DNA of 64,000 nt from Alphaproteobacteria bacterium (GTDB lineage: Bacteria > Pseudomonadota > Alphaproteobacteria > WRAU01 > Hepatincolaceae). Positions 1 through 64,000 of this stretch are shown here, in pieces (position 1 is the stretch's first letter; the number at the start of each line of letters is the position of its first letter). Below the pieces are notes generated by a model. That model saw only the letters and a program-made list of their open reading frames with translations, was not told the DNA's origin and ran no database searches. The stretch is taken from NCBI GenBank assembly GCA_009780035.1, contig WRAU01000003.1:1-64000 (forward strand), given 5' to 3'. The position numbers and the translations under genes are program-made.

Positions 1-124
1 CTGTCAGAACATTCCAAGTGCTTTCTCTCAGTAAAATTTTTACTCTCTCTTCTCTTTCTTTCTTCTTCTCTTCCGCAATCAACAAACGCTCTCGCCCGCC
101 CCTTGCTTCTTTCTCACTAACTAA
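1..124 (-). other. Open minus-strand frame running off the left edge, doubtful
   Basis: The first 120 bases are strongly CT-rich on the plus strand. On the minus strand they form an open frame rich in Lys, Glu and Arg that leaves the window. It follows an in-frame TAA at about 125-127 and has no ATG; only TTG codons could start it. It may be the beginning of a divergent gene, a decayed fragment or just a purine tract. No family is recognised. Confidence 0.2.
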
Positions 125-269
125 AAGTTAAGCAATCTTTCAACCACTCAACCTCATTTAATCTACAATATCATTTATCCTTTGTCAACTTATTTTTAAA
201 ATTATTGAAAACCTACAATAAACATGCTAGATTAACCACTATATAGAACATAATTTTGGAGAATTTTTT

Positions 270-746
270 ATGGTTATTACCGTATCACAAATTTTAATTT
301 TTATTTGTATAATTTTCTTTATATTATTTAATTTAATAGCAGTTTACTTGTATAAAGAAAGCTATAGCCATAGAAATATAGAAATAAAAAACTCTCAAAT
401 TGCTTGGAAGATTCTCTCGGATACAGATGTTTACAAAGAGTGGTGGCATAAGTTTTCATACATCGACCATATTAAAAATCATGTTAAAATTGAAGAAACT
501 CACGGAAATATTTTTCTCAAAATTATTATTACCAACCTTTCAAACTCTATTATTGAAGAGCATTGGACTTTTGTTATCAGGGAATCTTTAGATTCTTCTG
601 TTCTCCTTGTAAAAAAAGAAACGCTTGCTAAATCTAAACTATTAAATTTTGAGAATAAGTATTGGAAAGATCATCAGGATATAAAAAAATTTATTAATAA
701 TTTTAAAAAAGAACAAGATTACTTACTGCAAAAAAAGAATCCATAA
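270..746 (+). CDS. Membrane-anchored SRPBCC-like protein, function unknown
   Basis: A 158-residue protein with one hydrophobic segment at about residues 5-28, then a soluble domain. The soluble part has the general look of a START/SRPBCC (polyketide cyclase-like) fold: an early helix resembling the family's 'vW..l.D...y..WW' start (AWKILSDTDVYKEWW), alternating strands, and a basic C-terminal helix. That resemblance is by eye only and no ligand can be named. A GGAG lies about ten bases before the ATG. The stop is three bases before comEC, so the two are probably cotranscribed. Confidence 0.6.
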   Translation: MVITVSQILIFICIIFFILFNLIAVYLYKESYSHRNIEIKNSQIAWKILSDTDVYKEWWHKFSYIDHIKNHVKIEETHGNIFLKIIITNLSNSIIEEHWTFVIRESLDSSVLLVKKETLAKSKLLNFENKYWKDHQDIKKFINNFKKEQDYLLQKKNP

Positions 747-749
747 ATT

Positions 750-2807
750 ATGTTTATAATCTCGGCGATAACTTATATTTTAGGAATAATTTTCTATTTT
801 ATTTTTATCGCTAAAGATTATGATATTTATTTATTCATAATTTCTGCTCTCCTACCTCTGTTTTTTTGGAAATATCGTCCAAATTTCATTAATTTAAAAT
901 CATATTTTCTGTTTGTGTTTTTTCTTGGAATTTGGATAGCTGCCCTATCTACCCTAAGTAAAACCACCACTCTTCTTGATAAAGAATATAGATTCGAAAC
1001 AATTTATGGAATTGTTGCGCAAATTGAAAAATCTAACTACGATAACAAAAAGTATATCTATATAAAAGATGTTATTTTTACCTCTATTCCTTATAAGAAT
1101 CAAAACCCGCATAACATTCAACTGCGGCTTACTTATAATAAGATTTCTGATATTAATGACGGTGATATAATTAAAGCTACTGCAATGATTTATCCGCCCA
1201 GCGAATCTGTTATTCCCTTTGGTTATAATTTTAAAGAAAACAATCGCTTTAAAAATATTAGCGGGAATGGCTATATTGTTGGAAATATAACAGTAATTAA
1301 AGATGAAGAATCCACCGGCAGCCAATCTTTATTGCATGCCATTAGAAATTTTAGGGAAAATTTTAAAGATAAAATAAAAAGTGATATGAAAAAATATTTA
1401 AATAAAGAGATGGCTGCCTTTATAATTGCTATATCTATTGGTGAATATACATTTTTACCAAAAGAAGATATGGATGCTTTAAGATTTTCTTCTCTTGCAC
1501 ATTTAATTTCCATATCCGGTTATCATATCAGCGTTATTAGTGCTTTCCTATTTTTTACTATTAGATATGCCTTAAGTCTTTTTCCGAGTATAGCTTTAAA
1601 CCACGATACTAAAAAAATTGCTGCATTCATCACTATTTGGTTTTTATTATTTTACATATTTATTATCGGCGATAACTCTCCAGCTATTAGGGCAACCATT
1701 ATGGGAATCGCCTTTTTAATAATGATTATTTTTGGATTGCGGGTAATTTCTTTTAACAGTTTATTTCTAGCAGGAATCTTGATACTAACAGCAAATCCTT
1801 TTAATATGTTTTCAGCAAGTTTTCTGCTGTCTTATATTGCTACCTTCGCCTTAATATATTTTTGTAATATCAGGTGGATTCGCAGTTTAGACAATCAGTC
1901 TAAAAAAAATATTTTTTTAAGATGGCTATTTTTATTCATTTTTTCTATCTGCCTAACACTGTTTATAGAACTCTCTTTATTTCCTTTAATCGCTTTTTAC
2001 TTCGGCACTATCCCCCTTAATGGAGCAGCAGCAAATATGTTATCTTCTCCCATATTTTCATTTTTAATAATGCCTTCACTAATTATTTATTTTTTCACTC
2101 CCTTAGCCATTGGAAAATACTTTTTGCTGCTAAGCACCTTTGGCATGGATATAGTTTTAAAAATTGCCAAATTTTTCTCAAGCACAACCTATGCCTTATT
2201 TTATGTAGATTTCTTCTCTGGCGCCTTTTTGGTAATAACTTTATTATTATATATGGCTATGCTGCTTTTAAAAAATAAATATTCCTTTGCGTTTTTAGGT
2301 CTTTATTTAGCAGTAATTGGATTTTACTTTATTAAACCGAAGCCAGATTTAATAATCGATTCCTCTGGAAGTTCTTTAGCAGTGCGGGATAATGATAATT
2401 ACTTTTTTAGTGAAACAACTGATAGTTTTGTTAAAAATATATGGTTTAAGAACCCTGCAGTAAATATTAAAAACAAAATAACCCAATTAAATGATATTAT
2501 TTGTGAAGATTATCATTGCGTTTTTAGCATTAAAAGCACAAGCATCTCCTTATCAAAATCTAATAAATATTTTAACGACGACTGCGGCAATGTGGATATT
2601 ATCTTAATTACTGAAAAAAACTCACAAAGCGGCTGTGTTGGAAGTTTGATAATAGATAAAAATTTTCTTAAAATTAACGGCGCAGCTGAAATTTACATCC
2701 ATGACAAAAATATTACAACCTTTGCCGTAAACGATAGTTATTTCACAACTATGAGAAAATTTTTCTTGCAATATCTGCAGCGACTAACTATACTCTTTAG
2801 TGGGTAG
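750..2807 (+). CDS. comEC: ComEC/Rec2-family DNA uptake channel protein
   Basis: A 685-residue multi-spanning inner-membrane protein. ComEC forms the channel that passes single-stranded DNA into the cytoplasm during transformation. The N-terminus has two or three membrane helices and an OB-like periplasmic domain (about 80-190). The competence domain follows, with the signature SSLAHLISISGYHISVISA near residues 247-265 and SPAIRATIM near 310. The last ~130 residues resemble the degenerate beta-lactamase-like tail of alphaproteobacterial ComEC; I see no HxHxD metal motif. The stop codon TAG lies inside the first bases of the downstream serine tRNA. Whether the organism is transformable cannot be told from this gene alone. 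Confidence 0.9.
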   Translation: MFIISAITYILGIIFYFIFIAKDYDIYLFIISALLPLFFWKYRPNFINLKSYFLFVFFLGIWIAALSTLSKTTTLLDKEYRFETIYGIVAQIEKSNYDNKKYIYIKDVIFTSIPYKNQNPHNIQLRLTYNKISDINDGDIIKATAMIYPPSESVIPFGYNFKENNRFKNISGNGYIVGNITVIKDEESTGSQSLLHAIRNFRENFKDKIKSDMKKYLNKEMAAFIIAISIGEYTFLPKEDMDALRFSSLAHLISISGYHISVISAFLFFTIRYALSLFPSIALNHDTKKIAAFITIWFLLFYIFIIGDNSPAIRATIMGIAFLIMIIFGLRVISFNSLFLAGILILTANPFNMFSASFLLSYIATFALIYFCNIRWIRSLDNQSKKNIFLRWLFLFIFSICLTLFIELSLFPLIAFYFGTIPLNGAAANMLSSPIFSFLIMPSLIIYFFTPLAIGKYFLLLSTFGMDIVLKIAKFFSSTTYALFYVDFFSGAFLVITLLLYMAMLLLKNKYSFAFLGLYLAVIGFYFIKPKPDLIIDSSGSSLAVRDNDNYFFSETTDSFVKNIWFKNPAVNIKNKITQLNDIICEDYHCVFSIKSTSISLSKSNKYFNDDCGNVDIILITEKNSQSGCVGSLIIDKNFLKINGAAEIYIHDKNITTFAVNDSYFTTMRKFFLQYLQRLTILFSG

Positions 2808-2889
2808 ATGGCTGAGCGGTTGAAAGCACCGGTCTTGAAAACCGGCGAGGGTAACACCTTCGGGGGTTCGAATCCCTCTCTACCCGCCA
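2802..2889 (+). tRNA. tRNA-Ser(UGA)
   Basis: An 88-nt class II tRNA. The acceptor stem GGGTAGA pairs with TCTACCC, followed by discriminator G and an encoded CCA at 2887-2889. The anticodon loop CTTGAAA gives anticodon TGA (serine, UCN codons). The T-arm loop GGTTCGAATCC and the long variable arm typical of tRNA-Ser are present. Its 5' end overlaps the comEC stop codon at bases 2805-2807, so the tRNA is probably cut from a comEC read-through transcript or has a promoter inside comEC. Confidence 0.97.
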
Positions 2890-2902
2890 TCATTTCAAAA
2901 TT

Positions 2903-3769
2903 TTATTTTCTAGTTATTCTTAAAGTTTCTTTTAGCTCTAAATTACTTGAATTTTTAAGTAAATCTACTGGAGTTACGAAAAGTGCATCTATCGGCATAT
3001 CAAGCGACATAATTTTTAGTAAATCTTCTAATTTTTCTATAAACACTTTTGCCTTTGAAGCAGTTGAAAATAAGTCTTTTTTTGATAAAAGCGCTGATTC
3101 ATCCACATTTTCCGTTAGAGCATCATAAAGATCTTTAGCAAGCTCATCTTCAGATTTTGCAGTATTAAAAGAAACTTCATCAAATTTAGAATAACTAGTT
3201 TCTTTCATTAAATCTGCAAGATAAAACTGATTATTATTTAATGCGGTATCTAACTGTCTAACATTAATTCGGTATTCTTTACCGCAGTCAAAATAGCACT
3301 GATACACAAACTGCGAGCATACCATTACTTTTTTCCCATTATTTTTAACTTGATTAATCATTTTATCTACGGCAAGAATTGCTGCAGCTATAATAAGATC
3401 TGCGGCATTCTTCCACTTTGCAGTTGGTTTTCTTACCATACGATAAATTAGATATCCAGCTAAAAGATATAACGACGGTTTATCATACTCAACCTTAGCA
3501 TCAAGATATTTTTGAGCAGCTGCAACTATAGGTGCAACATTTTTTTCAGGGGTCATTCTGAGAAAATATACCTTACGCCCAGCTTTTTCATCAACCACAA
3601 ATGGATTTGATTGGATTCCTGAAAGACCCATTTCTGCAAAAGTCATTTCTTTATAAACCAACGCTGCATGGCTTACATCTGAATTCGTAACTAGCGCTAT
3701 GCTTTTGCTAATCCAGTCATCTTCAGCTTCAAAAACAGCAACATCCCCAACTCTTACATTATTAGTCAT
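2903..3769 (-). CDS. Permuted papain-like (YiiX/NlpC-P60-type) hydrolase
   Basis: A 288-residue protein with no signal peptide. The N-terminus reads GDVAVFEAEDDWISKSIALV and then SHAALVY, with a candidate catalytic His34. A Cys follows much later in MVCSQFVYQCY (Cys151). His before Cys is the order of the circularly permuted NlpC/P60 group (YiiX/YebB-like), whose members hydrolyse amide or acyl bonds of peptidoglycan or lipids. The substrate here is unknown. The C-terminal ~110 residues are helical and unrecognised. A strong GGAGGG sits upstream of the ATG. The gene converges on the tRNA-Ser, 13 bases away. Confidence 0.65.
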   Translation of the reverse strand: MTNNVRVGDVAVFEAEDDWISKSIALVTNSDVSHAALVYKEMTFAEMGLSGIQSNPFVVDEKAGRKVYFLRMTPEKNVAPIVAAAQKYLDAKVEYDKPSLYLLAGYLIYRMVRKPTAKWKNAADLIIAAAILAVDKMINQVKNNGKKVMVCSQFVYQCYFDCGKEYRINVRQLDTALNNNQFYLADLMKETSYSKFDEVSFNTAKSEDELAKDLYDALTENVDESALLSKKDLFSTASKAKVFIEKLEDLLKIMSLDMPIDALFVTPVDLLKNSSNLELKETLRITRK

Positions 3770-4001
3770 AATTTACCCTCCAGTTATTATTAGTTATATA
3801 TAAATGATAGCCTCTATATATTATAAACACAATAAATATTTTTGCTTTAGGCTATGCCAACAAGCACTAAGCAGTAGAACATAAACTTCAACTTACTTGA
3901 CTCTTATCTAGTAAATAATCTCAATATTATAATAGTTGCATAATATCTTAATCATTAATCACTAGATTTTTGATCTGATAAACACAAAAAGTAATTAATG
4001 T

Positions 4002-4032
4002 AAAAAAATAGGCAACCTTAAAGTTGCCTATT
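4002..4032 (-). terminator. Intrinsic terminator of the NSS symporter gene
   Basis: A perfect 10-bp stem (4007-4016 with 4023-4032) and 6-base loop. On the minus strand it is followed by a run of seven T. It lies about 30 bases after the stop of the symporter gene. Confidence 0.9.
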
Positions 4033-4060
4033 GCTTTTATCTGTATTAAGTAAACTACTA

Positions 4061-5587
4061 TTAAAAAAATGTATAAGCCATAACAGTTAATATACTAATA
4101 GGAATCAAATACTTATTAAAAAATATAAAGATATTAAACCAGCGGCTTTCACCCACTACGAAAAGCTCATCTTTAACAATTTTTTTACTCACAATCATTG
4201 AAATAAAAATGGCTACTAAAATTCCTCCTAATGGAATAGTAATCTGTTCGGTGGTAGTATCTAATATATCAAACACACCTTTACCGATATTAAAATCAAA
4301 AAAGCCATAAATTACTAAGCAAAAACCAAATAAGGACAAATAGGTCATTTGCTTAGCTTTTTTTACAGATAATTCATGATTGTTTTTGAAATATTTAAAA
4401 GCCGGTTTGTATAATAATATACAACCCACTATCATAATAATTAACAAAACAGCAAAAGATTCTAGAGTTCTTCCATAAACACCAATATTTCCCGAAATAG
4501 AAAGTGAGGCTAGGCTTCCTATTATCATAACAAGAACGCTTAGTATAACTACAGCCTTGCCACGGCTTAAATTACAATGTTTATTTAAAAATACCGTAGG
4601 AACCTCAAATAAACTAACTGCTGAAGTAAAGGCTGCCACAAATATTAATATAAAAAATACTGGAGCAATAATATCACCGAAAGGCATGCTTGCAAAAGCC
4701 TGCGGCAGCACAATAAACAATAGTTTGGGACCTGCTGACATATCTAAATTGTATGCAAAGACAATATTAAAAATTAAAATTGAGGATACTAATGCAAAGA
4801 TAATAGCCGAAAACACCGTAGTTTTCAGTGCATTTCGCACAAGATTATCTGTTTTAGACATATAGCCGCCATACAACATCATTATTCCCATTCCTAAACT
4901 TAGTGAGAAAAATGCCTGCGCTATAATTGAAATAAGTGTTGTTCTATTAAATAAAGAGAAATCCGGCACAAATAAAAATCTCATTGCCTGCATAGAATTA
5001 GGCAGAGTAAAAGAATAAATCATTAATCCTATTAGAACAAAGGCAAAAATCGGCATTAATATTACATTAATCTTTTCAATCCCTTTCTGCACTCCTCTAG
5101 TAATAACCAAGGCAGCTGCAACCGTAAAAATAAATAAATATATTAAAGGAACAAAAGGATCAGACATAAAATTTCCGAAATAAGCAGCATAATCATTATT
5201 TTGCGTTAAATTTAAAGTAATGCTTTCCACAAAATAATATATTATCCAACCGCCAATTAAATTGTAAAAGCAAACAATCAATGTGGAAGTAAAAACTGCT
5301 AATAAACCAACCAGCCACCATAGGCTTTTAGATTTTAATCTATCAAATATCTGTAAATTAGAGCCTCCCCCTGCTCTGCCTATCACAAACTCAGAAATTA
5401 AAAGCGGCAAACAGATTAAAAGAGTGATAATAATATAGCCTAATAAAAATAAAGAACCACCCTCCGTTCCCATTTTAAAAGGAAACCGCCAAATATTTCC
5501 AAGTCCTGCTGCACTGCCAATTGCTGAAAGCACCGCCCCTAAATTGGTTTTAAAGCCGCTGTGATTATCTCCCTCTTTTTTTGCCAT
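4061..5587 (-). CDS. NSS-family sodium:amino acid symporter
   Basis: A 508-residue inner-membrane protein with about 12 helices, of the neurotransmitter:sodium symporter (LeuT/MhsT-like) family. The diagnostic first helix is clear: GAVLSAIGSAAGLGNIWRFP, with the unwound sodium/substrate region around AAGLGN and the WRFP extracellular gate. Bacterial members import amino acids with Na+; the exact substrate cannot be read from the sequence. It starts ten bases after the stop of the upstream helicase gene on the same strand, so the two may be cotranscribed, and it ends at a strong terminator. Confidence 0.92.
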   Translation of the reverse strand: MAKKEGDNHSGFKTNLGAVLSAIGSAAGLGNIWRFPFKMGTEGGSLFLLGYIIITLLICLPLLISEFVIGRAGGGSNLQIFDRLKSKSLWWLVGLLAVFTSTLIVCFYNLIGGWIIYYFVESITLNLTQNNDYAAYFGNFMSDPFVPLIYLFIFTVAAALVITRGVQKGIEKINVILMPIFAFVLIGLMIYSFTLPNSMQAMRFLFVPDFSLFNRTTLISIIAQAFFSLSLGMGIMMLYGGYMSKTDNLVRNALKTTVFSAIIFALVSSILIFNIVFAYNLDMSAGPKLLFIVLPQAFASMPFGDIIAPVFFILIFVAAFTSAVSLFEVPTVFLNKHCNLSRGKAVVILSVLVMIIGSLASLSISGNIGVYGRTLESFAVLLIIMIVGCILLYKPAFKYFKNNHELSVKKAKQMTYLSLFGFCLVIYGFFDFNIGKGVFDILDTTTEQITIPLGGILVAIFISMIVSKKIVKDELFVVGESRWFNIFIFFNKYLIPISILTVMAYTFF

Positions 5588-5596
5588 TCTAATATC

Positions 5597-6994
5597 CTAT
5601 TTGTTGTCTTTCCTTTTATTAAGGGCAAAAAGATTTTTAATTTTATCTAAAGCTCCGTTTGCCATATTTTCTTCCCTACGCGCCGACTGTTCCCTATTTC
5701 CACGGGACTGTTTTCTATTATCGTTTTGATGGCTATGATTCTTTTTAGCAAAAGGTTTTTGTTCGCCATTATTGTTATAATTAGATTTGCCTTTAGGCTT
5801 GCTATGATGCCAAGTATCACCCTCATGCTTGCCATGAGTCCGCTGCGACCTATTTCTGTTCTTATTTTTATAAGGCTGCCATTTAGCACCATCTGCAGCT
5901 TGTTCTTTTTTGTAGGCTTCAGGATCTAAAAACTTCTGCACTGCCCGCCATTTAATGTCTTCGGCTGGACTTACAAAGCTATAAGAAGCTCCTTCTTTAT
6001 CACCACGAGCAGTTCTGCCAATTCTGTGGATATAATCTTCAGGATTATCAGGAATATCATAATTAATAACATTTTCAATATGGTCAATATCTAAACCGCG
6101 GCTTGCTACATCGGTTGCTACTAAAATGTTGAATTTTTTGGCTCTAAAGTTTCTTAAAACGCTAGTCCGCTTACCCTGAGTCAGCCCGCCATGAATAGCA
6201 TCAGCTTTAAATTCCAGCTGTCTTAAATTAGACCTCATGCTGTCTGCTCCTCTTTGCGTTCTTACAAAAATTAAAGTAGTTCCCGTAAGAGATGGCAATA
6301 GTTTTAAAAGTTCTGCATATTTATCTTTAGTTTTAATAATTTTTTGCGATACCTTAGGAGCAACCGTATTAACTACCCCAGCAGATATTTTTAAAGGCGA
6401 CACAAGATAATTGTCAACTAATTTAAGAATTTCCTTTGGCATGGTTGCAGAAAATAAAAGCGTCTGTTTTTTTTCTGCCACATATTTAAAAATTTCATCA
6501 ATCTGAATGCCAAACCCCATATCCAGCATACGATCAGTTTCATCTAGCACCACAAAAGAAGTCTTAGATAAATTCAAACTATTGCGGGATAAATGGTCAT
6601 TAATTCTACCAGGAGTTCCTACTATTAATCTTGGTTTGTTTTTTAACTGAAAAAACTGCTTAGCAATAGGATCGCCGCCAATTAAAAGCGCTGTTCTAAT
6701 TTTTGGATTAGTTTTTAGCATTTGCATAGCAACAGTATTAACTTGGATTGCCAGTTCTCGGGTTGGTGTTAAAATTAAACCGGTTGCAGCATGATTGCCA
6801 TCTAAATAATTTAGCAGGGGAATTAAAAAAGCACCGGTTTTACCTGTGCCAGTTTGTGCTGTGCCCAGCACATCTTTACCTTCTAAAATTGAAGGAATTG
6901 CTTGTTCCTGAATCGGCGTAGGTGTTGTATATCCCATATTTTTAAGTGAATCTTTTAACCATTGCGGGATATTAAAATTATCAAAATTTTCCAT
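5597..6994 (-). CDS. RhlE-like DEAD-box RNA helicase with DETD motif II
   Basis: A 465-residue ATP-dependent RNA helicase. In order: Q motif TPIQEQAIP, Walker A AQTGTGKT, Ia PTRELA, motif II, III SAT, then the second RecA domain with ATDVASRGLDID and HRIGRTARG. After residue ~365 comes a basic, Asn/Lys/His-rich disordered tail typical of RhlE-type proteins that act in ribosome assembly or RNA decay. Motif II reads DETD where the family normally has DEAD; the Walker-B Asp-Glu pair is kept, so ATPase activity is still expected. The assignment to RhlE rather than another subfamily is by overall look. Confidence 0.85.
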   Translation of the reverse strand: MENFDNFNIPQWLKDSLKNMGYTTPTPIQEQAIPSILEGKDVLGTAQTGTGKTGAFLIPLLNYLDGNHAATGLILTPTRELAIQVNTVAMQMLKTNPKIRTALLIGGDPIAKQFFQLKNKPRLIVGTPGRINDHLSRNSLNLSKTSFVVLDETDRMLDMGFGIQIDEIFKYVAEKKQTLLFSATMPKEILKLVDNYLVSPLKISAGVVNTVAPKVSQKIIKTKDKYAELLKLLPSLTGTTLIFVRTQRGADSMRSNLRQLEFKADAIHGGLTQGKRTSVLRNFRAKKFNILVATDVASRGLDIDHIENVINYDIPDNPEDYIHRIGRTARGDKEGASYSFVSPAEDIKWRAVQKFLDPEAYKKEQAADGAKWQPYKNKNRNRSQRTHGKHEGDTWHHSKPKGKSNYNNNGEQKPFAKKNHSHQNDNRKQSRGNREQSARREENMANGALDKIKNLFALNKRKDNK

Positions 6995-7120
6995 ATAAAC
7001 TTTCCATATAAAATAAATAAATTATTATATAATAATATTTTACAAATACAACACTATATATTGAATTTATTTATAAATAATATAGAATAAATAATATATA
7101 CAAGATTTTAGGTTGAAAAC

Positions 7121-8605
7121 ATGAAAAATTTTATTAAATTTATTGCAATTATATTTGTTCTTAGTAATGCCAGTGCAGCTATGGCAATTACTGTTTTTGA
7201 TACGCCCTCTCATACTGAAGAAAAAGAAAATATTACCCCCGCTATAAAAAAAGATGAACCGAAAAAAACTGCTGCGGTAAAAGAAAATCATAAAAAAGGG
7301 TCTGCAAAAAAATCTACAGTTAAAAAAACTTCTCCTAAGAAAGCTCCTGTTAAAAAAGAAGAAGCTAAAAAACCTATAGCTAAAAAAAACGCACCTAAAA
7401 ACACCCCTGCTGCTATTCCGCAAAAAAAAGCTGAAAGCCCTGCCGATAAAGCAGCTGTTAATTTAAATACTCCTAAAACAGAATCTCCAGCAATAGTGGC
7501 AAAATCTGCTCTGCCTCCTTTAATTATTGTAAATAACTTTGAGGAAGATCCTATTTTTATAACTGCAGTAAAAGGTGTTCTTTATGGCATTAATAAAAAC
7601 TTAGATATCGTTGATATTTCTAAAAATACTGAATCTAAACTTCCCATATCACAAGCCTATAAGCTGTTAAAAGCCTCGCGTTTTTGGGGTGAAAATACGG
7701 TGTTTGTTTCTGGATCTTTTAAAGACCAAATTGAAATCAGTATTATTGTAGCAAAATCTAAAAACAATCAATTTTTTATAACCCAAAATTCTGGAATTTT
7801 AACCTTTATTGAAGACACTGTTGGTTTAGCAGAAGTTAGAGAAATTCAAAGAGTTAATTTTGATTCCAAAACTTTCAGCGGCAGAGATGTGGAGTATTTA
7901 GTTGGCGCAAAACTTATAGACAACCCTAATAGTTTTAACACTATGGGAGAACCTATGCCTTTAGAAAAATTAGCTAAATTTAATTATACCCCGCTAAGTT
8001 TCAGCAACAATACTGTTTCTAGCACATTTGTAGTAGAAGACAAAGAAAACGGAGATATTTTTACCTTCATTCCAGCTGATATCTTTAATAAATTTAATCC
8101 AAAAGAAAATGATATGTTTAGAATTACTCTTTCTAATGGAGCGAATATAATTTCAGACTTTGAAGCAATTTATAAAAACTCTCTTACCTATAGCGGCGGC
8201 AATCAAGCTATTATTCTTAGTTATAAAAGCAGTATTGGATCTTTTATAATTATTAAAAATGCAAAAGAGCCTTTACCTAGTATAGCCAGCAATAATAAAA
8301 TTATAATTAGCCCGCTAGGAAATTCTGCACCATTAGACATTTCTAGCACTGTTAATACAGACAGCGATGATAATGAATTTAATAATATTTATCCATATGG
8401 GAATAATAGTAATGCAGCATCAACTACGGTTAGGGAACAAAATACAGAAGAATCTGCTGCTCCTACCCAATCAACACCAAGTGATGCCCCGCAAACAACT
8501 AATAATATTTACCCTCATATGAATAATGAGGATACTTCTTCCATAGAAGATAAAGAAAATACTAGAGAAACTTCTGGGGCTAATCCTTATGTTAGAACTT
8601 GGTAG
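7121..8605 (+). CDS. Exported, diverged SAM-hydrolase (DUF62)-fold protein with Lys-rich linker
   Basis: A 494-residue protein with a signal peptide ending around SAAMA (residue ~22). A Lys/Ala/Pro-rich low-complexity linker with repeated KK pairs follows (about 40-110). The middle, residues ~128-385, matches the layout of S-adenosylmethionine hydroxide adenosyltransferases: AVKGVLYGINKNLDIVDIS, QNSGILTF, TFSGRDVEYLVGAKL and IGSFIIIKNAKEP. The family's catalytic residues look altered: DFG...D has become NNFEED, and the FHGRD His is Ser. I infer a periplasmic, probably non-catalytic homologue. The tail is Asn/Ser-rich with two NNIYP motifs. The stop is three bases before rlmN. Confidence 0.55.
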   Translation: MKNFIKFIAIIFVLSNASAAMAITVFDTPSHTEEKENITPAIKKDEPKKTAAVKENHKKGSAKKSTVKKTSPKKAPVKKEEAKKPIAKKNAPKNTPAAIPQKKAESPADKAAVNLNTPKTESPAIVAKSALPPLIIVNNFEEDPIFITAVKGVLYGINKNLDIVDISKNTESKLPISQAYKLLKASRFWGENTVFVSGSFKDQIEISIIVAKSKNNQFFITQNSGILTFIEDTVGLAEVREIQRVNFDSKTFSGRDVEYLVGAKLIDNPNSFNTMGEPMPLEKLAKFNYTPLSFSNNTVSSTFVVEDKENGDIFTFIPADIFNKFNPKENDMFRITLSNGANIISDFEAIYKNSLTYSGGNQAIILSYKSSIGSFIIIKNAKEPLPSIASNNKIIISPLGNSAPLDISSTVNTDSDDNEFNNIYPYGNNSNAASTTVREQNTEESAAPTQSTPSDAPQTTNNIYPHMNNEDTSSIEDKENTRETSGANPYVRTW

Positions 8606-8608
8606 CAT

Positions 8609-9733
8609 ATGAAAATAAATCTTTTAGGAAAGTCTTTTGAAGAGTTGCTCGAGTTAGTAGCAACATTGGGAGAAAAGCCTTTCAGAGCTAAGCAATTATG
8701 GCACTTTATTTATGTTCGCGGCGTTAAAAATTTTGCTGATATGAAATTACTTCCTGTAGCACTAAGGGATAAACTAAAAGAATCTTATACTATAGCTATG
8801 CCTCGCATTGTTGCAGAACAAAAATCACAAGACGGCACGATTAAATATTTACTGCAGCTAGAGGATGACAAAGAAATAGAAACCGTTTATATTCCTAATA
8901 TTAAAAGGGGAACACTTTGTATTTCCTCACAAGTTGGCTGTAATATGGGCTGCACTTTTTGCCATACCGGCACACAGAAAATGGTTCGCAATCTAACTGC
9001 TGCTGAAATTGTAGCGCAGGTTATGATGGTTAAACATCTTCTTAATGATTTTGGCAATATTCAGCATTTAGAAACTGATGATGAAGACGAAGATGATATA
9101 TCCGAAAATACTCACACAAGAGCAGTTTCTAATGTAGTTTACATGGGAATGGGCGAGCCCTTGCAAAATTATAAAGAAGTAGTAAAATCTATCAAAATAT
9201 TAAACTCTGGGGAAGGTTTAGCTATTTCCAGACGCAAAATTACCGTTTCCACCTGCGGCATTATTCCTAAAATAGAACAGCTTTCTAAAGATATCGCGGT
9301 TAATTTATCTATATCTATTCACGCTCCTAATAATATTCTGCGAACAAGCCTTATGCCAATTAATAAACAATATCCTATTGAAGATATTATTAAATCAGCA
9401 CAAAACTATTACAATAATTCCAATGCCAAAAGAATTACCTTTGTGTATTTAATGATTAAAGGTGTAAATGATAGTGAAGAACATTTGCATGAGCTGGCAA
9501 AAATCGGCAACTCTGTTCCATCAAAATTTAATTTAATCCCTTTTCACTCTTGGGATGGCTGCAACTATGAAAGCAGCAGCAGTGAGAGAATTAAATATTT
9601 CTCTGATTATCTTCATAATATTGGATTTACCTCAACTACTAGAAAAACAAGAGGAGAAGATATTCTAGCTGCCTGCGGACAGTTAAAATCTAAAACCCAG
9701 CGAGAAAAAAAATTCTGGGAAAATAGCATATAA
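8609..9733 (+). CDS. rlmN: 23S rRNA/tRNA adenine-C2 methyltransferase RlmN
   Basis: A 374-residue radical-SAM enzyme that methylates C2 of A2503 in 23S rRNA and A37 of some tRNAs. The 4Fe-4S motif CNMGCTFCHTG is clear near residue 112. GMGEP follows near 180, and the C-terminal RGEDILAACGQL contains the second methyl-carrying cysteine. Compared with the usual sequence there is an acidic insertion at about residues 150-170 (DDEDEDD) just before the NVVYMGMGEP strand. It starts three bases after the preceding exported-protein gene. Confidence 0.96.
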   Translation: MKINLLGKSFEELLELVATLGEKPFRAKQLWHFIYVRGVKNFADMKLLPVALRDKLKESYTIAMPRIVAEQKSQDGTIKYLLQLEDDKEIETVYIPNIKRGTLCISSQVGCNMGCTFCHTGTQKMVRNLTAAEIVAQVMMVKHLLNDFGNIQHLETDDEDEDDISENTHTRAVSNVVYMGMGEPLQNYKEVVKSIKILNSGEGLAISRRKITVSTCGIIPKIEQLSKDIAVNLSISIHAPNNILRTSLMPINKQYPIEDIIKSAQNYYNNSNAKRITFVYLMIKGVNDSEEHLHELAKIGNSVPSKFNLIPFHSWDGCNYESSSSERIKYFSDYLHNIGFTSTTRKTRGEDILAACGQLKSKTQREKKFWENSI

Positions 9734-9838
9734 CCAATACAAACAAAGGTTGGTATTCTAAAAAACTTTACCTTTTATGTTTTTTGTATTATTAAATATA
9801 GTAGGTTAAATTTAATTAATCATTATAAGGAAAAAATT

Positions 9839-10474
9839 ATGAAAAAAATATTATTAATAATTTCTGCATTATTTTGGACAACACTCTTAAGTGCTTCTGA
9901 TATAACTACAATTGATTTTATTAAAAATAATGCTAAAGATAATGCCATCTTCACAGTTCAAGGTGTGCTAACTAAAAGATTAAGTGAAGATAAATATATG
10001 TTTAAAGATTCTACTGGCGAGATGAAAATAGAAATTGAACGCTCCGCCATGAAAGAAATGGGTCTTACTAGAATGCCTATTAATACTAAAATGACCTTGC
10101 AAGTTAAAGTTGACAAAGAGTTCATTAAAGATACAAAACTTGAAGTGTTTGAAATTACTGAAATTGCTTCTGCAACTAATGATGGTAAAGCAATATCTCT
10201 TGATATTACAAGCATTGCAGATATGTTAAAAGCTAAAGATAACCAAATATTTACCATTGCCGGAACTATTGTAAAAAGAGTATCTGAAAATAAATATGAA
10301 ATTAAAGATGATAGTGCTTCAACTATTATTGAAATTGAAAAATCTGCTTTTAGACAAGCTAATATCAACAGATTTAACGCTAATGATAAAGTTGTATTAA
10401 CTGTAAAAGTTGATAAAGAATTTGCTGAAAGACCAGAATTTGAAGCCTTCGAAATTATTAAGCATAACAAATAA
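9839..10474 (+). CDS. Exported protein with two tandem BOF (YgiW/YdeI-like OB-fold) domains
   Basis: A 211-residue protein with a signal peptide (cleavage near LLSAS, residue ~19). Two copies of the same ~85-residue domain follow, each running from 'IFTVQGVLTKR...DKYMFKD' through 'EIE+SA' to 'VKVDKEF..+..FE.FEI'. This is the pattern of the bacterial OB-fold (BOF) family of periplasmic stress proteins such as YgiW, which normally have one domain. The two halves are very similar, pointing to recent internal duplication. The ligand is unknown. A close paralogue lies just downstream. It has a clear AAGGA ribosome binding site. Confidence 0.75.
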   Translation: MKKILLIISALFWTTLLSASDITTIDFIKNNAKDNAIFTVQGVLTKRLSEDKYMFKDSTGEMKIEIERSAMKEMGLTRMPINTKMTLQVKVDKEFIKDTKLEVFEITEIASATNDGKAISLDITSIADMLKAKDNQIFTIAGTIVKRVSENKYEIKDDSASTIIEIEKSAFRQANINRFNANDKVVLTVKVDKEFAERPEFEAFEIIKHNK

Positions 10475-10484
10475 AATCTAACTA

Positions 10485-10528
10485 TTAAATAAGAAGGTAT
10501 AGATTAATGTTTATACTTTCTTATTTAA
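10485..10528 (+). terminator. Hairpin after the first BOF gene, probable weak terminator
   Basis: Left arm 10485-10501 and right arm 10512-10528 pair over 17 bp with one mismatch, leaving a 10-base loop. It begins ten bases after the stop. Only a short, interrupted T stretch follows, so termination may be partial; the near-symmetric hairpin would look the same on either strand. Confidence 0.55.
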
Positions 10529-10667
10529 TCTTATTCAGTAATAAAGCTAATCATTAAGTTTTATTTAATTATTTAAAGCACTAGCAAATCAACATATTTA
10601 ATAATATAACATGACTTTTTAAAGATAATTCTTTATACTTTAATAAAAAACTATGGAGAGCAAATCA

Positions 10668-11324
10668 ATGAAAAAAATTTTACTAAGCATTTTTATATTT
10701 CTAAATGCCTCTTTTTTATACGCGGAAGATTTATCCATAACTGCCATTGAGTTTATAAAAGAGGCAGCCAAAAATGAAGATATTTATATAATTCAAGGGG
10801 TGCTAACTCAAAAACTTGGTGATAATGAATACCTTTTTCAAGATGCAAGCGGTTCGGCACCAATAATTATTCCACAATTTGTTCTAGTAAATAGAACCAC
10901 TCCTCTGCCGCTTAATTCCCAAATAACCATAAAAATTGCGGTTAATAAAGAAATTGTAGAGCATCCAAAATTTGAAGCCTTTGAGATTCTTAAATTATAC
11001 GAATCACCCACTGATTCTAGTTTTAATATTACTCCTTTATTATATATTCAGCAGACAGCCATCAACAATGAAACCTTTGCTATTAAAGGAACTATTGTTA
11101 TAACAACAGATGTGTATGATAATCAATATCAATTTAAAGATACAAATGGAGATATTACTAGCATCAGCGTGAAAGAATTAGCCTTTAAGGATATGGGGAT
11201 TACTAAATTTAACGATGGGGATAATGTAATTCTAAGAGTAGTTTATCATAAAGACAGCAGCACTAATAATGCATGGCTTGAAGTTAATAAAATTTTAGAG
11301 CTTAATAATTCTGTAAATAATTAA
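10668..11324 (+). CDS. Second tandem-BOF-domain exported protein
   Basis: A 218-residue paralogue of the upstream BOF protein: signal peptide ending at FLYAE, then two OB-fold-like repeats ('YIIQGVLTQKLGDNEYLFQDASG' region and 'FAIKGTIV...NQYQFKDTNG' region). The second repeat has drifted from the first and from the paralogue. I place the start at 10668, not at the in-frame ATG at 10653: GGAGAG sits seven bases before 10668 and this start puts the signal peptide at the N-terminus. It probably has its own promoter in the 190-base gap. Confidence 0.72.
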   Translation: MKKILLSIFIFLNASFLYAEDLSITAIEFIKEAAKNEDIYIIQGVLTQKLGDNEYLFQDASGSAPIIIPQFVLVNRTTPLPLNSQITIKIAVNKEIVEHPKFEAFEILKLYESPTDSSFNITPLLYIQQTAINNETFAIKGTIVITTDVYDNQYQFKDTNGDITSISVKELAFKDMGITKFNDGDNVILRVVYHKDSSTNNAWLEVNKILELNNSVNN

Positions 11325-11419
11325 TTGTTATATTACTATACCTCTACAAAAATTTTAGCAGTATTTAATTTTATGAAAAGCATAAGCAGCATTGCAACAA
11401 GGCATTTAAAAAGCAGAGA

Positions 11420-12496
11420 CTAGGTTTTATTAAAATATTCTTGACGGATAGTATCTATTGGGATTAAATTATCTTTATTTTTTATATACCAAAAATCCCA
11501 GCCGTTAATTATTTTACCGCTTATTTGTTTTGCCAAGTGATGGATGCTGCCTTGTTCACCATTTTGTAATTCTAGGGAACCATCTAATTTTAAGTGAGCT
11601 GAATTTTTGTTTTCAGCATCACATAGAATACTATCAACATTTAGAAATCCTGCAGCAATTAACTGCCCTAAAGATACTCTTTTTTTAATTTTTTTATTAA
11701 TTTGAATTCTATCAAGATTCTTAAATGTTGTATTTTTGATTCTTTCTAAAGCAATTTCTAAATAAGTTGTTTCCTTATCAATACCAATAAACTTTCGACC
11801 CAGCATTTTAGCAGCTACACCCGTTGTGCCGCTGCCTAAGAAAGGATCTAATACAATATCCCCTATTTTGGTTGAAGCAAGCAACACTCGATTTAATAAA
11901 TCTACAGGCTTTTGGGTAGGGTGTAAAGTTTTGCCATCAGTTCTTATACGCTCATTTCCAGAACAAATCGGCATATCCCAAATACTAGTCATTTGTTTAT
12001 CATCATTAAGAATTTTCATGGAATGGTAATGAAAATGATACTTAGAATCTTTCCCCTGCGAACACCACAACAATGTTTCGTGGGCATTAGTGAATCTTGT
12101 GCCTTTAAAATTAGGCATAGGGTTTGACTTCGCCCAAATAATATCGTTTAAAATCCAAAAATCCAAATCTTGAATAATTTTACCTATACGAAAAATATTA
12201 TGATAACTGCCAATCACCCACAATGTGCCATCTTCTTTTAAAACCCGCTTCACTTCTTTTAGCCATGCTAAAGAAAAATCATCATAATCTTTAAATGAAT
12301 CAAAATAATCCCATGAAGAGTCGCCAACACCCAAGACTTTACTTTGATCAGGACGGAATAAATCTCCCCGCAGCTGCATATTATAAGGAGGGTCAGCAAA
12401 AATCACATCAATACTATTGTCTTCAATCTTTTTTAGTATTTTTAAACTATCTCCGCAGTATAAGCAGGTATTATCATCTTCATAAAAAGTTTTCAT
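11420..12496 (-). CDS. ccrM: CcrM-type DNA adenine methyltransferase (GANTC)
   Basis: A 358-residue beta-class N6-adenine methylase. Catalytic DPPY is at residues 35-38 (ADPPYNMQLRGDLFRPD) and the SAM-binding motif DPFLGSGTTG at about 217. After residue ~270 comes the extra C-terminal domain seen in CcrM of Alphaproteobacteria (VSLGQLIAAGFLNVDSILCD ... GSIHHLAKQISGKIINGWDFW), which CcrM uses for DNA recognition. CcrM methylates GANTC and times cell-cycle transcription in this class. Here it directly abuts the upstream glycosyltransferase gene with no gap, an unusual partner, so it may be expressed from that operon's promoter. Confidence 0.95.
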   Translation of the reverse strand: MKTFYEDDNTCLYCGDSLKILKKIEDNSIDVIFADPPYNMQLRGDLFRPDQSKVLGVGDSSWDYFDSFKDYDDFSLAWLKEVKRVLKEDGTLWVIGSYHNIFRIGKIIQDLDFWILNDIIWAKSNPMPNFKGTRFTNAHETLLWCSQGKDSKYHFHYHSMKILNDDKQMTSIWDMPICSGNERIRTDGKTLHPTQKPVDLLNRVLLASTKIGDIVLDPFLGSGTTGVAAKMLGRKFIGIDKETTYLEIALERIKNTTFKNLDRIQINKKIKKRVSLGQLIAAGFLNVDSILCDAENKNSAHLKLDGSLELQNGEQGSIHHLAKQISGKIINGWDFWYIKNKDNLIPIDTIRQEYFNKT

Positions 12497-13447
12497 TTAA
12501 ACCTGCGCAAAAAATAAACGATATATAAAATATCTTCCGCTTAAAAAATATTTGTATTTTAAATATTTAAAAAAACTAAGATCTTTTTTATAAACTTTTA
12601 TATCTATAAAATTTAGATTTTGACTCATCATTCTAAAAACTTTTTTATTTTTAGTGCTATTGCTAAAAAACTCTATGAAGGTTTTTATAATCTTAATTTC
12701 ATACATAGCTTTATAAGAATGATACATATTATACTCAAATAAATAATCACGAACTAATAGCATAGATTTTATAATGTCATCAATTTTTTTATTTGTTAAA
12801 TTACTATTCATAATTGAATGGCTGTTTTGATAATAATTATAAATAGATTTATTTAAGAAAGACATTTTATTGGCTAAAATTACGCTTTTCCAAAAAAAAG
12901 GAATATCTTCATAATAAATTTTAGGAAAAAATAAAATATTATGCTGCAGTAAAAATTCTCTTCTATAAATTTTACTCCAAGGAGTAACTCCACTAGATAA
13001 AACAATTTTTTTTTCTTTTACAGATGAATATATTTTACTATCTTTTAATTTTTTCTTTTTTAACGAATACTTATTTTTATAAACTTTAGAGTAGTTAAAA
13101 ACTAAAATATCTGCAGAATCTGCTACAGCTTTCTTATATGAATCTTTAAAAGCATCTTGCATAATATCATCATCAGCATCTAGGAAAAAAATATATTCTC
13201 CTAATGCTTCACGAATGCCATTATTTCTAGCAATTGATACGCCTTGATTGCTTTGCTGTATTAACTTTATACGATTATCTGCTACCGTGTATTGTTCTAC
13301 AATGGATAAGGAATTATCCTTTGAGCCATCATCAATAATTATAACCTCAAAATCAGATATACTCTGCTTTAAAACCGAATCCAAACATCTTTTGATATAA
13401 TTTTCAGCATTATATAAAGGAATTATGCAGCTAATTTTAATGCTCAT
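12497..13447 (-). CDS. GT2-family glycosyltransferase
   Basis: A 316-residue GT-A fold enzyme. The N-terminus ISCIIPLYNAENYIKRCLDS is the standard GT2 nucleotide-sugar binding start, IIDDGSKDNS follows, and the metal-binding DxD region is FFLDADDD near residue 92. The C-terminal third is basic, helical and unrecognised. Such enzymes add sugars to LPS, capsule or glycoprotein; the acceptor is unknown. It overlaps the end of the upstream GT4 gene by 11 bases and ends exactly where ccrM begins. Confidence 0.9.
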   Translation of the reverse strand: MSIKISCIIPLYNAENYIKRCLDSVLKQSISDFEVIIIDDGSKDNSLSIVEQYTVADNRIKLIQQSNQGVSIARNNGIREALGEYIFFLDADDDIMQDAFKDSYKKAVADSADILVFNYSKVYKNKYSLKKKKLKDSKIYSSVKEKKIVLSSGVTPWSKIYRREFLLQHNILFFPKIYYEDIPFFWKSVILANKMSFLNKSIYNYYQNSHSIMNSNLTNKKIDDIIKSMLLVRDYLFEYNMYHSYKAMYEIKIIKTFIEFFSNSTKNKKVFRMMSQNLNFIDIKVYKKDLSFFKYLKYKYFLSGRYFIYRLFFAQV

Positions 13448-14555
13448 TAATTATCTTTTCCCTTTTCGCATCTAGTATTGCCACAAGGTTTTGCGGTGCA
13501 AACTTATTATAGGCATACTCATATCCTTCTACGCTTAAATTCTCTAAAATATTAGGATTTTTTATTAAATAATCAATAGAATCTGCTATGTCTTTGGCGC
13601 TAACATCTTTTAAATATATAGCATGATTCCCGCTTATTTCCCGCAGCCCTCCTCTGCCAGAGCTTATTACTGCACATTTACTAAGATGCGCTTCTAAGCA
13701 AACTAAACCAAAAGGTTCATTAGTTTTAGTAGGAATTACTGCAATTGAAGATTCCTGCATATTTGCAAAAACCTCAGATGGCTTGAGATTTTTTAAAAAT
13801 AAAATTCTCTTAGCTGCAATTAACTCTTTAACTTCATTAGATTCTAGCAGCTGCACCATCGTATTTGCATATTTTTCTTTAGATGAGAAGAAAGCTCCAA
13901 TAATAACTGCAGCATAATCTTTATGCTGATTTAGCACCAATGGGAGACTGGAAATGAACTCAACAATTCCTTTATGGGAAACTGGTTTGCCGGCAAAAAT
14001 AATCTGCTTTTTTTTCTTTACTGCCGTTGCATTTTTAATGCTATCAAGCATATGACCGTATGTATTATAAATGGTCCAGATTTTGTTTTTAATTTTAGGA
14101 TAACCGCTTACTAAAACATCCCGCACATAATTACTAACACAGTAAGTGCTATGCAGGTATCTTATATATTGGCGATAATAATACAAACGAATTAATGAGA
14201 AATTTTCTTTAAAACGGTTGATAAAATAATTGCTATGTTTAACTACCGATACTTTAATCTGCGGAAATTTTTTTGCAATCAAACCAGCCAAACGAACATC
14301 TTGATGCACTTCAACAATATCAACATCAATACCTTCATTTAACAGCTGCTGGATTTCTGTAAGACAATGTTTATTATAATTAGCTTTAGGAAGAATCTTT
14401 GATTTAATTTTATCATTATGCTCTGTTTGAGGCGTAAAAATACAAATATCCTCAGCAAATTTAGAATAAACAGCATACGGAATCATTGCTGAAACCACAG
14501 GCTTAGGATTTGTAAAATCAAGAGGATTATTTTTCGGCAATACGATTAATATCAT
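13437..14555 (-). CDS. GT4-family glycosyltransferase
   Basis: A 372-residue GT-B fold enzyme. The C-terminal Glycos_transf_1 domain is visible: IIFAGKPVSHKGIVEFISSL, then the nucleotide-sugar site EPFGLVCLEAHLSKCAVISS with the EX7E-type spacing. The N-terminal acceptor domain is less conserved. It overlaps the upstream small membrane protein gene by 29 bases and the downstream GT2 gene by 11, so translation is probably coupled. It likely acts in cell-surface polysaccharide or LPS core synthesis together with the GT2. Confidence 0.88.
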   Translation of the reverse strand: MILIVLPKNNPLDFTNPKPVVSAMIPYAVYSKFAEDICIFTPQTEHNDKIKSKILPKANYNKHCLTEIQQLLNEGIDVDIVEVHQDVRLAGLIAKKFPQIKVSVVKHSNYFINRFKENFSLIRLYYYRQYIRYLHSTYCVSNYVRDVLVSGYPKIKNKIWTIYNTYGHMLDSIKNATAVKKKKQIIFAGKPVSHKGIVEFISSLPLVLNQHKDYAAVIIGAFFSSKEKYANTMVQLLESNEVKELIAAKRILFLKNLKPSEVFANMQESSIAVIPTKTNEPFGLVCLEAHLSKCAVISSGRGGLREISGNHAIYLKDVSAKDIADSIDYLIKNPNILENLSVEGYEYAYNKFAPQNLVAILDAKREKIINEH

Positions 14556-14805
14556 GATTCTCTATGTATGATGCTACTCCAGGTATATCTATTTGGGAAA
14601 TGCTGCGTTCCGTAATATTGTTAATTATGGCGACGCTTAGCAGATTAATTAAAAAAATAATACAAAAGACTAAGATAAAGTTTTGAATAATCCCATACAG
14701 ACTTTTAACATATTTTTTATGAGAATGTAAACTGTGAAAGAATCTAATGCTTAAACCAATAAAGAAAATAGATAAAACAATAAGGTATATTTCTAGCATA
14801 ATCAC
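14527..14805 (-). CDS. Small two-helix membrane protein, unknown
   Basis: A 92-residue protein with two hydrophobic helices (about 3-22 and 40-62) separated by a short basic loop, and a polar tail. The start is either GTG at 14805 or ATG at 14799; no strong ribosome binding site decides. It is the first gene of the glycosyltransferase-ccrM run and overlaps the GT4 gene by 29 bases. No family is recognised. The large overlap makes me cautious, but the hydrophobicity pattern and codon use look real. Confidence 0.5.
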   Translation of the reverse strand: MIMLEIYLIVLSIFFIGLSIRFFHSLHSHKKYVKSLYGIIQNFILVFCIIFLINLLSVAIINNITERSISQIDIPGVASYIENHDINRIAEK

Positions 14806-14894
14806 ATCTACATTGAAAATTTCTTATAGTAAAAAATATAAAATTTTATTACTCTATTAATAATAACATAAATTTAGAAAAATTAAATTACAAA

Positions 14895-16022
14895 ATGGAA
14901 TATAAATTCGTAGAAAATCAAACCACGCTAGATGCTTATATAAACGAGATAAAAAATTATCCTTATATTGCCGTTGATACAGAATTTATCAGAAACAACA
15001 CCTATTACCCGAAGCTATCATTAGTGCAGATATGCTTTAAGCCGCAGTTTGCCATAGTTATAGACTGTTTAAGTATTAAAAATTTAGAACCTCTTATAGA
15101 GGTTATTTATAACCCCAATATAATAAAAGTATTTCATTCGGCAAGGCAAGATTTAGAAATTTTTTATAATAAACGCGGAGATCTTCCCAAGAATATCTTT
15201 GATACTCAAATAGCAGTAATGCTAATTAATTTTGCCAAAGATACTTCCTATGAAAAAATGATAAAGGCTCTTTTAAATATAGATATAGACAAAAGTTTAA
15301 CCAATAGCGACTGGCTGCAGCGTCCCTTGCTGCTAGAACAAATTCAATATGCTGCTAACGATGTTTTGTATTTATTTGAGGCTTATCAAATTATTCTAAA
15401 ACTTTTAGAAAAACATCAGCACCTGCATTGGCTAGAGAATCTTTTTGCCCCATTGACCGATCCTAAAACTTTTGAAAATCGCATTACTAAAGATATTACA
15501 AAATTATCCCGTGATTTTTCAGTGGAAACCCTGCCCCTAATCTACGACCTGCTAATATGGAGAGAAATGCTGGCAAAAAAGCTAGACCTTCCTCGTAATA
15601 ATGTCTTAGATATAGATATTATAAAAGAAATTGCTAAAAAGCAGCCTGCCAATAAAAATATTTTAAGAGAAATTTTAAGGAAAGAAATAGATAAAAAACA
15701 GCTTGATGAAATTTTTAGTATTATCACAAGTAAAAGATCTCTGCCTTTAACCATAGAAAAAACTCCTAGTCTTAACCAAAATCAAACAGAAATATATAAT
15801 ATTTTAAAAATCATTCTTTCTAATTCTGCTATTGAGCAAAAAGTAAACGAACATCTTATTGCAAGCAGTGAAGAGTTAATAGATTTTATTATTAACAAAG
15901 AAAATTCCTCTGCCCGCTTTCTTCACGGTTGGCGGTTTGATATTTTCGGCAACAAAGCAATTGATTTTTTGAATGAAGAAAAATCTATAAAAATTAGGGA
16001 TAATAAAGTTATTTTAGAATAA
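14895..16022 (+). CDS. rnd: Ribonuclease D
   Basis: A 375-residue 3'-5' exoribonuclease that trims tRNA and other RNA ends. The DEDDy nuclease core is complete: exo I VDTEFIRNNTYYPKLSLVQI, exo II FHSARQDLEIFY, and exo III with YAANDVLYLFEAY, where the Tyr and Asp are kept. HRDC-like helical repeats fill residues ~205-370. It is transcribed divergently from the glycosyltransferase run and stands alone. Confidence 0.94.
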   Translation: MEYKFVENQTTLDAYINEIKNYPYIAVDTEFIRNNTYYPKLSLVQICFKPQFAIVIDCLSIKNLEPLIEVIYNPNIIKVFHSARQDLEIFYNKRGDLPKNIFDTQIAVMLINFAKDTSYEKMIKALLNIDIDKSLTNSDWLQRPLLLEQIQYAANDVLYLFEAYQIILKLLEKHQHLHWLENLFAPLTDPKTFENRITKDITKLSRDFSVETLPLIYDLLIWREMLAKKLDLPRNNVLDIDIIKEIAKKQPANKNILREILRKEIDKKQLDEIFSIITSKRSLPLTIEKTPSLNQNQTEIYNILKIILSNSAIEQKVNEHLIASSEELIDFIINKENSSARFLHGWRFDIFGNKAIDFLNEEKSIKIRDNKVILE

Positions 16023-16084
16023 CCCTAACTTGGATATTTAGATAACGATATGGCAGTGTTCTTCATCTTTTATATATACTTGTC

Positions 16085-16372
16085 TTATTTAATTTCATTA
16101 TTGTTATTAAGATATTTTTCCACACTATAAATTTTATCAAATCGCTTAAATGTATGGTGTATACCCTTAATTTGTCTATTAGTATTTTGTATTTTAGAAT
16201 AATGAGCCTCTATTAGTTCGTGCAATGGTGAAGTTTCTTCAAGTGAATCTTTAATTTTTAGTAATAAATCATCATAATGTTTAATAAGCTCAGAAGAATT
16301 AAATAACAGACTTCGAAATTGGGTTTTAATATTATAATGTGCTAATTCGGGAGTTTTGACAGAATCAGTCAT
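16085..16372 (-). CDS. Small helical protein of the structured-leader module, copy 1
   Basis: A 95-residue, predicted all-helical, charged protein with no membrane segment or signal peptide. It matches the 87-residue protein at 40267-40530 along almost its whole length; shared blocks include ELAHYxIK, LLFN, HYSxI and NTFKRF/HTFKRF-like helices. No known family is recognised. Both genes sit directly downstream of the same structured RNA leader and promoter, so the leader and protein appear to travel as one unit of about 500 bp. A role in binding or responding to the RNA is conceivable but unsupported. Confidence 0.7.
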   Translation of the reverse strand: MTDSVKTPELAHYNIKTQFRSLLFNSSELIKHYDDLLLKIKDSLEETSPLHELIEAHYSKIQNTNRQIKGIHHTFKRFDKIYSVEKYLNNNNEIK

Positions 16373-16402
16373 TTGCTAGTCTCTAATTAATAATTATACT
16401 CA

Positions 16403-16569
16403 GGGCGGGAGACTACAAAACTCTACTAACACAAAGAGCCGAGATTATTTCCTATTGCTAGGTATTTTATTCTCTGCTCTCCCGCCCATATAATTATATG
16501 AGAAGATACATATGATGAAAAGACAACATATGCTGTGTTAGTAATTAATATTGGGTTTGTAGTCCCAAC
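16403..16569 (-). ncRNA. Structured RNA leader with pseudoknots, copy 1
   Basis: Read on the minus strand from a promoter at 16576-16604. Helices: 5' hairpin TTGGG/CCCAA (16551-16555 with 16564-16568), whose 8-base loop (16556-16563) is complementary to 16412-16419; a long-range helix 16534-16543 with 16424-16433; and GGGCGGGAGA/TCTCCCGCCC (16478-16487 with 16403-16412), which crosses the other two; its end base 16412 is also counted in the loop pairing. Inside is CCTA-GCAA-TAGG (16451-16462), a GNRA-capped hairpin on this strand only. The 5' hairpin, loop pairing and long-range helix change sequence but still pair in copy 2 at 40561-40720. That covariation, seen directly, supports a functional RNA; the pseudoknotted fold is inference. 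Confidence 0.72.
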
Positions 16570-16575
16570 ATTTAT

Positions 16576-16604
16576 ATTATTTATTGATTAAACTTTATTG
16601 TCAA
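16576..16604 (-). promoter_or_regulatory. Sigma-70-like promoter of leader module copy 1
   Basis: On the minus strand, -35 TTGACA (16599-16604), 17-base spacer, -10 AATAAT (16576-16581). Box sequences and spacing are identical in copy 2. The predicted start at about 16569 falls at the first base pairs of the structured leader. Confidence 0.7.
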
Positions 16605-16624
16605 CTGAATCTTTTATATATAAA

Positions 16625-17302
16625 TTAAACCAAATCTGCAATATCTATATTTTTTGCTGTAGATAAATTCAAAGTTTTTTTCTCTCTCATAGTCCAGTCT
16701 TCAATTTTTTCTACAAGCCGACCAAGTGTGTAGCAGTCCCGATGAATTCTTTTTAAAAAATAATCCATAACTTCCATACTTACATTCAGCTGTTTATCCG
16801 AAAGCATTTTAAAGAATATAGCTTTTAAAGATATTTCATCTGGCGTATTAATCTTAAAAATCATCGCAGCATTTAAACGAGAGCGCAAATCTGGCAGCTG
16901 TATAGCTATATCTTGAATGCTTTCTCTTGCGGTTAAAATTAGCTTGCTGCCATTTGCCAAGACAGTATTATATAAATTGAAAATATTTACTTCATCATCT
17001 AGGCTTTTACTGCCAATATCTTCCAACAGAATAAGTTTATGCTTATTGGTAATTTTTTCAATATTTTCTAAGGAAGATATATCGGCAAAAGAAACTGCTG
17101 CCCCTTGATTTTCTTTAATAAAGATATGGCTGATAAAGGTTTTACCAACTCCGGCATCTCCATAAACATATAAAACATTAGACAGCCAATTATCCAACAC
17201 GAATAAAAAATCAACTATAGGCTTATTGAATTCACCAACCACAATATCACTTTTGCTTAGATTAGTTTGATTATTAAAGCTGAAGAACAACTGCGATTTC
17301 AT
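16625..17302 (-). CDS. hda: Hda-like DnaA-related AAA+ replication regulator
   Basis: A 225-residue DnaA-like AAA+ domain without the DNA-binding domain IV. Walker A is GDAGVGKT, Walker B ILLEDI, with a sensor region LILTARE. Hda/HdaA works with the beta clamp to convert DnaA-ATP to DnaA-ADP after initiation. Its ATG overlaps the TGA stop of the upstream DUF2066 gene (ATGA), so translation is probably coupled; DUF2066-hda neighbourhood is usual in Alphaproteobacteria. Confidence 0.9.
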   Translation of the reverse strand: MKSQLFFSFNNQTNLSKSDIVVGEFNKPIVDFLFVLDNWLSNVLYVYGDAGVGKTFISHIFIKENQGAAVSFADISSLENIEKITNKHKLILLEDIGSKSLDDEVNIFNLYNTVLANGSKLILTARESIQDIAIQLPDLRSRLNAAMIFKINTPDEISLKAIFFKMLSDKQLNVSMEVMDYFLKRIHRDCYTLGRLVEKIEDWTMREKKTLNLSTAKNIDIADLV

Positions 17303-18303
17303 TGACAGTCAATAATTTTTGATAAAGTTAAACTAGGAATATCAAAAAGAATACAGCTGGATTCCATCGTATTTTTAAATCTTTCCATATTGGTTTTTAA
17401 ATTAACCCTAACCCGCATATAACCATCAGCAATATCATTTATCATAAAACTGCCAACTCCATTAGCGTTTTTAAGGGTATTTTCAATAAAAATCCAATCC
17501 TCATAATTCTTATATGGAACTTTTAAGATAACAGTAGAAGAATCTGCCAAGTAATTAGAAAATATATCCAGCTTTTTATCTTCTTCTATTAACGACGGCG
17601 CCAGCATAGTTGCCTGCTGCACTGATAGCAGACCAGAAACCTTTCTAGTTTTATTGTCGGCTATATTTTGAACGCTTAATGTGTAGGTTTTATCTTTTTC
17701 CGCATATAAATTTAATAAGAAAACTTCATCTAAACCAAGATTTTTTTTAATTTCTAAAAGGTTTGCCTTATTATCAATCACATTTGGATTATTATAATAA
17801 ACTAATGTGGATAAAAAATTAGAGGCTACATCGCTGCCAAGCATTTCCCAATAATTATTCCAAATATTATCGTTCACTAAAATTCCGTTTTCATCATAAA
17901 ATACAGGAATAATCATGTATCTGCCAAGCGGAACATCAAGAAACGCTATTTTATTAGAGCTTAGAAATTCTTTGATTTTCTTTTCATCAAAAACAAAATA
18001 AGCATCAGCTTCATATTTTTTGTTAGTAATATTTTCATGATTAAGAGAAAATCTCTTCTCAAAAGTAATCGGCTTAACATCTAATAATAATCTTTTAATT
18101 TCTTCAGAAGATTCCATAGAGGTAATTTTAGAAATTACAAAAACTAAAGCATCAAACCGACCAGTATTAATAGCTTCCATTTTGGCCTGCTGAGTATCTT
18201 TATCAGATGTGCCGACAATCCTTAAAGTATTTTCAAATAAATCTGCACGGGCTTGTGAAATAACTAATAACCCTAAGATTATCCCTAAAAAATATTTTTT
18301 CAT
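17299..18303 (-). CDS. DUF2066-family exported protein
   Basis: A 334-residue protein with a signal peptide (cleavage near SQARA, residue ~20). After it comes a helix-strand domain starting VGTSDKDTQQAKMEAINTGR, typical of DUF2066 proteins found upstream of hda. The biochemical role is not known. The gene ends in TGA overlapping the hda start codon; it is one of only two genes in this window that I see ending in TGA, both in ATGA overlaps. Confidence 0.8.
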   Translation of the reverse strand: MKKYFLGIILGLLVISQARADLFENTLRIVGTSDKDTQQAKMEAINTGRFDALVFVISKITSMESSEEIKRLLLDVKPITFEKRFSLNHENITNKKYEADAYFVFDEKKIKEFLSSNKIAFLDVPLGRYMIIPVFYDENGILVNDNIWNNYWEMLGSDVASNFLSTLVYYNNPNVIDNKANLLEIKKNLGLDEVFLLNLYAEKDKTYTLSVQNIADNKTRKVSGLLSVQQATMLAPSLIEEDKKLDIFSNYLADSSTVILKVPYKNYEDWIFIENTLKNANGVGSFMINDIADGYMRVRVNLKTNMERFKNTMESSCILFDIPSLTLSKIIDCQ

Positions 18304-18314
18304 TTATATTACAT

Positions 18315-18776
18315 TTAACCTATTTTTGTTTCTTCAAATTTACCTTGTTGATTTTGCTTATAAAACCGCATCATATAATCTTTTTGCACTAAGGTTTTCC
18401 AACGCTCGCGATTAGCTTTCAAAGCATTAGAATCTCTTAAATCAAAAATAATATAAGCCTTTTCAAACTTCTCTAAGTTATTGTAAGGAGTTTCTCCAAG
18501 TATAAAGCATAGCTTCGCTTGATTTTTCACAGAAATATCCTGTGAAAGATTCAAATCATAAATAACCAAAGGTGTTTCCTGTTCTCTAGCTTCTCCAGCC
18601 ATACAATGCGGCAACCAAGAAATGCTGCTCCATAGCTTAGCATCAAAATTTCTTGCCTCTTCAGTGTTTGCTGCTAAAAGCACAGAATTACTATTGGCTT
18701 TATAGGCTTTCTCTAAAAGCACACAAGCTACTTTCGCTACATCTTCCTGCAGCACACCATAAAAATTAATTTCCAT
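18315..18776 (-). CDS. holC: DNA polymerase III chi subunit
   Basis: A 153-residue cytosolic protein. HolC links the clamp loader to single-stranded DNA binding protein. Family features are the early INFYGVL strand, an ANTEEARNFDAKLWS motif, PHCMAGE, and a C-terminal RWKTLVQKDYMMRFYKQNQQGKFEE. Length matches the family. It lies between pepA and the DUF2066-hda pair, all on the minus strand; holC next to pepA is common. Confidence 0.88.
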   Translation of the reverse strand: MEINFYGVLQEDVAKVACVLLEKAYKANSNSVLLAANTEEARNFDAKLWSSISWLPHCMAGEAREQETPLVIYDLNLSQDISVKNQAKLCFILGETPYNNLEKFEKAYIIFDLRDSNALKANRERWKTLVQKDYMMRFYKQNQQGKFEETKIG

Positions 18777-18862
18777 ATAACTATTACAAAACCTTAAACC
18801 TTACAAAATTTAATAGTTTAGAATTTATATGCTGTTTCTGGATTGCATAGAAAACTAAAATA

Positions 18863-20281
18863 TTAAACTTTTTCATAGGCAGATACCAAATTATTCAAGA
18901 GGCGTATGCCGAAAGCAACAACCCCCTTCCTGTCAATTTCCGTATTGCCTGTATTTGAAGCAACTCCTGCAATATCTAAATGCGCCCACGCGGTATCACC
19001 AACAAACTCTTTTAAAAACATGGCGGCAAAAATGCTTCCTGCTCCTTTCATGGCTGTAGAAATATTTTGTAAATCAGCAATCGGTGATTTTAGATGCTTA
19101 GAGTATTCATCTCCTAAAGGCATTTGCCATACTAATTCGCCAGAATTATCTGATGATTTCTTAATTTTATCAGCTAATTCTTGATTGTTAGAAAAAAGAC
19201 CCGCTCTTTCTTCACCAAGAGCAATAATCATAGCTCCGGTAAGGGTTGCCAAATTAATCATAAATTCTGGCTTAAATTTAGTTTGAGTATAATACAAAAT
19301 ATCTGCTAATACTAATCTGCCTTCCGCATCGGTATTTAATATTTCAATGGTTTTAGAAGATAAAGATTTTACAATATCACCAGGTTTGGTGGCACTTCCG
19401 TTTACCATATTTTCTACAAGACCAATAACGCCAACAGCATTTACTTTTGCACCCCGCAGAGCAAGCGCCTGCATTAAGCCGACCACTATTGCTGAACCTG
19501 TCATATCTTTTTTCATATCCATCATGCCTGCAGGAGGTTTTAGTGAATAACCGCCGCTATCAAATGTTACCCCTTTTCCTACAAACGCAAACGGCTGTGT
19601 TTGCTGAGGGCTGCCGTTATATTTAAGTACCGCCACATATGGCTCTTTATCTGAACCATTAGAAACGCTAAGCAACGATCCCATGCCAATTTTTGCCAAT
19701 TCCTTTTTATCAAGAATATCAATTTCTAAGCCAATTTTCTTTAACTCAAGAATTCTTTCAATATAGGTTTTGGGATATAAAACATTAGCCGGTTCATTAA
19801 TTAAATCTCTAGCAAAATTTATACCTGCGGCAAGGGAATCTGTATTTTTAAGATTAACCTCGCTGCCAAGCACAACAATTTCTTTAATTTTATAAGATTT
19901 TTTATCTTCGTCTTTAGAAATATATTTATCAAAAGCATAAGACTTTAGTTTTATTCCTAAAATAATATTTTCAATAGCCATATCCATATTAAAATCAGCT
20001 TGGACAGCAAGTGCTATTTTTTCTTCTTTAGACACTAAATCTGCCGCAAATCCACCTGCTCTCATAAAAGTTTTAGCGTTTAGTTTTGCTTGCTCACCAA
20101 GTCCAACAATAATTAATCTTTTATGAGGAACAAAGTTTTTAATCTCTAAAACTTCTTTAAATTTAGCATGAAAATCAAAGGCTTCTATAGGGTAGTCTGA
20201 CAAATTTTGCAGTCTTTCTTGCGCCGTAAAAATAATTAATGTGGATTTTTCCTGCGCTTCCTTAGCAAATTTTACTATCAT
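18863..20281 (-). CDS. pepA: Leucyl aminopeptidase (M17)
   Basis: A 472-residue M17 metallopeptidase that removes N-terminal residues from peptides and in some bacteria also binds DNA. The catalytic C-terminal domain shows GKGVTFDSGGYSLKP, MKKDMTGSA and the family signature NTDAEGRLVLAD with its metal-binding Asp and Glu. The N-terminal domain is about 170 residues, as usual. It is divergent from the cysQ-like gene at 20358, with about 75 bases for both promoters. Confidence 0.95.
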   Translation of the reverse strand: MIVKFAKEAQEKSTLIIFTAQERLQNLSDYPIEAFDFHAKFKEVLEIKNFVPHKRLIIVGLGEQAKLNAKTFMRAGGFAADLVSKEEKIALAVQADFNMDMAIENIILGIKLKSYAFDKYISKDEDKKSYKIKEIVVLGSEVNLKNTDSLAAGINFARDLINEPANVLYPKTYIERILELKKIGLEIDILDKKELAKIGMGSLLSVSNGSDKEPYVAVLKYNGSPQQTQPFAFVGKGVTFDSGGYSLKPPAGMMDMKKDMTGSAIVVGLMQALALRGAKVNAVGVIGLVENMVNGSATKPGDIVKSLSSKTIEILNTDAEGRLVLADILYYTQTKFKPEFMINLATLTGAMIIALGEERAGLFSNNQELADKIKKSSDNSGELVWQMPLGDEYSKHLKSPIADLQNISTAMKGAGSIFAAMFLKEFVGDTAWAHLDIAGVASNTGNTEIDRKGVVAFGIRLLNNLVSAYEKV

Positions 20282-20357
20282 AATAAGTTTTTCCTTATAG
20301 AATAATGTTTACATTAATGATATAGTAATATTATAAAATAATTTTGGATAGATTGAA

Positions 20358-21128
20358 ATGATTACTTTAGAAGATATGCAAAAATTAGTAAAATGCACTA
20401 CAAAAGCAGGGCATCTTGCTATAAAACTTAGAAATGCCGGGCTCAATATTGAAATGAAAAGCGATGGATCTAAAGTTACCAACGCCGATAAAGAACTAGA
20501 TGCTATTTTCAGCAATTTTATTAGGAATGAATTAAGTTCCTCTGATTTAATAATCTCTGAGGAAGATGTTGGCATGGGCAACAATCCTGCCGCCCGTGCT
20601 GATGAATCTTTTTGGTCTATTGACCCAATAGACAGCACTACTTCTTTTATTAAGGGTTATCCTTTTTGGACACTGAATATCGCCTATATTGAAAAAGGCA
20701 TTCCAACTTTCGGCTTAATCCACGCCCCGCAGATAGATACCGTTTGGTTTGGTTCAATCGGCATTGGGGCATTTAAACAAACTGGCAGCAATGCCCCTAT
20801 AGCAATTTCTGTCAGAGAGATCCCCAAAGACGGCGCGGTATTAATGTCTTCAGAGGAGCAGCTGGTTTCTCGAGATATAAAAGAAAAACTGCATATCATT
20901 CAAGAAATTAAAATGCCTTCTTCAATTAAATTTACTTATATAGCCGAGGGAATCGCCGACTATTATATTAGAAAAAGAAATAAGGCTTGCGAATGGGATA
21001 TATCTTCAGGGCATGGATTAATTCTATCTGCCGGCGGCACTATTGAATTAACTGAAGAAGAGGAGCATTTCCAATACGGCACACCTCCATACAAAGCTCC
21101 AGCGCTTTTAGCAAGAGGCAAACTTTAA
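20358..21128 (+). CDS. Inositol monophosphatase-family phosphatase, CysQ-like
   Basis: A 256-residue Li-sensitive phosphatase fold. The metal site is visible as EED (ISEEDVG) and DPIDST, followed by FIKGYPFWTLNIA; the C-terminal signature WDISSGHGLILSAGG is the WD..aGh...AGG motif. The DPID.T..F and WTLNIA pattern is closest to CysQ (3'(2'),5'-bisphosphate nucleotidase), which clears pAp. The usual DPIDGT Gly is Ser here. An inositol- or histidinol-phosphatase role cannot be excluded. It starts a plus-strand run through rsmA. Confidence 0.8.
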   Translation: MITLEDMQKLVKCTTKAGHLAIKLRNAGLNIEMKSDGSKVTNADKELDAIFSNFIRNELSSSDLIISEEDVGMGNNPAARADESFWSIDPIDSTTSFIKGYPFWTLNIAYIEKGIPTFGLIHAPQIDTVWFGSIGIGAFKQTGSNAPIAISVREIPKDGAVLMSSEEQLVSRDIKEKLHIIQEIKMPSSIKFTYIAEGIADYYIRKRNKACEWDISSGHGLILSAGGTIELTEEEEHFQYGTPPYKAPALLARGKL

Positions 21129-21146
21129 GGTAATAAACAATTAGAT

Positions 21147-21797
21147 ATGGCAACAATTCTTTCCAATACATTAGAAAATACTGATCTGATTGTAAACAAA
21201 TTGCGGCAGAAAGAGGTGGTAGTTTTTCCTACAGATACAGTTTATGGATTATCTGCTATTGCTAATAACAGCGAGGCTATTTTAAAAGTTTATAATTACA
21301 AGAACCGCCCTCTTAGCAAGCCCTTAATTATTCTTTTGCATAATATCAAGCAGGCAGCAGAGCTTTTTGAGGTAAATGATACTTTTTACCTTTTAGCAGA
21401 GAGGTTTCTTCCCGGCGGTTTGACTTTAATTTTAAATAAAAGAGCAGATGCTAAAATCCATCCGCTTTGTTCAAACTATACAAACAAACAAGGATTTCGC
21501 ATTCCTAATAATGAAATTTGTCTAAAATTATTAGCTGATTTAAATGAGCCAGTAGTAGCTACCAGCGCAAACTTATCTTCACAGGTTAGTCCAACTACCG
21601 CTGAGCAAGTAAGACAAAGTTTTATTGATAAAGATTTGCTTATCTTAAATGACGATAAAAATATTGCAGGAATTGAATCCACCATTTTAGATATTACGGA
21701 AGAAAAAAATATAATGCTGTTAAGACAGGGAGCTATAGGTCTTAGTCAGCTAGAAGATCTTAATTTAAAAATTAATATCAATTGTAAAAATTATTAA
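21147..21797 (+). CDS. tsaC: Threonylcarbamoyl-AMP synthase (TsaC/YrdC type)
   Basis: A 216-residue YrdC-domain enzyme that makes threonylcarbamoyl-AMP for the t6A37 modification of tRNA. Motifs: VVFPTDTVYGLSAIANN, the KxR-SKP loop (KNRPLSKPLIIL), LPGGLTLIL and SANLSSQVSPTT. It lacks the C-terminal Sua5 domain, so it is the short TsaC form. It follows the cysQ-like gene by 18 bases. Confidence 0.92.
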   Translation: MATILSNTLENTDLIVNKLRQKEVVVFPTDTVYGLSAIANNSEAILKVYNYKNRPLSKPLIILLHNIKQAAELFEVNDTFYLLAERFLPGGLTLILNKRADAKIHPLCSNYTNKQGFRIPNNEICLKLLADLNEPVVATSANLSSQVSPTTAEQVRQSFIDKDLLILNDDKNIAGIESTILDITEEKNIMLLRQGAIGLSQLEDLNLKININCKNY

Positions 21798-21810
21798 GGA
21801 ACTATCAGCA

Positions 21811-23172
21811 ATGTTAAAAAAATTTAAAGAATTTTTACAACCCCATCAAATTATAGATAGATACTCCCCGCAATATGCCTCTTTTGCCATAGAAAAAAGA
21901 GGTAATTTTACATCCAATCCTCAAGCAATTATTTTGCCGAAAACTACTATTGAGGCATCGCAGGTAATTACATACTGCTATGAAAATAATATATCTATTG
22001 TGCCGCAGTCTGGCAATACAGGATTAGCCGGCGGCAGTGTTGCGCGTGAAAATCAAATAATTCTATCAGCAAAATTAATGAATGCAATTATTGATATAGA
22101 TACTAAAAACTTCTCTGCTACAGTTGAATCTGGGGTAACCTTAAAAGATTTACAAAAAACTGCTGCAAAAAATGACCGCCTTTTTCCGCTTAGTCTGCCA
22201 TCGGAAAATGAATGTTTGATTGGCGGTAATTTAGCTACCAACGCCGGCGGCATTAATGTAATAAAATACGGCAATACAAGAGACTTAACCTTAGGGCTTG
22301 AAGTAGTTCTGCCTAATGGCACCATTTACAGCGACCTTAACTGTTTGCGGAAACGCAATATAGGAAGCGATTTAAAACATCTTTTTATCGGCAGCGAAGG
22401 AACGCTTGGTTTCATTACAAAAGCAGTTGTAAAACTTTTCCCTAAACCTAAGAAAATTCTTAATGTGCTAATAGCTTTAGAAAAAATTGAGGAAGCTGAA
22501 GATTATTTTCAAAAAATTTATAATGAATTTTCCTCATCACTTTCCTCATTTGAACTATTTAATAGTAATGCTTTAAGTATTGTAAAAAAATATCATGATT
22601 TAAAATTTAACTTTAAGGACACTCCTTGGTATCTTCTTATGGCATTTGATATGTTTGAAGAAAAACATAGCATTGCCGAATTTATTGTTAAAATCAGCGG
22701 CAGCAATGAATATCTTATTACAGAAGATGCTGATATTTGGGATATGCGGTATCTTATTCCTACCACTCAAACCAAATGGGGAGCCAGCCTTAAACACGAT
22801 GTAGCTACGCCATTATCACAAACAGTAGCTTTTATTAAAAAATCATTGGAAGATTTAGAAAATAAATATCCGCAGCAATTAATGCCAATTATTTTTGGGC
22901 ATATGGGCGATGGCAATCTGCATTTTAATATTTCTGCTGCTAATCAATCCTTTGACTTAGATGTTTTAAAAAATGAAATTAAAGAAATTATGGTTGTCAA
23001 TGTAATGCAGTTTCATGGCAGCTTTAGCTCTGAGCATGGCGTAGGATTAATCCACAAAGAAGAGTTTAAAAAATTCTATTTTAATAATCAATATAATAAT
23101 TTAAAATTAATAAAACAAACCATTGATAGCAAAAATATTTTTAACCCCTGCAAAATACTAGATATTAATTAA
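21811..23172 (+). CDS. FAD-linked 2-hydroxyacid dehydrogenase (GlcD/D2HGDH family)
   Basis: A 453-residue flavoenzyme with the PCMH-type FAD-binding half first: VPQSGNTGLAGGSVARENQI binds FAD pyrophosphate, then GGNLATNAGG and GSEGTLGFIT. The second half is the FAD-oxidase C-terminal domain with the metal-binding HMGDGNLHFN and SEHGVG. It oxidises a D-2-hydroxyacid such as D-2-hydroxyglutarate, D-lactate or glycolate; the layout looks most like D-2-hydroxyglutarate dehydrogenase. It lies between tsaC and lptG. Confidence 0.88.
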   Translation: MLKKFKEFLQPHQIIDRYSPQYASFAIEKRGNFTSNPQAIILPKTTIEASQVITYCYENNISIVPQSGNTGLAGGSVARENQIILSAKLMNAIIDIDTKNFSATVESGVTLKDLQKTAAKNDRLFPLSLPSENECLIGGNLATNAGGINVIKYGNTRDLTLGLEVVLPNGTIYSDLNCLRKRNIGSDLKHLFIGSEGTLGFITKAVVKLFPKPKKILNVLIALEKIEEAEDYFQKIYNEFSSSLSSFELFNSNALSIVKKYHDLKFNFKDTPWYLLMAFDMFEEKHSIAEFIVKISGSNEYLITEDADIWDMRYLIPTTQTKWGASLKHDVATPLSQTVAFIKKSLEDLENKYPQQLMPIIFGHMGDGNLHFNISAANQSFDLDVLKNEIKEIMVVNVMQFHGSFSSEHGVGLIHKEEFKKFYFNNQYNNLKLIKQTIDSKNIFNPCKILDIN

Positions 23173-23173
23173 A

Positions 23174-24256
23174 ATGCCGCAAAAATTATTTAAGTATATC
23201 AGCATTTCTTTTATAAAATCTTTGATCCTATTTCATTTGGTTATAGCTTTTATTATCTTTATTGCCGATTTCACTGAAAATGTCCGCATATCTGGAACTG
23301 CCAATATCGGTCATTTAGTAGTTTTATCTTTATTGAATATCCCTTATTTAATTGTGCAAATATCTCCTTTTATTCTGTTGTTAACCTCCTTCACCACCAT
23401 AAGAATGATGGTATTAAGAAAAGAAGTAGATATTTTTAAATCTTTTGGCATATCTATTTGGCAGTTTTTGATACCTTTTATTCTTATATCTTGCATTTGG
23501 GCAGTAATAATCATTTTAGTAATTTCGCCGTTTTCAGTAGATATGCTAGCTTTAAAAGAAAAGCTGAATGCAAAGGAAGACTCTGCTTCACAGCAGATTA
23601 CCACTACCGATAGATACATTTGGATTGTTGATAAATTCAACAACAACAGCAATATTATTGCAACTAAGCATCTTAATATCAATAAGAGTAAAACTGAACT
23701 TGCTCCTGTGGTTTTTTTAGAAATTAAAGACAACAAATTTCAAGGGGCAGTTTTTGCAAAAAAAGGAGAAATGGAAGAATCGCAAATAACTTTTTTTGAC
23801 TCCATTTCTAAATTTAAAGATGATTTTTACCCTTTGTATCTTCCTCAGGTTGTTAGAGATTCTTTCCTTTCTATAAAAAATTTAACTAATATAAGCGTTG
23901 AGCCTTATATGATAAAAACCTTAGATTTTCCTAAAGTTATTGCTGGTCTAAAAGCTATTAGTTTTTCAGCAGCACCTTATGAGGTATATTTCTACAACCT
24001 ATTAAGCCTGCCGCTGTTGTTTATTACCATGCTGCTAATCAGCACAAGATTCTCGCTTTATGATGTTAGGACTGGAAAAAACTTATTCGCAATATTTTCT
24101 TGTATTGTTGTAGGCTTTATGGTTTATTTCTTTATAAATCTTGGCAATGTGGCGCTTAGTATTTTTGATATTTCTCCCATTTCTGCAGTTTTATTCTCTA
24201 AGCTGATAACCCTTTTGATTGCTGTTAATATCTTATTTATGAAAGAAGGGCTATAA
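23174..24256 (+). CDS. lptG: LPS export permease LptG (YjgP/YjgQ family)
   Basis: A 360-residue inner-membrane protein with three N-terminal helices, a periplasmic jellyroll (about 150-260) and three C-terminal helices. LptG pairs with LptF and the ATPase LptB to drive LPS from the inner membrane to LptD. The first helix FIADFTENVRIS and the pattern SFGISIWQFLIPF are LptG-like. It begins one base after the previous stop and ends two bases before lptD. The usual partner lptF is not beside it and is not in this window. Confidence 0.87.
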   Translation: MPQKLFKYISISFIKSLILFHLVIAFIIFIADFTENVRISGTANIGHLVVLSLLNIPYLIVQISPFILLLTSFTTIRMMVLRKEVDIFKSFGISIWQFLIPFILISCIWAVIIILVISPFSVDMLALKEKLNAKEDSASQQITTTDRYIWIVDKFNNNSNIIATKHLNINKSKTELAPVVFLEIKDNKFQGAVFAKKGEMEESQITFFDSISKFKDDFYPLYLPQVVRDSFLSIKNLTNISVEPYMIKTLDFPKVIAGLKAISFSAAPYEVYFYNLLSLPLLFITMLLISTRFSLYDVRTGKNLFAIFSCIVVGFMVYFFINLGNVALSIFDISPISAVLFSKLITLLIAVNILFMKEGL

Positions 24257-24258
24257 TA

Positions 24259-26472
24259 TTGAAATATTTTTTTATTTTATTATTTATAGCCATCTATTGT
24301 TCCAATAGCTTAAAGGCACAAGAGAGTATTGAAAACCCTAATGATGCAGCCTTTAAAAGGAATATCAATGCTATCTCTAAAACCTCTTATAAGGCTGAAA
24401 ATATAGACTTTTCAGCACAAAATATTGAGTATAATTTCAAAAGTGAAACCATAACAGCTACCGGTATGGTAACCGTTACCTCTGAGGATAATGTTATTAC
24501 TGCAGATATGCTATTTTATAATGATAAAGATGATATCCTTTATGTTAAAGGCAATGTAGTTTTTACCAATAAATATGGACATAAAATTTATTCCGATGAA
24601 GCAATTTTAGACCCTAAGCTTAACACCGGATTAATTGATAAATTCAAGATAGCTTTTTCCGATGGCTCTACTTTAATGGCTAAAAAGGTTAGCAGAGTCA
24701 ATGACTATACTTATACATTGCACGACATGTGTTTCACTGCCTGCTCTATTGTAGAAAACTATACTCCTACATGGACCTTGCGGGCAAATAAAGCCATCTA
24801 CAATCAAGAAAAAGGAACACTGAATCTTTATAGTGCATGGTTTGAAGTTAAAGGGGTTCCTCTCTTGTGGACTCCCTATTTCTCATTTTCCAATTTAGAT
24901 TTCATTAGAAAAGCAGGATTTTTAACCCCTTCTTTTGAGAATAACTCCATTTACGGACAATCTATTATTGTGCCTTTTTATATACCTTTAGGAGATCATC
25001 AAGATATAACGCTCGGATCTCAAATTTTCCTTACATCTAATAATTTATATACTTTAAATTATAATGGCAAATTGGAAAACGGTTCTTTTGGTCTTAACAC
25101 CTCAATTGTAGATTCTCAAAGCGATAAAAATGAAATTGATAAAAATAGAAGATGGCACGCTTTTTTTAATCTGCAAAAAAATCTTACAGATATTTGGAGA
25201 AGCAATGTTAAAATTGAAGAAACCTCTGATACTTCATATCTTAGCATGTATAACATTAATGCTAAAGATTTTAAAGAGAGTTTTTATATCAATAAATGGC
25301 AGTTTGAGGGATTTTTCAGCCATAATTCTTACTTTGATACCTATGTAGCCAACTACGAAACCATCAACCCTAATTTTTTTGTAGCTGATGCTGGAATTAC
25401 TAATGATTTAGACAACATTTTTTACATGAACTACTCTTATCTCGGAGAATATTCAGCTTTTGGAAGAATAAATTTTTTCGTAAATACAGAAAATTTATTC
25501 ACAAGAGATTTTGATAATCTTATAAGGGTTATCGGTAATATTAACTATAAATATTATCTGCCAACTAATTATGGAAACTATAGTATTGATGCCCTTTTAC
25601 AAGGAGTTGATTATAGCGATGCTATGTCGCAGAAAAAGTTTGTTGAAGATACCACTTCTTTATCAGTTGCATCAAGCATCACTTTTGAATATCCAATATT
25701 ATACGAAGCCGACAACATTGTTTATTCAGTATCGCCAATAGCCCAAGCTGCTTATTCTAATAATTTAGACAGAAATACAAATAATTTCTTAATAGATTCT
25801 AACAATATTAATGTTAACGCCAGCAATTTGTTTGATTTGAATCACTTTCAAGGATACGATCAGTTTGAAGAAAGCAAAGACATTAAATATGCTTTTAGAT
25901 TCAGTTTATTAAATAATTCTAATTTGGGAAGCCGTATTTTTATAGGGCAAATGTTTAGAATCGGACTGCAGGAAGACTTGCTGCATAATATTAACAACCG
26001 CTCTGCTTCCAACTATTTTATATCAGCGTATTTATATCCTTTTAACAATCTTTATTTCAGCTATAATGGGATGATTGATAAAGACTTCAAACAGGTTGAA
26101 ACTTCAATAGGAGCAGGCTATAGCAACAATTTATTCAGCACAAGAGCTTCCTTTGACGAATACACACAGCTGGATAATACTCTTTTTGGTGTAGAAAGAA
26201 TATCGGAGCTGACTCTTTCTGGCTATTTAAATATCCATAAGAATGTTAAAATTGATTCCAGTGCAGTTTACGATGTTAGCCCATCTTCTTATACTGCCGG
26301 TCCCACTCATGGAATGGTTTTGAAAAGCATTAATTTTAATGCAACATGGGTTAATGAATGCGTTGAAATTATTATATACAATAATAGAGATTACATAAAT
26401 GCTGCAAATGCTAGTGCTTGGGGTTTTAAAGTAAATATTAAAAATTTAGATAATTATAAAATTCCAATGTAA
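24259..26472 (+). CDS. lptD: LPS-assembly outer-membrane protein LptD
   Basis: A 737-residue protein with signal peptide (to about SLKAQ, residue 21), an OstA/LptA-like beta-jellyroll (residues ~50-190, with ITATGMVTVTSEDNVITADM), and a C-terminal beta-barrel that inserts LPS in the outer leaflet. The paired cysteines in MCFTACSIVE and the late NECVEII could form the disulfides LptD needs. The start is TTG at 24259, two bases after lptG; no ATG gives the signal peptide. Presence of LptD means the cell makes LPS or lipooligosaccharide. Confidence 0.93.
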   Translation: MKYFFILLFIAIYCSNSLKAQESIENPNDAAFKRNINAISKTSYKAENIDFSAQNIEYNFKSETITATGMVTVTSEDNVITADMLFYNDKDDILYVKGNVVFTNKYGHKIYSDEAILDPKLNTGLIDKFKIAFSDGSTLMAKKVSRVNDYTYTLHDMCFTACSIVENYTPTWTLRANKAIYNQEKGTLNLYSAWFEVKGVPLLWTPYFSFSNLDFIRKAGFLTPSFENNSIYGQSIIVPFYIPLGDHQDITLGSQIFLTSNNLYTLNYNGKLENGSFGLNTSIVDSQSDKNEIDKNRRWHAFFNLQKNLTDIWRSNVKIEETSDTSYLSMYNINAKDFKESFYINKWQFEGFFSHNSYFDTYVANYETINPNFFVADAGITNDLDNIFYMNYSYLGEYSAFGRINFFVNTENLFTRDFDNLIRVIGNINYKYYLPTNYGNYSIDALLQGVDYSDAMSQKKFVEDTTSLSVASSITFEYPILYEADNIVYSVSPIAQAAYSNNLDRNTNNFLIDSNNINVNASNLFDLNHFQGYDQFEESKDIKYAFRFSLLNNSNLGSRIFIGQMFRIGLQEDLLHNINNRSASNYFISAYLYPFNNLYFSYNGMIDKDFKQVETSIGAGYSNNLFSTRASFDEYTQLDNTLFGVERISELTLSGYLNIHKNVKIDSSAVYDVSPSSYTAGPTHGMVLKSINFNATWVNECVEIIIYNNRDYINAANASAWGFKVNIKNLDNYKIPM

Positions 26473-26531
26473 AACCATAACTGCTATGATAGAATTACGA
26501 AATAATATAAGATGAAACTAATTGCACTAAA

Positions 26532-27500
26532 ATGAATTTTTTTAAAAAACTTTTATTTTTAACTTTTTTGTTATTGCCTCTACAGGCAGCTGCTGATAGC
26601 AATAAAATGCTAGCTGTGGTTAATGACACCTTTGTAATTTTTGAACATGATTTAGATAATGAGATAATTTTCCAAAGAATAATTAATCCAGAAGGATTCC
26701 ATCAAAGCAAGCCCTTAGACAAGGAAATGAGGCTGTTAATTCTTCATCAAATGATAACTAACCATTTAATTTTAGAAGACGCCATAAAATTTAAGATAAA
26801 AATCAATATGACCGATATTAATGCTGCAATGAATTATATCGAACAAAGCAATAAAAAGCCAAGCGGTTATTTATTATCTGAGGCAAAAAGAGTTGGCTTA
26901 TCGCAAAGTGAATTTTATCAGTTATTAAGAGCTTCCTTAACTGTTGATAAAATGAAACAAATTATGTCGTTTTCTAGGGCAAGAGTATCAGCCGCTGAGG
27001 GCGAGGCAGAGCTAAGACGGGTTTTAACCCTAAACGGCAGAGTTGAAATGCAGCTTTATGAAATATCTATTCCTTTTAATTCGCAATCCCAAACTGAAGC
27101 TGAGAATAAAATTAACTCTATTTATAATCAATTGCAGAAAGGTGAGAATTTTCAAACTCTTGCTAAAAATTTTTCACAAGATATCAGCAGCATTCATGGC
27201 GGTGAAATTGGCTGGGTTCCAGAAATATTTTTGCCCACCGAAATGCTGATGAATATAAATCAACTAAAGCCTGGAGGGCATAGCAAGCCTTTTATTATTG
27301 AAAATGCTTATAAAATTATTCTCCTAAAAGATGTGCGCCCATTGCTTTATATTGATATTAATAATCCCGAACATTTAGCTCAGTTAAGCAATTATGCTAA
27401 GCAAAAGGTATTAAATGATAAAGCACAGGTAATTCTTGAAGATTACCTTGTTGAAATTAATTCACGGGCCAGCATAACTATTTATGAAGAGAATCTTTAA
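26532..27500 (+). CDS. surA: SurA-like periplasmic chaperone/peptidyl-prolyl isomerase
   Basis: A 322-residue protein with a signal peptide ending at QAAAD. An N-terminal SurA chaperone helix bundle follows, then one parvulin domain (about 170-270; ISIPFNSQSQ, FSQDISSIHGGEIGWVPE and AYKIILLKD). Enteric SurA has two parvulin domains; one is normal for alphaproteobacteria. It escorts outer-membrane proteins including LptD, encoded just upstream. Confidence 0.9.
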   Translation: MNFFKKLLFLTFLLLPLQAAADSNKMLAVVNDTFVIFEHDLDNEIIFQRIINPEGFHQSKPLDKEMRLLILHQMITNHLILEDAIKFKIKINMTDINAAMNYIEQSNKKPSGYLLSEAKRVGLSQSEFYQLLRASLTVDKMKQIMSFSRARVSAAEGEAELRRVLTLNGRVEMQLYEISIPFNSQSQTEAENKINSIYNQLQKGENFQTLAKNFSQDISSIHGGEIGWVPEIFLPTEMLMNINQLKPGGHSKPFIIENAYKIILLKDVRPLLYIDINNPEHLAQLSNYAKQKVLNDKAQVILEDYLVEINSRASITIYEENL

Positions 27501-27528
27501 TTAAACCTATTCACAGCATATAAAAATC

Positions 27529-28554
27529 ATGAAAAAAATTCTTGCATTAACTTGCGGCGATCCTAATTCCATTGCCGCCTTAATTTCTTTAAAATCTTGG
27601 CTAGCTTTGAAAGAATCATCATACAATTTTATTTTTATAGGACAGAAGAATAATATTGATGCTGTTATTGCTTACTTTAATCTTCCCATTAAAACTAAAA
27701 TAATTACCATGGAAGATTTAACAGATAGAAACAAAATTCATGAGCTATTTAAAGAGTTTTTCTTAGTAGTTAATCTTGATAATCCTATAGATTTTTCTCT
27801 TGGAAAAGCCACCGATAGAAATGCCGAATATATTTTAGAATCAATCCAGAAGGCAGTTGCCTTAGCCGAGGCATCTTTTGTAGATGCCATAATTACTAAT
27901 CCTGTTGACAAGAACCTTATTAATCAGTATTTACAAAAAAAATCATCGCAAAAATCATTTTTAGGACATACAGAATATCTCGCTGATATTTCAGGAAGCG
28001 GTGATACAGTTATGATGTTCTGCAGCAACAAGTCTAATTTAAAAGTTGTGCCGCTTACCACCCACATAAGCCTTGCTGATGCTATTAAAAGTTTAAGCAT
28101 AGATTTAATCGTTAATAAAGTTATCCAGATTAATAGTTTTTTTAAAAAATATTATAAAATTCAGCAGCCGCACATTAATATACTATCGCTGAATCCTCAT
28201 GCCGGAGAAAACGGCTTAATGGGCTTTGAAGAAATTAAAATTATTAACCCAGCTATTAAAAAACTGCATAGATTAGGAATTACAGCTCAAGGCAGCTTCC
28301 CTGCAGACAGCTTTTTTGCTAGCAGCAACATTAATCAAGGCGATGTAATAATCGGCATGTATCATGACCAAGTATTAACCCCTTTTAAAACTCTTTATTT
28401 TGATAGCGGAGTTAATACAACGATAGGTCTTAATTTCATACGAACCTCACCAGATCATGGTGTAGGTTTTAATATTGCCGATTCCATGAAAGCAAGCCCT
28501 AATAGTTTAATAGCCAGTATTGAAATAGCATATAATTTAGCAAATCATGAATAA
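27529..28554 (+). CDS. pdxA: 4-hydroxythreonine-4-phosphate dehydrogenase
   Basis: A 341-residue enzyme of the DXP-dependent pyridoxal phosphate pathway; it oxidises 4-phosphohydroxy-L-threonine with NAD. Family motifs: LACGDPNSI at the N-terminus, FLGHTEYLAD, PLTTHISLADA with a metal-binding His, LNPHAGENGLMGFEE, and MYHDQVLTPFK followed by IRTSPDHGVGF. Its last eight bases overlap the start of rsmA, so the two are coupled. Confidence 0.95.
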   Translation: MKKILALTCGDPNSIAALISLKSWLALKESSYNFIFIGQKNNIDAVIAYFNLPIKTKIITMEDLTDRNKIHELFKEFFLVVNLDNPIDFSLGKATDRNAEYILESIQKAVALAEASFVDAIITNPVDKNLINQYLQKKSSQKSFLGHTEYLADISGSGDTVMMFCSNKSNLKVVPLTTHISLADAIKSLSIDLIVNKVIQINSFFKKYYKIQQPHINILSLNPHAGENGLMGFEEIKIINPAIKKLHRLGITAQGSFPADSFFASSNINQGDVIIGMYHDQVLTPFKTLYFDSGVNTTIGLNFIRTSPDHGVGFNIADSMKASPNSLIASIEIAYNLANHE

Positions 28555-29311
28555 TTTTAAGCATAACAAAGACTTTGGACAGCATTTTTTAATTGATGAA
28601 AATATTATAAACTTAATTATGCTCTCCGCAGGAGATTTAACTAATAAAACTGTTATTGAAATAGGTCCTGGTAATTTTGCCATCACTAAACCTTTATTGC
28701 AAAAAGCTAAAAAAGTAATCGCAATTGAAATTGATAAAAGACTAGAACCAAACTTAATAAGCCTAACAAAGCTGCATAATAATTTTGAATATATTATCGG
28801 CGACGCACTTCATATAAATTCTAATTTGCTGGCAGATGATAACAAAGTTTTAATTTCTAATCTTCCTTATAATGTGGGAACACAAATTTACTTAAATTAT
28901 CTATTGAATGCTGTAGATTTTGAATACTTCCTTTTAATGTTCCAATTGGAAGTTGCCAAAAGAATTACCGCAATCACAGGTGATAGCCATTTTGGCAGGC
29001 TATCTTTAATTAGCGACCTTTTAGCAAAAAGAGAATTTTTATTTACAGTAGCCCCAAGCAGTTTCAATCCGCCGCCTCAAGTAAATTCAGCAGTAATTAA
29101 AATATCGCCGTTTAAAAATCCGCGCATCAATGTGGATATAAAAAACTTAGAAAAAATAACTAATCTTGCATTTAATGGACGCCGCAAAACTATTAAAAAC
29201 AGTCTAGGAGAATTAAATTTAGACTTTACCGAACTTAATATCAATCCTCAAAAAAGACCGCAGGAGCTTTCCCTAGAGGATTTTTGTAAAATAGCCAATA
29301 CTCTAGCTTAA
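28547..29311 (+). CDS. rsmA: 16S rRNA dimethyladenosine transferase
   Basis: A 254-residue SAM-dependent enzyme that dimethylates A1518 and A1519 in the 3' hairpin of 16S rRNA. Motifs: KDFGQHFLID, SAM-binding EIGPGNFAIT, catalytic SNLPYNVGTQI, and FNPPPQVNSAVI. pdxA-rsmA order is very widely conserved. It converges on the lipoprotein gene with a four-base overlap. Confidence 0.96.
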   Translation: MNNFKHNKDFGQHFLIDENIINLIMLSAGDLTNKTVIEIGPGNFAITKPLLQKAKKVIAIEIDKRLEPNLISLTKLHNNFEYIIGDALHINSNLLADDNKVLISNLPYNVGTQIYLNYLLNAVDFEYFLLMFQLEVAKRITAITGDSHFGRLSLISDLLAKREFLFTVAPSSFNPPPQVNSAVIKISPFKNPRINVDIKNLEKITNLAFNGRRKTIKNSLGELNLDFTELNINPQKRPQELSLEDFCKIANTLA

Positions 29312-29940
29312 CTAGGCTGATTTGCTTGCTCTTTAGTATTCTCATTATCTTGATTGGCATTTTGATCGTTTTTAGTTTGCGGGACTGTTTCTTTAAGCAG
29401 ATTCTGATCTACTAGAAATTTATGCAAATCGCCAGTTTCATAATTTTTTGGAATGGTAGAATCAACGCCTATCCATTTATGCATATAGGCAAGAGACATT
29501 ACGGCTAATGCACGGCACTCTTCACTTCTGCATATTCTAAATTTATTATAAGTTTTATTAGCTGCGTCATCTCTAAAACTGCCGCTGCTTAAAAGTATTC
29601 CTTCTTGAAATAAAGCACTGCCACCTACTTTTAATAAAGGATAAGACTGTGCCAATTCTTTATCGACAAACTCTATAGCAAAAACACTGCCATTAGAATT
29701 AACAATAGCGATATTCGGAGAAATCAATTTTTCAATTAATAAAGGAGAATCCACAACATAGCTATAATCTTTAGAAAGATTTATAAAGGCTAAAAATTCT
29801 ATCCTTGTATTATTATTAACTCTAAAAGCATCTACTTTAGCTGCCAGCTTTTTAGCATCTGATTTCTGCCTATTAATAGCACAAGCAGTAAGAATTATAC
29901 TTAATCCTAAAATCAGCAGATATTTCATAAATTGTTTCAT
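29308..29940 (-). CDS. Lipoprotein of unknown function
   Basis: A 210-residue protein with a lipoprotein signal peptide: basic start, hydrophobic LLILGLSIIL and lipobox LTAC, giving Cys20 as the lipidated residue. The mature domain has strands and a CRSEEC pair near residue 137-142 that could form a disulfide. The last ~25 residues are Asn/Gln-rich. No family is recognised. It sits downstream of gmk by 15 bases on the same strand and overlaps the rsmA stop by four bases. Confidence 0.65.
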   Translation of the reverse strand: MKQFMKYLLILGLSIILTACAINRQKSDAKKLAAKVDAFRVNNNTRIEFLAFINLSKDYSYVVDSPLLIEKLISPNIAIVNSNGSVFAIEFVDKELAQSYPLLKVGGSALFQEGILLSSGSFRDDAANKTYNKFRICRSEECRALAVMSLAYMHKWIGVDSTIPKNYETGDLHKFLVDQNLLKETVPQTKNDQNANQDNENTKEQANQPS

Positions 29941-29955
29941 TGGTTCTCTCTTTTA

Positions 29956-30585
29956 TTACAGCCTTTTAATAAATTCTTCCATATTTAAAAGTTTATCTCG
30001 CTTGAGTCTATTTGCTAAAATTATAGCCTTTATTTCATTAAAAGCTACCTCAAGCGAATCGTTAATTACTACATAATCATATTGATAATAATGGGAAATT
30101 TCACTGCGAGATTTTGCCATGCGGTAAAGAATAACATCTTCGCTATCTTGCTTGCGGTTTCTAATTCTGCGTTCAAGCTCAGCAATGCTTGGCGGCAGCA
30201 CAAAAATACTAAGCGTATCCTGCGGCATTTTAGATTTTAAGATACTTGCTCCCTGCCAGTCTAGGTCAAACAAAACATCTTTGCCTAAACTAAGCCTTTT
30301 CTCTACATCTTCTACAAGCGTTCCATAAAAATTACCGAACACCTCAGCATATTCAATAAAAGCATTTTTACTGATTAAATCATAAAATTCTTCCTTGGTT
30401 TTAAAATAGTAGCTTACTCCATCAACCTCTGACGGTCTTTTCTCACGGGTGGTAGCAGATATGGAATATTCTAAATCTTCGCCCTCTTCAAGAATTTTCT
30501 GCACAATTGTTGATTTGCCAGCTCCCGAAGGTGCAGATATAATAATATTTGAACCTCTTCTTTTAAATGTAAAATCCTGCATCAT
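29956..30585 (-). CDS. gmk: Guanylate kinase
   Basis: A 209-residue enzyme converting GMP to GDP with ATP. P-loop SAPSGAGKST at residues 18-27, GMP-binding SISATTREKRPSEVDGVSYY, and DLDWQGA. Two adjacent ATGs open the gene; either could start it. It is divergent from the yggT gene. Gmk supplies GDP for the class Ib ribonucleotide reductase encoded further on. Confidence 0.96.
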   Translation of the reverse strand: MMQDFTFKRRGSNIIISAPSGAGKSTIVQKILEEGEDLEYSISATTREKRPSEVDGVSYYFKTKEEFYDLISKNAFIEYAEVFGNFYGTLVEDVEKRLSLGKDVLFDLDWQGASILKSKMPQDTLSIFVLPPSIAELERRIRNRKQDSEDVILYRMAKSRSEISHYYQYDYVVINDSLEVAFNEIKAIILANRLKRDKLLNMEEFIKRL

Positions 30586-30676
30586 TTTTGATTTTCAATA
30601 ATTCTTTAATTGCAATAAATATACTATTATAATACAATAATACATTATTTATAAAAAATAAAGGTTATTAAACTTA

Positions 30677-31000
30677 ATGGATAATATAATTCTTATCAAT
30701 ATACTGCGCGCTGTTGCTGCCATATCAAATATATACCTATTTTTTATGTTTATTTATGCCATTATTAACCTATTAGCAGTTTTTGGAGTGGTTAATATTT
30801 GGGGAGAAGGCTTTTTAGCGCGTGTATATTTTGTTTTGCGCTCTATTATAGACCCGCTTAAAAACTATATTAACCGTTTTATTCCAAGTTTAGGCAGATT
30901 TGATATTGGATTTTTAATTCTAGTAGTAATAATGTGGATTATTAACGACGCCAGCACTTATTATATAAGAATCCTTTCACAAAATGCTTTTGATTTTTAA
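30677..31000 (+). CDS. YggT-family membrane protein
   Basis: A 107-residue inner-membrane protein with two or three hydrophobic segments. YggT features: FMFIYAIINLLAVFGVVN, then DPLKNYINRFIPSLGRFDIGFLI, the family's 'lTdP.l.p.R..iP..gg.D.sp' pattern. YggT proteins are linked to cell division or osmotic stress in some bacteria. The stop shares its last base with the ATG of the DUF167 gene (TAATG), a usual yggT-yggU pairing. Confidence 0.87.
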   Translation: MDNIILINILRAVAAISNIYLFFMFIYAIINLLAVFGVVNIWGEGFLARVYFVLRSIIDPLKNYINRFIPSLGRFDIGFLILVVIMWIINDASTYYIRILSQNAFDF

Positions 31001-31314
31001 TGCAGGCATTAAAACAAATAAACGGCAATGTCTTTTTATTTGTTAAAATAGCTGCTAATTCGCAGGAAAATAAAATAATTGAAATTTTGGAGTATAGCAA
31101 TAAATTTTATTTAAAAATAAAAATCAAGGAAGCCGCCTACGAATTTAAAGCTAACCAAGAACTTCTATCTTATTTATCAAAAATATTTAATCTTCCTAAA
31201 TCGTATCTCTCTATAGAACAAGGAGAAAATGCTTCTTTAAAAACTATAAAAATTAAAAACGCGAATATAGAAATTATCCAAGAGAAAGTTCTTAGCTTAC
31301 TTGAAAAGGAATAA
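31000..31314 (+). CDS. DUF167 (YggU-type) protein
   Basis: A 104-residue cytosolic protein with the DUF167 alpha-beta layout: an early basic strand (VKIAANSQENKI), a middle LKIKIKEAAYEFKANQELL region, and SYLSIEQGENASLKTIKI. Function unknown. It is coupled to yggT upstream and ends one base before the folD start codon. Confidence 0.8.
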   Translation: MQALKQINGNVFLFVKIAANSQENKIIEILEYSNKFYLKIKIKEAAYEFKANQELLSYLSKIFNLPKSYLSIEQGENASLKTIKIKNANIEIIQEKVLSLLEKE

Positions 31315-31315
31315 C

Positions 31316-32194
31316 ATGAATTTAGAAAATAAAATTATTGACTGTAAACAAATTGCTGCTGAATTAGAAGAAAAGCTGTTAACTGCAGTGCAGAATTTAA
31401 AAGCCCGCAATATCCACCCAACTTTTGCCACAGTTTTAGTGGGCGAGAATCCTGCTTCCCAAATTTATGTTAAAAACAAACAAAAAAAAGCTATCACTTT
31501 GGGAATTACTAATAATTTATACCATTTAAGTGCCGATACAACCGAAGATGAACTTTTAAATTTAATTGCATCATTAAATAATAACCCTCAAATTCATGGA
31601 ATTATTACTCAGCTGCCGCTTCCTAAACATATAGATACTACCAAAATAATTAACGCCATATCACCGAATAAAGATATTGACGGACTGCACCCCATTAATA
31701 TCGGCTTTCTTGCCACACAGAATTCTGCGGGATTTGCTCCCTGCACACCCTTAGGCTGTTTGCATATTATAAAAACTATATATAGCGATTTAGCCGGCAA
31801 ACATGCCGTAGTAGTTGGCAGATCCAACCTTGTGGGATTACCAATGATGCAATTGCTGCTTAATAATAATGCAACCGTTAGTATAACCCACTCTAAAACT
31901 GCCAATTTAGCTGAAATTTGCAAACAAGCAGATATTTTAGTATCAGCCATTGGCAGAGCTAATTTTATTAATGCCTCTCATATTAAAAAAAACGCCCTCG
32001 TAATTGATGTAGGAATTAATAAAATTGAGACCGACGGCATATCTAAAATTACCGGCGATGTTAATATTGAAGCTGTCTTGCCCGCAGTCAAGGCTATAAC
32101 TCCAGTTCCCAAAGGAGTTGGGCTTTTAACCATTATGTTTTTAATGAGTAATGTAATTAAAGCAGCAACTCTTAACAGCAGCATACCAGTATAA
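31316..32194 (+). CDS. folD: Methylenetetrahydrofolate dehydrogenase/cyclohydrolase
   Basis: A 292-residue bifunctional enzyme interconverting 5,10-methylene-, methenyl- and 10-formyl-tetrahydrofolate with NADP. Motifs: VGENPASQIYVKNKQKK with the catalytic Lys, QLPLPKHIDTTKI, PNKDIDGLHPINIG, and VVVGRSNLVGLP at the nucleotide site. I use ATG 31316, after the AAGGA at 31306-31310, rather than the upstream in-frame TTG at 31301, which lies within DUF167. Confidence 0.95.
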   Translation: MNLENKIIDCKQIAAELEEKLLTAVQNLKARNIHPTFATVLVGENPASQIYVKNKQKKAITLGITNNLYHLSADTTEDELLNLIASLNNNPQIHGIITQLPLPKHIDTTKIINAISPNKDIDGLHPINIGFLATQNSAGFAPCTPLGCLHIIKTIYSDLAGKHAVVVGRSNLVGLPMMQLLLNNNATVSITHSKTANLAEICKQADILVSAIGRANFINASHIKKNALVIDVGINKIETDGISKITGDVNIEAVLPAVKAITPVPKGVGLLTIMFLMSNVIKAATLNSSIPV

Positions 32195-32222
32195 ACGGCA
32201 TCTACTATTTTTTTGTGCAATA

Positions 32223-33100
32223 TTATTTAATTAGCTTTATGATAAAACCACCTACATCAAACCGCATATCACCAAATTTTTCAACTAACCTTATTTGTAT
32301 ATCTTGCAGAACTGATTCTAACATTATATAATTAATGCTGTATGAATTAAAAGGACTGTTCATTATCTCTAAAATATAATCATTAAACATCTTTTTATTT
32401 ACTAATTTACCATGATCGGTCATCTGATACAACGCTCTATTTTTAAAGTCGTAAGACCAATCAAAACTTACATCAATAAACTCTTTAATCTCCTCTTTAG
32501 TATTTAATAAATGCTTATAATTAAGCTGAGGTAATTTGGCAAAATACACATCATCATTTATATATAAATGATGACCTTTCGCACTAGAATAGATAGGTTC
32601 AAAGTGAGTATAAAAAACCCCGCTATTATGTAACAATTTGTAAATAACTTTAACGCATGTATTAACATTGGCAACATGTTCAAAAGCAGACATGGATATA
32701 ATAAAGTCAAAATAATCATTCAAAATAGTTGTCTTTTCAAGCTCTTCAGCATCAGAATCTATAATAAAACAAAAGTTATTAGACGACAACTTATTATCAA
32801 TCTCACTTAAAGCAAATACATCTTTATCCATGTATCTCTTACCACCGCCCACCTTAGCATCAAAACCTGCCACTTCGATATAGGATCTAATGATACAAAT
32901 TGTTTTACCCCTAGTTCTTGCATAAAACCTTCAGGAATATTTGACCCACCAAGATCTAAAATCCTTTTCCCTTTTAATGAGTATTTTCTATCTAAATCAA
33001 TAATCATATTGCTATAAAAATCATTGAACGGATATTTTTGTTTTAATATCTTGTATCGTTTTCTGGAGATTCTATCGGTTTTTTTAGATAAATAAGCCAT
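32223..33100 (-). pseudogene. Frameshifted SAM-dependent methyltransferase
   Basis: Two overlapping frames make one class I methyltransferase. The first (33100 to about 32875) holds SAM motif I ILDLGGSN and VSLDPIS. The second continues as YIEVAGFDAKVGGG and carries IDSDAEELEK and the motif IV-like DFIISMSAFEHV. The switch falls near 32870-32885, where one missing base would restore a single ~290-residue protein. There is no slippery heptamer that I can see, so a real inactivating mutation or a sequencing error is more likely than programmed frameshifting. The acceptor substrate is unknown. Confidence 0.75.
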
Positions 33101-33242
33101 AAAAGTTTTTAGATTTATTTTTATTTTATAACACTATCCTTTTTAATATGGGCTAAGCTCTTCAATTATATTATTATATCTATATATATTTATTTATTTT
33201 TAAAGTTATAAATTTGATAGAGAAAAGAGTGATACTAATATA

Positions 33243-34853
33243 CTAAACAACAAAAGATGGTTTTATATCCCCACCCATTAAATTATATAATCCTGCTAGA
33301 AAATCTGCCAAATATGCGCTTTTTTCTAAAAAGACTTTATCTTTTTCATATTTAGATACATAAATTCTAATGGTAATGCCTTGCGTCCCGGTGCCGCTAG
33401 TCCGCACCATAACTTCAGCACCATTATTAAACTTAATAATTAGCCCGAGGTTGCTAACACTTTGCCCGGTAATAATATCGGTATAAGAAAAATTCTCAAC
33501 CGCCTCTACAACATAACTTCCAAAAAAGTTTCTGCCAATATTGCCGATGGCTTTATCTTCTAAATTTCTTAGCAGCTTTCTTGCAAGAGTTTCTTCTAAA
33601 TTTTCAAAATCTAGCCTAGTGAAATAAACTCGACCATATTCAATCCATAGCTCTTCTAAAATTTCATCAAAAGTTTTGCCGGTTTTTGCAATAATATGCA
33701 GCCAAAACAATAAAGCCCAAATTCCGTCTTTTTCACCGCTGTGGTTAGACCCTGTGCCATAGCTTTCTTCCGCACAAAAAGTAATTTTTTTAGCCTCAAG
33801 CAGACTGCCGAAAAATTTCCAACCAGTGGGAACACAATAACAGGTAACTCCTAACTTTGAAGCTACCAAATCAATAGCGTGAGAGGTTGGACGCGACCTC
33901 GCCACACCATAAATTCTATTTTTATAAAAATTAACAAGGTGCGCATATTTTAAAATAACCGCAATGCTGTCGCTGGGTTCTAAATTATATTTTTTAGAAA
34001 AAATCATATTTCTATCGCCATCAGCATCGTTTGCCAAACCAAGACTAACCTCAGGCTGACTTTTCATATATTTTATATATTCCCCTGCAGTTGTTGGATT
34101 AGGATCAGGCACAAGCCCGCCGAAATCTTCAAGAGATTCTGTATTCAGCAAATACTTTTTATCTACACCTAACCTACGCCCAAAAATTTCTTCAGCAAAA
34201 ATTCCAGTTGCACCATTAAATCCATTAAAAAGAATCTTATAGCCGCTTTGCAGTAAATTCTTAATCGCTGGAAAATCAAAAATTTCCTCCATTTTGTTAG
34301 CATAATCAATAACGCTATTAAATACCTCTATTTCAGTATTCAGCACCCTGAAATTATTTAATGCAGAGACATCAACCTCAAAATTATCTATGGTAGAAAA
34401 CTCTTTTATTTTTAAAGTTTCCTCATAAATTTCATTGTTCTGCCTATCACTAAGCGGCGAACCATTGCTGCCATTAATTTTAATGCCAAAATCGCCATTC
34501 AACCCAGCAGGATTATGACTTGCTGAAAGCATAATGCCAAAATCTAACCCCTTGCTTAAAATAAAATTAGAAATCGCCGGCGTAGATAAAACACCATTTT
34601 GGGCTACATATATTTTTTTAGCACCATTAGCTAAACTCATGCGGATAATTTTCTGCAACGCAACTTTATTATAAAAACGACCGTCGCCGCCAATTACAAA
34701 AGATTTTCCAGCAACATTCATAGCATTAAAAACTGCTTGAATATAAGATTCCACATAAAAATCTTGCATAAATTCTTTAGTTTTTTTCCGCAAACCCGAA
34801 GTTCCCGGTTTTTGATTAGAAAAATGTTCTACAATAACCTTTTTTATTTCCAT
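33243..34853 (-). CDS. pgm: Phosphoglucomutase
   Basis: A 536-residue alpha-D-phosphohexomutase. In order: GTSGLRKKT sugar-phosphate start; active-site serine loop MLSASHNPAGLNGDFGIK; metal-binding DADGDRNMI; sugar-binding CAEESYGTGSNH; and the C-terminal phosphate-binding RTSGTGTQGITIRIY. This is the long, enteric/eukaryotic-type PGM that interconverts glucose-1-P and glucose-6-P, feeding UDP-glucose for surface glycans or glycogen. It stands alone, divergent from lepA. Confidence 0.94.
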   Translation of the reverse strand: MEIKKVIVEHFSNQKPGTSGLRKKTKEFMQDFYVESYIQAVFNAMNVAGKSFVIGGDGRFYNKVALQKIIRMSLANGAKKIYVAQNGVLSTPAISNFILSKGLDFGIMLSASHNPAGLNGDFGIKINGSNGSPLSDRQNNEIYEETLKIKEFSTIDNFEVDVSALNNFRVLNTEIEVFNSVIDYANKMEEIFDFPAIKNLLQSGYKILFNGFNGATGIFAEEIFGRRLGVDKKYLLNTESLEDFGGLVPDPNPTTAGEYIKYMKSQPEVSLGLANDADGDRNMIFSKKYNLEPSDSIAVILKYAHLVNFYKNRIYGVARSRPTSHAIDLVASKLGVTCYCVPTGWKFFGSLLEAKKITFCAEESYGTGSNHSGEKDGIWALLFWLHIIAKTGKTFDEILEELWIEYGRVYFTRLDFENLEETLARKLLRNLEDKAIGNIGRNFFGSYVVEAVENFSYTDIITGQSVSNLGLIIKFNNGAEVMVRTSGTGTQGITIRIYVSKYEKDKVFLEKSAYLADFLAGLYNLMGGDIKPSFVV

Positions 34854-34913
34854 AACCAGCCCACTCTATGCTATATTAGTTTTACAAATTCATTTAGCAA
34901 ATTATAAACTATT

Positions 34914-36725
34914 ATGCAAGATATTACAAAAATTAGGAACTTTTCTATCATCGCCCATATAGATCACGGGAAATCAACTCTTGCCGACCGTTTAATCCAA
35001 TTCTGCGGCGGACTTGAGGATAGAGAAATGAAAGCTCAAGTTTTAGATTCTATGGATATTGAACGCGAACGCGGCATTACCATTAAAGCCCAAACCGTTC
35101 GTTTGAATTATAAGGCACAAAACGGCAACACCTACGAGCTTAACCTTATGGATACGCCGGGACATGTGGATTTTACCTACGAGGTTAGCCGCTCTCTTGC
35201 TGCCTGCGAGGGTTCGCTGCTGGTAGTTGACGCCTCACAAGGCATTGAGGCACAAACCTTAGCAAATGTTTATATGGCAATTGATAATAATCATGAAATT
35301 ATTCCGGTGCTTAATAAAATAGATTTACCGGCGGCAGATCCTGAAAAAATTAAAAAGCAAATTGAAGAAGTTATTGGGCTTGATACGGAAGATTCGCTTT
35401 TTATCTCTGCTAAAACAGGACTCGGCATTAAAGAAGTGCTTGAAGCAATAGTTAATAAACTGCCTGCCCCAGCAGGGGATTCCAGCTTAGTTAATAAACC
35501 ATTGAAAGCCTCGCTAGTTGACAGCTGGTATGATTCTTATTTAGGCGTAATTATTCTTCTGCGTGTTTATGAGGGCAGCATAAAAAAAGGCATGAAAATT
35601 AAAACCATGTCTAACGATGCCGAATTTTTGGTAGATCAAGTAGGATTTTTCACTCCTAAAATTAATAAGTGCGACTGCCTGTTTCCTGGTGAAATCGGCT
35701 ATTTAACAGGCAATATCAAAGCTGTTAAAGATACTAAAGTCGGCGATACCATTACAGAATCTGCCAATCCTACAGAAAATCCCCTAACCGGCTTTAAACC
35801 CTCAACTCCGGTAGTTTTTTCGGGAATATTTCCGGTAGATGCCAGCGAGTATCCCGACCTTAAAGAAGCCTTAGAAAAACTCCATCTTAATGATGCCAGT
35901 TTTTCTTTTGAAGTCGAAAATTCTTCCGCACTTGGCTTTGGTTTCCGCTGCGGTTTTTTAGGGCTGCTGCATCTTGAAATTATTCAAGAAAGGTTGACTA
36001 GAGAGTTCAATATAGAACTTATTACCACCGCCCCTAGCGTAGAGTATCAAATTGAATTACAGAATGGCGAAACTAAAAGCATTCACTCACCTACTGATAT
36101 GCCAGAACCGCATTTAATTAAAGATATTAAAGAGCCTTGGATTAAAGCCACGCTTATTGTTCCAGAAGAGTATCTTGGGGCAGTACTGCAGCTATGCAGT
36201 GCTAGGCGCGGCAAACAGGTAAGTTTAAACTGGCTAGATAAACGCGCTATGTTGGTTTATGAACTGCCTTTAAATGAAGTAGTATTTGATTTTTACGATA
36301 GGCTAAAATCTATCTCTAAAGGCTACGCCAGCTTTGATTACGAAATGGCAGAATTTATTTCCGGAGATTTGGCAAAAGTTAGCATCTTAGTAAACTCTGA
36401 AAATATTGACGCTTTGTCTTTTATCGTGCATCGGTCGTCTAGTGAAAAAAAAGGGCGGATAATTTGTGAAAAACTTAAAGAGTTAATACCTAGACAAATG
36501 TTTCAAATTCCTATTCAAGCAGCCATCGGCGGCAAAATTATTGCCCGCGAAACTATCTCAGCTTTTAGGAAAGATGTTACCGCCAAATGCTATGGCGGCG
36601 ATATAACCCGTAAACGCAAACTGCTCGAAAAGCAAAAAGAAGGTAAAAAAAGAATGCGACAGTTTGGCAAAGTAGAAATTCCGCAGTCTGCTTTTATTGA
36701 AGTTTTAAAAACCGATAGTGATTAA
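34914..36725 (+). CDS. lepA: Elongation factor 4
   Basis: A 603-residue ribosome-dependent GTPase that aids translation or ribosome biogenesis. G1 [15 protein letters not shown]2/G3 [10 protein letters not shown] and DTPGHVDF, G4 NKID. The LepA-specific C-terminal domain ends [16 protein letters not shown]. Length is normal for the family. There is no obvious ribosome binding site before the ATG. Confidence 0.97.
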
Positions 36726-36766
36726 TAATAAATATAAATTTTGAGAATTTTTTTTGATTTCTATGT

Positions 36767-36817
36767 GAGAAACTTACCTTACAGCATACCCCATAGTATG
36801 TAAGAAGTAAGTCTCTC
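36767..36817 (+). promoter_or_regulatory. Long hairpin in the leader of the cation exporter gene
   Basis: Bases 36767-36789 pair with 36796-36817 in several consecutive helices separated by small bulges around a six-base loop (36790-36795). It lies 45 bases before the exporter start and has no following T-run, so it is not a standard terminator. It may be a regulatory RNA leader; no known riboswitch consensus is recognised. Confidence 0.45.
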
Positions 36818-36861
36818 CATGGGAATCAGAAAAAGACCAAAATTAGATTAGGAGGTAAAAA

Positions 36862-37830
36862 ATGAATCATAACCATCATCACCACTCCAGCCATCACAGC
36901 TTTGGACCATTGCATAATAAACATTACGATCGCAAAGCCATGCAAAAAACTACAATTATTGCTATGGTTCTGGTGTTATCGTTTACTATCATTGAATTTG
37001 TCGGCGGTTATTTAAGCGGATCGCTGGCACTTATGGCAGACGCCGGACACATGCTGACCGACTTTGTTTCACTAATTTTTGTGTATATTGGGCTGCATGT
37101 GGCACAAAAACCTAACAACAAAGAAAAAACCTATGGCTATTCGCGTTTTGAAATAATTACCAGCCTTTTTAATTCATTATTTTTAATAATAGTGTGCATT
37201 TATATTGTTTACGAGGCTGTTCTGCGGTTTTTAAATCCTCAGCCGGTAAATCCTAAACTTATGCTGCCTGTTGCTGTAGCTGGATTGTTAATTAATATTT
37301 TAGTGATGTATATGTTTAGAAAAGCTGAAGCTAAAAATATGAAAAAACAACATGCCGATAATAAAAACTTATTAATGGAAAGCAATATTTTACATTTTCT
37401 TTCCGATACTATAAATTCTGTTTTTGTAATTATTGCAGGAGTTATAATATATTATACCGGCTGGGATATAGTTGACCCTATTTTATCTCTCGCCATGATT
37501 GCCCTAATTGCTAATGGTGCTTTAAGAATTATTTTTCATTCAATTAATATTTTAATGGAATCTGCTCCTGCAACCATTAAAAGCAACGAAATTGAAACAT
37601 ACATTGAAAAAAATGTAGATGGCGTGCTGGATATTCATCATATTCATTTATGGATGCTGAATGAGGAAGAAAACATTATAACTCTGCATGCGGTAATTGA
37701 TAAAAATGCGTCTTACCATGATATTATTGATAATATCAAGCAGGCTTTGCGCAGTAAGTTTCGTATAGAACACTCCACCGTGCAAATTGAAGAAAAAGAC
37801 AGGTCGTGCCTAGATAAGCATTTAGCTTAA
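36862..37830 (+). CDS. Cation diffusion facilitator (CzcD/ZitB-like)
   Basis: A 322-residue inner-membrane metal/proton antiporter with six helices. The N-terminus is His-rich (ten His in the first 20 residues), a likely metal-binding stretch. The metal sites appear as LMADAGHMLTDFVSL in helix 2 and LHFLSDTINSVF in helix 5 (HxxxD), followed by a cytoplasmic domain with DIHHIHLWML. The pattern suits zinc, possibly with cobalt or cadmium. It has a strong AGGAGG site and a hairpin leader upstream. Confidence 0.92.
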   Translation: MNHNHHHHSSHHSFGPLHNKHYDRKAMQKTTIIAMVLVLSFTIIEFVGGYLSGSLALMADAGHMLTDFVSLIFVYIGLHVAQKPNNKEKTYGYSRFEIITSLFNSLFLIIVCIYIVYEAVLRFLNPQPVNPKLMLPVAVAGLLINILVMYMFRKAEAKNMKKQHADNKNLLMESNILHFLSDTINSVFVIIAGVIIYYTGWDIVDPILSLAMIALIANGALRIIFHSINILMESAPATIKSNEIETYIEKNVDGVLDIHHIHLWMLNEEENIITLHAVIDKNASYHDIIDNIKQALRSKFRIEHSTVQIEEKDRSCLDKHLA

Positions 37831-37863
37831 AGTTTAGTAATTATACATATAAAAGCAAACTTC

Positions 37864-37967
37864 CGTCATGCTGATGAAAACCGGCATCCATTTACAGAAT
37901 GTTTTAATTGCAGCTCTGTTTTTTGTAGAATACCCCCTATGGATACCGTGTCAAGCACAGTATGACG
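37864..37967. repeat. Palindromic interspersed repeat, CGTCATG type, copy 1
   Basis: Outer arms CGTCATGCTG (37864-37873) and CAGTATGACG (37958-37967) pair with one mismatch; inner CATCCAT and ATGGATACC also pair. The arrangement resembles the GGAT...ATGACG palindromic repeats scattered in Rickettsia and other Alphaproteobacteria. A second, shorter copy is at 44574-44643. Confidence 0.6.
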
Positions 37968-37970
37968 ATT

Positions 37971-38005
37971 TAGGTATTGTATTCTCTGCTCTCCCACCCA
38001 TATAT
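37971..38005 (-). repeat. Truncated remnant of the structured-leader module
   Basis: These 35 bases match 40615-40649 of the structured leader with a single mismatch (A at 37996 for G). They cover part of the GCAA hairpin and one strand of the G+C-rich helix. The promoter, the rest of the RNA and the protein gene are absent. The fragment abuts the palindromic repeat on its left. Confidence 0.75.
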
Positions 38006-38050
38006 CTATTGCAAAGCAATTAAATATTTTCTTATCTACTACCAATACAT

Positions 38051-38163
38051 AGCAAATTATAAAGCTCTATATCACTTAAATTGAATTATGGCAAAGTAGT
38101 AAGAAAGCAGCAAACGCAATTCCGCCATTGAAATTTAAGTGATATAGAGCTTTATAATTTGCT
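38051..38163 (-). repeat. Long inverted repeat at the 3' end of dgt
   Basis: Arms 38051-38082 and 38132-38163 are perfectly complementary over 32 bp, around a ~49-base spacer with a further short helix. The right arm takes in two bases of the dgt stop codon (38162-38164). No T-run follows on the minus strand. It is likely an mRNA-stabilising or terminating hairpin; the arms do not match those of the other three long repeats. Confidence 0.85.
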
Positions 38164-39562
38164 AGCCGCCCTTTAACACTTTTAAGAAAGAAAGAATATT
38201 TCTATCGGTAAACTCTGAAATTATATCAATAATACTGACAAGGTTTTCATAATAAGATTTTTTAGGGTCTAGCTTTCTATTTAACAGCCTATTAATTCTA
38301 ACCGACTTTGGATGGTTAAAGTTATCTATTACCTTGCAAAGCTCAAGCATTACTCCGGTTATAACTTCTATGCCTGTAATTTCTCCGCTGGTTTTATCGC
38401 TGCTGGAGTAAATTCTTGTGTTGGCAAAACTTTTAACTTCTTTAATATCTTCTGCAAAAATTGTTAGCTTCAGCAGCTCGTTATTAAATTCACCTTTTAA
38501 AATTAACTCTTCATTCGCTATAAATGCTTCTCTAACTGCCTCTATTAAATTGCTGATGGCTTTGCCCCGCAGCCATTCAACTTTTTTTCTATCGTCCATT
38601 TGCTTATAAAAAGGCTGGGTTCGCAATTCGCTGGTTCGTTTCCGGGAATCTCCCTCGTATTTTTTTGGACTTCTAGCAATAGGGGCTAGCAGCGATTCTG
38701 CCTCTTTAAGTGAAATTAAATTCACAAAAAAGGCATCTTCAACATCTGCCACACAATAGCAAATATCATCAGCCGATTCTAAAAGAAAAGCCAATGGATG
38801 CCTAAAGAATATACTCTGCCCCTCTATTAGCCTAATTAAGCCAACCTCAGTTGCCACATTTTCAAAAATTGCTTTTTCGCCCTTGAGAATTCCGCTTTTT
38901 GAGCCGCCAACAACATAATCTATTTCTTTTTCTTTATTATATTGCTGCAGAATATCCTCGCTGACATATGATCTAGGATATTTACAAAAACTTGCCAGTG
39001 TTGCATAGGTTAAGCGCAAACCGCCTTGAGAATCCCACCCTGCCAGATTAGTAATAATTCTAAATCCTTGCGAATTACCATCAAAGGTAATTAAATTATT
39101 ATATTCTTCTTGAGATATTTTTGCTAAAAACTTCTCTGCATCTGCTTTAAAAAATTCTTTAATAGATTCCTCACCCAAATGCCCGAAAGGCGGATTTCCT
39201 ATATCGTGTGCCAATCCTGCCGCCTGCAGAATATAGCCGAAATCGTGGACTGTAATATTTTTTAAATTATGCCGTGCAATTATATATTCACCCACCGCAA
39301 AACCTAGAGAACGACCCACCCCTGCTACTTCTAAGGAATGGGTAAGCCTTGTTCTAACATAATCGCTTTTTGCCAGCGGATACACCTGCGTTTTATCTTG
39401 CAGACTGCGGAAATGTGAAGAATAAATTATTCTATCAACATCAACCAGATAAGGGCTTCTTAGATTATCTCCCTCAGAGCTGCCGGTTGCTTCCCCTGCC
39501 CTGCCAGAGTTCAGCAACTTTTCCCACATCATTTTTTGTGCTGGCATTAAATGCTTTGACAT
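38162..39562 (-). CDS. dgt: dGTP triphosphohydrolase-like HD enzyme
   Basis: A 466-residue HD-domain phosphohydrolase that removes triphosphate from dGTP or other dNTPs. N-terminal DVDRIIYSSHFRSLQDKTQV, then the metal-binding HSLEV and AHDIGNPPFGHLGEESI. Length is that of the Dgt family rather than the shorter YfbR type. It faces rnhB divergently and lies near nrdEFI, which make dNTPs. Its stop codon forms the base of a long inverted repeat. Confidence 0.92.
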   Translation of the reverse strand: MSKHLMPAQKMMWEKLLNSGRAGEATGSSEGDNLRSPYLVDVDRIIYSSHFRSLQDKTQVYPLAKSDYVRTRLTHSLEVAGVGRSLGFAVGEYIIARHNLKNITVHDFGYILQAAGLAHDIGNPPFGHLGEESIKEFFKADAEKFLAKISQEEYNNLITFDGNSQGFRIITNLAGWDSQGGLRLTYATLASFCKYPRSYVSEDILQQYNKEKEIDYVVGGSKSGILKGEKAIFENVATEVGLIRLIEGQSIFFRHPLAFLLESADDICYCVADVEDAFFVNLISLKEAESLLAPIARSPKKYEGDSRKRTSELRTQPFYKQMDDRKKVEWLRGKAISNLIEAVREAFIANEELILKGEFNNELLKLTIFAEDIKEVKSFANTRIYSSSDKTSGEITGIEVITGVMLELCKVIDNFNHPKSVRINRLLNRKLDPKKSYYENLVSIIDIISEFTDRNILSFLKVLKGG

Positions 39563-39611
39563 TTATATTCCTTTCAATTTATTATTTTAAATAACCATAA
39601 GGGAATCTTAT

Positions 39612-40259
39612 ATGAGTAATTTTGATATTGAAACAAAAATTTTATTAGACAACCAAATTCCCTCGCTTTTTTATAACTCTTCTCATGCTTTGGTAGCAGG
39701 AGCCGATGAAGTTGGGCGCGGCTGCCTGGCAGGACCTGTGGTAGCTTGCTGTTTAGCTTTTAAAGCTAATGTTCCTGCAGATTTACTACTGCAGATTGAT
39801 GATTCTAAAAAGTTAAGCCCAAAGAAAAGGGAAACTCTATTCAATCAAATTAAAGATTATTCACATTATAAAATTGGGGTAGTTGATGTTGAAACTATTG
39901 ATAAAATTAATATTTTGCAAGCCTCGCTTTTAGCTATGAGCAATGCTTTTGAAGATTTGCTGCAGGAAATTAATCCGCAGTTCTTAATTATTGACGGCAA
40001 TAAAAGTTTTACAGCCAGTGTTCCTACAACTGCTGTTATTGACGGTGATGCTAAGAGCTTATCTATTGCCGCTGCCTCTATTGTAGCTAAGGTTTACCGT
40101 GATAATTTAATGAAAGAGCTTGGCAAAGATTTTCCCAATTATGCTTGGGGAAAAAATGCCGGCTACGGCACAAAAGTGCATTTATTAGCAGTAAATAAAT
40201 ACGGCATTACCCCATACCACCGCAAAACTTTTGCGCCAATTAAAAACATGTTTAAATAA
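39612..40259 (+). CDS. rnhB: Ribonuclease HII
   Basis: A 215-residue endonuclease that removes ribonucleotides from DNA. The catalytic site is evident: GADEVGRGCLAGPVV with Asp-Glu-(V)-GRG, LIIDGNKSF, and DGDAKSLSIAAASIVAKVYRD. Length is normal. It converges on the small leader-module gene, seven bases away. Confidence 0.96.
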   Translation: MSNFDIETKILLDNQIPSLFYNSSHALVAGADEVGRGCLAGPVVACCLAFKANVPADLLLQIDDSKKLSPKKRETLFNQIKDYSHYKIGVVDVETIDKINILQASLLAMSNAFEDLLQEINPQFLIIDGNKSFTASVPTTAVIDGDAKSLSIAAASIVAKVYRDNLMKELGKDFPNYAWGKNAGYGTKVHLLAVNKYGITPYHRKTFAPIKNMFK

Positions 40260-40266
40260 TAGCTCA

Positions 40267-40530
40267 TTACTTAAGGTATTTTTCTACATTGTAAATTTTA
40301 TAAAAACGCTTAAAGGTGTTCTGTATGCCGTTAATGTGTCTGCTTGTAATTTTTATATCACTATAATGGGTGTTTATTAGCTCATGTATTGGCGAATTCT
40401 CTTCAACAGAATCTTTAACTTTCAGCAGTAAATCATCGTAATACTTAATAATACCATAGTGGTTAAATAAAAGGCTATTGAATTGCTGCTTTATATCGTA
40501 ATGTGCTAGCTCTTTTTTGTTTGAATTCAT
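40267..40530 (-). CDS. Small helical protein of the structured-leader module, copy 2
   Basis: An 87-residue charged, helical protein matching the 95-residue protein at 16085-16372 over nearly its whole length; the C-terminal Asn/Glu tail of copy 1 is missing. Shared features include ELAHYDIK-like start, HYxDI, IHELI and the closing VEKYL. No known family is recognised. Amino-acid changes between copies are scattered rather than disruptive, which suggests both are under selection. An AGAGAG stands before the ATG. Confidence 0.7.
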   Translation of the reverse strand: MNSNKKELAHYDIKQQFNSLLFNHYGIIKYYDDLLLKVKDSVEENSPIHELINTHYSDIKITSRHINGIQNTFKRFYKIYNVEKYLK

Positions 40531-40560
40531 CTGCGTTCTCTCTTTTATAAATTATACTTA

Positions 40561-40720
40561 GAGCGGGAGATAGAAACTCTCACAAACACAAAGAGCGAGA
40601 TTATTCCCTATTGCTAGGTATTGTATTCTCTGCTCTCCCGCCCATATATAAATATACGAGAAAGCACATACTAACATTTGAGTGTTAATATGCGGTGTTT
40701 GTGATGGGTTTCTAGCCCAT
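40561..40720 (-). ncRNA. Structured RNA leader with pseudoknots, copy 2
   Basis: Helices equivalent to copy 1: ATGGG/CCCAT 5' hairpin (40704-40708 with 40716-40720); its loop strand 40708-40714 pairs with 40571-40577; long-range helix 40695-40704 with 40580-40589; GGGCGGGAGA/TCTCCCGCTC (40634-40643 with 40561-40570), crossing the former; GCAA hairpin 40607-40618. The first three have different bases from copy 1 but still pair, while the GCAA hairpin and the 40634-40643 strand are unchanged. End bases 40704 and 40708 are counted in two helices each. The whole lies between a conserved promoter and the small protein gene. Confidence 0.72.
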
Positions 40721-40725
40721 AGTTA

Positions 40726-40754
40726 ATTATTTAATAAACCTACATTATTGTCAA
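40726..40754 (-). promoter_or_regulatory. Sigma-70-like promoter of leader module copy 2
   Basis: Minus strand: -35 TTGACA (40749-40754), 17-base spacer, -10 AATAAT (40726-40731), the same boxes and spacing as copy 1 although the spacer has diverged. The predicted start is at about 40720, the first base of the folded leader. Confidence 0.7.
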
Positions 40755-40811
40755 CGGAATTTTTGCGATACATTAAGGGCTGCAATACTTTATTAAATAT
40801 ACTGTAAAAAA

Positions 40812-40886
40812 CTCAACAAGAATCAGCAAGTTCTCAAACATTTAAGAACACACTTCAGCTCAGTCTATATAAGGGCTTGCGTTGAG
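40812..40886 (+). other. Possible structured RNA upstream of nrdE
   Basis: Two stacked long-range helices (40812-40817 with 40881-40886; 40826-40830 with 40876-40880) enclose an inner inverted repeat GTTCT/AGAAC (40830-40834 with 40845-40849). A T-rich stretch follows. It ends just before the nrdE promoter. It could be a small RNA with terminator or an operator region; there is no second copy to test the fold. The rest of the gap, 40755-41058, shows only the nrdE promoter. Confidence 0.3.
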
Positions 40887-40905
40887 AAATTTTCTTTAAA
40901 AACAA

Positions 40906-40933
40906 TTGACACTGGCTCTTAATTTCATATACT
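40906..40933 (+). promoter_or_regulatory. Promoter of nrdEFI
   Basis: TTGACA (40906-40911), 16-base spacer, TATACT (40928-40933), a near-consensus sigma-70 promoter. The leader to the nrdE ATG is about 120 bases. I could not find a convincing pair of NrdR boxes around it. Confidence 0.7.
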
Positions 40934-41058
40934 ATTAATTAATAAAAAATTAACTTTTACTTTATTTGCAGATTGGGCTTAATAGATAGTATTTATTAAG
41001 ATGGTTTGTTGTCTGTAAAACAAAATTGCAAAATAAAATAAAAATAATAAGGTGTTTT

Positions 41059-43140
41059 ATGGCAAGTTATCTTAACTTAAACTCTCAAATCATTACCGAA
41101 AAAGATGGCTTTTTTCAACTAAATAAAGATAAAGAAGCCCTTGCCGATTACTTAGCGGAAGTTAATTCTAAAACTTTAAAATTTGATAATATTAACGATA
41201 AAATTAGATATCTTATTGACAATAATTTTTATGAAGATTTCTACAGAACCTATTCTGCTGATCAAATCCAAAAAGCCTATGCTATTTTAAAACAAGAAGA
41301 TTTTCAATTTGCATCTTTCATGAGCGCCTCTAAATTCTACCGTGATTACGCCTTGAAAACCGATGATAAAGCCACCTATTTAGAATCCTATGAGGATAGA
41401 CTGCTAGCAGTAGCCTTGCATTTAGCCAACGGCAACGAAGAGCTGCTTTATAATTTATGCTCTATTCTAATTAAGCAATATTATCAGCCAGCAACGCCAA
41501 CTTTTTTAAATTCTGGTAAAAAAAGACGCGGCGAGTTAGTTTCTTGCTTCCTTTTAGAGATGGACGATTCCCTAAACAGTATAACTTTTAATTTATCTAC
41601 CGCCATGTATTTATCTAAAATTGGCGGCGGTGTGGCTTTAAATCTTTCTAAGCTGCGTGCTCGCGGCGAAAGTATTAAAGAGGTGCAGAATGTATCTAAG
41701 GGGGTTCTGCCAGTTTTAAAACTGCTTGAAGACAGCTTCAACTATGCCGACCAAATGGGTCAGCGCAAGGGTGCCGGAGCCGGATACTTAAATATTTTTC
41801 ATGCAGATATTGAAGATTTTCTTGATACCAAAAAAATCAATGCCGATGAAAAAAGCCGCATTCAATCGTTAGCGCTTGGCATTACTGTGCCTAGTAAGTT
41901 TTTTGAGTTAGCCCGCGATAATGCTCCGTTTTATGTTTTTTATCCGCACAGTGTTTATAAAGCCTTCGGCATACATTTAGACGACATGAACATGAGCGAA
42001 ATGTATGATAAACTTGCCTCTCACCCAGATGTCCGCAAAAAAGAACTTAATGCCAGAGAACTGCTTGGAACTATTGCAAAAACTCAGTTTGAATCTGGGT
42101 ATCCTTATTTAATTTATATTGATACTGCTAATAAAAACCATGCGCTTAAAAATATCGGTAAAATTAAAATGTCTAACCTTTGCACGGAAATTTTTCAATT
42201 GCAAACAACCTCAGAAATTAACGATTATCATGAAGCCGATAAAATCGGTGAAGATATTTCCTGCGTGCTGGGATCTCTTAACATTGTTAATGTTATGGAA
42301 GATAAAAACATTGCTACTGCAGTTAAAATTGCTACAGAGTCGCTAAGCATGGTAAGTGATTTATCGCACATTAAGAATGCTCCAAGCATTGAATCCGCTA
42401 ATAACAGCTACCATTCCATTGGCTTGGGAGCCATGAATCTGCACGGCTATTTAACTAAAAATTTAATTCCCTATGAAAGCGAGGAAGCCAAAGATTTTAC
42501 TAATACTTTTTTCATGATTGTAAACTTTTATTCCATTCAAGCAAGTATGAAAATTGCCCGTGAGCGGGGAAAATCTTTCAAAGATTTTGAAAAATCAGAT
42601 TACGCAAGCGGTATTTATTTTGATAAGTATTTAGCTAATAATTACACTCCAAAAACCGATAAAGTGAAATCGCTTTTTAACGGCATTCATATTCCCGCAA
42701 TAAGCGATTGGGAAGAGTTGAAATCGGCTGTGGCAAAATATGGCATGTATAATGCTTACCGTTTAGCCATTGCTCCTACGCAAAGTATTTCTTATCTGCA
42801 GAATTCTACCCCTTCGGTTTTACCAATTGTAGATGCCATTGAAACTAGAACCTACGCTAACTCTACCACCTATTACCCAATGCCTTTTTTAGATAAAAGC
42901 AACTTCTTTTTATACAAATCGGCTTATAACATGGATAATTACAAGGTTATAGATTTAATCGCTACGATTCAAGAACATGTAGACCAAGGAATTTCTACAA
43001 TTCTTTATACTACCAATCAAAGTTCAACCAGAGATTTAGCAAAACTTTATATTTACGCTCATAGCAAAGGTTTAAAAAGTTTATATTATACTAGAACTAA
43101 AAATTTAACCATTGAGGAGTGTTTATCATGTTCAATTTAA
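41059..43140 (+). CDS. nrdE: Class Ib ribonucleotide reductase alpha subunit
   Basis: A 693-residue catalytic subunit that reduces ribonucleoside diphosphates. There is no ATP-cone, as expected of class Ib. Active-site cysteines: Cys163 in [11 protein letters not shown] and the radical-site NLCTE with Cys375; the C-terminal tail ends in CLSC, the redox pair reloaded by NrdH or thioredoxin. The start is ATG 41059 after AAGGTG; an in-frame TTG at 41026 lies upstream but would add an unlikely 11 residues. nrdF overlaps its end. Confidence 0.96.
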
Positions 43141-44114
43141 GAAAAAACAACCTTCATAAGGATGCCGTTAATTGGAATAACATCAAAGATAATTTCACTA
43201 CGCTTTTTTGGAATCAAAACATTCGGCAATTTTGGATAGATGAAGAAATTCCTTTATCTGACGATAAACTTACTTGGATTACATTATCTAAAGATGAGCA
43301 GGATTCTTACATTAAAGTATTAGCCGGACTAACGCTTTTAGATACCGAACAAGGCTCTACAGGAATGCCGCAAATTGCCTTGCATACTGATAATCTGCAT
43401 TCTAAAGCAATTTTAAGTTTTATGGGAATGATGGAACACATGCACGCTAAAAGCTATAGCTCCATTTTTTCTACCCTTTGCAACTCTAAAGAAATTGAAG
43501 AAATTTTTGACTGGGTAAAAAATCATGATACCTTGCAAAGAAAACTAGAAATTATTTCCTCACTTTATAATAATATTAATGATAATAAAAGCCTTTACAT
43601 GGCAATGACTGCCAGCGTATTTTTAGAAAGTTTCCTTTTTTACTCAGGATTCTTTTATCCGCTTTACCTTGCTGGTCAGGGCAAACTTGTAGCCAGCGGC
43701 GAAATTATTAATTTAATTATTAGAGATGAATCCATTCACGGCGTTTATGTTGGAATTCTCGCTCAAGAATTGTTTATTAAATTAACACCGCAGGAACAAG
43801 CTGCCGTATCGCAAGAAACAGCTTTGCTTTTAAAAAAACTTTATGATATTGAAGTTGAATACGCAGCAGAGCTTTACACAAAAATAAACTTATTTGAAGA
43901 TGTAAAAACTTTTATTGCTTACAATGCCGATAAAGCCTTAATGAATCTTGGGCTTGAACCGCATTTTAATATCGACCAAACAGAAGTTAATGCTTCAGTT
44001 TTAAGAGGCTTAGATACTAAAACTAAAAATCACGATTTCTTCTCAACCAAAGGAAACGGCTATATCAAAACCACCAATGTAGATAAGCTGAATGATGATG
44101 ATTTTAATTTTTAA
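43128..44114 (+). CDS. nrdF: Class Ib ribonucleotide reductase beta subunit
   Basis: A 328-residue radical-generating subunit. Metal ligands keep the NrdF spacing: Asp72 (LLDT), Glu103, His106, radical Tyr110 in EHMHAKSYS, then a second Glu in [11 protein letters not shown] and IIRDESIHG. NrdF can use a dimanganese-tyrosyl radical made with NrdI, useful when iron is scarce. The ATG at 43128 follows GAGGAG and overlaps the nrdE end by 13 bases, so translation is coupled. Confidence 0.96.
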
Positions 44115-44170
44115 TTAAAATTATTTTCTTAACAGTATTGCCTTTCCTTATGTAATGGAAAATTTTATAA

Positions 44171-44551
44171 ATGCTGATAGTTTATGCTTCTAAAACTGGA
44201 AATATTGTTAGGTTTTTACAAAAAGCCACACTTTTATTGAATAGCACCCAAACTTTTAATACTCTTAGAATTACTACTGGCAATGAAATTACCTGCGAAA
44301 AATTCATTCTTATTACATACACTACAGGCATTGGTGAAATTCCCGCTGAGATTGCTGCCTTTTTACAAGCAAACCATCAAAATATGGTTGGAGTTATTGG
44401 CAGCGGTAATAAAAACTGGGGAGAATCTTTCTGCAATGCCGCAAAACTTATCCATAAAACCTATAATATCCCGCTTTTACTAACCTTTGAAATGGCTGGT
44501 AATAAGCATGATGCCGCTAAGTTTTTGCAGATTATAAAAGATTTTTCTTAA
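44171..44551 (+). CDS. nrdI: NrdI flavodoxin-like activator
   Basis: A 126-residue FMN protein that provides superoxide to assemble the dimanganese cofactor of NrdF. Motifs: LIVYASKTGNIVRFL for FMN phosphate, ITYTTGIGEIP, and GVIGSGNKNWGESFC. It follows nrdF by 56 bases, giving an E-F-I order instead of the common H-I-E-F. No nrdH glutaredoxin gene is adjacent. Confidence 0.9.
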   Translation: MLIVYASKTGNIVRFLQKATLLLNSTQTFNTLRITTGNEITCEKFILITYTTGIGEIPAEIAAFLQANHQNMVGVIGSGNKNWGESFCNAAKLIHKTYNIPLLLTFEMAGNKHDAAKFLQIIKDFS

Positions 44552-44573
44552 CAATTAGGCTATAATATAAATC

Positions 44574-44643
44574 CATCATGCCTATGCTAGAGCAGGCATC
44601 CATGCAAAGCTATAAATGGATACCATTTTTAGCAGGTATGATG
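44574..44643. repeat. Palindromic interspersed repeat, copy 2
   Basis: Arms at 44574-44583 and 44634-44643 pair with one mismatch. Inner GGCATCCAT and ATGGATACC are shared with the repeat at 37864-37967. It lies about 20 bases after nrdI, where it may act as a transcription end. Confidence 0.55.
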
Positions 44644-44707
44644 ATTACTTGATCTTTTTGTATATAAAATAAATGATTATTTTCTTTTTTTCATTGCTTT
44701 ATACCTT

Positions 44708-45433
44708 TTATTTAATATGTATAGTATGATTAGAAGATATTTTTGTGCTAAAACTAACTTTATCAACTAGTCCTGCAATTAAATACATATTAACACCAAG
44801 ATTTTTCATTCGGGTATTAGCTCCCCCAGTATTTCCAGTAGCCCCTTTTGAACTGCCGCCTGTTCTATCGCGACCCCCCCAAGTTCCTCCTTCTCTATTT
44901 GCACTATGTCCTCTAAAGCTACCATCTCAATGAGCATTTGCTCCATCATTATAGCTTTCATTATAACTATGCTGATGATTCATATCATGATCATGTGTCA
45001 TATCATGTCCATGAGCTTTAATATCCTCTTCTTGCAGCATTAACAATGCTTCTGTTGGGCTAATCTGGCGCAAAGTTCTATCTATAGCATTAGGCGCATT
45101 AAATACTCTTTCTCCTGTATCGTTAGTATAAGTATCTATTTTTCCCTCTAGCAATGGATAGTTTGCTAATTTATATCCTGTGGTGCCATCACATAAAATA
45201 TATTCAAACACACCATTATTATAAGTTTTTAGGTCTTGAGTTTCCATATTTATATCTACAATAATATGTCATATTTGCGTGCTTAGGATGGGTTTTAATA
45301 AAAGATTAGAAATATCTGCTAAAAAGATATATCTTGGGATTCTTCAATCATCACCTGCACCATTAGTAGCTACAAAATCCATACCATTAGAATTTTGAGC
45401 AATTTCATTATCATACAATGTTTTTATTGCCAT
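44708..45433 (-). pseudogene. 241-codon frame interrupted only by three UGA codons
   Basis: One minus-strand frame runs from ATG 45433, with AGGAG upstream, to TAA 44708-44710. It contains no TAA or TAG, but has TGA at 45344-45346, 45269-45271 and 44924-44926 (plus coordinates). The longest UGA-free part is 106 residues (METQDLKTYNNG onward), with a His/Asp-rich stretch; after the last TGA comes a Gly-rich region with GGTWGGRDRTGG. If UGA were read as Trp the result would be a single 241-residue protein. The frame stays open across all three sites with no frameshift. Family unknown; it may be phage-derived. It is either a nonsense-decayed gene or a recoded one. Confidence 0.5.
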
Positions 45434-45608
45434 TAGTAATTCTCCTATTTATATTAATATTTCAATATTTTAATTCTTATTAAAATATAGCCTCATTATA
45501 CACAACAAGCATATAATTGTCAAGAAAATTTGTTTATAAAAATGTAATTTTTTTGCTATTTGCTTTTTTTAACAAAAAATTTATAAAAGCATAGTATTCA
45601 TTTTACTT

Positions 45609-46541
45609 ATGCTTTCTTTTATAACTGGATACTATTCAGCAAAATATTCCTTAAACATGGATAGCCTATTTTTTATTAATATTAGTATTAATCTTAATCA
45701 AGCAGGAGAAGTTATTGCAATTAAAGATGTTTTACTTATTTCCCTTTATATATTAATAATTACAATAGCCTAGACCATAAAATGACCGCATATATCTATC
45801 CCTTTAAGTATCATTATATTATTAAGACCATAATTCAATATTATCAAAACAACCTTTCACAAGAAGAAATTTTAGCTACCATTAAAGAAGGAGATGTTTT
45901 CTTAAAAAAAACCTATAAAAACTATTTTTATAATGGCAGATTCCTTGCGTGCAAAAAATATGTCACTATTTGGCTATAACTTAAATACTAATCCGCAATT
46001 ACAAAAACTTTATGATAAAGGTGAGGTTTATCTTTTTAAGCAAAATGTTTGCTATACGCTTACTTTTGTTTCACTGAACTGCATGATGAATTTACGGAAC
46101 ACACATATACCTTATGATTTTGCTTTGGAAAATAAATTTAAAAAGTTTCCCCAAGATTACGATAATAAAATATTGCAAACAGATAATATATATGCTGACA
46201 TTATTGAATTTTTAGCAAAAGAAAAAACACCAATTTTTGCGATTTTAACTGCAGACCATGGAGAAAGTTTAGGAGAGGTTTATAAAGGCAGGGTATTCAC
46301 TGCTCATGGGGTATCGCTTGATATTGCCCCAATTGAGCAAAAACAAACACCATTAATTGTTTATGTTAATGATGCTTACAAAAAACTATATCCGCAATAT
46401 GTAAAAAATATTGAAAAAAATATGAAAAAATACGCAGGAAAAACCGTTGAATCTGATGTTATATCTCATAGTTTATTACATTGTTCCTCTATAGAAGGCA
46501 CAGTAATAGATAAAAAGTTAAGTTTGTGTGTTTCTCCATAA
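45609..46541 (+). pseudogene. Decayed EptA-like phosphoethanolamine transferase
   Basis: Remains in three consecutive frames. 45609-45773 has part of the membrane domain. 45782-45979 continues in another frame. From about 45933 the third frame has SLRAKNMSLFGYNLNT (the 'GESxRAxxxSLYGY' catalytic start of EptA-type sulfatase-fold enzymes), then YDNKILQTDNIYADII and the metal-binding TADHGESLGE. Most of the N-terminal membrane domain and about 150 residues after CMMNL are missing, and the frames shift at least twice. Intact EptA adds phosphoethanolamine to lipid A. Confidence 0.75.
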
Positions 46542-46570
46542 AAAATCCCCTCTTAAAAGAGGGGATTTTT
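46541..46570. terminator. Bidirectional intrinsic terminator
   Basis: AAAAATCCCCTCTT pairs with AAGAGGGGATTTTT almost end to end, with A-run and T-run on either side. It lies between the convergent eptA remnant and ansB, so it works for both; the base of the stem overlaps the last base of the eptA remnant. Confidence 0.93.
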
Positions 46571-46580
46571 TAGATAACCT

Positions 46581-47630
46581 CTAATACTTATCAAAAACAC
46601 CTTGAATATATTTAGGATCATTACTTTTAGTTAAGGCTAGCATAAGAAGAATCCTAGCTTTTTGCGGATTAAGATTATTAGCAGCGATAAAGCCATTTTC
46701 ATCGTCATTAACTTCGCCATTTCTTGCCACAATTCCAGAACCCACGCGGCTGCTTCTAACAATTGCAATTTTAGCCTTAGCAGCTTTTTGCACGGCAGGC
46801 ATTACAGTTTTATAAAAGTTGCCATCGCCAACACCTGCATAAACAATTCCTTTAACTTTTAAAGTATTTACAGCAAAATCTACATATTCTGGCGAAGCAT
46901 TAGCATAACCATATAAAATATCTACTTTTGGAAGGCTTGAGATATTTTTTATATTAAACTCGCTATTATTAGTATTTACAGTTAAGGTATTTTTATAAAA
47001 TATCGCTTTACTATCTTGAATATAACCGATAGCTCCTGTATTAGGAGATTTAAAAGTATCTGTCATGAATGTATTCGTTTTTGTAACATCTCTGGCATCA
47101 AAAATAGTGTCGTTCAAGGCAACCAGCACTCCTTTGCCAACTGCTTCATTAGAGTTAGCCAAAACCACTGCATTGTATAAGTTTAAAGGTCCATCAGCAC
47201 TAATAGCAGTAGCCGGACGCATTGATCCCACAAAAACAATTGGTTTTTTTGTATTAATTACTAAATTTAGAAAGTAGGCAGTTTCCTCTAAGGTATCTGT
47301 TCCATGAGTAATTACCACACCATCTACACCTGATGAACTTACCAATTCATTAATTTTTTTGGCTAATTTTAACCAAGATTCATTATCCATATCTTGAGAG
47401 GATATTTGTAAAACTTGCTCTCCGCGCACATTAGCAATTTTTTTAATTTCAGGAACTGCATCAATTAAAACTTGAACTCCTAAAGTTCCGGGCTTATAGC
47501 TAGTTGTATTGGTAGATTGCTCTGCTGATCCGGCAATCGTGCCGCCAGTTGCTACAATCACAATATTTTTAGCGAATGCAGTAGATACACTTAAAACAAA
47601 CACTATAAATAAAACTAAAAACTTTTTCAT
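46581..47630 (-). CDS. ansB: Periplasmic L-asparaginase II
   Basis: A 349-residue protein with a signal peptide (hydrophobic LVLFIVFVLSVS, cleavage at TAFAK). Mature enzyme motifs: IVATGGTIAGS with the first catalytic Thr and GVVITHGTDTLEETAYFL with the second. Type II enzymes hydrolyse asparagine in the periplasm to aspartate and ammonia. I place the start at 47630, after GGAGAG, not at the more distal in-frame codon near 47705 that would bury the signal peptide. Downstream is a bidirectional terminator; upstream is the sdh terminator, so it has its own promoter. Confidence 0.94.
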   Translation of the reverse strand: MKKFLVLFIVFVLSVSTAFAKNIVIVATGGTIAGSAEQSTNTTSYKPGTLGVQVLIDAVPEIKKIANVRGEQVLQISSQDMDNESWLKLAKKINELVSSSGVDGVVITHGTDTLEETAYFLNLVINTKKPIVFVGSMRPATAISADGPLNLYNAVVLANSNEAVGKGVLVALNDTIFDARDVTKTNTFMTDTFKSPNTGAIGYIQDSKAIFYKNTLTVNTNNSEFNIKNISSLPKVDILYGYANASPEYVDFAVNTLKVKGIVYAGVGDGNFYKTVMPAVQKAAKAKIAIVRSSRVGSGIVARNGEVNDDENGFIAANNLNPQKARILLMLALTKSNDPKYIQGVFDKY

Positions 47631-47704
47631 GAAATCTCTCCTTGTTATATATTTTCCTGTTGTCATGCTGTATTGTAGAATGGCATATAAACTGCAACAA
47701 CCCA

Positions 47705-47743
47705 ATAAAAAAGGGTATTAACTCTTTTAAAGATAATACCCTT
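47705..47743 (-). terminator. Terminator of the sdh operon
   Basis: AAGGGTATT (47711-47719) pairs with AATACCCTT (47735-47743) around a 15-base loop; on the minus strand a T-run follows at 47712-47705. It lies eight bases after the sdhB stop. Confidence 0.88.
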
Positions 47744-47750
47744 ATAATAA

Positions 47751-48533
47751 TTAGTTTCTAGCAACTACCAATTTCTTAAGTTCGGCGATGGCTTTACCGG
47801 GATTTAAATTTTTAGGACAAACATCCATACAGTTCATAATTGTATGGCAGCTGAATAACCGAGAATGATCGTCCAGCTCTGCAAGTCTTTCACCCATATA
47901 TTCATCGCGGCTGTCTTCAACCCATCTGTATGCTTGTAAAAGTGCCGATGGTCCAAAATATCCGCGCTCACCATTCCACCAATAGCTAGGACAGCTTGTA
48001 GAACAGCAGAAACATAAAATACATTCCCAAAGCCCGTCAAGTTTAGCGCGTTCAGTTGGGCTTTGCAGTCTTTCTTTATCGCGTTCTACTGGAATATCAG
48101 CTTTCAGCCATGGCTCAATAGCTTCATACTGAGCATAAGGAGTTGACAAATCTACTACTAAGTCTTTAATAACCGGGCGATGCGGCAGCGGATAAATTCT
48201 AATTTTACCCTTATATTCACCGATTTTTCTTGTGCAGGCAAGAGTATTTTTACCGTTGATGTTAAAAGCACAAGACCCGCAAATACCTTCGCGGCAAGAT
48301 CTTCTAAATACCAAAGTAGTATCTATTTCGTCTTTAATTTTCATTAAAACATCAAGAATCATCGGACCGCAATTATCAACATCAATTTCAAATGTATCGT
48401 ATCTTGGATTTTCCCCTAATTCTGGGTCCCAGCGGTAAATTTCAAAAACCCTAATATTTTTTGCCCCTGATGCAGCTTTAAAGTGCTTTCCTTTAACAAC
48501 TACCGAGTTTTTTGGCAACGCAAATTCAACCAT
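47751..48533 (-). CDS. sdhB: Succinate dehydrogenase iron-sulfur subunit
   Basis: A 260-residue subunit carrying the three Fe-S clusters between flavin and quinone. 2Fe-2S cysteines in [21 protein letters not shown]-type loop, then [15 protein letters not shown] and [15 protein letters not shown] for the 4Fe-4S and 3Fe-4S clusters. It is the last gene of sdhC-sdhD-sdhA-sdhB and ends at an intrinsic terminator. Confidence 0.96.
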
Positions 48534-48545
48534 CTCACTTTCTCC

Positions 48546-50336
48546 TTAATAAACTCTTTTTCTTGGCTCAATGTAAGATACTTCGTCTGTCAGCGTCCAA
48601 GTATGCACAGCTCTAGCGTCAACTACCACCTTATCTTTTTTATTAGCACCATAAGCCAGAGTATGCTTTAAATAATTAACATCATCTCTTTCTGGAAAAT
48701 CTTCTCTGCTATGAGCTCCACGGCTTTCTTCACGATATAATGCTGAGCTAACAATTGCCCGAGATGTAAGCATTAAATTTTCTAGTTCTAAGGCTTCTAT
48801 AAGCGAATAGTTAAAGATTAAAGATTTATCTGCCAAGCCAATATTATCTAAGCCTGCTGCAATTTTATCAATATTTTCAACACCCTCAGCAAGCGTATCT
48901 TTTTGTCTAAATACCGACGCATCTTTCTGCATAGCACGCTGCATAGCAAGCCTTACTTCAAATACAGAAGTTTTGCCTTTAGATTCCAAAAGCGCATCAA
49001 TTTTTGCCAAAGTAGATTCTGCCGAATATGCAGGCATTGGTCTTTTCGCTCCGCCAGGCTTCATAATAGTTTTAGCTCGTTCAGCTGTAGCTTTGCCAAA
49101 CACTACTAAATCTAAAAGCGAGTTTGAACCTAAACGATTCGCACCATGCACCGATACCGATGCCGCCTCGCCAATAGCCATAAGACCAGGCACAACAGCT
49201 TCAGTATTTTCTTTAGTTGGGCGTAGAACTTCACCCATATAGTTGGTAGGAACACCGCCCATATTATAGTGAGCCGTTGGAATTACCGGACAAGGTTCTT
49301 TAGTTAAATCAACATCTGCAAAAATTTTAGCAGTTTCTATAATACCCGGCAGTTTTTCGTGTAATTCATGAGAATCAATATGTTCTAAATGCAAATGAAT
49401 ATGATCTTTATTTTTACCAACGCCGCGACCTTCCCTAATTTCTAAGGTTAATGCCCGCGAGCAAACATCGCGAGATGCTAAATCTTTAGCTGTTGGCGCA
49501 TATCTTTCCATGAATCTTTCACCCTCAGAGTTCGTGAAATATCCGCCTTCACCGCGAGCTGCTTCAGTGATTAAGCAGCCAGGACCATAAAGTCCGGTTG
49601 GATGGAACTGCACAAATTCCATATCCTGTAATGGCAGACCTGCTCTAAGAGCCATGCCGTAGCCATCGCCAGTGCAAGTATGAGCTAAAGTGGAAGAAAA
49701 ATAACATCTGTTGCCGCCGCCGGTTGCCAACACCACCATATTGCTATGGAATCTATGAATTGTGCCTTCTTCTAGCGAAAGAGCCATTACGCCAACGCAA
49801 TGACCTTCTTCATCCATAATTAATTCTGTAGAGAAATATTCAATAAAAAATTTTACTTTATGTTTAAGGCATTGCTGATAAAGAGTGTGCAAAATCGCAT
49901 GACCGGTTAAATCTGCTGCTGCACAAGCGCGTTCAACCATACCTTCACCAAAGTTTCTGGTATGTCCGCCGAATTTTCTTTGATAAATTCTGCCGTCTTC
50001 TAACCTAGAAAAAGGCACGCCGTAATGTTCTAATTCATAAATAGCGTCTGAGGCATTTTTACACATATATTCAATAGCATCTTGATCGCCCAGCCAGTCA
50101 GACCCTTTTACCGTATCATACATATGCCATTGCCATTTATCTTCATTTACATTGGCTAATGCCGCACCGATACCACCCTGAGCAGCAATAGTATGACTAC
50201 GGGTAGGGAAAATTTTAGAAATACAAGCCACATTAAAGCCTGCTTCTACCATTCCTAATGCCGAACGCAATCCTGCACCGCCAGCACCCACTACAACTAC
50301 ATCAAATGAGTGATCTATAATTTTATACTTACTCAA
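48546..50336 (-). CDS. sdhA: Succinate dehydrogenase flavoprotein subunit
   Basis: A 596-residue catalytic subunit with covalent FAD. Dinucleotide fold [18 protein letters not shown]-linking His in [11 protein letters not shown]; active-site FHPTG, HxxG and RGEGGYF; C-terminal [14 protein letters not shown]. It oxidises succinate to fumarate, but the same complex type can run in reverse. Twelve bases separate it from sdhB. Confidence 0.97.
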
Positions 50337-50362
50337 TTTAAATCTCCTTCAATATGTTTTAA

Positions 50363-50773
50363 CTAAAAAGCACTTAGTAATATGCTAACTGTTGAAACAA
50401 TCACAATAAAACTAAAAAATATTTTCGCTAAAAGTCTTATGGTGAAATTTGCCCCAGTGTTATGAATATAATCATTAGCCACTGTTATAATTCCATATGC
50501 ACCATGCCAGCAAAGCGTAACTATTGCTAAAATTAAGCAGGCAACATTAAAAGGACTACCCAGCCAATACTCAAAATCTGCAAAACTGTTAGCATTGCCT
50601 AAAAGCAATAGCGATACCAAAACATAAAGTGTAAAAGGCACAGAGATTATTGCTTGAATTCTTGAAGTTAACCATTCGTGCGACCCCCGATAAGAAGAAC
50701 CAAGCCCTCTTACATGCGCCAGCTTGCTTTTTTTCTCATAATCTTTAGGACCTAAAGAACTACCATTTCCCAT
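50363..50773 (-). CDS. sdhD: Succinate dehydrogenase membrane anchor
   Basis: A 136-residue protein with three helices. RGLGSSYRGSHEWLTSRIQA is the SdhD-type start before helix 1, and HGAYGIITVANDYIH holds the haem/quinone-region His and Asp-Tyr pair. It anchors the complex to the inner membrane with SdhC. Confidence 0.92.
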   Translation of the reverse strand: MGNGSSLGPKDYEKKSKLAHVRGLGSSYRGSHEWLTSRIQAIISVPFTLYVLVSLLLLGNANSFADFEYWLGSPFNVACLILAIVTLCWHGAYGIITVANDYIHNTGANFTIRLLAKIFFSFIVIVSTVSILLSAF

Positions 50774-50782
50774 AATTATCTC

Positions 50783-51184
50783 CTATGCTAAAATATATTG
50801 GCTAAAAATAAACGCCCAAGTGCCAACTGAGGCAACAAGAGTTAGTATAATCATCCACACGCCGCTTAAGAACATTTCTTTTCTTGAAAGCCAGTATCCT
50901 AAATCAAAAATTAAGAACCGTAATCCATTAATTAAATGATAGTAAAAAGCAAAAGTGAAGCCAATTAAACTTAAATAACCAAACCATGAGGTAATAAACC
51001 AAATAAAATACTCATAATACATTTCACCCATCGCCAAGCACACTAACCAAGCTGTTAGATAAACTAAGCCAAAGGCAGAAATAATTCCGGTTATTCTGTT
51101 TAAGAACGAGGGTCCGGAAGTCATATCTTTTGAAAAGATATTATAAATTTGTAAATGTGGTGATATGGGTCTTTTATTTTCCAT
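50783..51184 (-). CDS. sdhC: Succinate dehydrogenase cytochrome b556 subunit
   Basis: A 133-residue protein with three helices. RPISPHLQIYNI and SFLNRITGI are the SdhC signature, and YHLINGLRFLIFDLG in helix 2 carries the haem-binding His. I use ATG 51184, eight bases after GGAG, not the in-frame ATG at 51196. It is the first gene of the operon. Confidence 0.94.
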   Translation of the reverse strand: MENKRPISPHLQIYNIFSKDMTSGPSFLNRITGIISAFGLVYLTAWLVCLAMGEMYYEYFIWFITSWFGYLSLIGFTFAFYYHLINGLRFLIFDLGYWLSRKEMFLSGVWMIILTLVASVGTWAFIFSQYILA

Positions 51185-51311
51185 TATAATCTCCATTAAT
51201 TAAACTTATAAGTATAAAATACATAATAATTCTTAGTTAATCAATAAAATATCTCTTAACTAGAGTTATTTTTTTAACAGAATTTAACATTCTATTTGTT
51301 AAATAATTTAC

Positions 51312-51417
51312 ATAAAGTTAATAGTGTGAGTCTTATATTAGGAGTGGCAAAGTGCGGTATATGCTTAATACATAAACTCCGCTACGATAAATAGAAGACT
51401 CACACTATTAACTTTAT
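51312..51417 (-). repeat. Long inverted repeat at the 3' end of dcu
   Basis: Arms 51312-51334 and 51395-51417 are perfectly complementary over 23 bp and include the whole dcu stop codon (51414-51416). The 60-base spacer holds the core GTATATGCTTAATACATAAAC (51357-51377) flanked by GCGG/CCGC. There is no T-run. The core recurs at 55234-55252 and 59221-59240 and, inverted, at 54565-54584. Confidence 0.85.
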
Positions 51418-52781
51418 ATTACTATATATGACATAAAGTAGGCTATCACACAAGTAAGCACTAACAATAAAGTTCCCGGCAATATGAATGAGTGATCAAA
51501 TACATATTTACCAAATCTTGTTGTGCCAGTATAATCCATTTGCACGGCAGCAATCACGGTTGGATAAGTCGGCAGTAAGAACAAGCCGCACACTGCAGCA
51601 AAAGAACCAATCATAATATGCGGAGATAATCCTAAGGCTATCCCCAAAGGCAACATAAGTGCTGTAGTAGCTGCTGCTTGCGAATATAATAAAGAAGAGG
51701 CAAAAAATAATACTACTGCCAGTGCCCAGCCGTTAGCATGCAGAAAATCTCCAGCGATTGCTTTAATATCGCTGCTATAATAAGATACTAAGGTATCGCC
51801 AAGCCAAGCAACCCCAAGAACGCATAAAGCTGCCTGCATGCCGGCTTTAAATGTTGACATAGTAGCTATTTTACTGATATCTACTTTGGTTATCATTACC
51901 ATAACATAGGCACCTAAAAGCATTAAAATCATAATTAATTGTGCGGTGCTTATTATAAAAGTAGAACCATCGGCTTTAGTATAAACTGGTTTTAATTCTG
52001 GAAACATGCCATAAACCATAACTGCCAATACAGTAATTAAGAATATTAAAACTGCCAATGGCGCTTTTTTAGAAATTACTTTTTCTTCAAGTGTTTTGTT
52101 AGTAATTTTACCAGCTTTTAAAAGCGCTTGGTAGTTTGCATCAGTTTCTAATTTTTGCGGAAAAAATCCAACAATAAATGAAGCAATCAAGCTAGATAAC
52201 ACTGCTGATGGGATCATAATTGCAAGGAGTTGAATTAAGCTAATATTCATTCCGGCTAAAAATCCTACAAAAGCTACTACTGCTGCAGAAATCGGTGAAG
52301 CAATGATTCCTATTTGACTCATTACTGCCGCTAAGGTTAGCGGACGGCTTGGACGAATTCCTTGATTTTTAGCAACTTCAACAATTACCGGCATAAGCGA
52401 AAATGCAGTATGTCCTGTTCCTGCAAATACAGTCATAAAAAATGTAACAAGAGGGGCTAAGTAATTGATAGCTTTTGGATTTGCTCTTAAAAGTTTTTCA
52501 GCTAAATAAACTAAATAATCTAAACCGCCGCTTAACTCCATTACAGCAATTAAACCAATTACAGAAATAATAATAAACACCACATCGGTAGGAATATTCC
52601 CCGGAGCGATTCCCATTACCATTGTAAAAATAAACAAACCAATACCAGCGGCATAGGCTATACCTAAACCTCCGATTCTTGCCCCCAAAAATATGGAGAG
52701 CAATAAAACAATTGCAGCTACTGTAAAAAACATTTTATTTTCCTCTAAGGGTTTGTATTTTATGTTTGTATCAAAAAGCAA
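51414..52781 (-). CDS. Anaerobic C4-dicarboxylate transporter, DcuA/DcuB family
   Basis: A 455-residue inner-membrane protein with about 10-12 helices. Family features: GGLGIAYAAGIGLFIF, the conserved FAGTGHTAFSLMPVI loop, SPISAAVVAFVGFLAG, and the late LPTYPTVIAAVQMDYTGTTRFGKYVFDHSF. Dcu carriers exchange fumarate, aspartate or malate for succinate during fumarate respiration. It lies between sdh and aspA on the same strand, matching that role. Whether it is DcuA or DcuB cannot be decided by eye. Confidence 0.93.
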   Translation of the reverse strand: MLFDTNIKYKPLEENKMFFTVAAIVLLLSIFLGARIGGLGIAYAAGIGLFIFTMVMGIAPGNIPTDVVFIIISVIGLIAVMELSGGLDYLVYLAEKLLRANPKAINYLAPLVTFFMTVFAGTGHTAFSLMPVIVEVAKNQGIRPSRPLTLAAVMSQIGIIASPISAAVVAFVGFLAGMNISLIQLLAIMIPSAVLSSLIASFIVGFFPQKLETDANYQALLKAGKITNKTLEEKVISKKAPLAVLIFLITVLAVMVYGMFPELKPVYTKADGSTFIISTAQLIMILMLLGAYVMVMITKVDISKIATMSTFKAGMQAALCVLGVAWLGDTLVSYYSSDIKAIAGDFLHANGWALAVVLFFASSLLYSQAAATTALMLPLGIALGLSPHIMIGSFAAVCGLFLLPTYPTVIAAVQMDYTGTTRFGKYVFDHSFILPGTLLLVLTCVIAYFMSYIVI

Positions 52782-52836
52782 CTAGTTAATTTTAAATTTT
52801 AATAATGCTGATTATTAGAACACCATTAAAAATATT

Positions 52837-52938
52837 AAAATTGAATATTTTGAGATTTCTACTAGGAGCTTGGCTCTGCAGTGTAAAACATACACAAAGG
52901 GTCAAGCTCCTAGTAGAAATCTCAAAATATTCAATTTT
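52837..52938 (-). repeat. Long inverted repeat at the 3' end of aspA
   Basis: Arms 52837-52872 and 52903-52938 are perfectly complementary over 36 bp and include two bases of the aspA stop codon (52937-52939). The 30-base loop contains a small tip hairpin, GTGTA/TACAC (52881-52895). After the stem on the minus strand comes a T-rich stretch, so it may terminate transcription. Confidence 0.88.
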
Positions 52939-54331
52939 ACCGACGCGGGTGAACCATTTTGTTAAGGTCTAATGCCTCTTTCAGCTCAGCCTCACTCATA
53001 ACACCCATTTCTAAGGCTACTTGGTATACTGATTTATTTTCTTCCAAGCATTTTTTGGCTATTTCTGTAGATTTTTTATAGCCAATGTGTGAATTAAGTG
53101 CCGTTACAATGCTAATATTAGTTTCAGCATAGTAATTACATTTTTCCACATTAACTATTAGTCCATCTACTAGGTTAGTTCTTAAAGTTTTTAATCCATT
53201 GGTAAGCATGTTGATGGATTCTAACAAATTAAGCACCATCAATGGTTCAAAAGCATTTAGCTCTAATTGTCCGCCTTCTGCCGCAAAAGAGATTGCAGTA
53301 TCGTTTCCTATAACTTGGAAACAAGCCTGATTCACAGCTTCAGCAATCACCGGATTAATTTTACCAGGCATAATAGAAGACCCAGCTTGTTTAGCAGGAA
53401 GAGTAATATCACCAAGACCAGTTCTAGGTCCAGAAGAAGCTAAACGGAAATCGTTACATATTTTAGAAAGCTGCACTGCGAATCTTTTTAATCCGCCACT
53501 TACATAAGTAAATCCGCTGGCATCTTGCGTTCCTACGAATAAATCTTCCATTACAAAAAATTCTTTAGCAATAACTTGTTTTACATGTTTATCAAAAGTT
53601 TTTGAATATGCTGGATTAGCAGTAATTCCAGTGCCAATTGCAGTTGCCCCCATGTTTAATCCTAAAAGAACTTTACGGGAATCTAACAAAGTTTCAATGG
53701 AAGAACGAACCTGATTCGCATAGTTATTAAACCATTGTTCAATAGTCATAGGAACAGCATCCTGCAGCTGAGTTCTACCAACTTTGAATACACCTTTATA
53801 TTGCGCACCTTTTTTTTCTAAAGAGGCAATTAAATTTTTCATCTCTGCTACAAGAACATCAATATGTTCATACACAGCAACTTTAATTGAAGAGGGATAA
53901 GTGTCGTTAGTTGACTGCGACATATTTACATGATCATTAGGACTCACAACAGTATATTCGCCTTTCTTCTTACCCATAATTTCTAAGGCAACATTGGCAA
54001 TTACTTCATTTGCATTCATATTCATAGAAGTTCCTGCTCCGCCTTGAATCATATCAATTGCGAAATGTTCGTGGTATTCACCAGCAATTAACTTATCACA
54101 AGCCTTAACAATGGCATCTGCAACACTAGCGTCTAATTCGCCTAATTCTTTGTTAGCTAATGCGCTGGTTTTTTTAATTTTCGCAAAAGCTGCAATAAAA
54201 ACCGGATAATTTGAAGTTTTAATTCCAGTGATTGGAAAATTTGCTATAGCCCGTTGTGAGTGAACACCATAGTAATGACTATCGTCAATTTCCATTTCAC
54301 CAATTAAGTCTTTTTCTATTCTTTTTGACAT
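52937..54331 (-). CDS. aspA: Aspartate ammonia-lyase
   Basis: A 464-residue member of the fumarase/aspartase superfamily that deaminates aspartate to fumarate and ammonia. IERDLIGEMEIDDSHYYGVH is the aspartase start; TGT-type contact GGAGTSMNMNANEVIANVAL; VSPNDHVNMSQSTNDTYPS; and the SS-loop signature GSSIMPGKINPV. It lies upstream of dcu, so fumarate made from aspartate can be reduced to succinate and exported. Confidence 0.96.
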   Translation of the reverse strand: MSKRIEKDLIGEMEIDDSHYYGVHSQRAIANFPITGIKTSNYPVFIAAFAKIKKTSALANKELGELDASVADAIVKACDKLIAGEYHEHFAIDMIQGGAGTSMNMNANEVIANVALEIMGKKKGEYTVVSPNDHVNMSQSTNDTYPSSIKVAVYEHIDVLVAEMKNLIASLEKKGAQYKGVFKVGRTQLQDAVPMTIEQWFNNYANQVRSSIETLLDSRKVLLGLNMGATAIGTGITANPAYSKTFDKHVKQVIAKEFFVMEDLFVGTQDASGFTYVSGGLKRFAVQLSKICNDFRLASSGPRTGLGDITLPAKQAGSSIMPGKINPVIAEAVNQACFQVIGNDTAISFAAEGGQLELNAFEPLMVLNLLESINMLTNGLKTLRTNLVDGLIVNVEKCNYYAETNISIVTALNSHIGYKKSTEIAKKCLEENKSVYQVALEMGVMSEAELKEALDLNKMVHPRR

Positions 54332-54522
54332 CTTATATCTACCTTTTTTGATATATTAAGCAGTTAAATCTATTATATTTATTACATTATTCTTATTATA
54401 ACACATTTATTAGATATTTTTAAATGATATATATCAATTTTGTAAAAAGTAGATTATATTTGTGTAATTTTTTAAAAAATGAAAATTTTGATGGAAAAAA
54501 TGGTTAATAAATAAAAACAAAA

Positions 54523-54625
54523 AAGATTTAATAGTTTGAGCTTTATACTAGGCGGCTTGCTCCGCGTGTATTAAGCATACATAAGGAGCAAGCCAACGCC
54601 ATAGAAAGCCAAAATATTAAATCTT
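54523..54625 (-). repeat. Inverted-repeat terminator at the 3' end of rplT
   Basis: Outer arms 54523-54533 and 54615-54625 pair perfectly and include the rplT stop codon (54617-54619). An inner GGCTTGCTCC/GGAGCAAGCC helix caps the hairpin and encloses the core GCGTGTATTAAGCATACATA (54565-54584). On the minus strand a T-rich tract follows, so this copy is a plausible intrinsic terminator. Confidence 0.8.
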
Positions 54626-54970
54626 CTCTTTGGCTTTGTTGATAAGGGAAACAAAAGCCTCACGATTATGAATAGCTAATTCCGACAGCATTTTACGATT
54701 CATATCAATATTAGCTTTTTTCAACCCATCCATAAATCTTGAATACGATAAGCCTTCGCTACGCGTAGCTGCATTGATTCTTTGAATCCAAAGAGCTCTG
54801 AAGTCTCTTTTTCTGTTTTTTCTATCGCGATACATATACTGTAAGGCTTTTTCAACCTTACCTAAAGCTACGCGATAAACTGAATTATTTCTTCCTCTAA
54901 AACCTTTGGCAAGTTTAAGAATTTTTTTATGTCTTTTATGTGCGGTAACACCTCTTTTAACTCTAGCCAT
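54617..54970 (-). CDS. rplT: 50S ribosomal protein L20
   Basis: A 117-residue basic protein, first binder of 23S rRNA domain I in 50S assembly. [20 protein letters not shown] and [20 protein letters not shown] are diagnostic. It follows rpmI by two bases. In many bacteria it represses its own operon; here that operon is split from infC. Confidence 0.97.
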
Positions 54971-54972
54971 GA

Positions 54973-55167
54973 TTAACCTCTCACATAAGTTTTAACAAAT
55001 TTAACATCAGCAGGACTAAGCACTCTCATACCTCTGGCACTTCTTTTCATAGTTTTAGTTCTGCGGCGAAGAAAATGTTGTTTGCAGCCATACCCAACTT
55101 TAATAAGCCCGCTGGCAGTAATTTTGAAGCGCTTTTTCGCACTTGATTTTGATTTCAATTTGGGCAT
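54973..55167 (-). CDS. rpmI: 50S ribosomal protein L35
   Basis: A 64-residue basic protein: [19 protein letters not shown] start and [12 protein letters not shown] centre are family-typical. It normally follows infC directly. Here about 4.1 kb of opposite-strand genes lie between, so rpmI-rplT must use a promoter in the 55168-55420 gap. Confidence 0.96.
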
Positions 55168-55219
55168 TTTTATCTCCTTAAGTTAAAAAAATTTTTATTT
55201 ATTTGCTTTAATATTAGAA

Positions 55220-55260
55220 GCAAAGAAGCGCGATGTATAATAATACATAAACGGCTTTGC
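55220..55260. repeat. Inverted-repeat core at the rpmI side of the inserted cassette
   Basis: GCAAAG (55220-55225) pairs with CTTTGC (55255-55260) around the core TGTATAATAATACATAAAC (55234-55252). The core matches the one at 59221-59240 on the far side of the PTS cassette, in the same orientation, and the loop of the dcu repeat. Confidence 0.55.
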
Positions 55261-55447
55261 CACAACACAGTAAAGATAAAAAAACAGAAATTTTTGTGCA
55301 TCGGCAGCCCACCTGCCTTATCAACGGAATAAATTATATAATATACTTTAACAAAAAGCAATACTATTTAATTTAGAAATTTTTGTTGTATGTTTTTGGA
55401 AATATATTATATAATTTGTGTTAAATATATATATAATAGGTAAAAAT

Positions 55448-55771
55448 ATGAAAAAAATTTATTTGTTTTGCACTTTTGGCATGTCAACTTCGCTACTAGC
55501 CAGCAAAATGCAGGCTGTTGCTACGCAAAACAATCTGCCGATTGAGGTTAAAGCCTTTACTGTTGGTCAAATTGAAGAAATTGTCGCAACCGAACATCCA
55601 GATTGTATTTTACTAGGACCGCAAGTAAAGCATGAATTTTCTAATATTCAAACAAAATTAGCTGCCGCTAAAATTCCCATTGCCTTAATTGACAGTGAAG
55701 ATTACGGTCGTGTTGCCGCTGATAAAATTTTACGCAAAGCCATTGATGTCTTACAAGCTAATAAGGAATAA
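55448..55771 (+). CDS. PTS lactose/cellobiose-family EIIB
   Basis: A 107-residue cytosolic phosphocarrier. The phosphorylated Cys8 lies in YLFCTFGMSTSLLASKM, the standard start of lactose/cellobiose-type IIB. GPQVKHEFSNI matches the family's 'GPQ+.+..' strand. I choose ATG 55448, not 55418, because only it puts the Cys at position 8. It passes phosphate from EIIA to the sugar carried by the neighbouring EIIC. No EIIA gene is in the cassette. Confidence 0.9.
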   Translation: MKKIYLFCTFGMSTSLLASKMQAVATQNNLPIEVKAFTVGQIEEIVATEHPDCILLGPQVKHEFSNIQTKLAAAKIPIALIDSEDYGRVAADKILRKAIDVLQANKE

Positions 55772-55774
55772 ACC

Positions 55775-57109
55775 ATGAGTTTTTTTAATATCCTTGAAAG
55801 AAGGTTAATGCCTTTGGCTGAAGCTATCGGCAAAAATAAATATTTAATTTCTATTCGCGACGGTTTTTTAATATCCACACCGCTTTTAATTATCGGCTCA
55901 TTTTTCTTGCTGTTAGCCAATTTTCCCATACCCGGCTGGGCAGATTTCTGGACTAAAATTTTTGGTCCCCAATGGGAAGTTTATTTAATGCGCCCTGCGG
56001 CTGCAACTTTTGATATTATGTCTATATTCGCAGTAATGGGAATCGGCTATTCTTTTGCCGGACAAATGCAGGTTAATAAAATTTTCGGTGCAGCAGTTTC
56101 TTTAGTTGGATTTTTTACTTTAATGGAATTTAAAATTCCATTAAACTCTCTACAAGAAACTGTAGAGGTTTCTGGAATTTATTTAAAATGGGTGGGTTCA
56201 TCGGGAATTTTTCTAGGAATGATTTCCGCATTTTTAGCCGTTCATATTTATAGCTTTGTGCTTAAAAGAGGCTGGGTTATTAAAATGCCCGAAGGAGTTC
56301 CGCCAACTGTTACCCAAAGTTTTGCTGCATTGATTCCTGTTGGCGTGGTAATGTTTGTTTTCTTTTTAATTAATATCATTTTAAATTTTGCAAATTTAGG
56401 AAACGCCTTTAATCTTATTTTTGAAGTTTTACAAAAGCCATTAGTCTCAGCCGGCGGATCTTTATTGGCAATGGTTGTAGCCTATTTATTTTTACATCTA
56501 TTTTGGTTTTTTGGAATCAATGGCAGTGCAGTAGTAGGAGCGGTTTATAACCCGATTTTACGAGTGCTGACACTAGAAAATCTTGACGCTTTTAAAAGCG
56601 GAGAACAACTGCCCCATATTATTAACGGAGCATTCCAAGATATGTTCGCCACTTTTGGCGGCGGCGGCTCAACTTTATCACTGATTATAGCCATGTTTAT
56701 ATTCTGCCAATCAAGCAGGATTAGAAGTTTAGGCAAACTATCGATAATTCCAGGTATTTTCGGCATTAATGAACCAATTATTTTTGGACTGCCGATTGTT
56801 TTAAATCCCATCCTGTTAATCCCTTTTATTTTTGTGCCAACATTTAATATTATTGCCACCTACTTCGTTATGAAAGTTGGGCTTGTGCCTTATACTAACG
56901 GAGTTATGCTGCCGTGGACAACACCTGTTGTTATTTCAGGATTCCTATCAACTGACTGGCGAGGAGCAGTATGGCAGGTTATTTTATTAGTGATTGGCAT
57001 TTTTATGTATGCACCTTTTATTAAAATGCTTGATAGACAATATTTGAAAGATGAAAAAAATGCCTCTAAGACGGAAGAAAAAATTTCATTTGATGATGTA
57101 AAATTATAG
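55775..57109 (+). CDS. PTS lactose/cellobiose-family EIIC
   Basis: A 444-residue inner-membrane permease with about ten helices. ISIRDGFLISTPLLIIGSFF, HLFWFFGINGSAVV, FGGGGSTLSLIIA, GIFGINEPIIFGLPIVLNP and LPWTTPVVISGF are the CelB-type signatures. It carries a (probably GlcNAc-containing or beta-linked) sugar that EIIB phosphorylates; the substrate is inferred from the glycosylasparaginase next door. It is three bases after EIIB. Confidence 0.92.
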   Translation: MSFFNILERRLMPLAEAIGKNKYLISIRDGFLISTPLLIIGSFFLLLANFPIPGWADFWTKIFGPQWEVYLMRPAAATFDIMSIFAVMGIGYSFAGQMQVNKIFGAAVSLVGFFTLMEFKIPLNSLQETVEVSGIYLKWVGSSGIFLGMISAFLAVHIYSFVLKRGWVIKMPEGVPPTVTQSFAALIPVGVVMFVFFLINIILNFANLGNAFNLIFEVLQKPLVSAGGSLLAMVVAYLFLHLFWFFGINGSAVVGAVYNPILRVLTLENLDAFKSGEQLPHIINGAFQDMFATFGGGGSTLSLIIAMFIFCQSSRIRSLGKLSIIPGIFGINEPIIFGLPIVLNPILLIPFIFVPTFNIIATYFVMKVGLVPYTNGVMLPWTTPVVISGFLSTDWRGAVWQVILLVIGIFMYAPFIKMLDRQYLKDEKNASKTEEKISFDDVKL

Positions 57110-57118
57110 AGGTAAACA

Positions 57119-58069
57119 ATGTGGGCAATTATCGCAACATGGCGCATGGCTGCTGAGGGGCTTGAGGAAGCATCTAAAATATTAAATAATGGCAAAAATG
57201 GCGGCAATGCTTTAGTTAAAGCCATTAGCATGGTAGAAGATTTTCCTTATTATAAATCTGTAGGCTATGGCGGATTACCTAACGAAAATGGTATTGTAGA
57301 GTTAGATGCTGCCTATATGAACGGTGATACTTTAGCAGTTGGAGCAATAGCCAGTGTGCACGATATTGCTAACCCTGTGCTTGTGGCTAAAAAATTAAGC
57401 GAATATCCTGTAAACAGTTTCTTAGTTGGCACAGGAGCTGAAGAATTTGCAGTTAAAGAAGGATTCGCTCGTAAAACCATGCTTACAGACAGGGCAAAAC
57501 AGCATTATCAAAAAAGGCTGCAGGAACTTAAAGCTCAAGAACTTAAAGCATATAGCGGACACGATACCGTTGCCGCAATTTGTCTTGATGCCAGCGGCAG
57601 CATGTATGCCGCTACCTCTACCAGCGGATTATTTATGAAAAAACACGGCAGAGTTGGCGATTCTCCCATTTGCGGAGCGGGTTTTTATGTAGATAGCGAA
57701 ATCGGCGGAGCTGGAGCAACAGGACTAGGTGAAGATTTAGCTAAGGGGGTTATATCTTTTAAAATTACCTCACTTATGCAGCAAGGACTGCCTGTGCAAG
57801 AGGCATGCGAAAGAGCAGTAAATGAGCTAGACAGCAAGCTCAAAAAACGGCAAGGCAATGCCGGCGATATTTCGGTAGTTGCCCTAGATAAAAACGGTAA
57901 TTTTGGCGCAGCAACTAATATAGATACATTTTCTTTTGCAGTTGCCACCGCCAACCAGCCTTTAAGTATTTATTTATGTAAAAAAGAAGGAATGCATACA
58001 AAATATAGTATTGCCGATAAAGACTGGCTAGAGGCTTATCAAAAACGAATTCACGAACCAATCCTATGA
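57119..58069 (+). CDS. Glycosylasparaginase (aspartylglucosaminidase-like Ntn hydrolase)
   Basis: A 316-residue T2-family threonine hydrolase. The autocleavage/nucleophile site is GHDT with Thr150, followed by ATSTSGLFMKKHGRVGDSPI, CGAGFYVDSEIGGAGATGLGE, all close to aspartylglucosaminidase. It cleaves GlcNAc-asparagine to aspartate and the amino sugar. There is no signal peptide, so it works in the cytoplasm on an imported substrate. EIIC ends nine bases upstream and the M20 gene starts within its TGA stop (ATGA). A plain isoaspartyl peptidase role is less likely given the SDSPI-type loop. Confidence 0.88.
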   Translation: MWAIIATWRMAAEGLEEASKILNNGKNGGNALVKAISMVEDFPYYKSVGYGGLPNENGIVELDAAYMNGDTLAVGAIASVHDIANPVLVAKKLSEYPVNSFLVGTGAEEFAVKEGFARKTMLTDRAKQHYQKRLQELKAQELKAYSGHDTVAAICLDASGSMYAATSTSGLFMKKHGRVGDSPICGAGFYVDSEIGGAGATGLGEDLAKGVISFKITSLMQQGLPVQEACERAVNELDSKLKKRQGNAGDISVVALDKNGNFGAATNIDTFSFAVATANQPLSIYLCKKEGMHTKYSIADKDWLEAYQKRIHEPIL

Positions 58070-59181
58070 ACGACTTTGAAAAAATTAGTGCGGCGGTAAA
58101 TAAACTTAAAGATGAATTAATCGCTAGTATCGTGGAATTATGCCGAATTCCCAGCGTTCAAGAACTGCCTGCAGAAAATGCTCCTTTTGGTTTACCGATT
58201 GCTAAGTGCTTAACCGCAGCATTAAATATAGCCCAAAATCTAGGGTTTAAAACTTATAATAAACAATATTATGGCTATGCAGCAACAGAAACCAACACAA
58301 AAGACTATATTGGAATATTCGGACACCTTGATGTCATGCCTGCTAATGAATTAGGCTGGCATAGCAAGCCATTTGAACCAGTAATTATTAATAATCGTAT
58401 TTATGCAAGAGGCGTTCTTGATAATAAAGCACCGATTCTTGCATGTTTATATGCCCTAAAAGCTGTGCAGAATAGCGGCATTAATTTAAATAAGCCAGTT
58501 AGAATTGTTTTTGGCGGTAATGAAGAAAGCGGATTTGCCTGTATGGAGCACTACTTAAAGTATGAAAAATTGCCAATCAGCGGCTGGACACCAGATTGTA
58601 AATATCCAGTTGTGTATGCTGAAAGAGGCAGGCTTAAATTGCAGATTGCCGTCTCTAATACTGCAACTTCTAGTTTTTTTAATTTTATAACAGATTGTTT
58701 TTTACAAGCAGATAAATCTGGGGATAGACTGTCAATCGCTTGCGGTGATGATGAATTCGGCAATCTTGAAATGCGCGATTACCGCCTTGAATCTAACAAC
58801 AATGGCGCCTATTTTTCATGGCAAATTAGCTACCCTCCGCTAATTAGTGCTGAGGAAATTATAACCCGCATTAAAAAAATCTTGCCAGCAGAGTTAACAC
58901 TTGCCGTTATTAAAAATTATAATCCCGTTTTTTTTGATAAAGAAAGCCACACCATACAGGCTCTTAAAAATGCTTATGAAAAAATTACAGGGTTAGACGG
59001 CACGCCTGCAACTACTACAGGCGGCACTTATGCTAAAATTATCCCGAATATTGTGCCTTTTGGTCCTAGCTTCGCCGGTCAAAAAGGTATTGCCCACAAC
59101 CCCAACGAATGGATGGATATAGACGACATTATAACAAATATGCACATCTACACCGCCGCCCTTTATAACCTAACAAGGTAA
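58066..59181 (+). CDS. M20-family metallopeptidase
   Basis: A 371-residue zinc peptidase/deacylase. Metal-site motifs: FGHLDVMPA with His and Asp, ARGVLDNKAP, GGNEESG with the catalytic and metal Glu pair, then a C-terminal TTGGTYAKIIPNIVPFGPS and KGIAHNPNEWM with the last His. The insertion between is the dimerisation domain. It resembles PepV-like dipeptidases and ArgE-type deacylases. Translation is coupled to the glycosylasparaginase by the ATGA overlap, so it may trim peptide or acyl groups from the same imported compound. Confidence 0.87.
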   Translation: MNDFEKISAAVNKLKDELIASIVELCRIPSVQELPAENAPFGLPIAKCLTAALNIAQNLGFKTYNKQYYGYAATETNTKDYIGIFGHLDVMPANELGWHSKPFEPVIINNRIYARGVLDNKAPILACLYALKAVQNSGINLNKPVRIVFGGNEESGFACMEHYLKYEKLPISGWTPDCKYPVVYAERGRLKLQIAVSNTATSSFFNFITDCFLQADKSGDRLSIACGDDEFGNLEMRDYRLESNNNGAYFSWQISYPPLISAEEIITRIKKILPAELTLAVIKNYNPVFFDKESHTIQALKNAYEKITGLDGTPATTTGGTYAKIIPNIVPFGPSFAGQKGIAHNPNEWMDIDDIITNMHIYTAALYNLTR

Positions 59182-59220
59182 GATAAAGAAGGTGCAGAAT
59201 ATGAAAGGGAGAGTAGATAG

Positions 59221-59240
59221 TGTATGCTTAATACATAAAC
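59221..59240. repeat. Inverted-repeat core at the infC side of the inserted cassette
   Basis: TGTATGCTTAATACATAAAC, the same core as at 51357-51377, 55234-55252 and, inverted, 54565-54584. It lies between the convergent M20 and infC genes. Long outer arms are not clear here. Confidence 0.55.
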
Positions 59241-59275
59241 CCAAACATATTAAAAAACAAAAAAATCCAAGATAT

Positions 59276-59818
59276 TTAGATTTTTACTGGAGACATGATG
59301 GTAACCACATTATTACCCTCTATCTTAGGAGCAACATCTAGTTTTGCACCTTCTTCCTTACCAATATCTTCATAAAATTTATTTAAAAGCTCAAGAGCTT
59401 TGCCAGAATAAACCATTTCTCTGCCGCGTATTTTTACAGCAATTTTTACTTTAGAGCCAGTTTCTAAAAACTTTTTCAGCTGATTCAGCTTTACATCATA
59501 ATCACCTTTAGCAATATTCAAATGAATATATAGTTCTTTCAGCAAAGATACTTTCTGCTTTTTTTTAGTTTTTTGCAGAGTATATTTATATTTATGATAA
59601 TCTAATATTTTACAAACCGGAGGATTCCCCTCGGGATTAACTTCAACTAAATCGAGACCTTCTTCAAAGGCTTTATCTAGCGCTTCTTTGATGGAAAAAA
59701 TTCCTATCATATCGCCATTCTCGTCAATCAAACGAACCTTTGGGGTTTTGATCGCTTCATTGATTCTTGTAGTATCTTTATTGTTTTTTTTATCAGATTT
59801 ATCTGGATTAATAGCCAA
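59276..59818 (-). CDS. infC: Translation initiation factor IF-3
   Basis: A 180-residue factor that binds the 30S subunit and checks the initiator tRNA. VRLIDENGDMIGIFSIKEAL is the N-domain start; KYKYTLQKTKKKQK the linker; KIAVKIRGREMVY the C-domain. No ATG fits: the start is TTG at 59818 (or ATT six bases on) after GGAG. A rare start codon is a known autoregulatory device of infC. It follows thrS and is cut off from rpmI-rplT. Confidence 0.94.
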   Translation of the reverse strand: MAINPDKSDKKNNKDTTRINEAIKTPKVRLIDENGDMIGIFSIKEALDKAFEEGLDLVEVNPEGNPPVCKILDYHKYKYTLQKTKKKQKVSLLKELYIHLNIAKGDYDVKLNQLKKFLETGSKVKIAVKIRGREMVYSGKALELLNKFYEDIGKEEGAKLDVAPKIEGNNVVTIMSPVKI

Positions 59819-59871
59819 AAAAACTCTCTCCTAATTACAAATTATAGTATTAAATTTTAATATAAATAGTC

Positions 59872-61803
59872 TTACATTGTAAAGACTATATTTTTACTTT
59901 TAATATTTTTTTCCACCAAATTAACAAAACTATCTAAGCTCATGGCTTCCTGTTTATCTTCTCCAAGTATTCTTAAGGTAATACTTTTGCTATTTTCCTC
60001 TTTTTCACCAATAATCAGCATTAGCGGAACTTTGTTTATGGTATGTTCGCGGATTTTATAGCTGATTTTTTGATAGCGCAAATCTAATTCCACATTAATT
60101 CCTGCCGATTTTAGCGAATCTGCCACATAAATAGCATAATCGTCAAACTTATTAGAAATAGTCATTACACAAACCTGCACAGGAGCCAGCCATAACGGCA
60201 GTTTACCCTTATAATGCTCTAAAAGAATCCCAATAAACCGCTCAAGAGACCCCAATATAGCCCGATGCAGCATCACTGGGGCGTGCTTATTGCCGTCTTC
60301 ACCAATATAATAAGCTCCTAGTCTGTGCGGCAGCACAAAATCGCTTTGCAATGTTCCTAATTGCCAATCACGCCCAAGCGAATCTTTAATAGCAAACTCT
60401 AGCTTAGGTCCATAAAAAGCTCCTTCACCTTTGTTAAGAATCGGATCAAGTCCGGCTTCGCGTGCTGCCTCACTAAGAGCTTTTTCGGATTCATCCCACA
60501 CTTTATCACTGCCTGCCCGCTTAGCAGGGCGGTCAGAAAATTTTACAATAATATCAATATCACCGAAAACTTCCCTGTAAACTTCTTTTAATAAATGACA
60601 GAAATCTACCGTTTCAGATATTATTTGCTCCTGTGTGCAAAAAATATGGGCGTCATCTTGGGTAAAAGCCCGCACCCGCATAATGCCATGCAATGCTCCC
60701 GAAGGTTCATTGCGATGGCAGCAACCGAATTCTGCCATCCGCAAAGGCAAATCGCGGTAAGATTTCTGCCCCTGTTTAAAAATTTGAATATGCGCCGGAC
60801 AGTTCATAGGCTTAAGCGCCAGCATCGTATTATCGTTATTATTAATAACAAACATATTTTCGCCGAATTTATCCCAATGCCCGCTGGCTTCCCATAGGCT
60901 TCTATCAAGCAGAATCGGCGTTTTCACCTCACCATAGCCATTCTGCTGCAATTTGCCGCGAATATAATTTTCTAAAGTGCGGTAAATCCGCCAGCCTTTA
61001 TCGTGCCAAAAAACTGCCCCTACCGCTTCTTCCTGCATATGAAATAAATTTAATTCTTTGCCTAATTTGCGATGGTCATTTTTTTCTAACTCTTCCTGCA
61101 AAGTTAAAAAATTATCAAGATCTTTTTGCGTTAAGAATCCTACGCCATACACTCTTTGCAGCATAGGTTTTTGAGAATCTCCCTGCCAGTAAACTCCTGA
61201 TACTTTCGTTAATTTAAAAGATTTTGGAATGCGGCGGGTATTATTTATATGGGGACCGCGGCATAAATCATCAAAATTACCCTGTTTATAAAAGCTGACA
61301 TATTCGTCTTCTATACCTTCAAGGATCTCTACTTTAAAATGCTGATTCTGCGATTTATATAAATTAATAGCCTCCTCTTTAGAAATTACGCGGCATTGCA
61401 CTTCCTCTGCCCTATCGATAATTTCTTTCATTTTTTCTTCAATATGAATTAAATCTTCAGCAGAAAAAGGATTAATGGGAAGCGAATCATAAAAAAAGCC
61501 ATTTTCAGTAGTAGGTCCGGTTGCAAGTATAGTATCTGGAAACAATTCCATAATTGCCTCGCCCAACAAATGAGCCATATCATGCCTTAGCATGCCTAGC
61601 ACAATTTCAGCATTTTTGTTTGTGATGATTTCAACTTTAGAATTTTTTTCAATAGTTTTATTTAAATCCCACAGCTCACCGTCAACATAGCAAGCATAAG
61701 CATTTTTTGCCAAGTTTGGACTAATTCTATTAGCCACATCCAATCCGCTTGGATGATTTTCAAAAACCAGCTTTGAATTATCTAAAAGCGTAATTTCTAT
61801 CAT
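59872..61803 (-). CDS. thrS: Threonyl-tRNA synthetase
   Basis: A 643-residue class II synthetase: TGS domain (1-62), editing domain with HDMAHLLGEA and the Cys-His site, then the catalytic core: motif 1 region, zinc ligands in LALKPMNCPAHIQIF, motif 2 FGCCHRNEPSGALHG with Arg, motif 3 VMLHRAILGSLERF, and an anticodon-binding domain from about 545. Length and order are normal. It precedes infC on the same strand. Confidence 0.97.
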   Translation of the reverse strand: MIEITLLDNSKLVFENHPSGLDVANRISPNLAKNAYACYVDGELWDLNKTIEKNSKVEIITNKNAEIVLGMLRHDMAHLLGEAIMELFPDTILATGPTTENGFFYDSLPINPFSAEDLIHIEEKMKEIIDRAEEVQCRVISKEEAINLYKSQNQHFKVEILEGIEDEYVSFYKQGNFDDLCRGPHINNTRRIPKSFKLTKVSGVYWQGDSQKPMLQRVYGVGFLTQKDLDNFLTLQEELEKNDHRKLGKELNLFHMQEEAVGAVFWHDKGWRIYRTLENYIRGKLQQNGYGEVKTPILLDRSLWEASGHWDKFGENMFVINNNDNTMLALKPMNCPAHIQIFKQGQKSYRDLPLRMAEFGCCHRNEPSGALHGIMRVRAFTQDDAHIFCTQEQIISETVDFCHLLKEVYREVFGDIDIIVKFSDRPAKRAGSDKVWDESEKALSEAAREAGLDPILNKGEGAFYGPKLEFAIKDSLGRDWQLGTLQSDFVLPHRLGAYYIGEDGNKHAPVMLHRAILGSLERFIGILLEHYKGKLPLWLAPVQVCVMTISNKFDDYAIYVADSLKSAGINVELDLRYQKISYKIREHTINKVPLMLIIGEKEENSKSITLRILGEDKQEAMSLDSFVNLVEKNIKSKNIVFTM

Positions 61804-61885
61804 AATTTTGCAATAACCTATATTTGTGTATTAAGATATTATAATGTATAATATTATAAATTAAATAAAAAACAGTGTGGATGCA

Positions 61886-64000
61886 ATGGAAAAGTTCAAA
61901 TTATCTCTAAATCAGGTTTATAAATCGTGCTCGCCGGATATTTTTAAAAAAGCTAAAGATACTCCTATCAAAAACAGAATTGAGCAAAAAAGAGCTTTAG
62001 ATTCCATCAACATGGGTGTTAATATTAATTCTCATGGCTATAATATTTTTGCCATGGGAGGAGATGGTATTGGCAAAAAACGGCTGATTTTAGAATATTT
62101 AAATAATAAAGCCAAAGAAAAATCTATCCCTAAAGACTGGGTATATGTGCATAATTTTGAAAAAGAAGAAGCCCCTAATGCTATTGCTTTTCCAGCCGGC
62201 GAGGCAAAAATTTTCAAAAAACATATTGATAAAATGATTGAAGATTTAGGGGTTATTATTCCGTCAATTTTTGAGGGTGAAGTTTATCGTAATAAAATTC
62301 TTGAAATTACTAAAGACATAGGCACAAAACAACAGAAAATTTTTGAAAAACTTAATGAGCAAGCATTAGAAAACAATCTGTTAATTGCTAAAACTGCCAA
62401 TGGCTTTTCAATTATGGCTGCCAATGCTGATAAAAAACCCTTTGCCGAAGAAGACTTCAATAAACTATCCACAGAGCAGAAAGATAAAATCACTGCCAAT
62501 ATAAAGTCTTTCCAGCAAAAGCTAGAAAAAATTTTAAATTCACTGCCCTTAAGCGAAAAAGAAAAACTCACTAAAATTGCCACCTATAATGAAAAGGTAA
62601 TTGAGAAAACTCTGCGTCCTTTTGTTTCCAAACTATTAAAAAAATGGGGGAATTCCAAAGAAGTTGTAGATTACTTAGAGCTGCTGCTATCGCATATTAT
62701 TGAAAATTATTCAGTATTTCTGCCAATCCAAAAAAATCCTTCTGCTGATAGAAGACAGGAAATTATTACCGACATACTTTTAGAAAAACAAATGAATGTT
62801 TTTCAAGTTAATGTAATTATCGATAGAAGCAAAGAGGTTCGTGCCAATAAAGGTGCACCGGTAATTTATTTAGATAACCCTAACTACGGCAAATTATTCG
62901 GCAAAGTTGAATATTCTACGCAAATGGGAACTCTTTCTACAGATTTTACCAATATTAAAGCAGGATATTTGCACCAAGCCAATGGCGGATATTTGCTAAT
63001 TAATGCCATTAAACTTTTAGAAATCCCAATTCTTTGGGAATCACTCAAGCAGGTGCTAAAAGACGGAAAAATCCAATTTTTAACGCCGGAAAATACTATT
63101 TATAATACCTCGCTTATCAGCTTAGAACCTGAGCCCATTCCTTTAGATATTAAAATAGTTTTAGTTGGCGAGCCAGATATTTACTACGCCTTATGGCAAT
63201 ACGATCCCGAGTTTAAAGAATTATTTAAAATTGTGGCAGATTTTGACAACCAAATTTCCTACAACGAAGAAAACTCTTTAATCTATTATTCTTATGTTCA
63301 ATCTTTAATTAAAGAAAATAAGCTGCGGGATTTTAATGATGCCGCCATTGCCAAAATCGTAGAGCTTGGAGCAAGATTTGCAGATTCGCAAGAGTTTTTA
63401 AGCGCGAATCTTTCTAAAATTAAATCAATTTTAATTGAAGCCAACTATTTAGCAAAAAATAAAAAAGTTAATACCATAACAGATAGCGAAATTGTTGAGG
63501 CTTACCGTATGCAAAGGGATAGATCCGGTAAGTTTTCGGAATCTATGGAAAAATTCATCAATAAAAAAACTATTCTGGTAGAAACTAGCGGCACTGAGGT
63601 AGGACAAATTAACGGATTAGCAGTATTTTCCATTAATGATTTCATGTTCGGGCAGCCGCAACGGATTAGCGCCAGCGTTTATAAAGGTAAAAACGGCGTA
63701 GTTGATATTGAGCGCGTAGTTGCCCTTTCTGGCGCTATTCACCATAAAGGCATTATGATTTTACAATCGTTTTTAAATGCCCGTTTAGGACAAGTATATC
63801 CATTGGCCTTTTCAGCAAGCATTGTGTTTGAACAGTCTTATGGTCCTATAGACGGCGACAGTGCTACTTCTACCGAGCTTTATGCTTTGCTTTCAGCTTT
63901 ATCTGGTGTCCCTATCAAACAAACCTTAGCAGTAACAGGATCTATGGATCAAAAAGGACGCGTGCAAGCTATTGGCGGAGTTAATCATAAAATTGAAGGA
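61886..64000 (+). CDS. Lon-like ATP-dependent protease (LonB/YcbZ type), 3' end missing
   Basis: An open frame of 705 codons from ATG 61886 to the window edge; it is not closed by a stop here. The N-terminus has the start of an AAA fold, ALDSINMGVNINSHGYNIFA, and a Walker A-like GGDGIGKK in which the final Ser/Thr is Lys. A long helical insertion follows. The C-terminal part is the Lon protease domain: GQINGLAVFSI, PQRISASVYKG, and GDSATSTELYALLSAL with the catalytic Ser, and GGVNHKIEG with the catalytic Lys, about four residues before the edge. It is an ATP-dependent quality-control protease, distinct from classical LonA. An upstream ATG at 61881 is out of frame. Confidence 0.88.
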   Translation, partial: MEKFKLSLNQVYKSCSPDIFKKAKDTPIKNRIEQKRALDSINMGVNINSHGYNIFAMGGDGIGKKRLILEYLNNKAKEKSIPKDWVYVHNFEKEEAPNAIAFPAGEAKIFKKHIDKMIEDLGVIIPSIFEGEVYRNKILEITKDIGTKQQKIFEKLNEQALENNLLIAKTANGFSIMAANADKKPFAEEDFNKLSTEQKDKITANIKSFQQKLEKILNSLPLSEKEKLTKIATYNEKVIEKTLRPFVSKLLKKWGNSKEVVDYLELLLSHIIENYSVFLPIQKNPSADRRQEIITDILLEKQMNVFQVNVIIDRSKEVRANKGAPVIYLDNPNYGKLFGKVEYSTQMGTLSTDFTNIKAGYLHQANGGYLLINAIKLLEIPILWESLKQVLKDGKIQFLTPENTIYNTSLISLEPEPIPLDIKIVLVGEPDIYYALWQYDPEFKELFKIVADFDNQISYNEENSLIYYSYVQSLIKENKLRDFNDAAIAKIVELGARFADSQEFLSANLSKIKSILIEANYLAKNKKVNTITDSEIVEAYRMQRDRSGKFSESMEKFINKKTILVETSGTEVGQINGLAVFSINDFMFGQPQRISASVYKGKNGVVDIERVVALSGAIHHKGIMILQSFLNARLGQVYPLAFSASIVFEQSYGPIDGDSATSTELYALLSALSGVPIKQTLAVTGSMDQKGRVQAIGGVNHKIEG

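Follow-up and report, generated by a model that had tools for sequence, protein, structure and literature searches.

The window, i.e., the whole 64,000-nt stretch of alphaproteobacterial DNA analysed here, carries the same unit twice, in both cases on the minus strand: copy 1 at 16604-16085 and copy 2 at 40754-40267. In copy 1, a promoter recognised from its sequence (16576-16604), with the -35 box TTGACA at 16604-16599, a 17-nt spacer and the -10 box AATAAT at 16581-16576, is followed by a 5' hairpin (16551-16568; stem TTGGG/CCCAA) whose loop contains site a1 (ACTACAAA, 16563-16556), and by site b1 (TACTAACACA, 16534-16543), the complement of a segment b' in a folded core RNA. This core (16403-16487), of the type of Rfam family RF02221 according to cmscan, the R1 model and covariation, includes an outer stem P1 (GGGCGGGAGA/TCTCCCGCCC), a hairpin P2 (CCTAGCAATAGG, 16462-16451), a hairpin P3 with b' (TGTGTTAGTA, 16433-16424) and the segment a' (TTTGTAG, 16419-16413). 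A candidate a2 site (AGACTAGCAAA, 16372-16382), imperfect and with one extra G with respect to AGACTACAAA, abuts the ATG of an ORF (16085-16372) for the 95-aa two-helix protein P0001, an assignment backed by paralogues, dN/dS and a structure model. Copy 2 repeats this arrangement, with a promoter at 40726-40754 (TTGACA at 40754-40749, 17-nt spacer, AATAAT at 40731-40726), a 5' hairpin at 40704-40720 (ATGGG/CCCAT) bearing a1 in its loop (TAGAAAC, 40714-40708), site b1 (TCACAAACAC, 40695-40704), an RF02221-type core at 40561-40643 (cmscan and R1 model) with b' (GTGTTTGTGA, 40589-40580) and a' (GTTTCTA, 40577-40571), and an ORF for the paralogous 87-aa protein P0002 (40267-40530). A first-pass annotation had described this two-copy unit, and at both sites the promoter, the hairpin with its loop pairing, and the long-range helix match that description letter for letter.

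Housekeeping genes, for an RNase D-like exonuclease, HolC, RNase HII and ribonucleotide reductase, flank both window copies, with no prophage genes among them. Upstream of the copy 1 promoter, and codirectional with it, lies a 225-aa ORF (16625-17302) that matches nSTAND3 NTPases (E 2e-8). A decayed third core fragment (37971-38004, minus strand) retains only the 5' part of the outer stem and the P2 region, with 94% identity over 34 nt. Within 37800-38005 it is adjoined by a long inverted repeat (TAGCAAATTATAAAGCTCTATATCACTTAAATT...), possibly a MITE or IS remnant.

Both units had been taken for a two-copy module; they are real, but when the 1.42-Mb genome (17 contigs) was searched with the leader sequence and a model derived from its own copies, 13 full copies came to light in addition to the core fragment inside the window. 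The -35/-10 pair with 17-nt spacing is found in all 13, and the 5' hairpin begins 6-9 nt past the -10 box. The earlier proposal that the RNA is tied to the small protein and starts near the predicted transcription start is supported. In the better-conserved copies the homology is sharply bounded, opening at the -35 box and closing with the last codons of the ORF, which defines a unit of about 515 bp. Many copies also show a palindrome-like sequence, AATTATTTAATAATT, over the -10 region (for example at 16576-16604), possibly an operator for a shared repressor, an interpretation made uncertain by the AT-richness of the region. An insertion sequence or MITE was considered for the unit itself and rejected; there is no transposition signature, and flanking direct repeats are absent except for one AT-rich 14-mer at copy 1, which is near chance. 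In one copy (L007) a Bro-N protein stands behind the RNA instead of the small helical protein, while two others keep the RNA in front of an ORF with an internal deletion (L006) or of a 29-codon remnant (L012). Separately, a C-terminal piece of the small protein occurs with no RNA in front, directly after the end of another gene (L020, at G000 C1:181541-181648). A dispersed set of 13 copies, with housekeeping neighbours at both window copies and an orphan helical protein under purifying selection, is an odd combination.

The core RNA and the proteins encoded behind it

The core, about 85 nt long (79-96 nt over the copies), belongs to the Rfam family RF02221, sRNA-Xcc1. The cmscan scores are 50.1 bits for copy 1 (E 6.6e-8) and 44.5 bits for copy 2 (E 1.5e-6), just below the gathering cut-off of 53 bits, and for this reason a default Rfam scan misses both: at gathering thresholds the window yielded one tRNA only, and RF02221 surfaced in E-value mode. 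Two sister copies lie above the cut-off (L003 with 60.5 bits and L014 with 54.1 bits), and with the R1 model copies 1 and 2 reach 86.2 and 83.8 bits, respectively. Moreover, the core aligns over its full length to the RF02221 model, and the consensus outer stem, internal-loop hairpin and second hairpin are kept with covariation. The RNA, initially regarded as undescribed, is thus of a described family, an outcome that the first-pass annotation had itself named as a refutation of its view.

Read from 5' to 3', the outer stem opens the fold, P2 follows, then comes P3, whose loop carries b', and the unpaired segment a' precedes the closing strand of the outer stem; in this genome the core starts with GG. 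Among 100 distinct sequences, two-sided changes have been found at all 21 core pairs, so that the earlier view of a structured RNA kept by compensatory change is supported. In this set 93.3% of the cells are paired, a figure that leans high because the alignment was fitted to the model; the proportion falls to 39-52% when partners are slid by 1-3 columns. Two helices described as unchanging are indeed the same in the two window copies, but they vary and covary in the other copies and in relatives. A GAGC/GCTC pairing within the outer stem, broken in several copies, was dropped. The covariance model of the 13 copies, run on 385 genomes of the class, detects the RNA in 12 of them, its own genome included, and a search with a simple core motif returned at least 120 stretches in IMG/VR as well as 22 in named genomes, chiefly of Pasteurellaceae and Moraxella. 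Another genome of the same class (G292, 1.6 Mb) has at least 12 RNA copies, several of them before small helix-turn-helix proteins, in what appears to be a separate multicopy expansion (loci with RNA: L037, L047, L051, L053, L055, L056, and L057).

At homologous sites in other genomes and phages, most of the proteins encoded behind the RNA match phage antirepressor families (n = 86), namely Bro-N (25), Rha (13), KilA-N (12), P22_AR_N (11), AntA (7) and ORF6N (4), with counts that can overlap. None of the window proteins matched the antirepressor families. Profile searches locate the small helical protein, whole or in pieces, at 11 places of the genome, and dN/dS values of about 0.13-0.53 among intact paralogues indicate that it is translated and kept by purifying selection. 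Its AlphaFold model is a two-helix hairpin (mean pLDDT 79), and a fold search with this model gave no match at E<=0.001. Profile matches in the PDB, the best of which (E 9e-6) was a designed spike five-helix construct, have been read as coiled-coil noise. No viral relatives were found, and in other genomes of the class only marginal matches appeared (best E 3e-4, with an internal stop). The protein is therefore an orphan, devoid of convincing relatives in the databases. RNA and protein distances among the copies correlate weakly (Mantel r 0.23, p 0.16), so this test does not show co-inheritance of both parts.

Complementarity upstream and downstream of the core

The segments a' and b' of the core have two sets of partners each: a1 and b1 upstream, and a2 and b2 downstream, between the RNA and the ORF. 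Upstream, a', located just before the 3' strand of the outer stem, complements the a1 loop of the 5' hairpin over all 13 copies. Complementarity of at least 7 nt exists in 13/13 copies of this genome, in 18/18 sites of the class and in 87% of 111 sites of the phage collection, compared with 26-33% for swapped partners. Duplex energies calculated for all 13 x 13 combinations of core and leader average -20.3 kcal/mol for cognate and -11.5 kcal/mol for non-cognate pairs. Downstream, in the region reaching to just past the start codon, the corresponding values are -13.5 and -10.4 kcal/mol, and in both tables the permutation p of 5e-5 is the resolution limit of the test. Both partner sets are thus specific to their own core in the set as a whole.

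In relatives the downstream sites are also correctly placed. Among 116 sites from other genomes and phages, a2 is a perfect complement of a' over at least 6 nt in 87% (21% with swapped partners), and b2 of b' in 75% (19% with swapped partners); near-identical pairs were excluded from the swapped-partner control at phage sites, which controls relatedness only in part. The order a2 then b2 is observed in 98.8% of 81 non-own sites, and the distance from the end of b2 to the ATG has a median of 9 nt, which places b2 on the Shine-Dalgarno region. Named examples of the layout are the ant gene of Rac-SA53, the Vibrio phage VPBES and an insertion element of E. coli. In E. coli GMM060 (L214; NZ_CM183920.1:196725-199151), an RF02221 leader (70.4 bits) with clear a1, b1, a2 and b2 sites lies together with a P22AR_C protein and an ISL3-family transposase inside bcsE. 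The leader query has matches at 13 places of the GMM060 genome, so that a C4-like module may be travelling on a transposon there.

Within the 13 copies the picture is more heterogeneous. Textbook a2 and b2 sites occur in L012 and L021 (TTAACGA, followed at the start codon by either ACAGAAA or TACATAATGT), the window-copy sites are imperfect (the cognate downstream pairing of copy 1 ranks 2/13 in the duplex energy table), and about five copies (L005, L006, L008, L010, and L014) have no convincing a2/b2. In L004 the b1 pairing has been lost, yet the downstream pairing across the ATG ranks 1/13.

A proposed C4-type explanation and its alternatives

This layout resembles that of the C4 RNA of phages P1 and P7 (c4-icd-ant; Rfam C4, RF01695, and c4-a1b1, RF03163). 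In the P1 record the order is a1, b1, c4, a2, b2, icd (73 aa) and ant1, and both systems share a1, b1, a folded RNA with b' before a' and a small ORF; the intervening a2 and b2 are clear in relatives and significant for the own set as a whole, but imperfect in the window copies. The stem order in the Rfam drawing of C4 is the same as in our core. The differences are also clear: the conserved internal loop of P2 (AAUACAAUACC/GGGAAUAAU) is specific to RF02221, unlike C4, and the ORF here is not Icd. The C4 covariance model gave no match at E<=1 to 10 to the loci of this genome or to related ones, and our model scored 7 bits on P1 c4. Common descent with C4 is therefore unsupported, and what is proposed is that the units work like C4, not that they are members of that family in the strict sense. 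As a side observation, the Rfam family isrK (RF01394) scores 35 bits (E 7e-6, cut-off 50) over the P1 c4-a1b1 leader (L200, 8231-8312), a hint that isrK and c4-a1b1 describe related leaders.

Each unit is probably a C4-type antisense-RNA operon of phage origin whose RNA silences the ORF behind it. One promoter would give a single transcript with the a1 hairpin, b1, the folded RNA of about 85 nt and the small ORF, from which the folded RNA would be cut out, as judged from P1 C4, where RNase P does so, and from the C4-like RNAs of Acinetobacter baumannii. For the C4 RNAs of P1 and P7, a cut by RNase P at the 5' side of the outer stem is among the results cited in PMC5320573, and the RNA sRNA-Xcc1 has been mapped in Xanthomonas campestris as a separate RNA of 88 nt (PMC2996969), a size equal to that of the core and in line with excision. 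By analogy with P1 C4, a' and b' of the freed RNA would then pair with a2 and b2, which lie around the ribosome-binding site and the start codon, stopping translation of the ORF, while a1 and b1 upstream, with the same sequences, would act as decoy or folding partner. Since every copy has its own a and b sequences, a given RNA is expected to act mostly on the small protein of its own unit. The module would have multiplied as a unit of about 515 bp, and in the window, if not elsewhere, both of its sites are apart from prophage genes. Such RNAs elsewhere precede antirepressors, P1 Icd and SymE, and by that analogy one may guess that the small protein inhibits growth or antagonises a repressor.

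A related possibility is a toxin-antitoxin module resembling type I or type III, in which the RNA would be the antitoxin, the protein the toxin, and the copies would be kept by addiction. The multiple copies, the small ORF behind an RNA and the dN/dS below 1 would fit such a module, as would the control of Icd, a cell division inhibitor, by P1 C4 and the position of sRNA-Xcc1 ahead of the toxin-like symE in integron cassettes of Xanthomonas (PMC12444791). A type III system, however, is opposed by a single RNA devoid of tandem repeats and by the lack of a ToxN-like nuclease, the protein being a two-helix orphan that matches no family; in a typical type I system the RNA and the ORF would be overlapping antisense genes, whereas here they share strand and transcript. 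As a separate explanation it seems unlikely, and it would agree with the C4-type one if the protein proved toxic. The first-pass suggestion of an antitoxin RNA or selfish element was close in spirit to the antisense reading.

The crossing helices had originally been interpreted as pseudoknots, and a cis-acting leader in which a1:a' and b1:b' cross the outer stem, and whose fold, possibly under the control of a protein or ligand, would govern translation of the ORF in the manner of an autoregulated leader or riboswitch, is another candidate. In the copies of this genome, pairing with a1/b1 surpasses that with a2/b2 in strength and regularity, and Rfam models the a1/b1 part of C4 as a separate structured element. 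Nevertheless, the same core segments also complement sites downstream at the ribosome-binding site, as in P1 C4, and this pairing too is partner-specific, both in relatives and in the own set; antisense sites are thus the likelier reading. A purely cis fold does not predict the behaviour of L004 described above, sRNA-Xcc1 occurs as a free RNA (PMC2996969), and the genes downstream are unrelated regulators that form no metabolic pathway. We consider this leader improbable. A riboswitch, also suggested at first, is not favoured either: nothing in the evidence points to one, the core precedes unrelated regulators, and the layout is antisense.

The published view of sRNA-Xcc1 as a trans-acting RNA regulated in virulence (PMC12189769 and references therein) would make the free core mainly a regulator of other messages, with the ORF behind it incidental, and the broken ORFs of L006 and L012 would suit this; but with target sites in the right order and position on the same transcript, pairing segments that differ per copy and fit local targets better than a shared regulon, and an ORF under purifying selection, it is very unlikely.

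Relation to described systems and significance

Besides C4 of P1 and P7, three described systems come closest to the units. RF02221 itself, known from Xanthomonas campestris and annotated in many proteobacteria and phages, is alike in core sequence and structure. Rfam and the papers cited here treat the RNA of about 88 nt alone, whereas in this genome it forms one unit with a promoter, the a1/b1 leader and a small ORF, and the unit exists in 13 diverged copies. The Group 1 C4-like sRNAs of A. baumannii resemble the present set in being many per genome, with variable a' and b', and apparently processed from longer transcripts (PMC5320573). Those RNAs match the C4 family, while ours match RF02221 and each stands ahead of a member of an orphan family. 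Another example is the sRNA-Xcc1/symE cassette of Xanthomonas integrons (PMC12444791), in which the RNA lies directly upstream of one small gene in a mobile unit outside phages; SymE is a known toxin-like protein, and the protein here is an unrelated two-helix orphan. In Rfam, RF02221 is in no clan, whereas C4 and c4-a1b1 share CL00128, and PMC12189769 names sRNA-Xcc1 and C4 as separate entries. No statement that sRNA-Xcc1 is a C4-type RNA was found in the open-licence literature, and it may have been noted earlier in other sources. Already on record were the RNA family, the principle of C4 and the existence of several C4-like RNAs per genome; 13 diverged copies with an orphan protein are new as far as the searches go.

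A broader proposal, which we put forward tentatively and with slightly less than even confidence, is that RF02221 is a second widespread C4-type antisense class acting on phage antirepressors, which has escaped from phages (here, in the ISL3-type element and in integron cassettes) into stand-alone units of a silencer RNA and a small protein, and which in this genome forms 13 mutually insulated pairs silencing a possibly toxic orphan family. sRNA-Xcc1, annotated in many proteobacterial genomes, has been discussed as a virulence-linked, trans-acting or even vesicle-delivered RNA. Should it prove to be an antisense RNA of C4 type whose target lies on the same transcript, its function could be tested directly, the clan assignment of RF02221 in Rfam would have to be revisited, and targets predicted on the assumption of a free sRNA would need rethinking. 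The 13 copies would offer natural matched and mismatched pairs of antisense and target within one cell, a gauge of how pairings of 7-10 nt separate paralogous RNAs, and the unit would exemplify how components of phage lysogeny control become autonomous elements of a genome.
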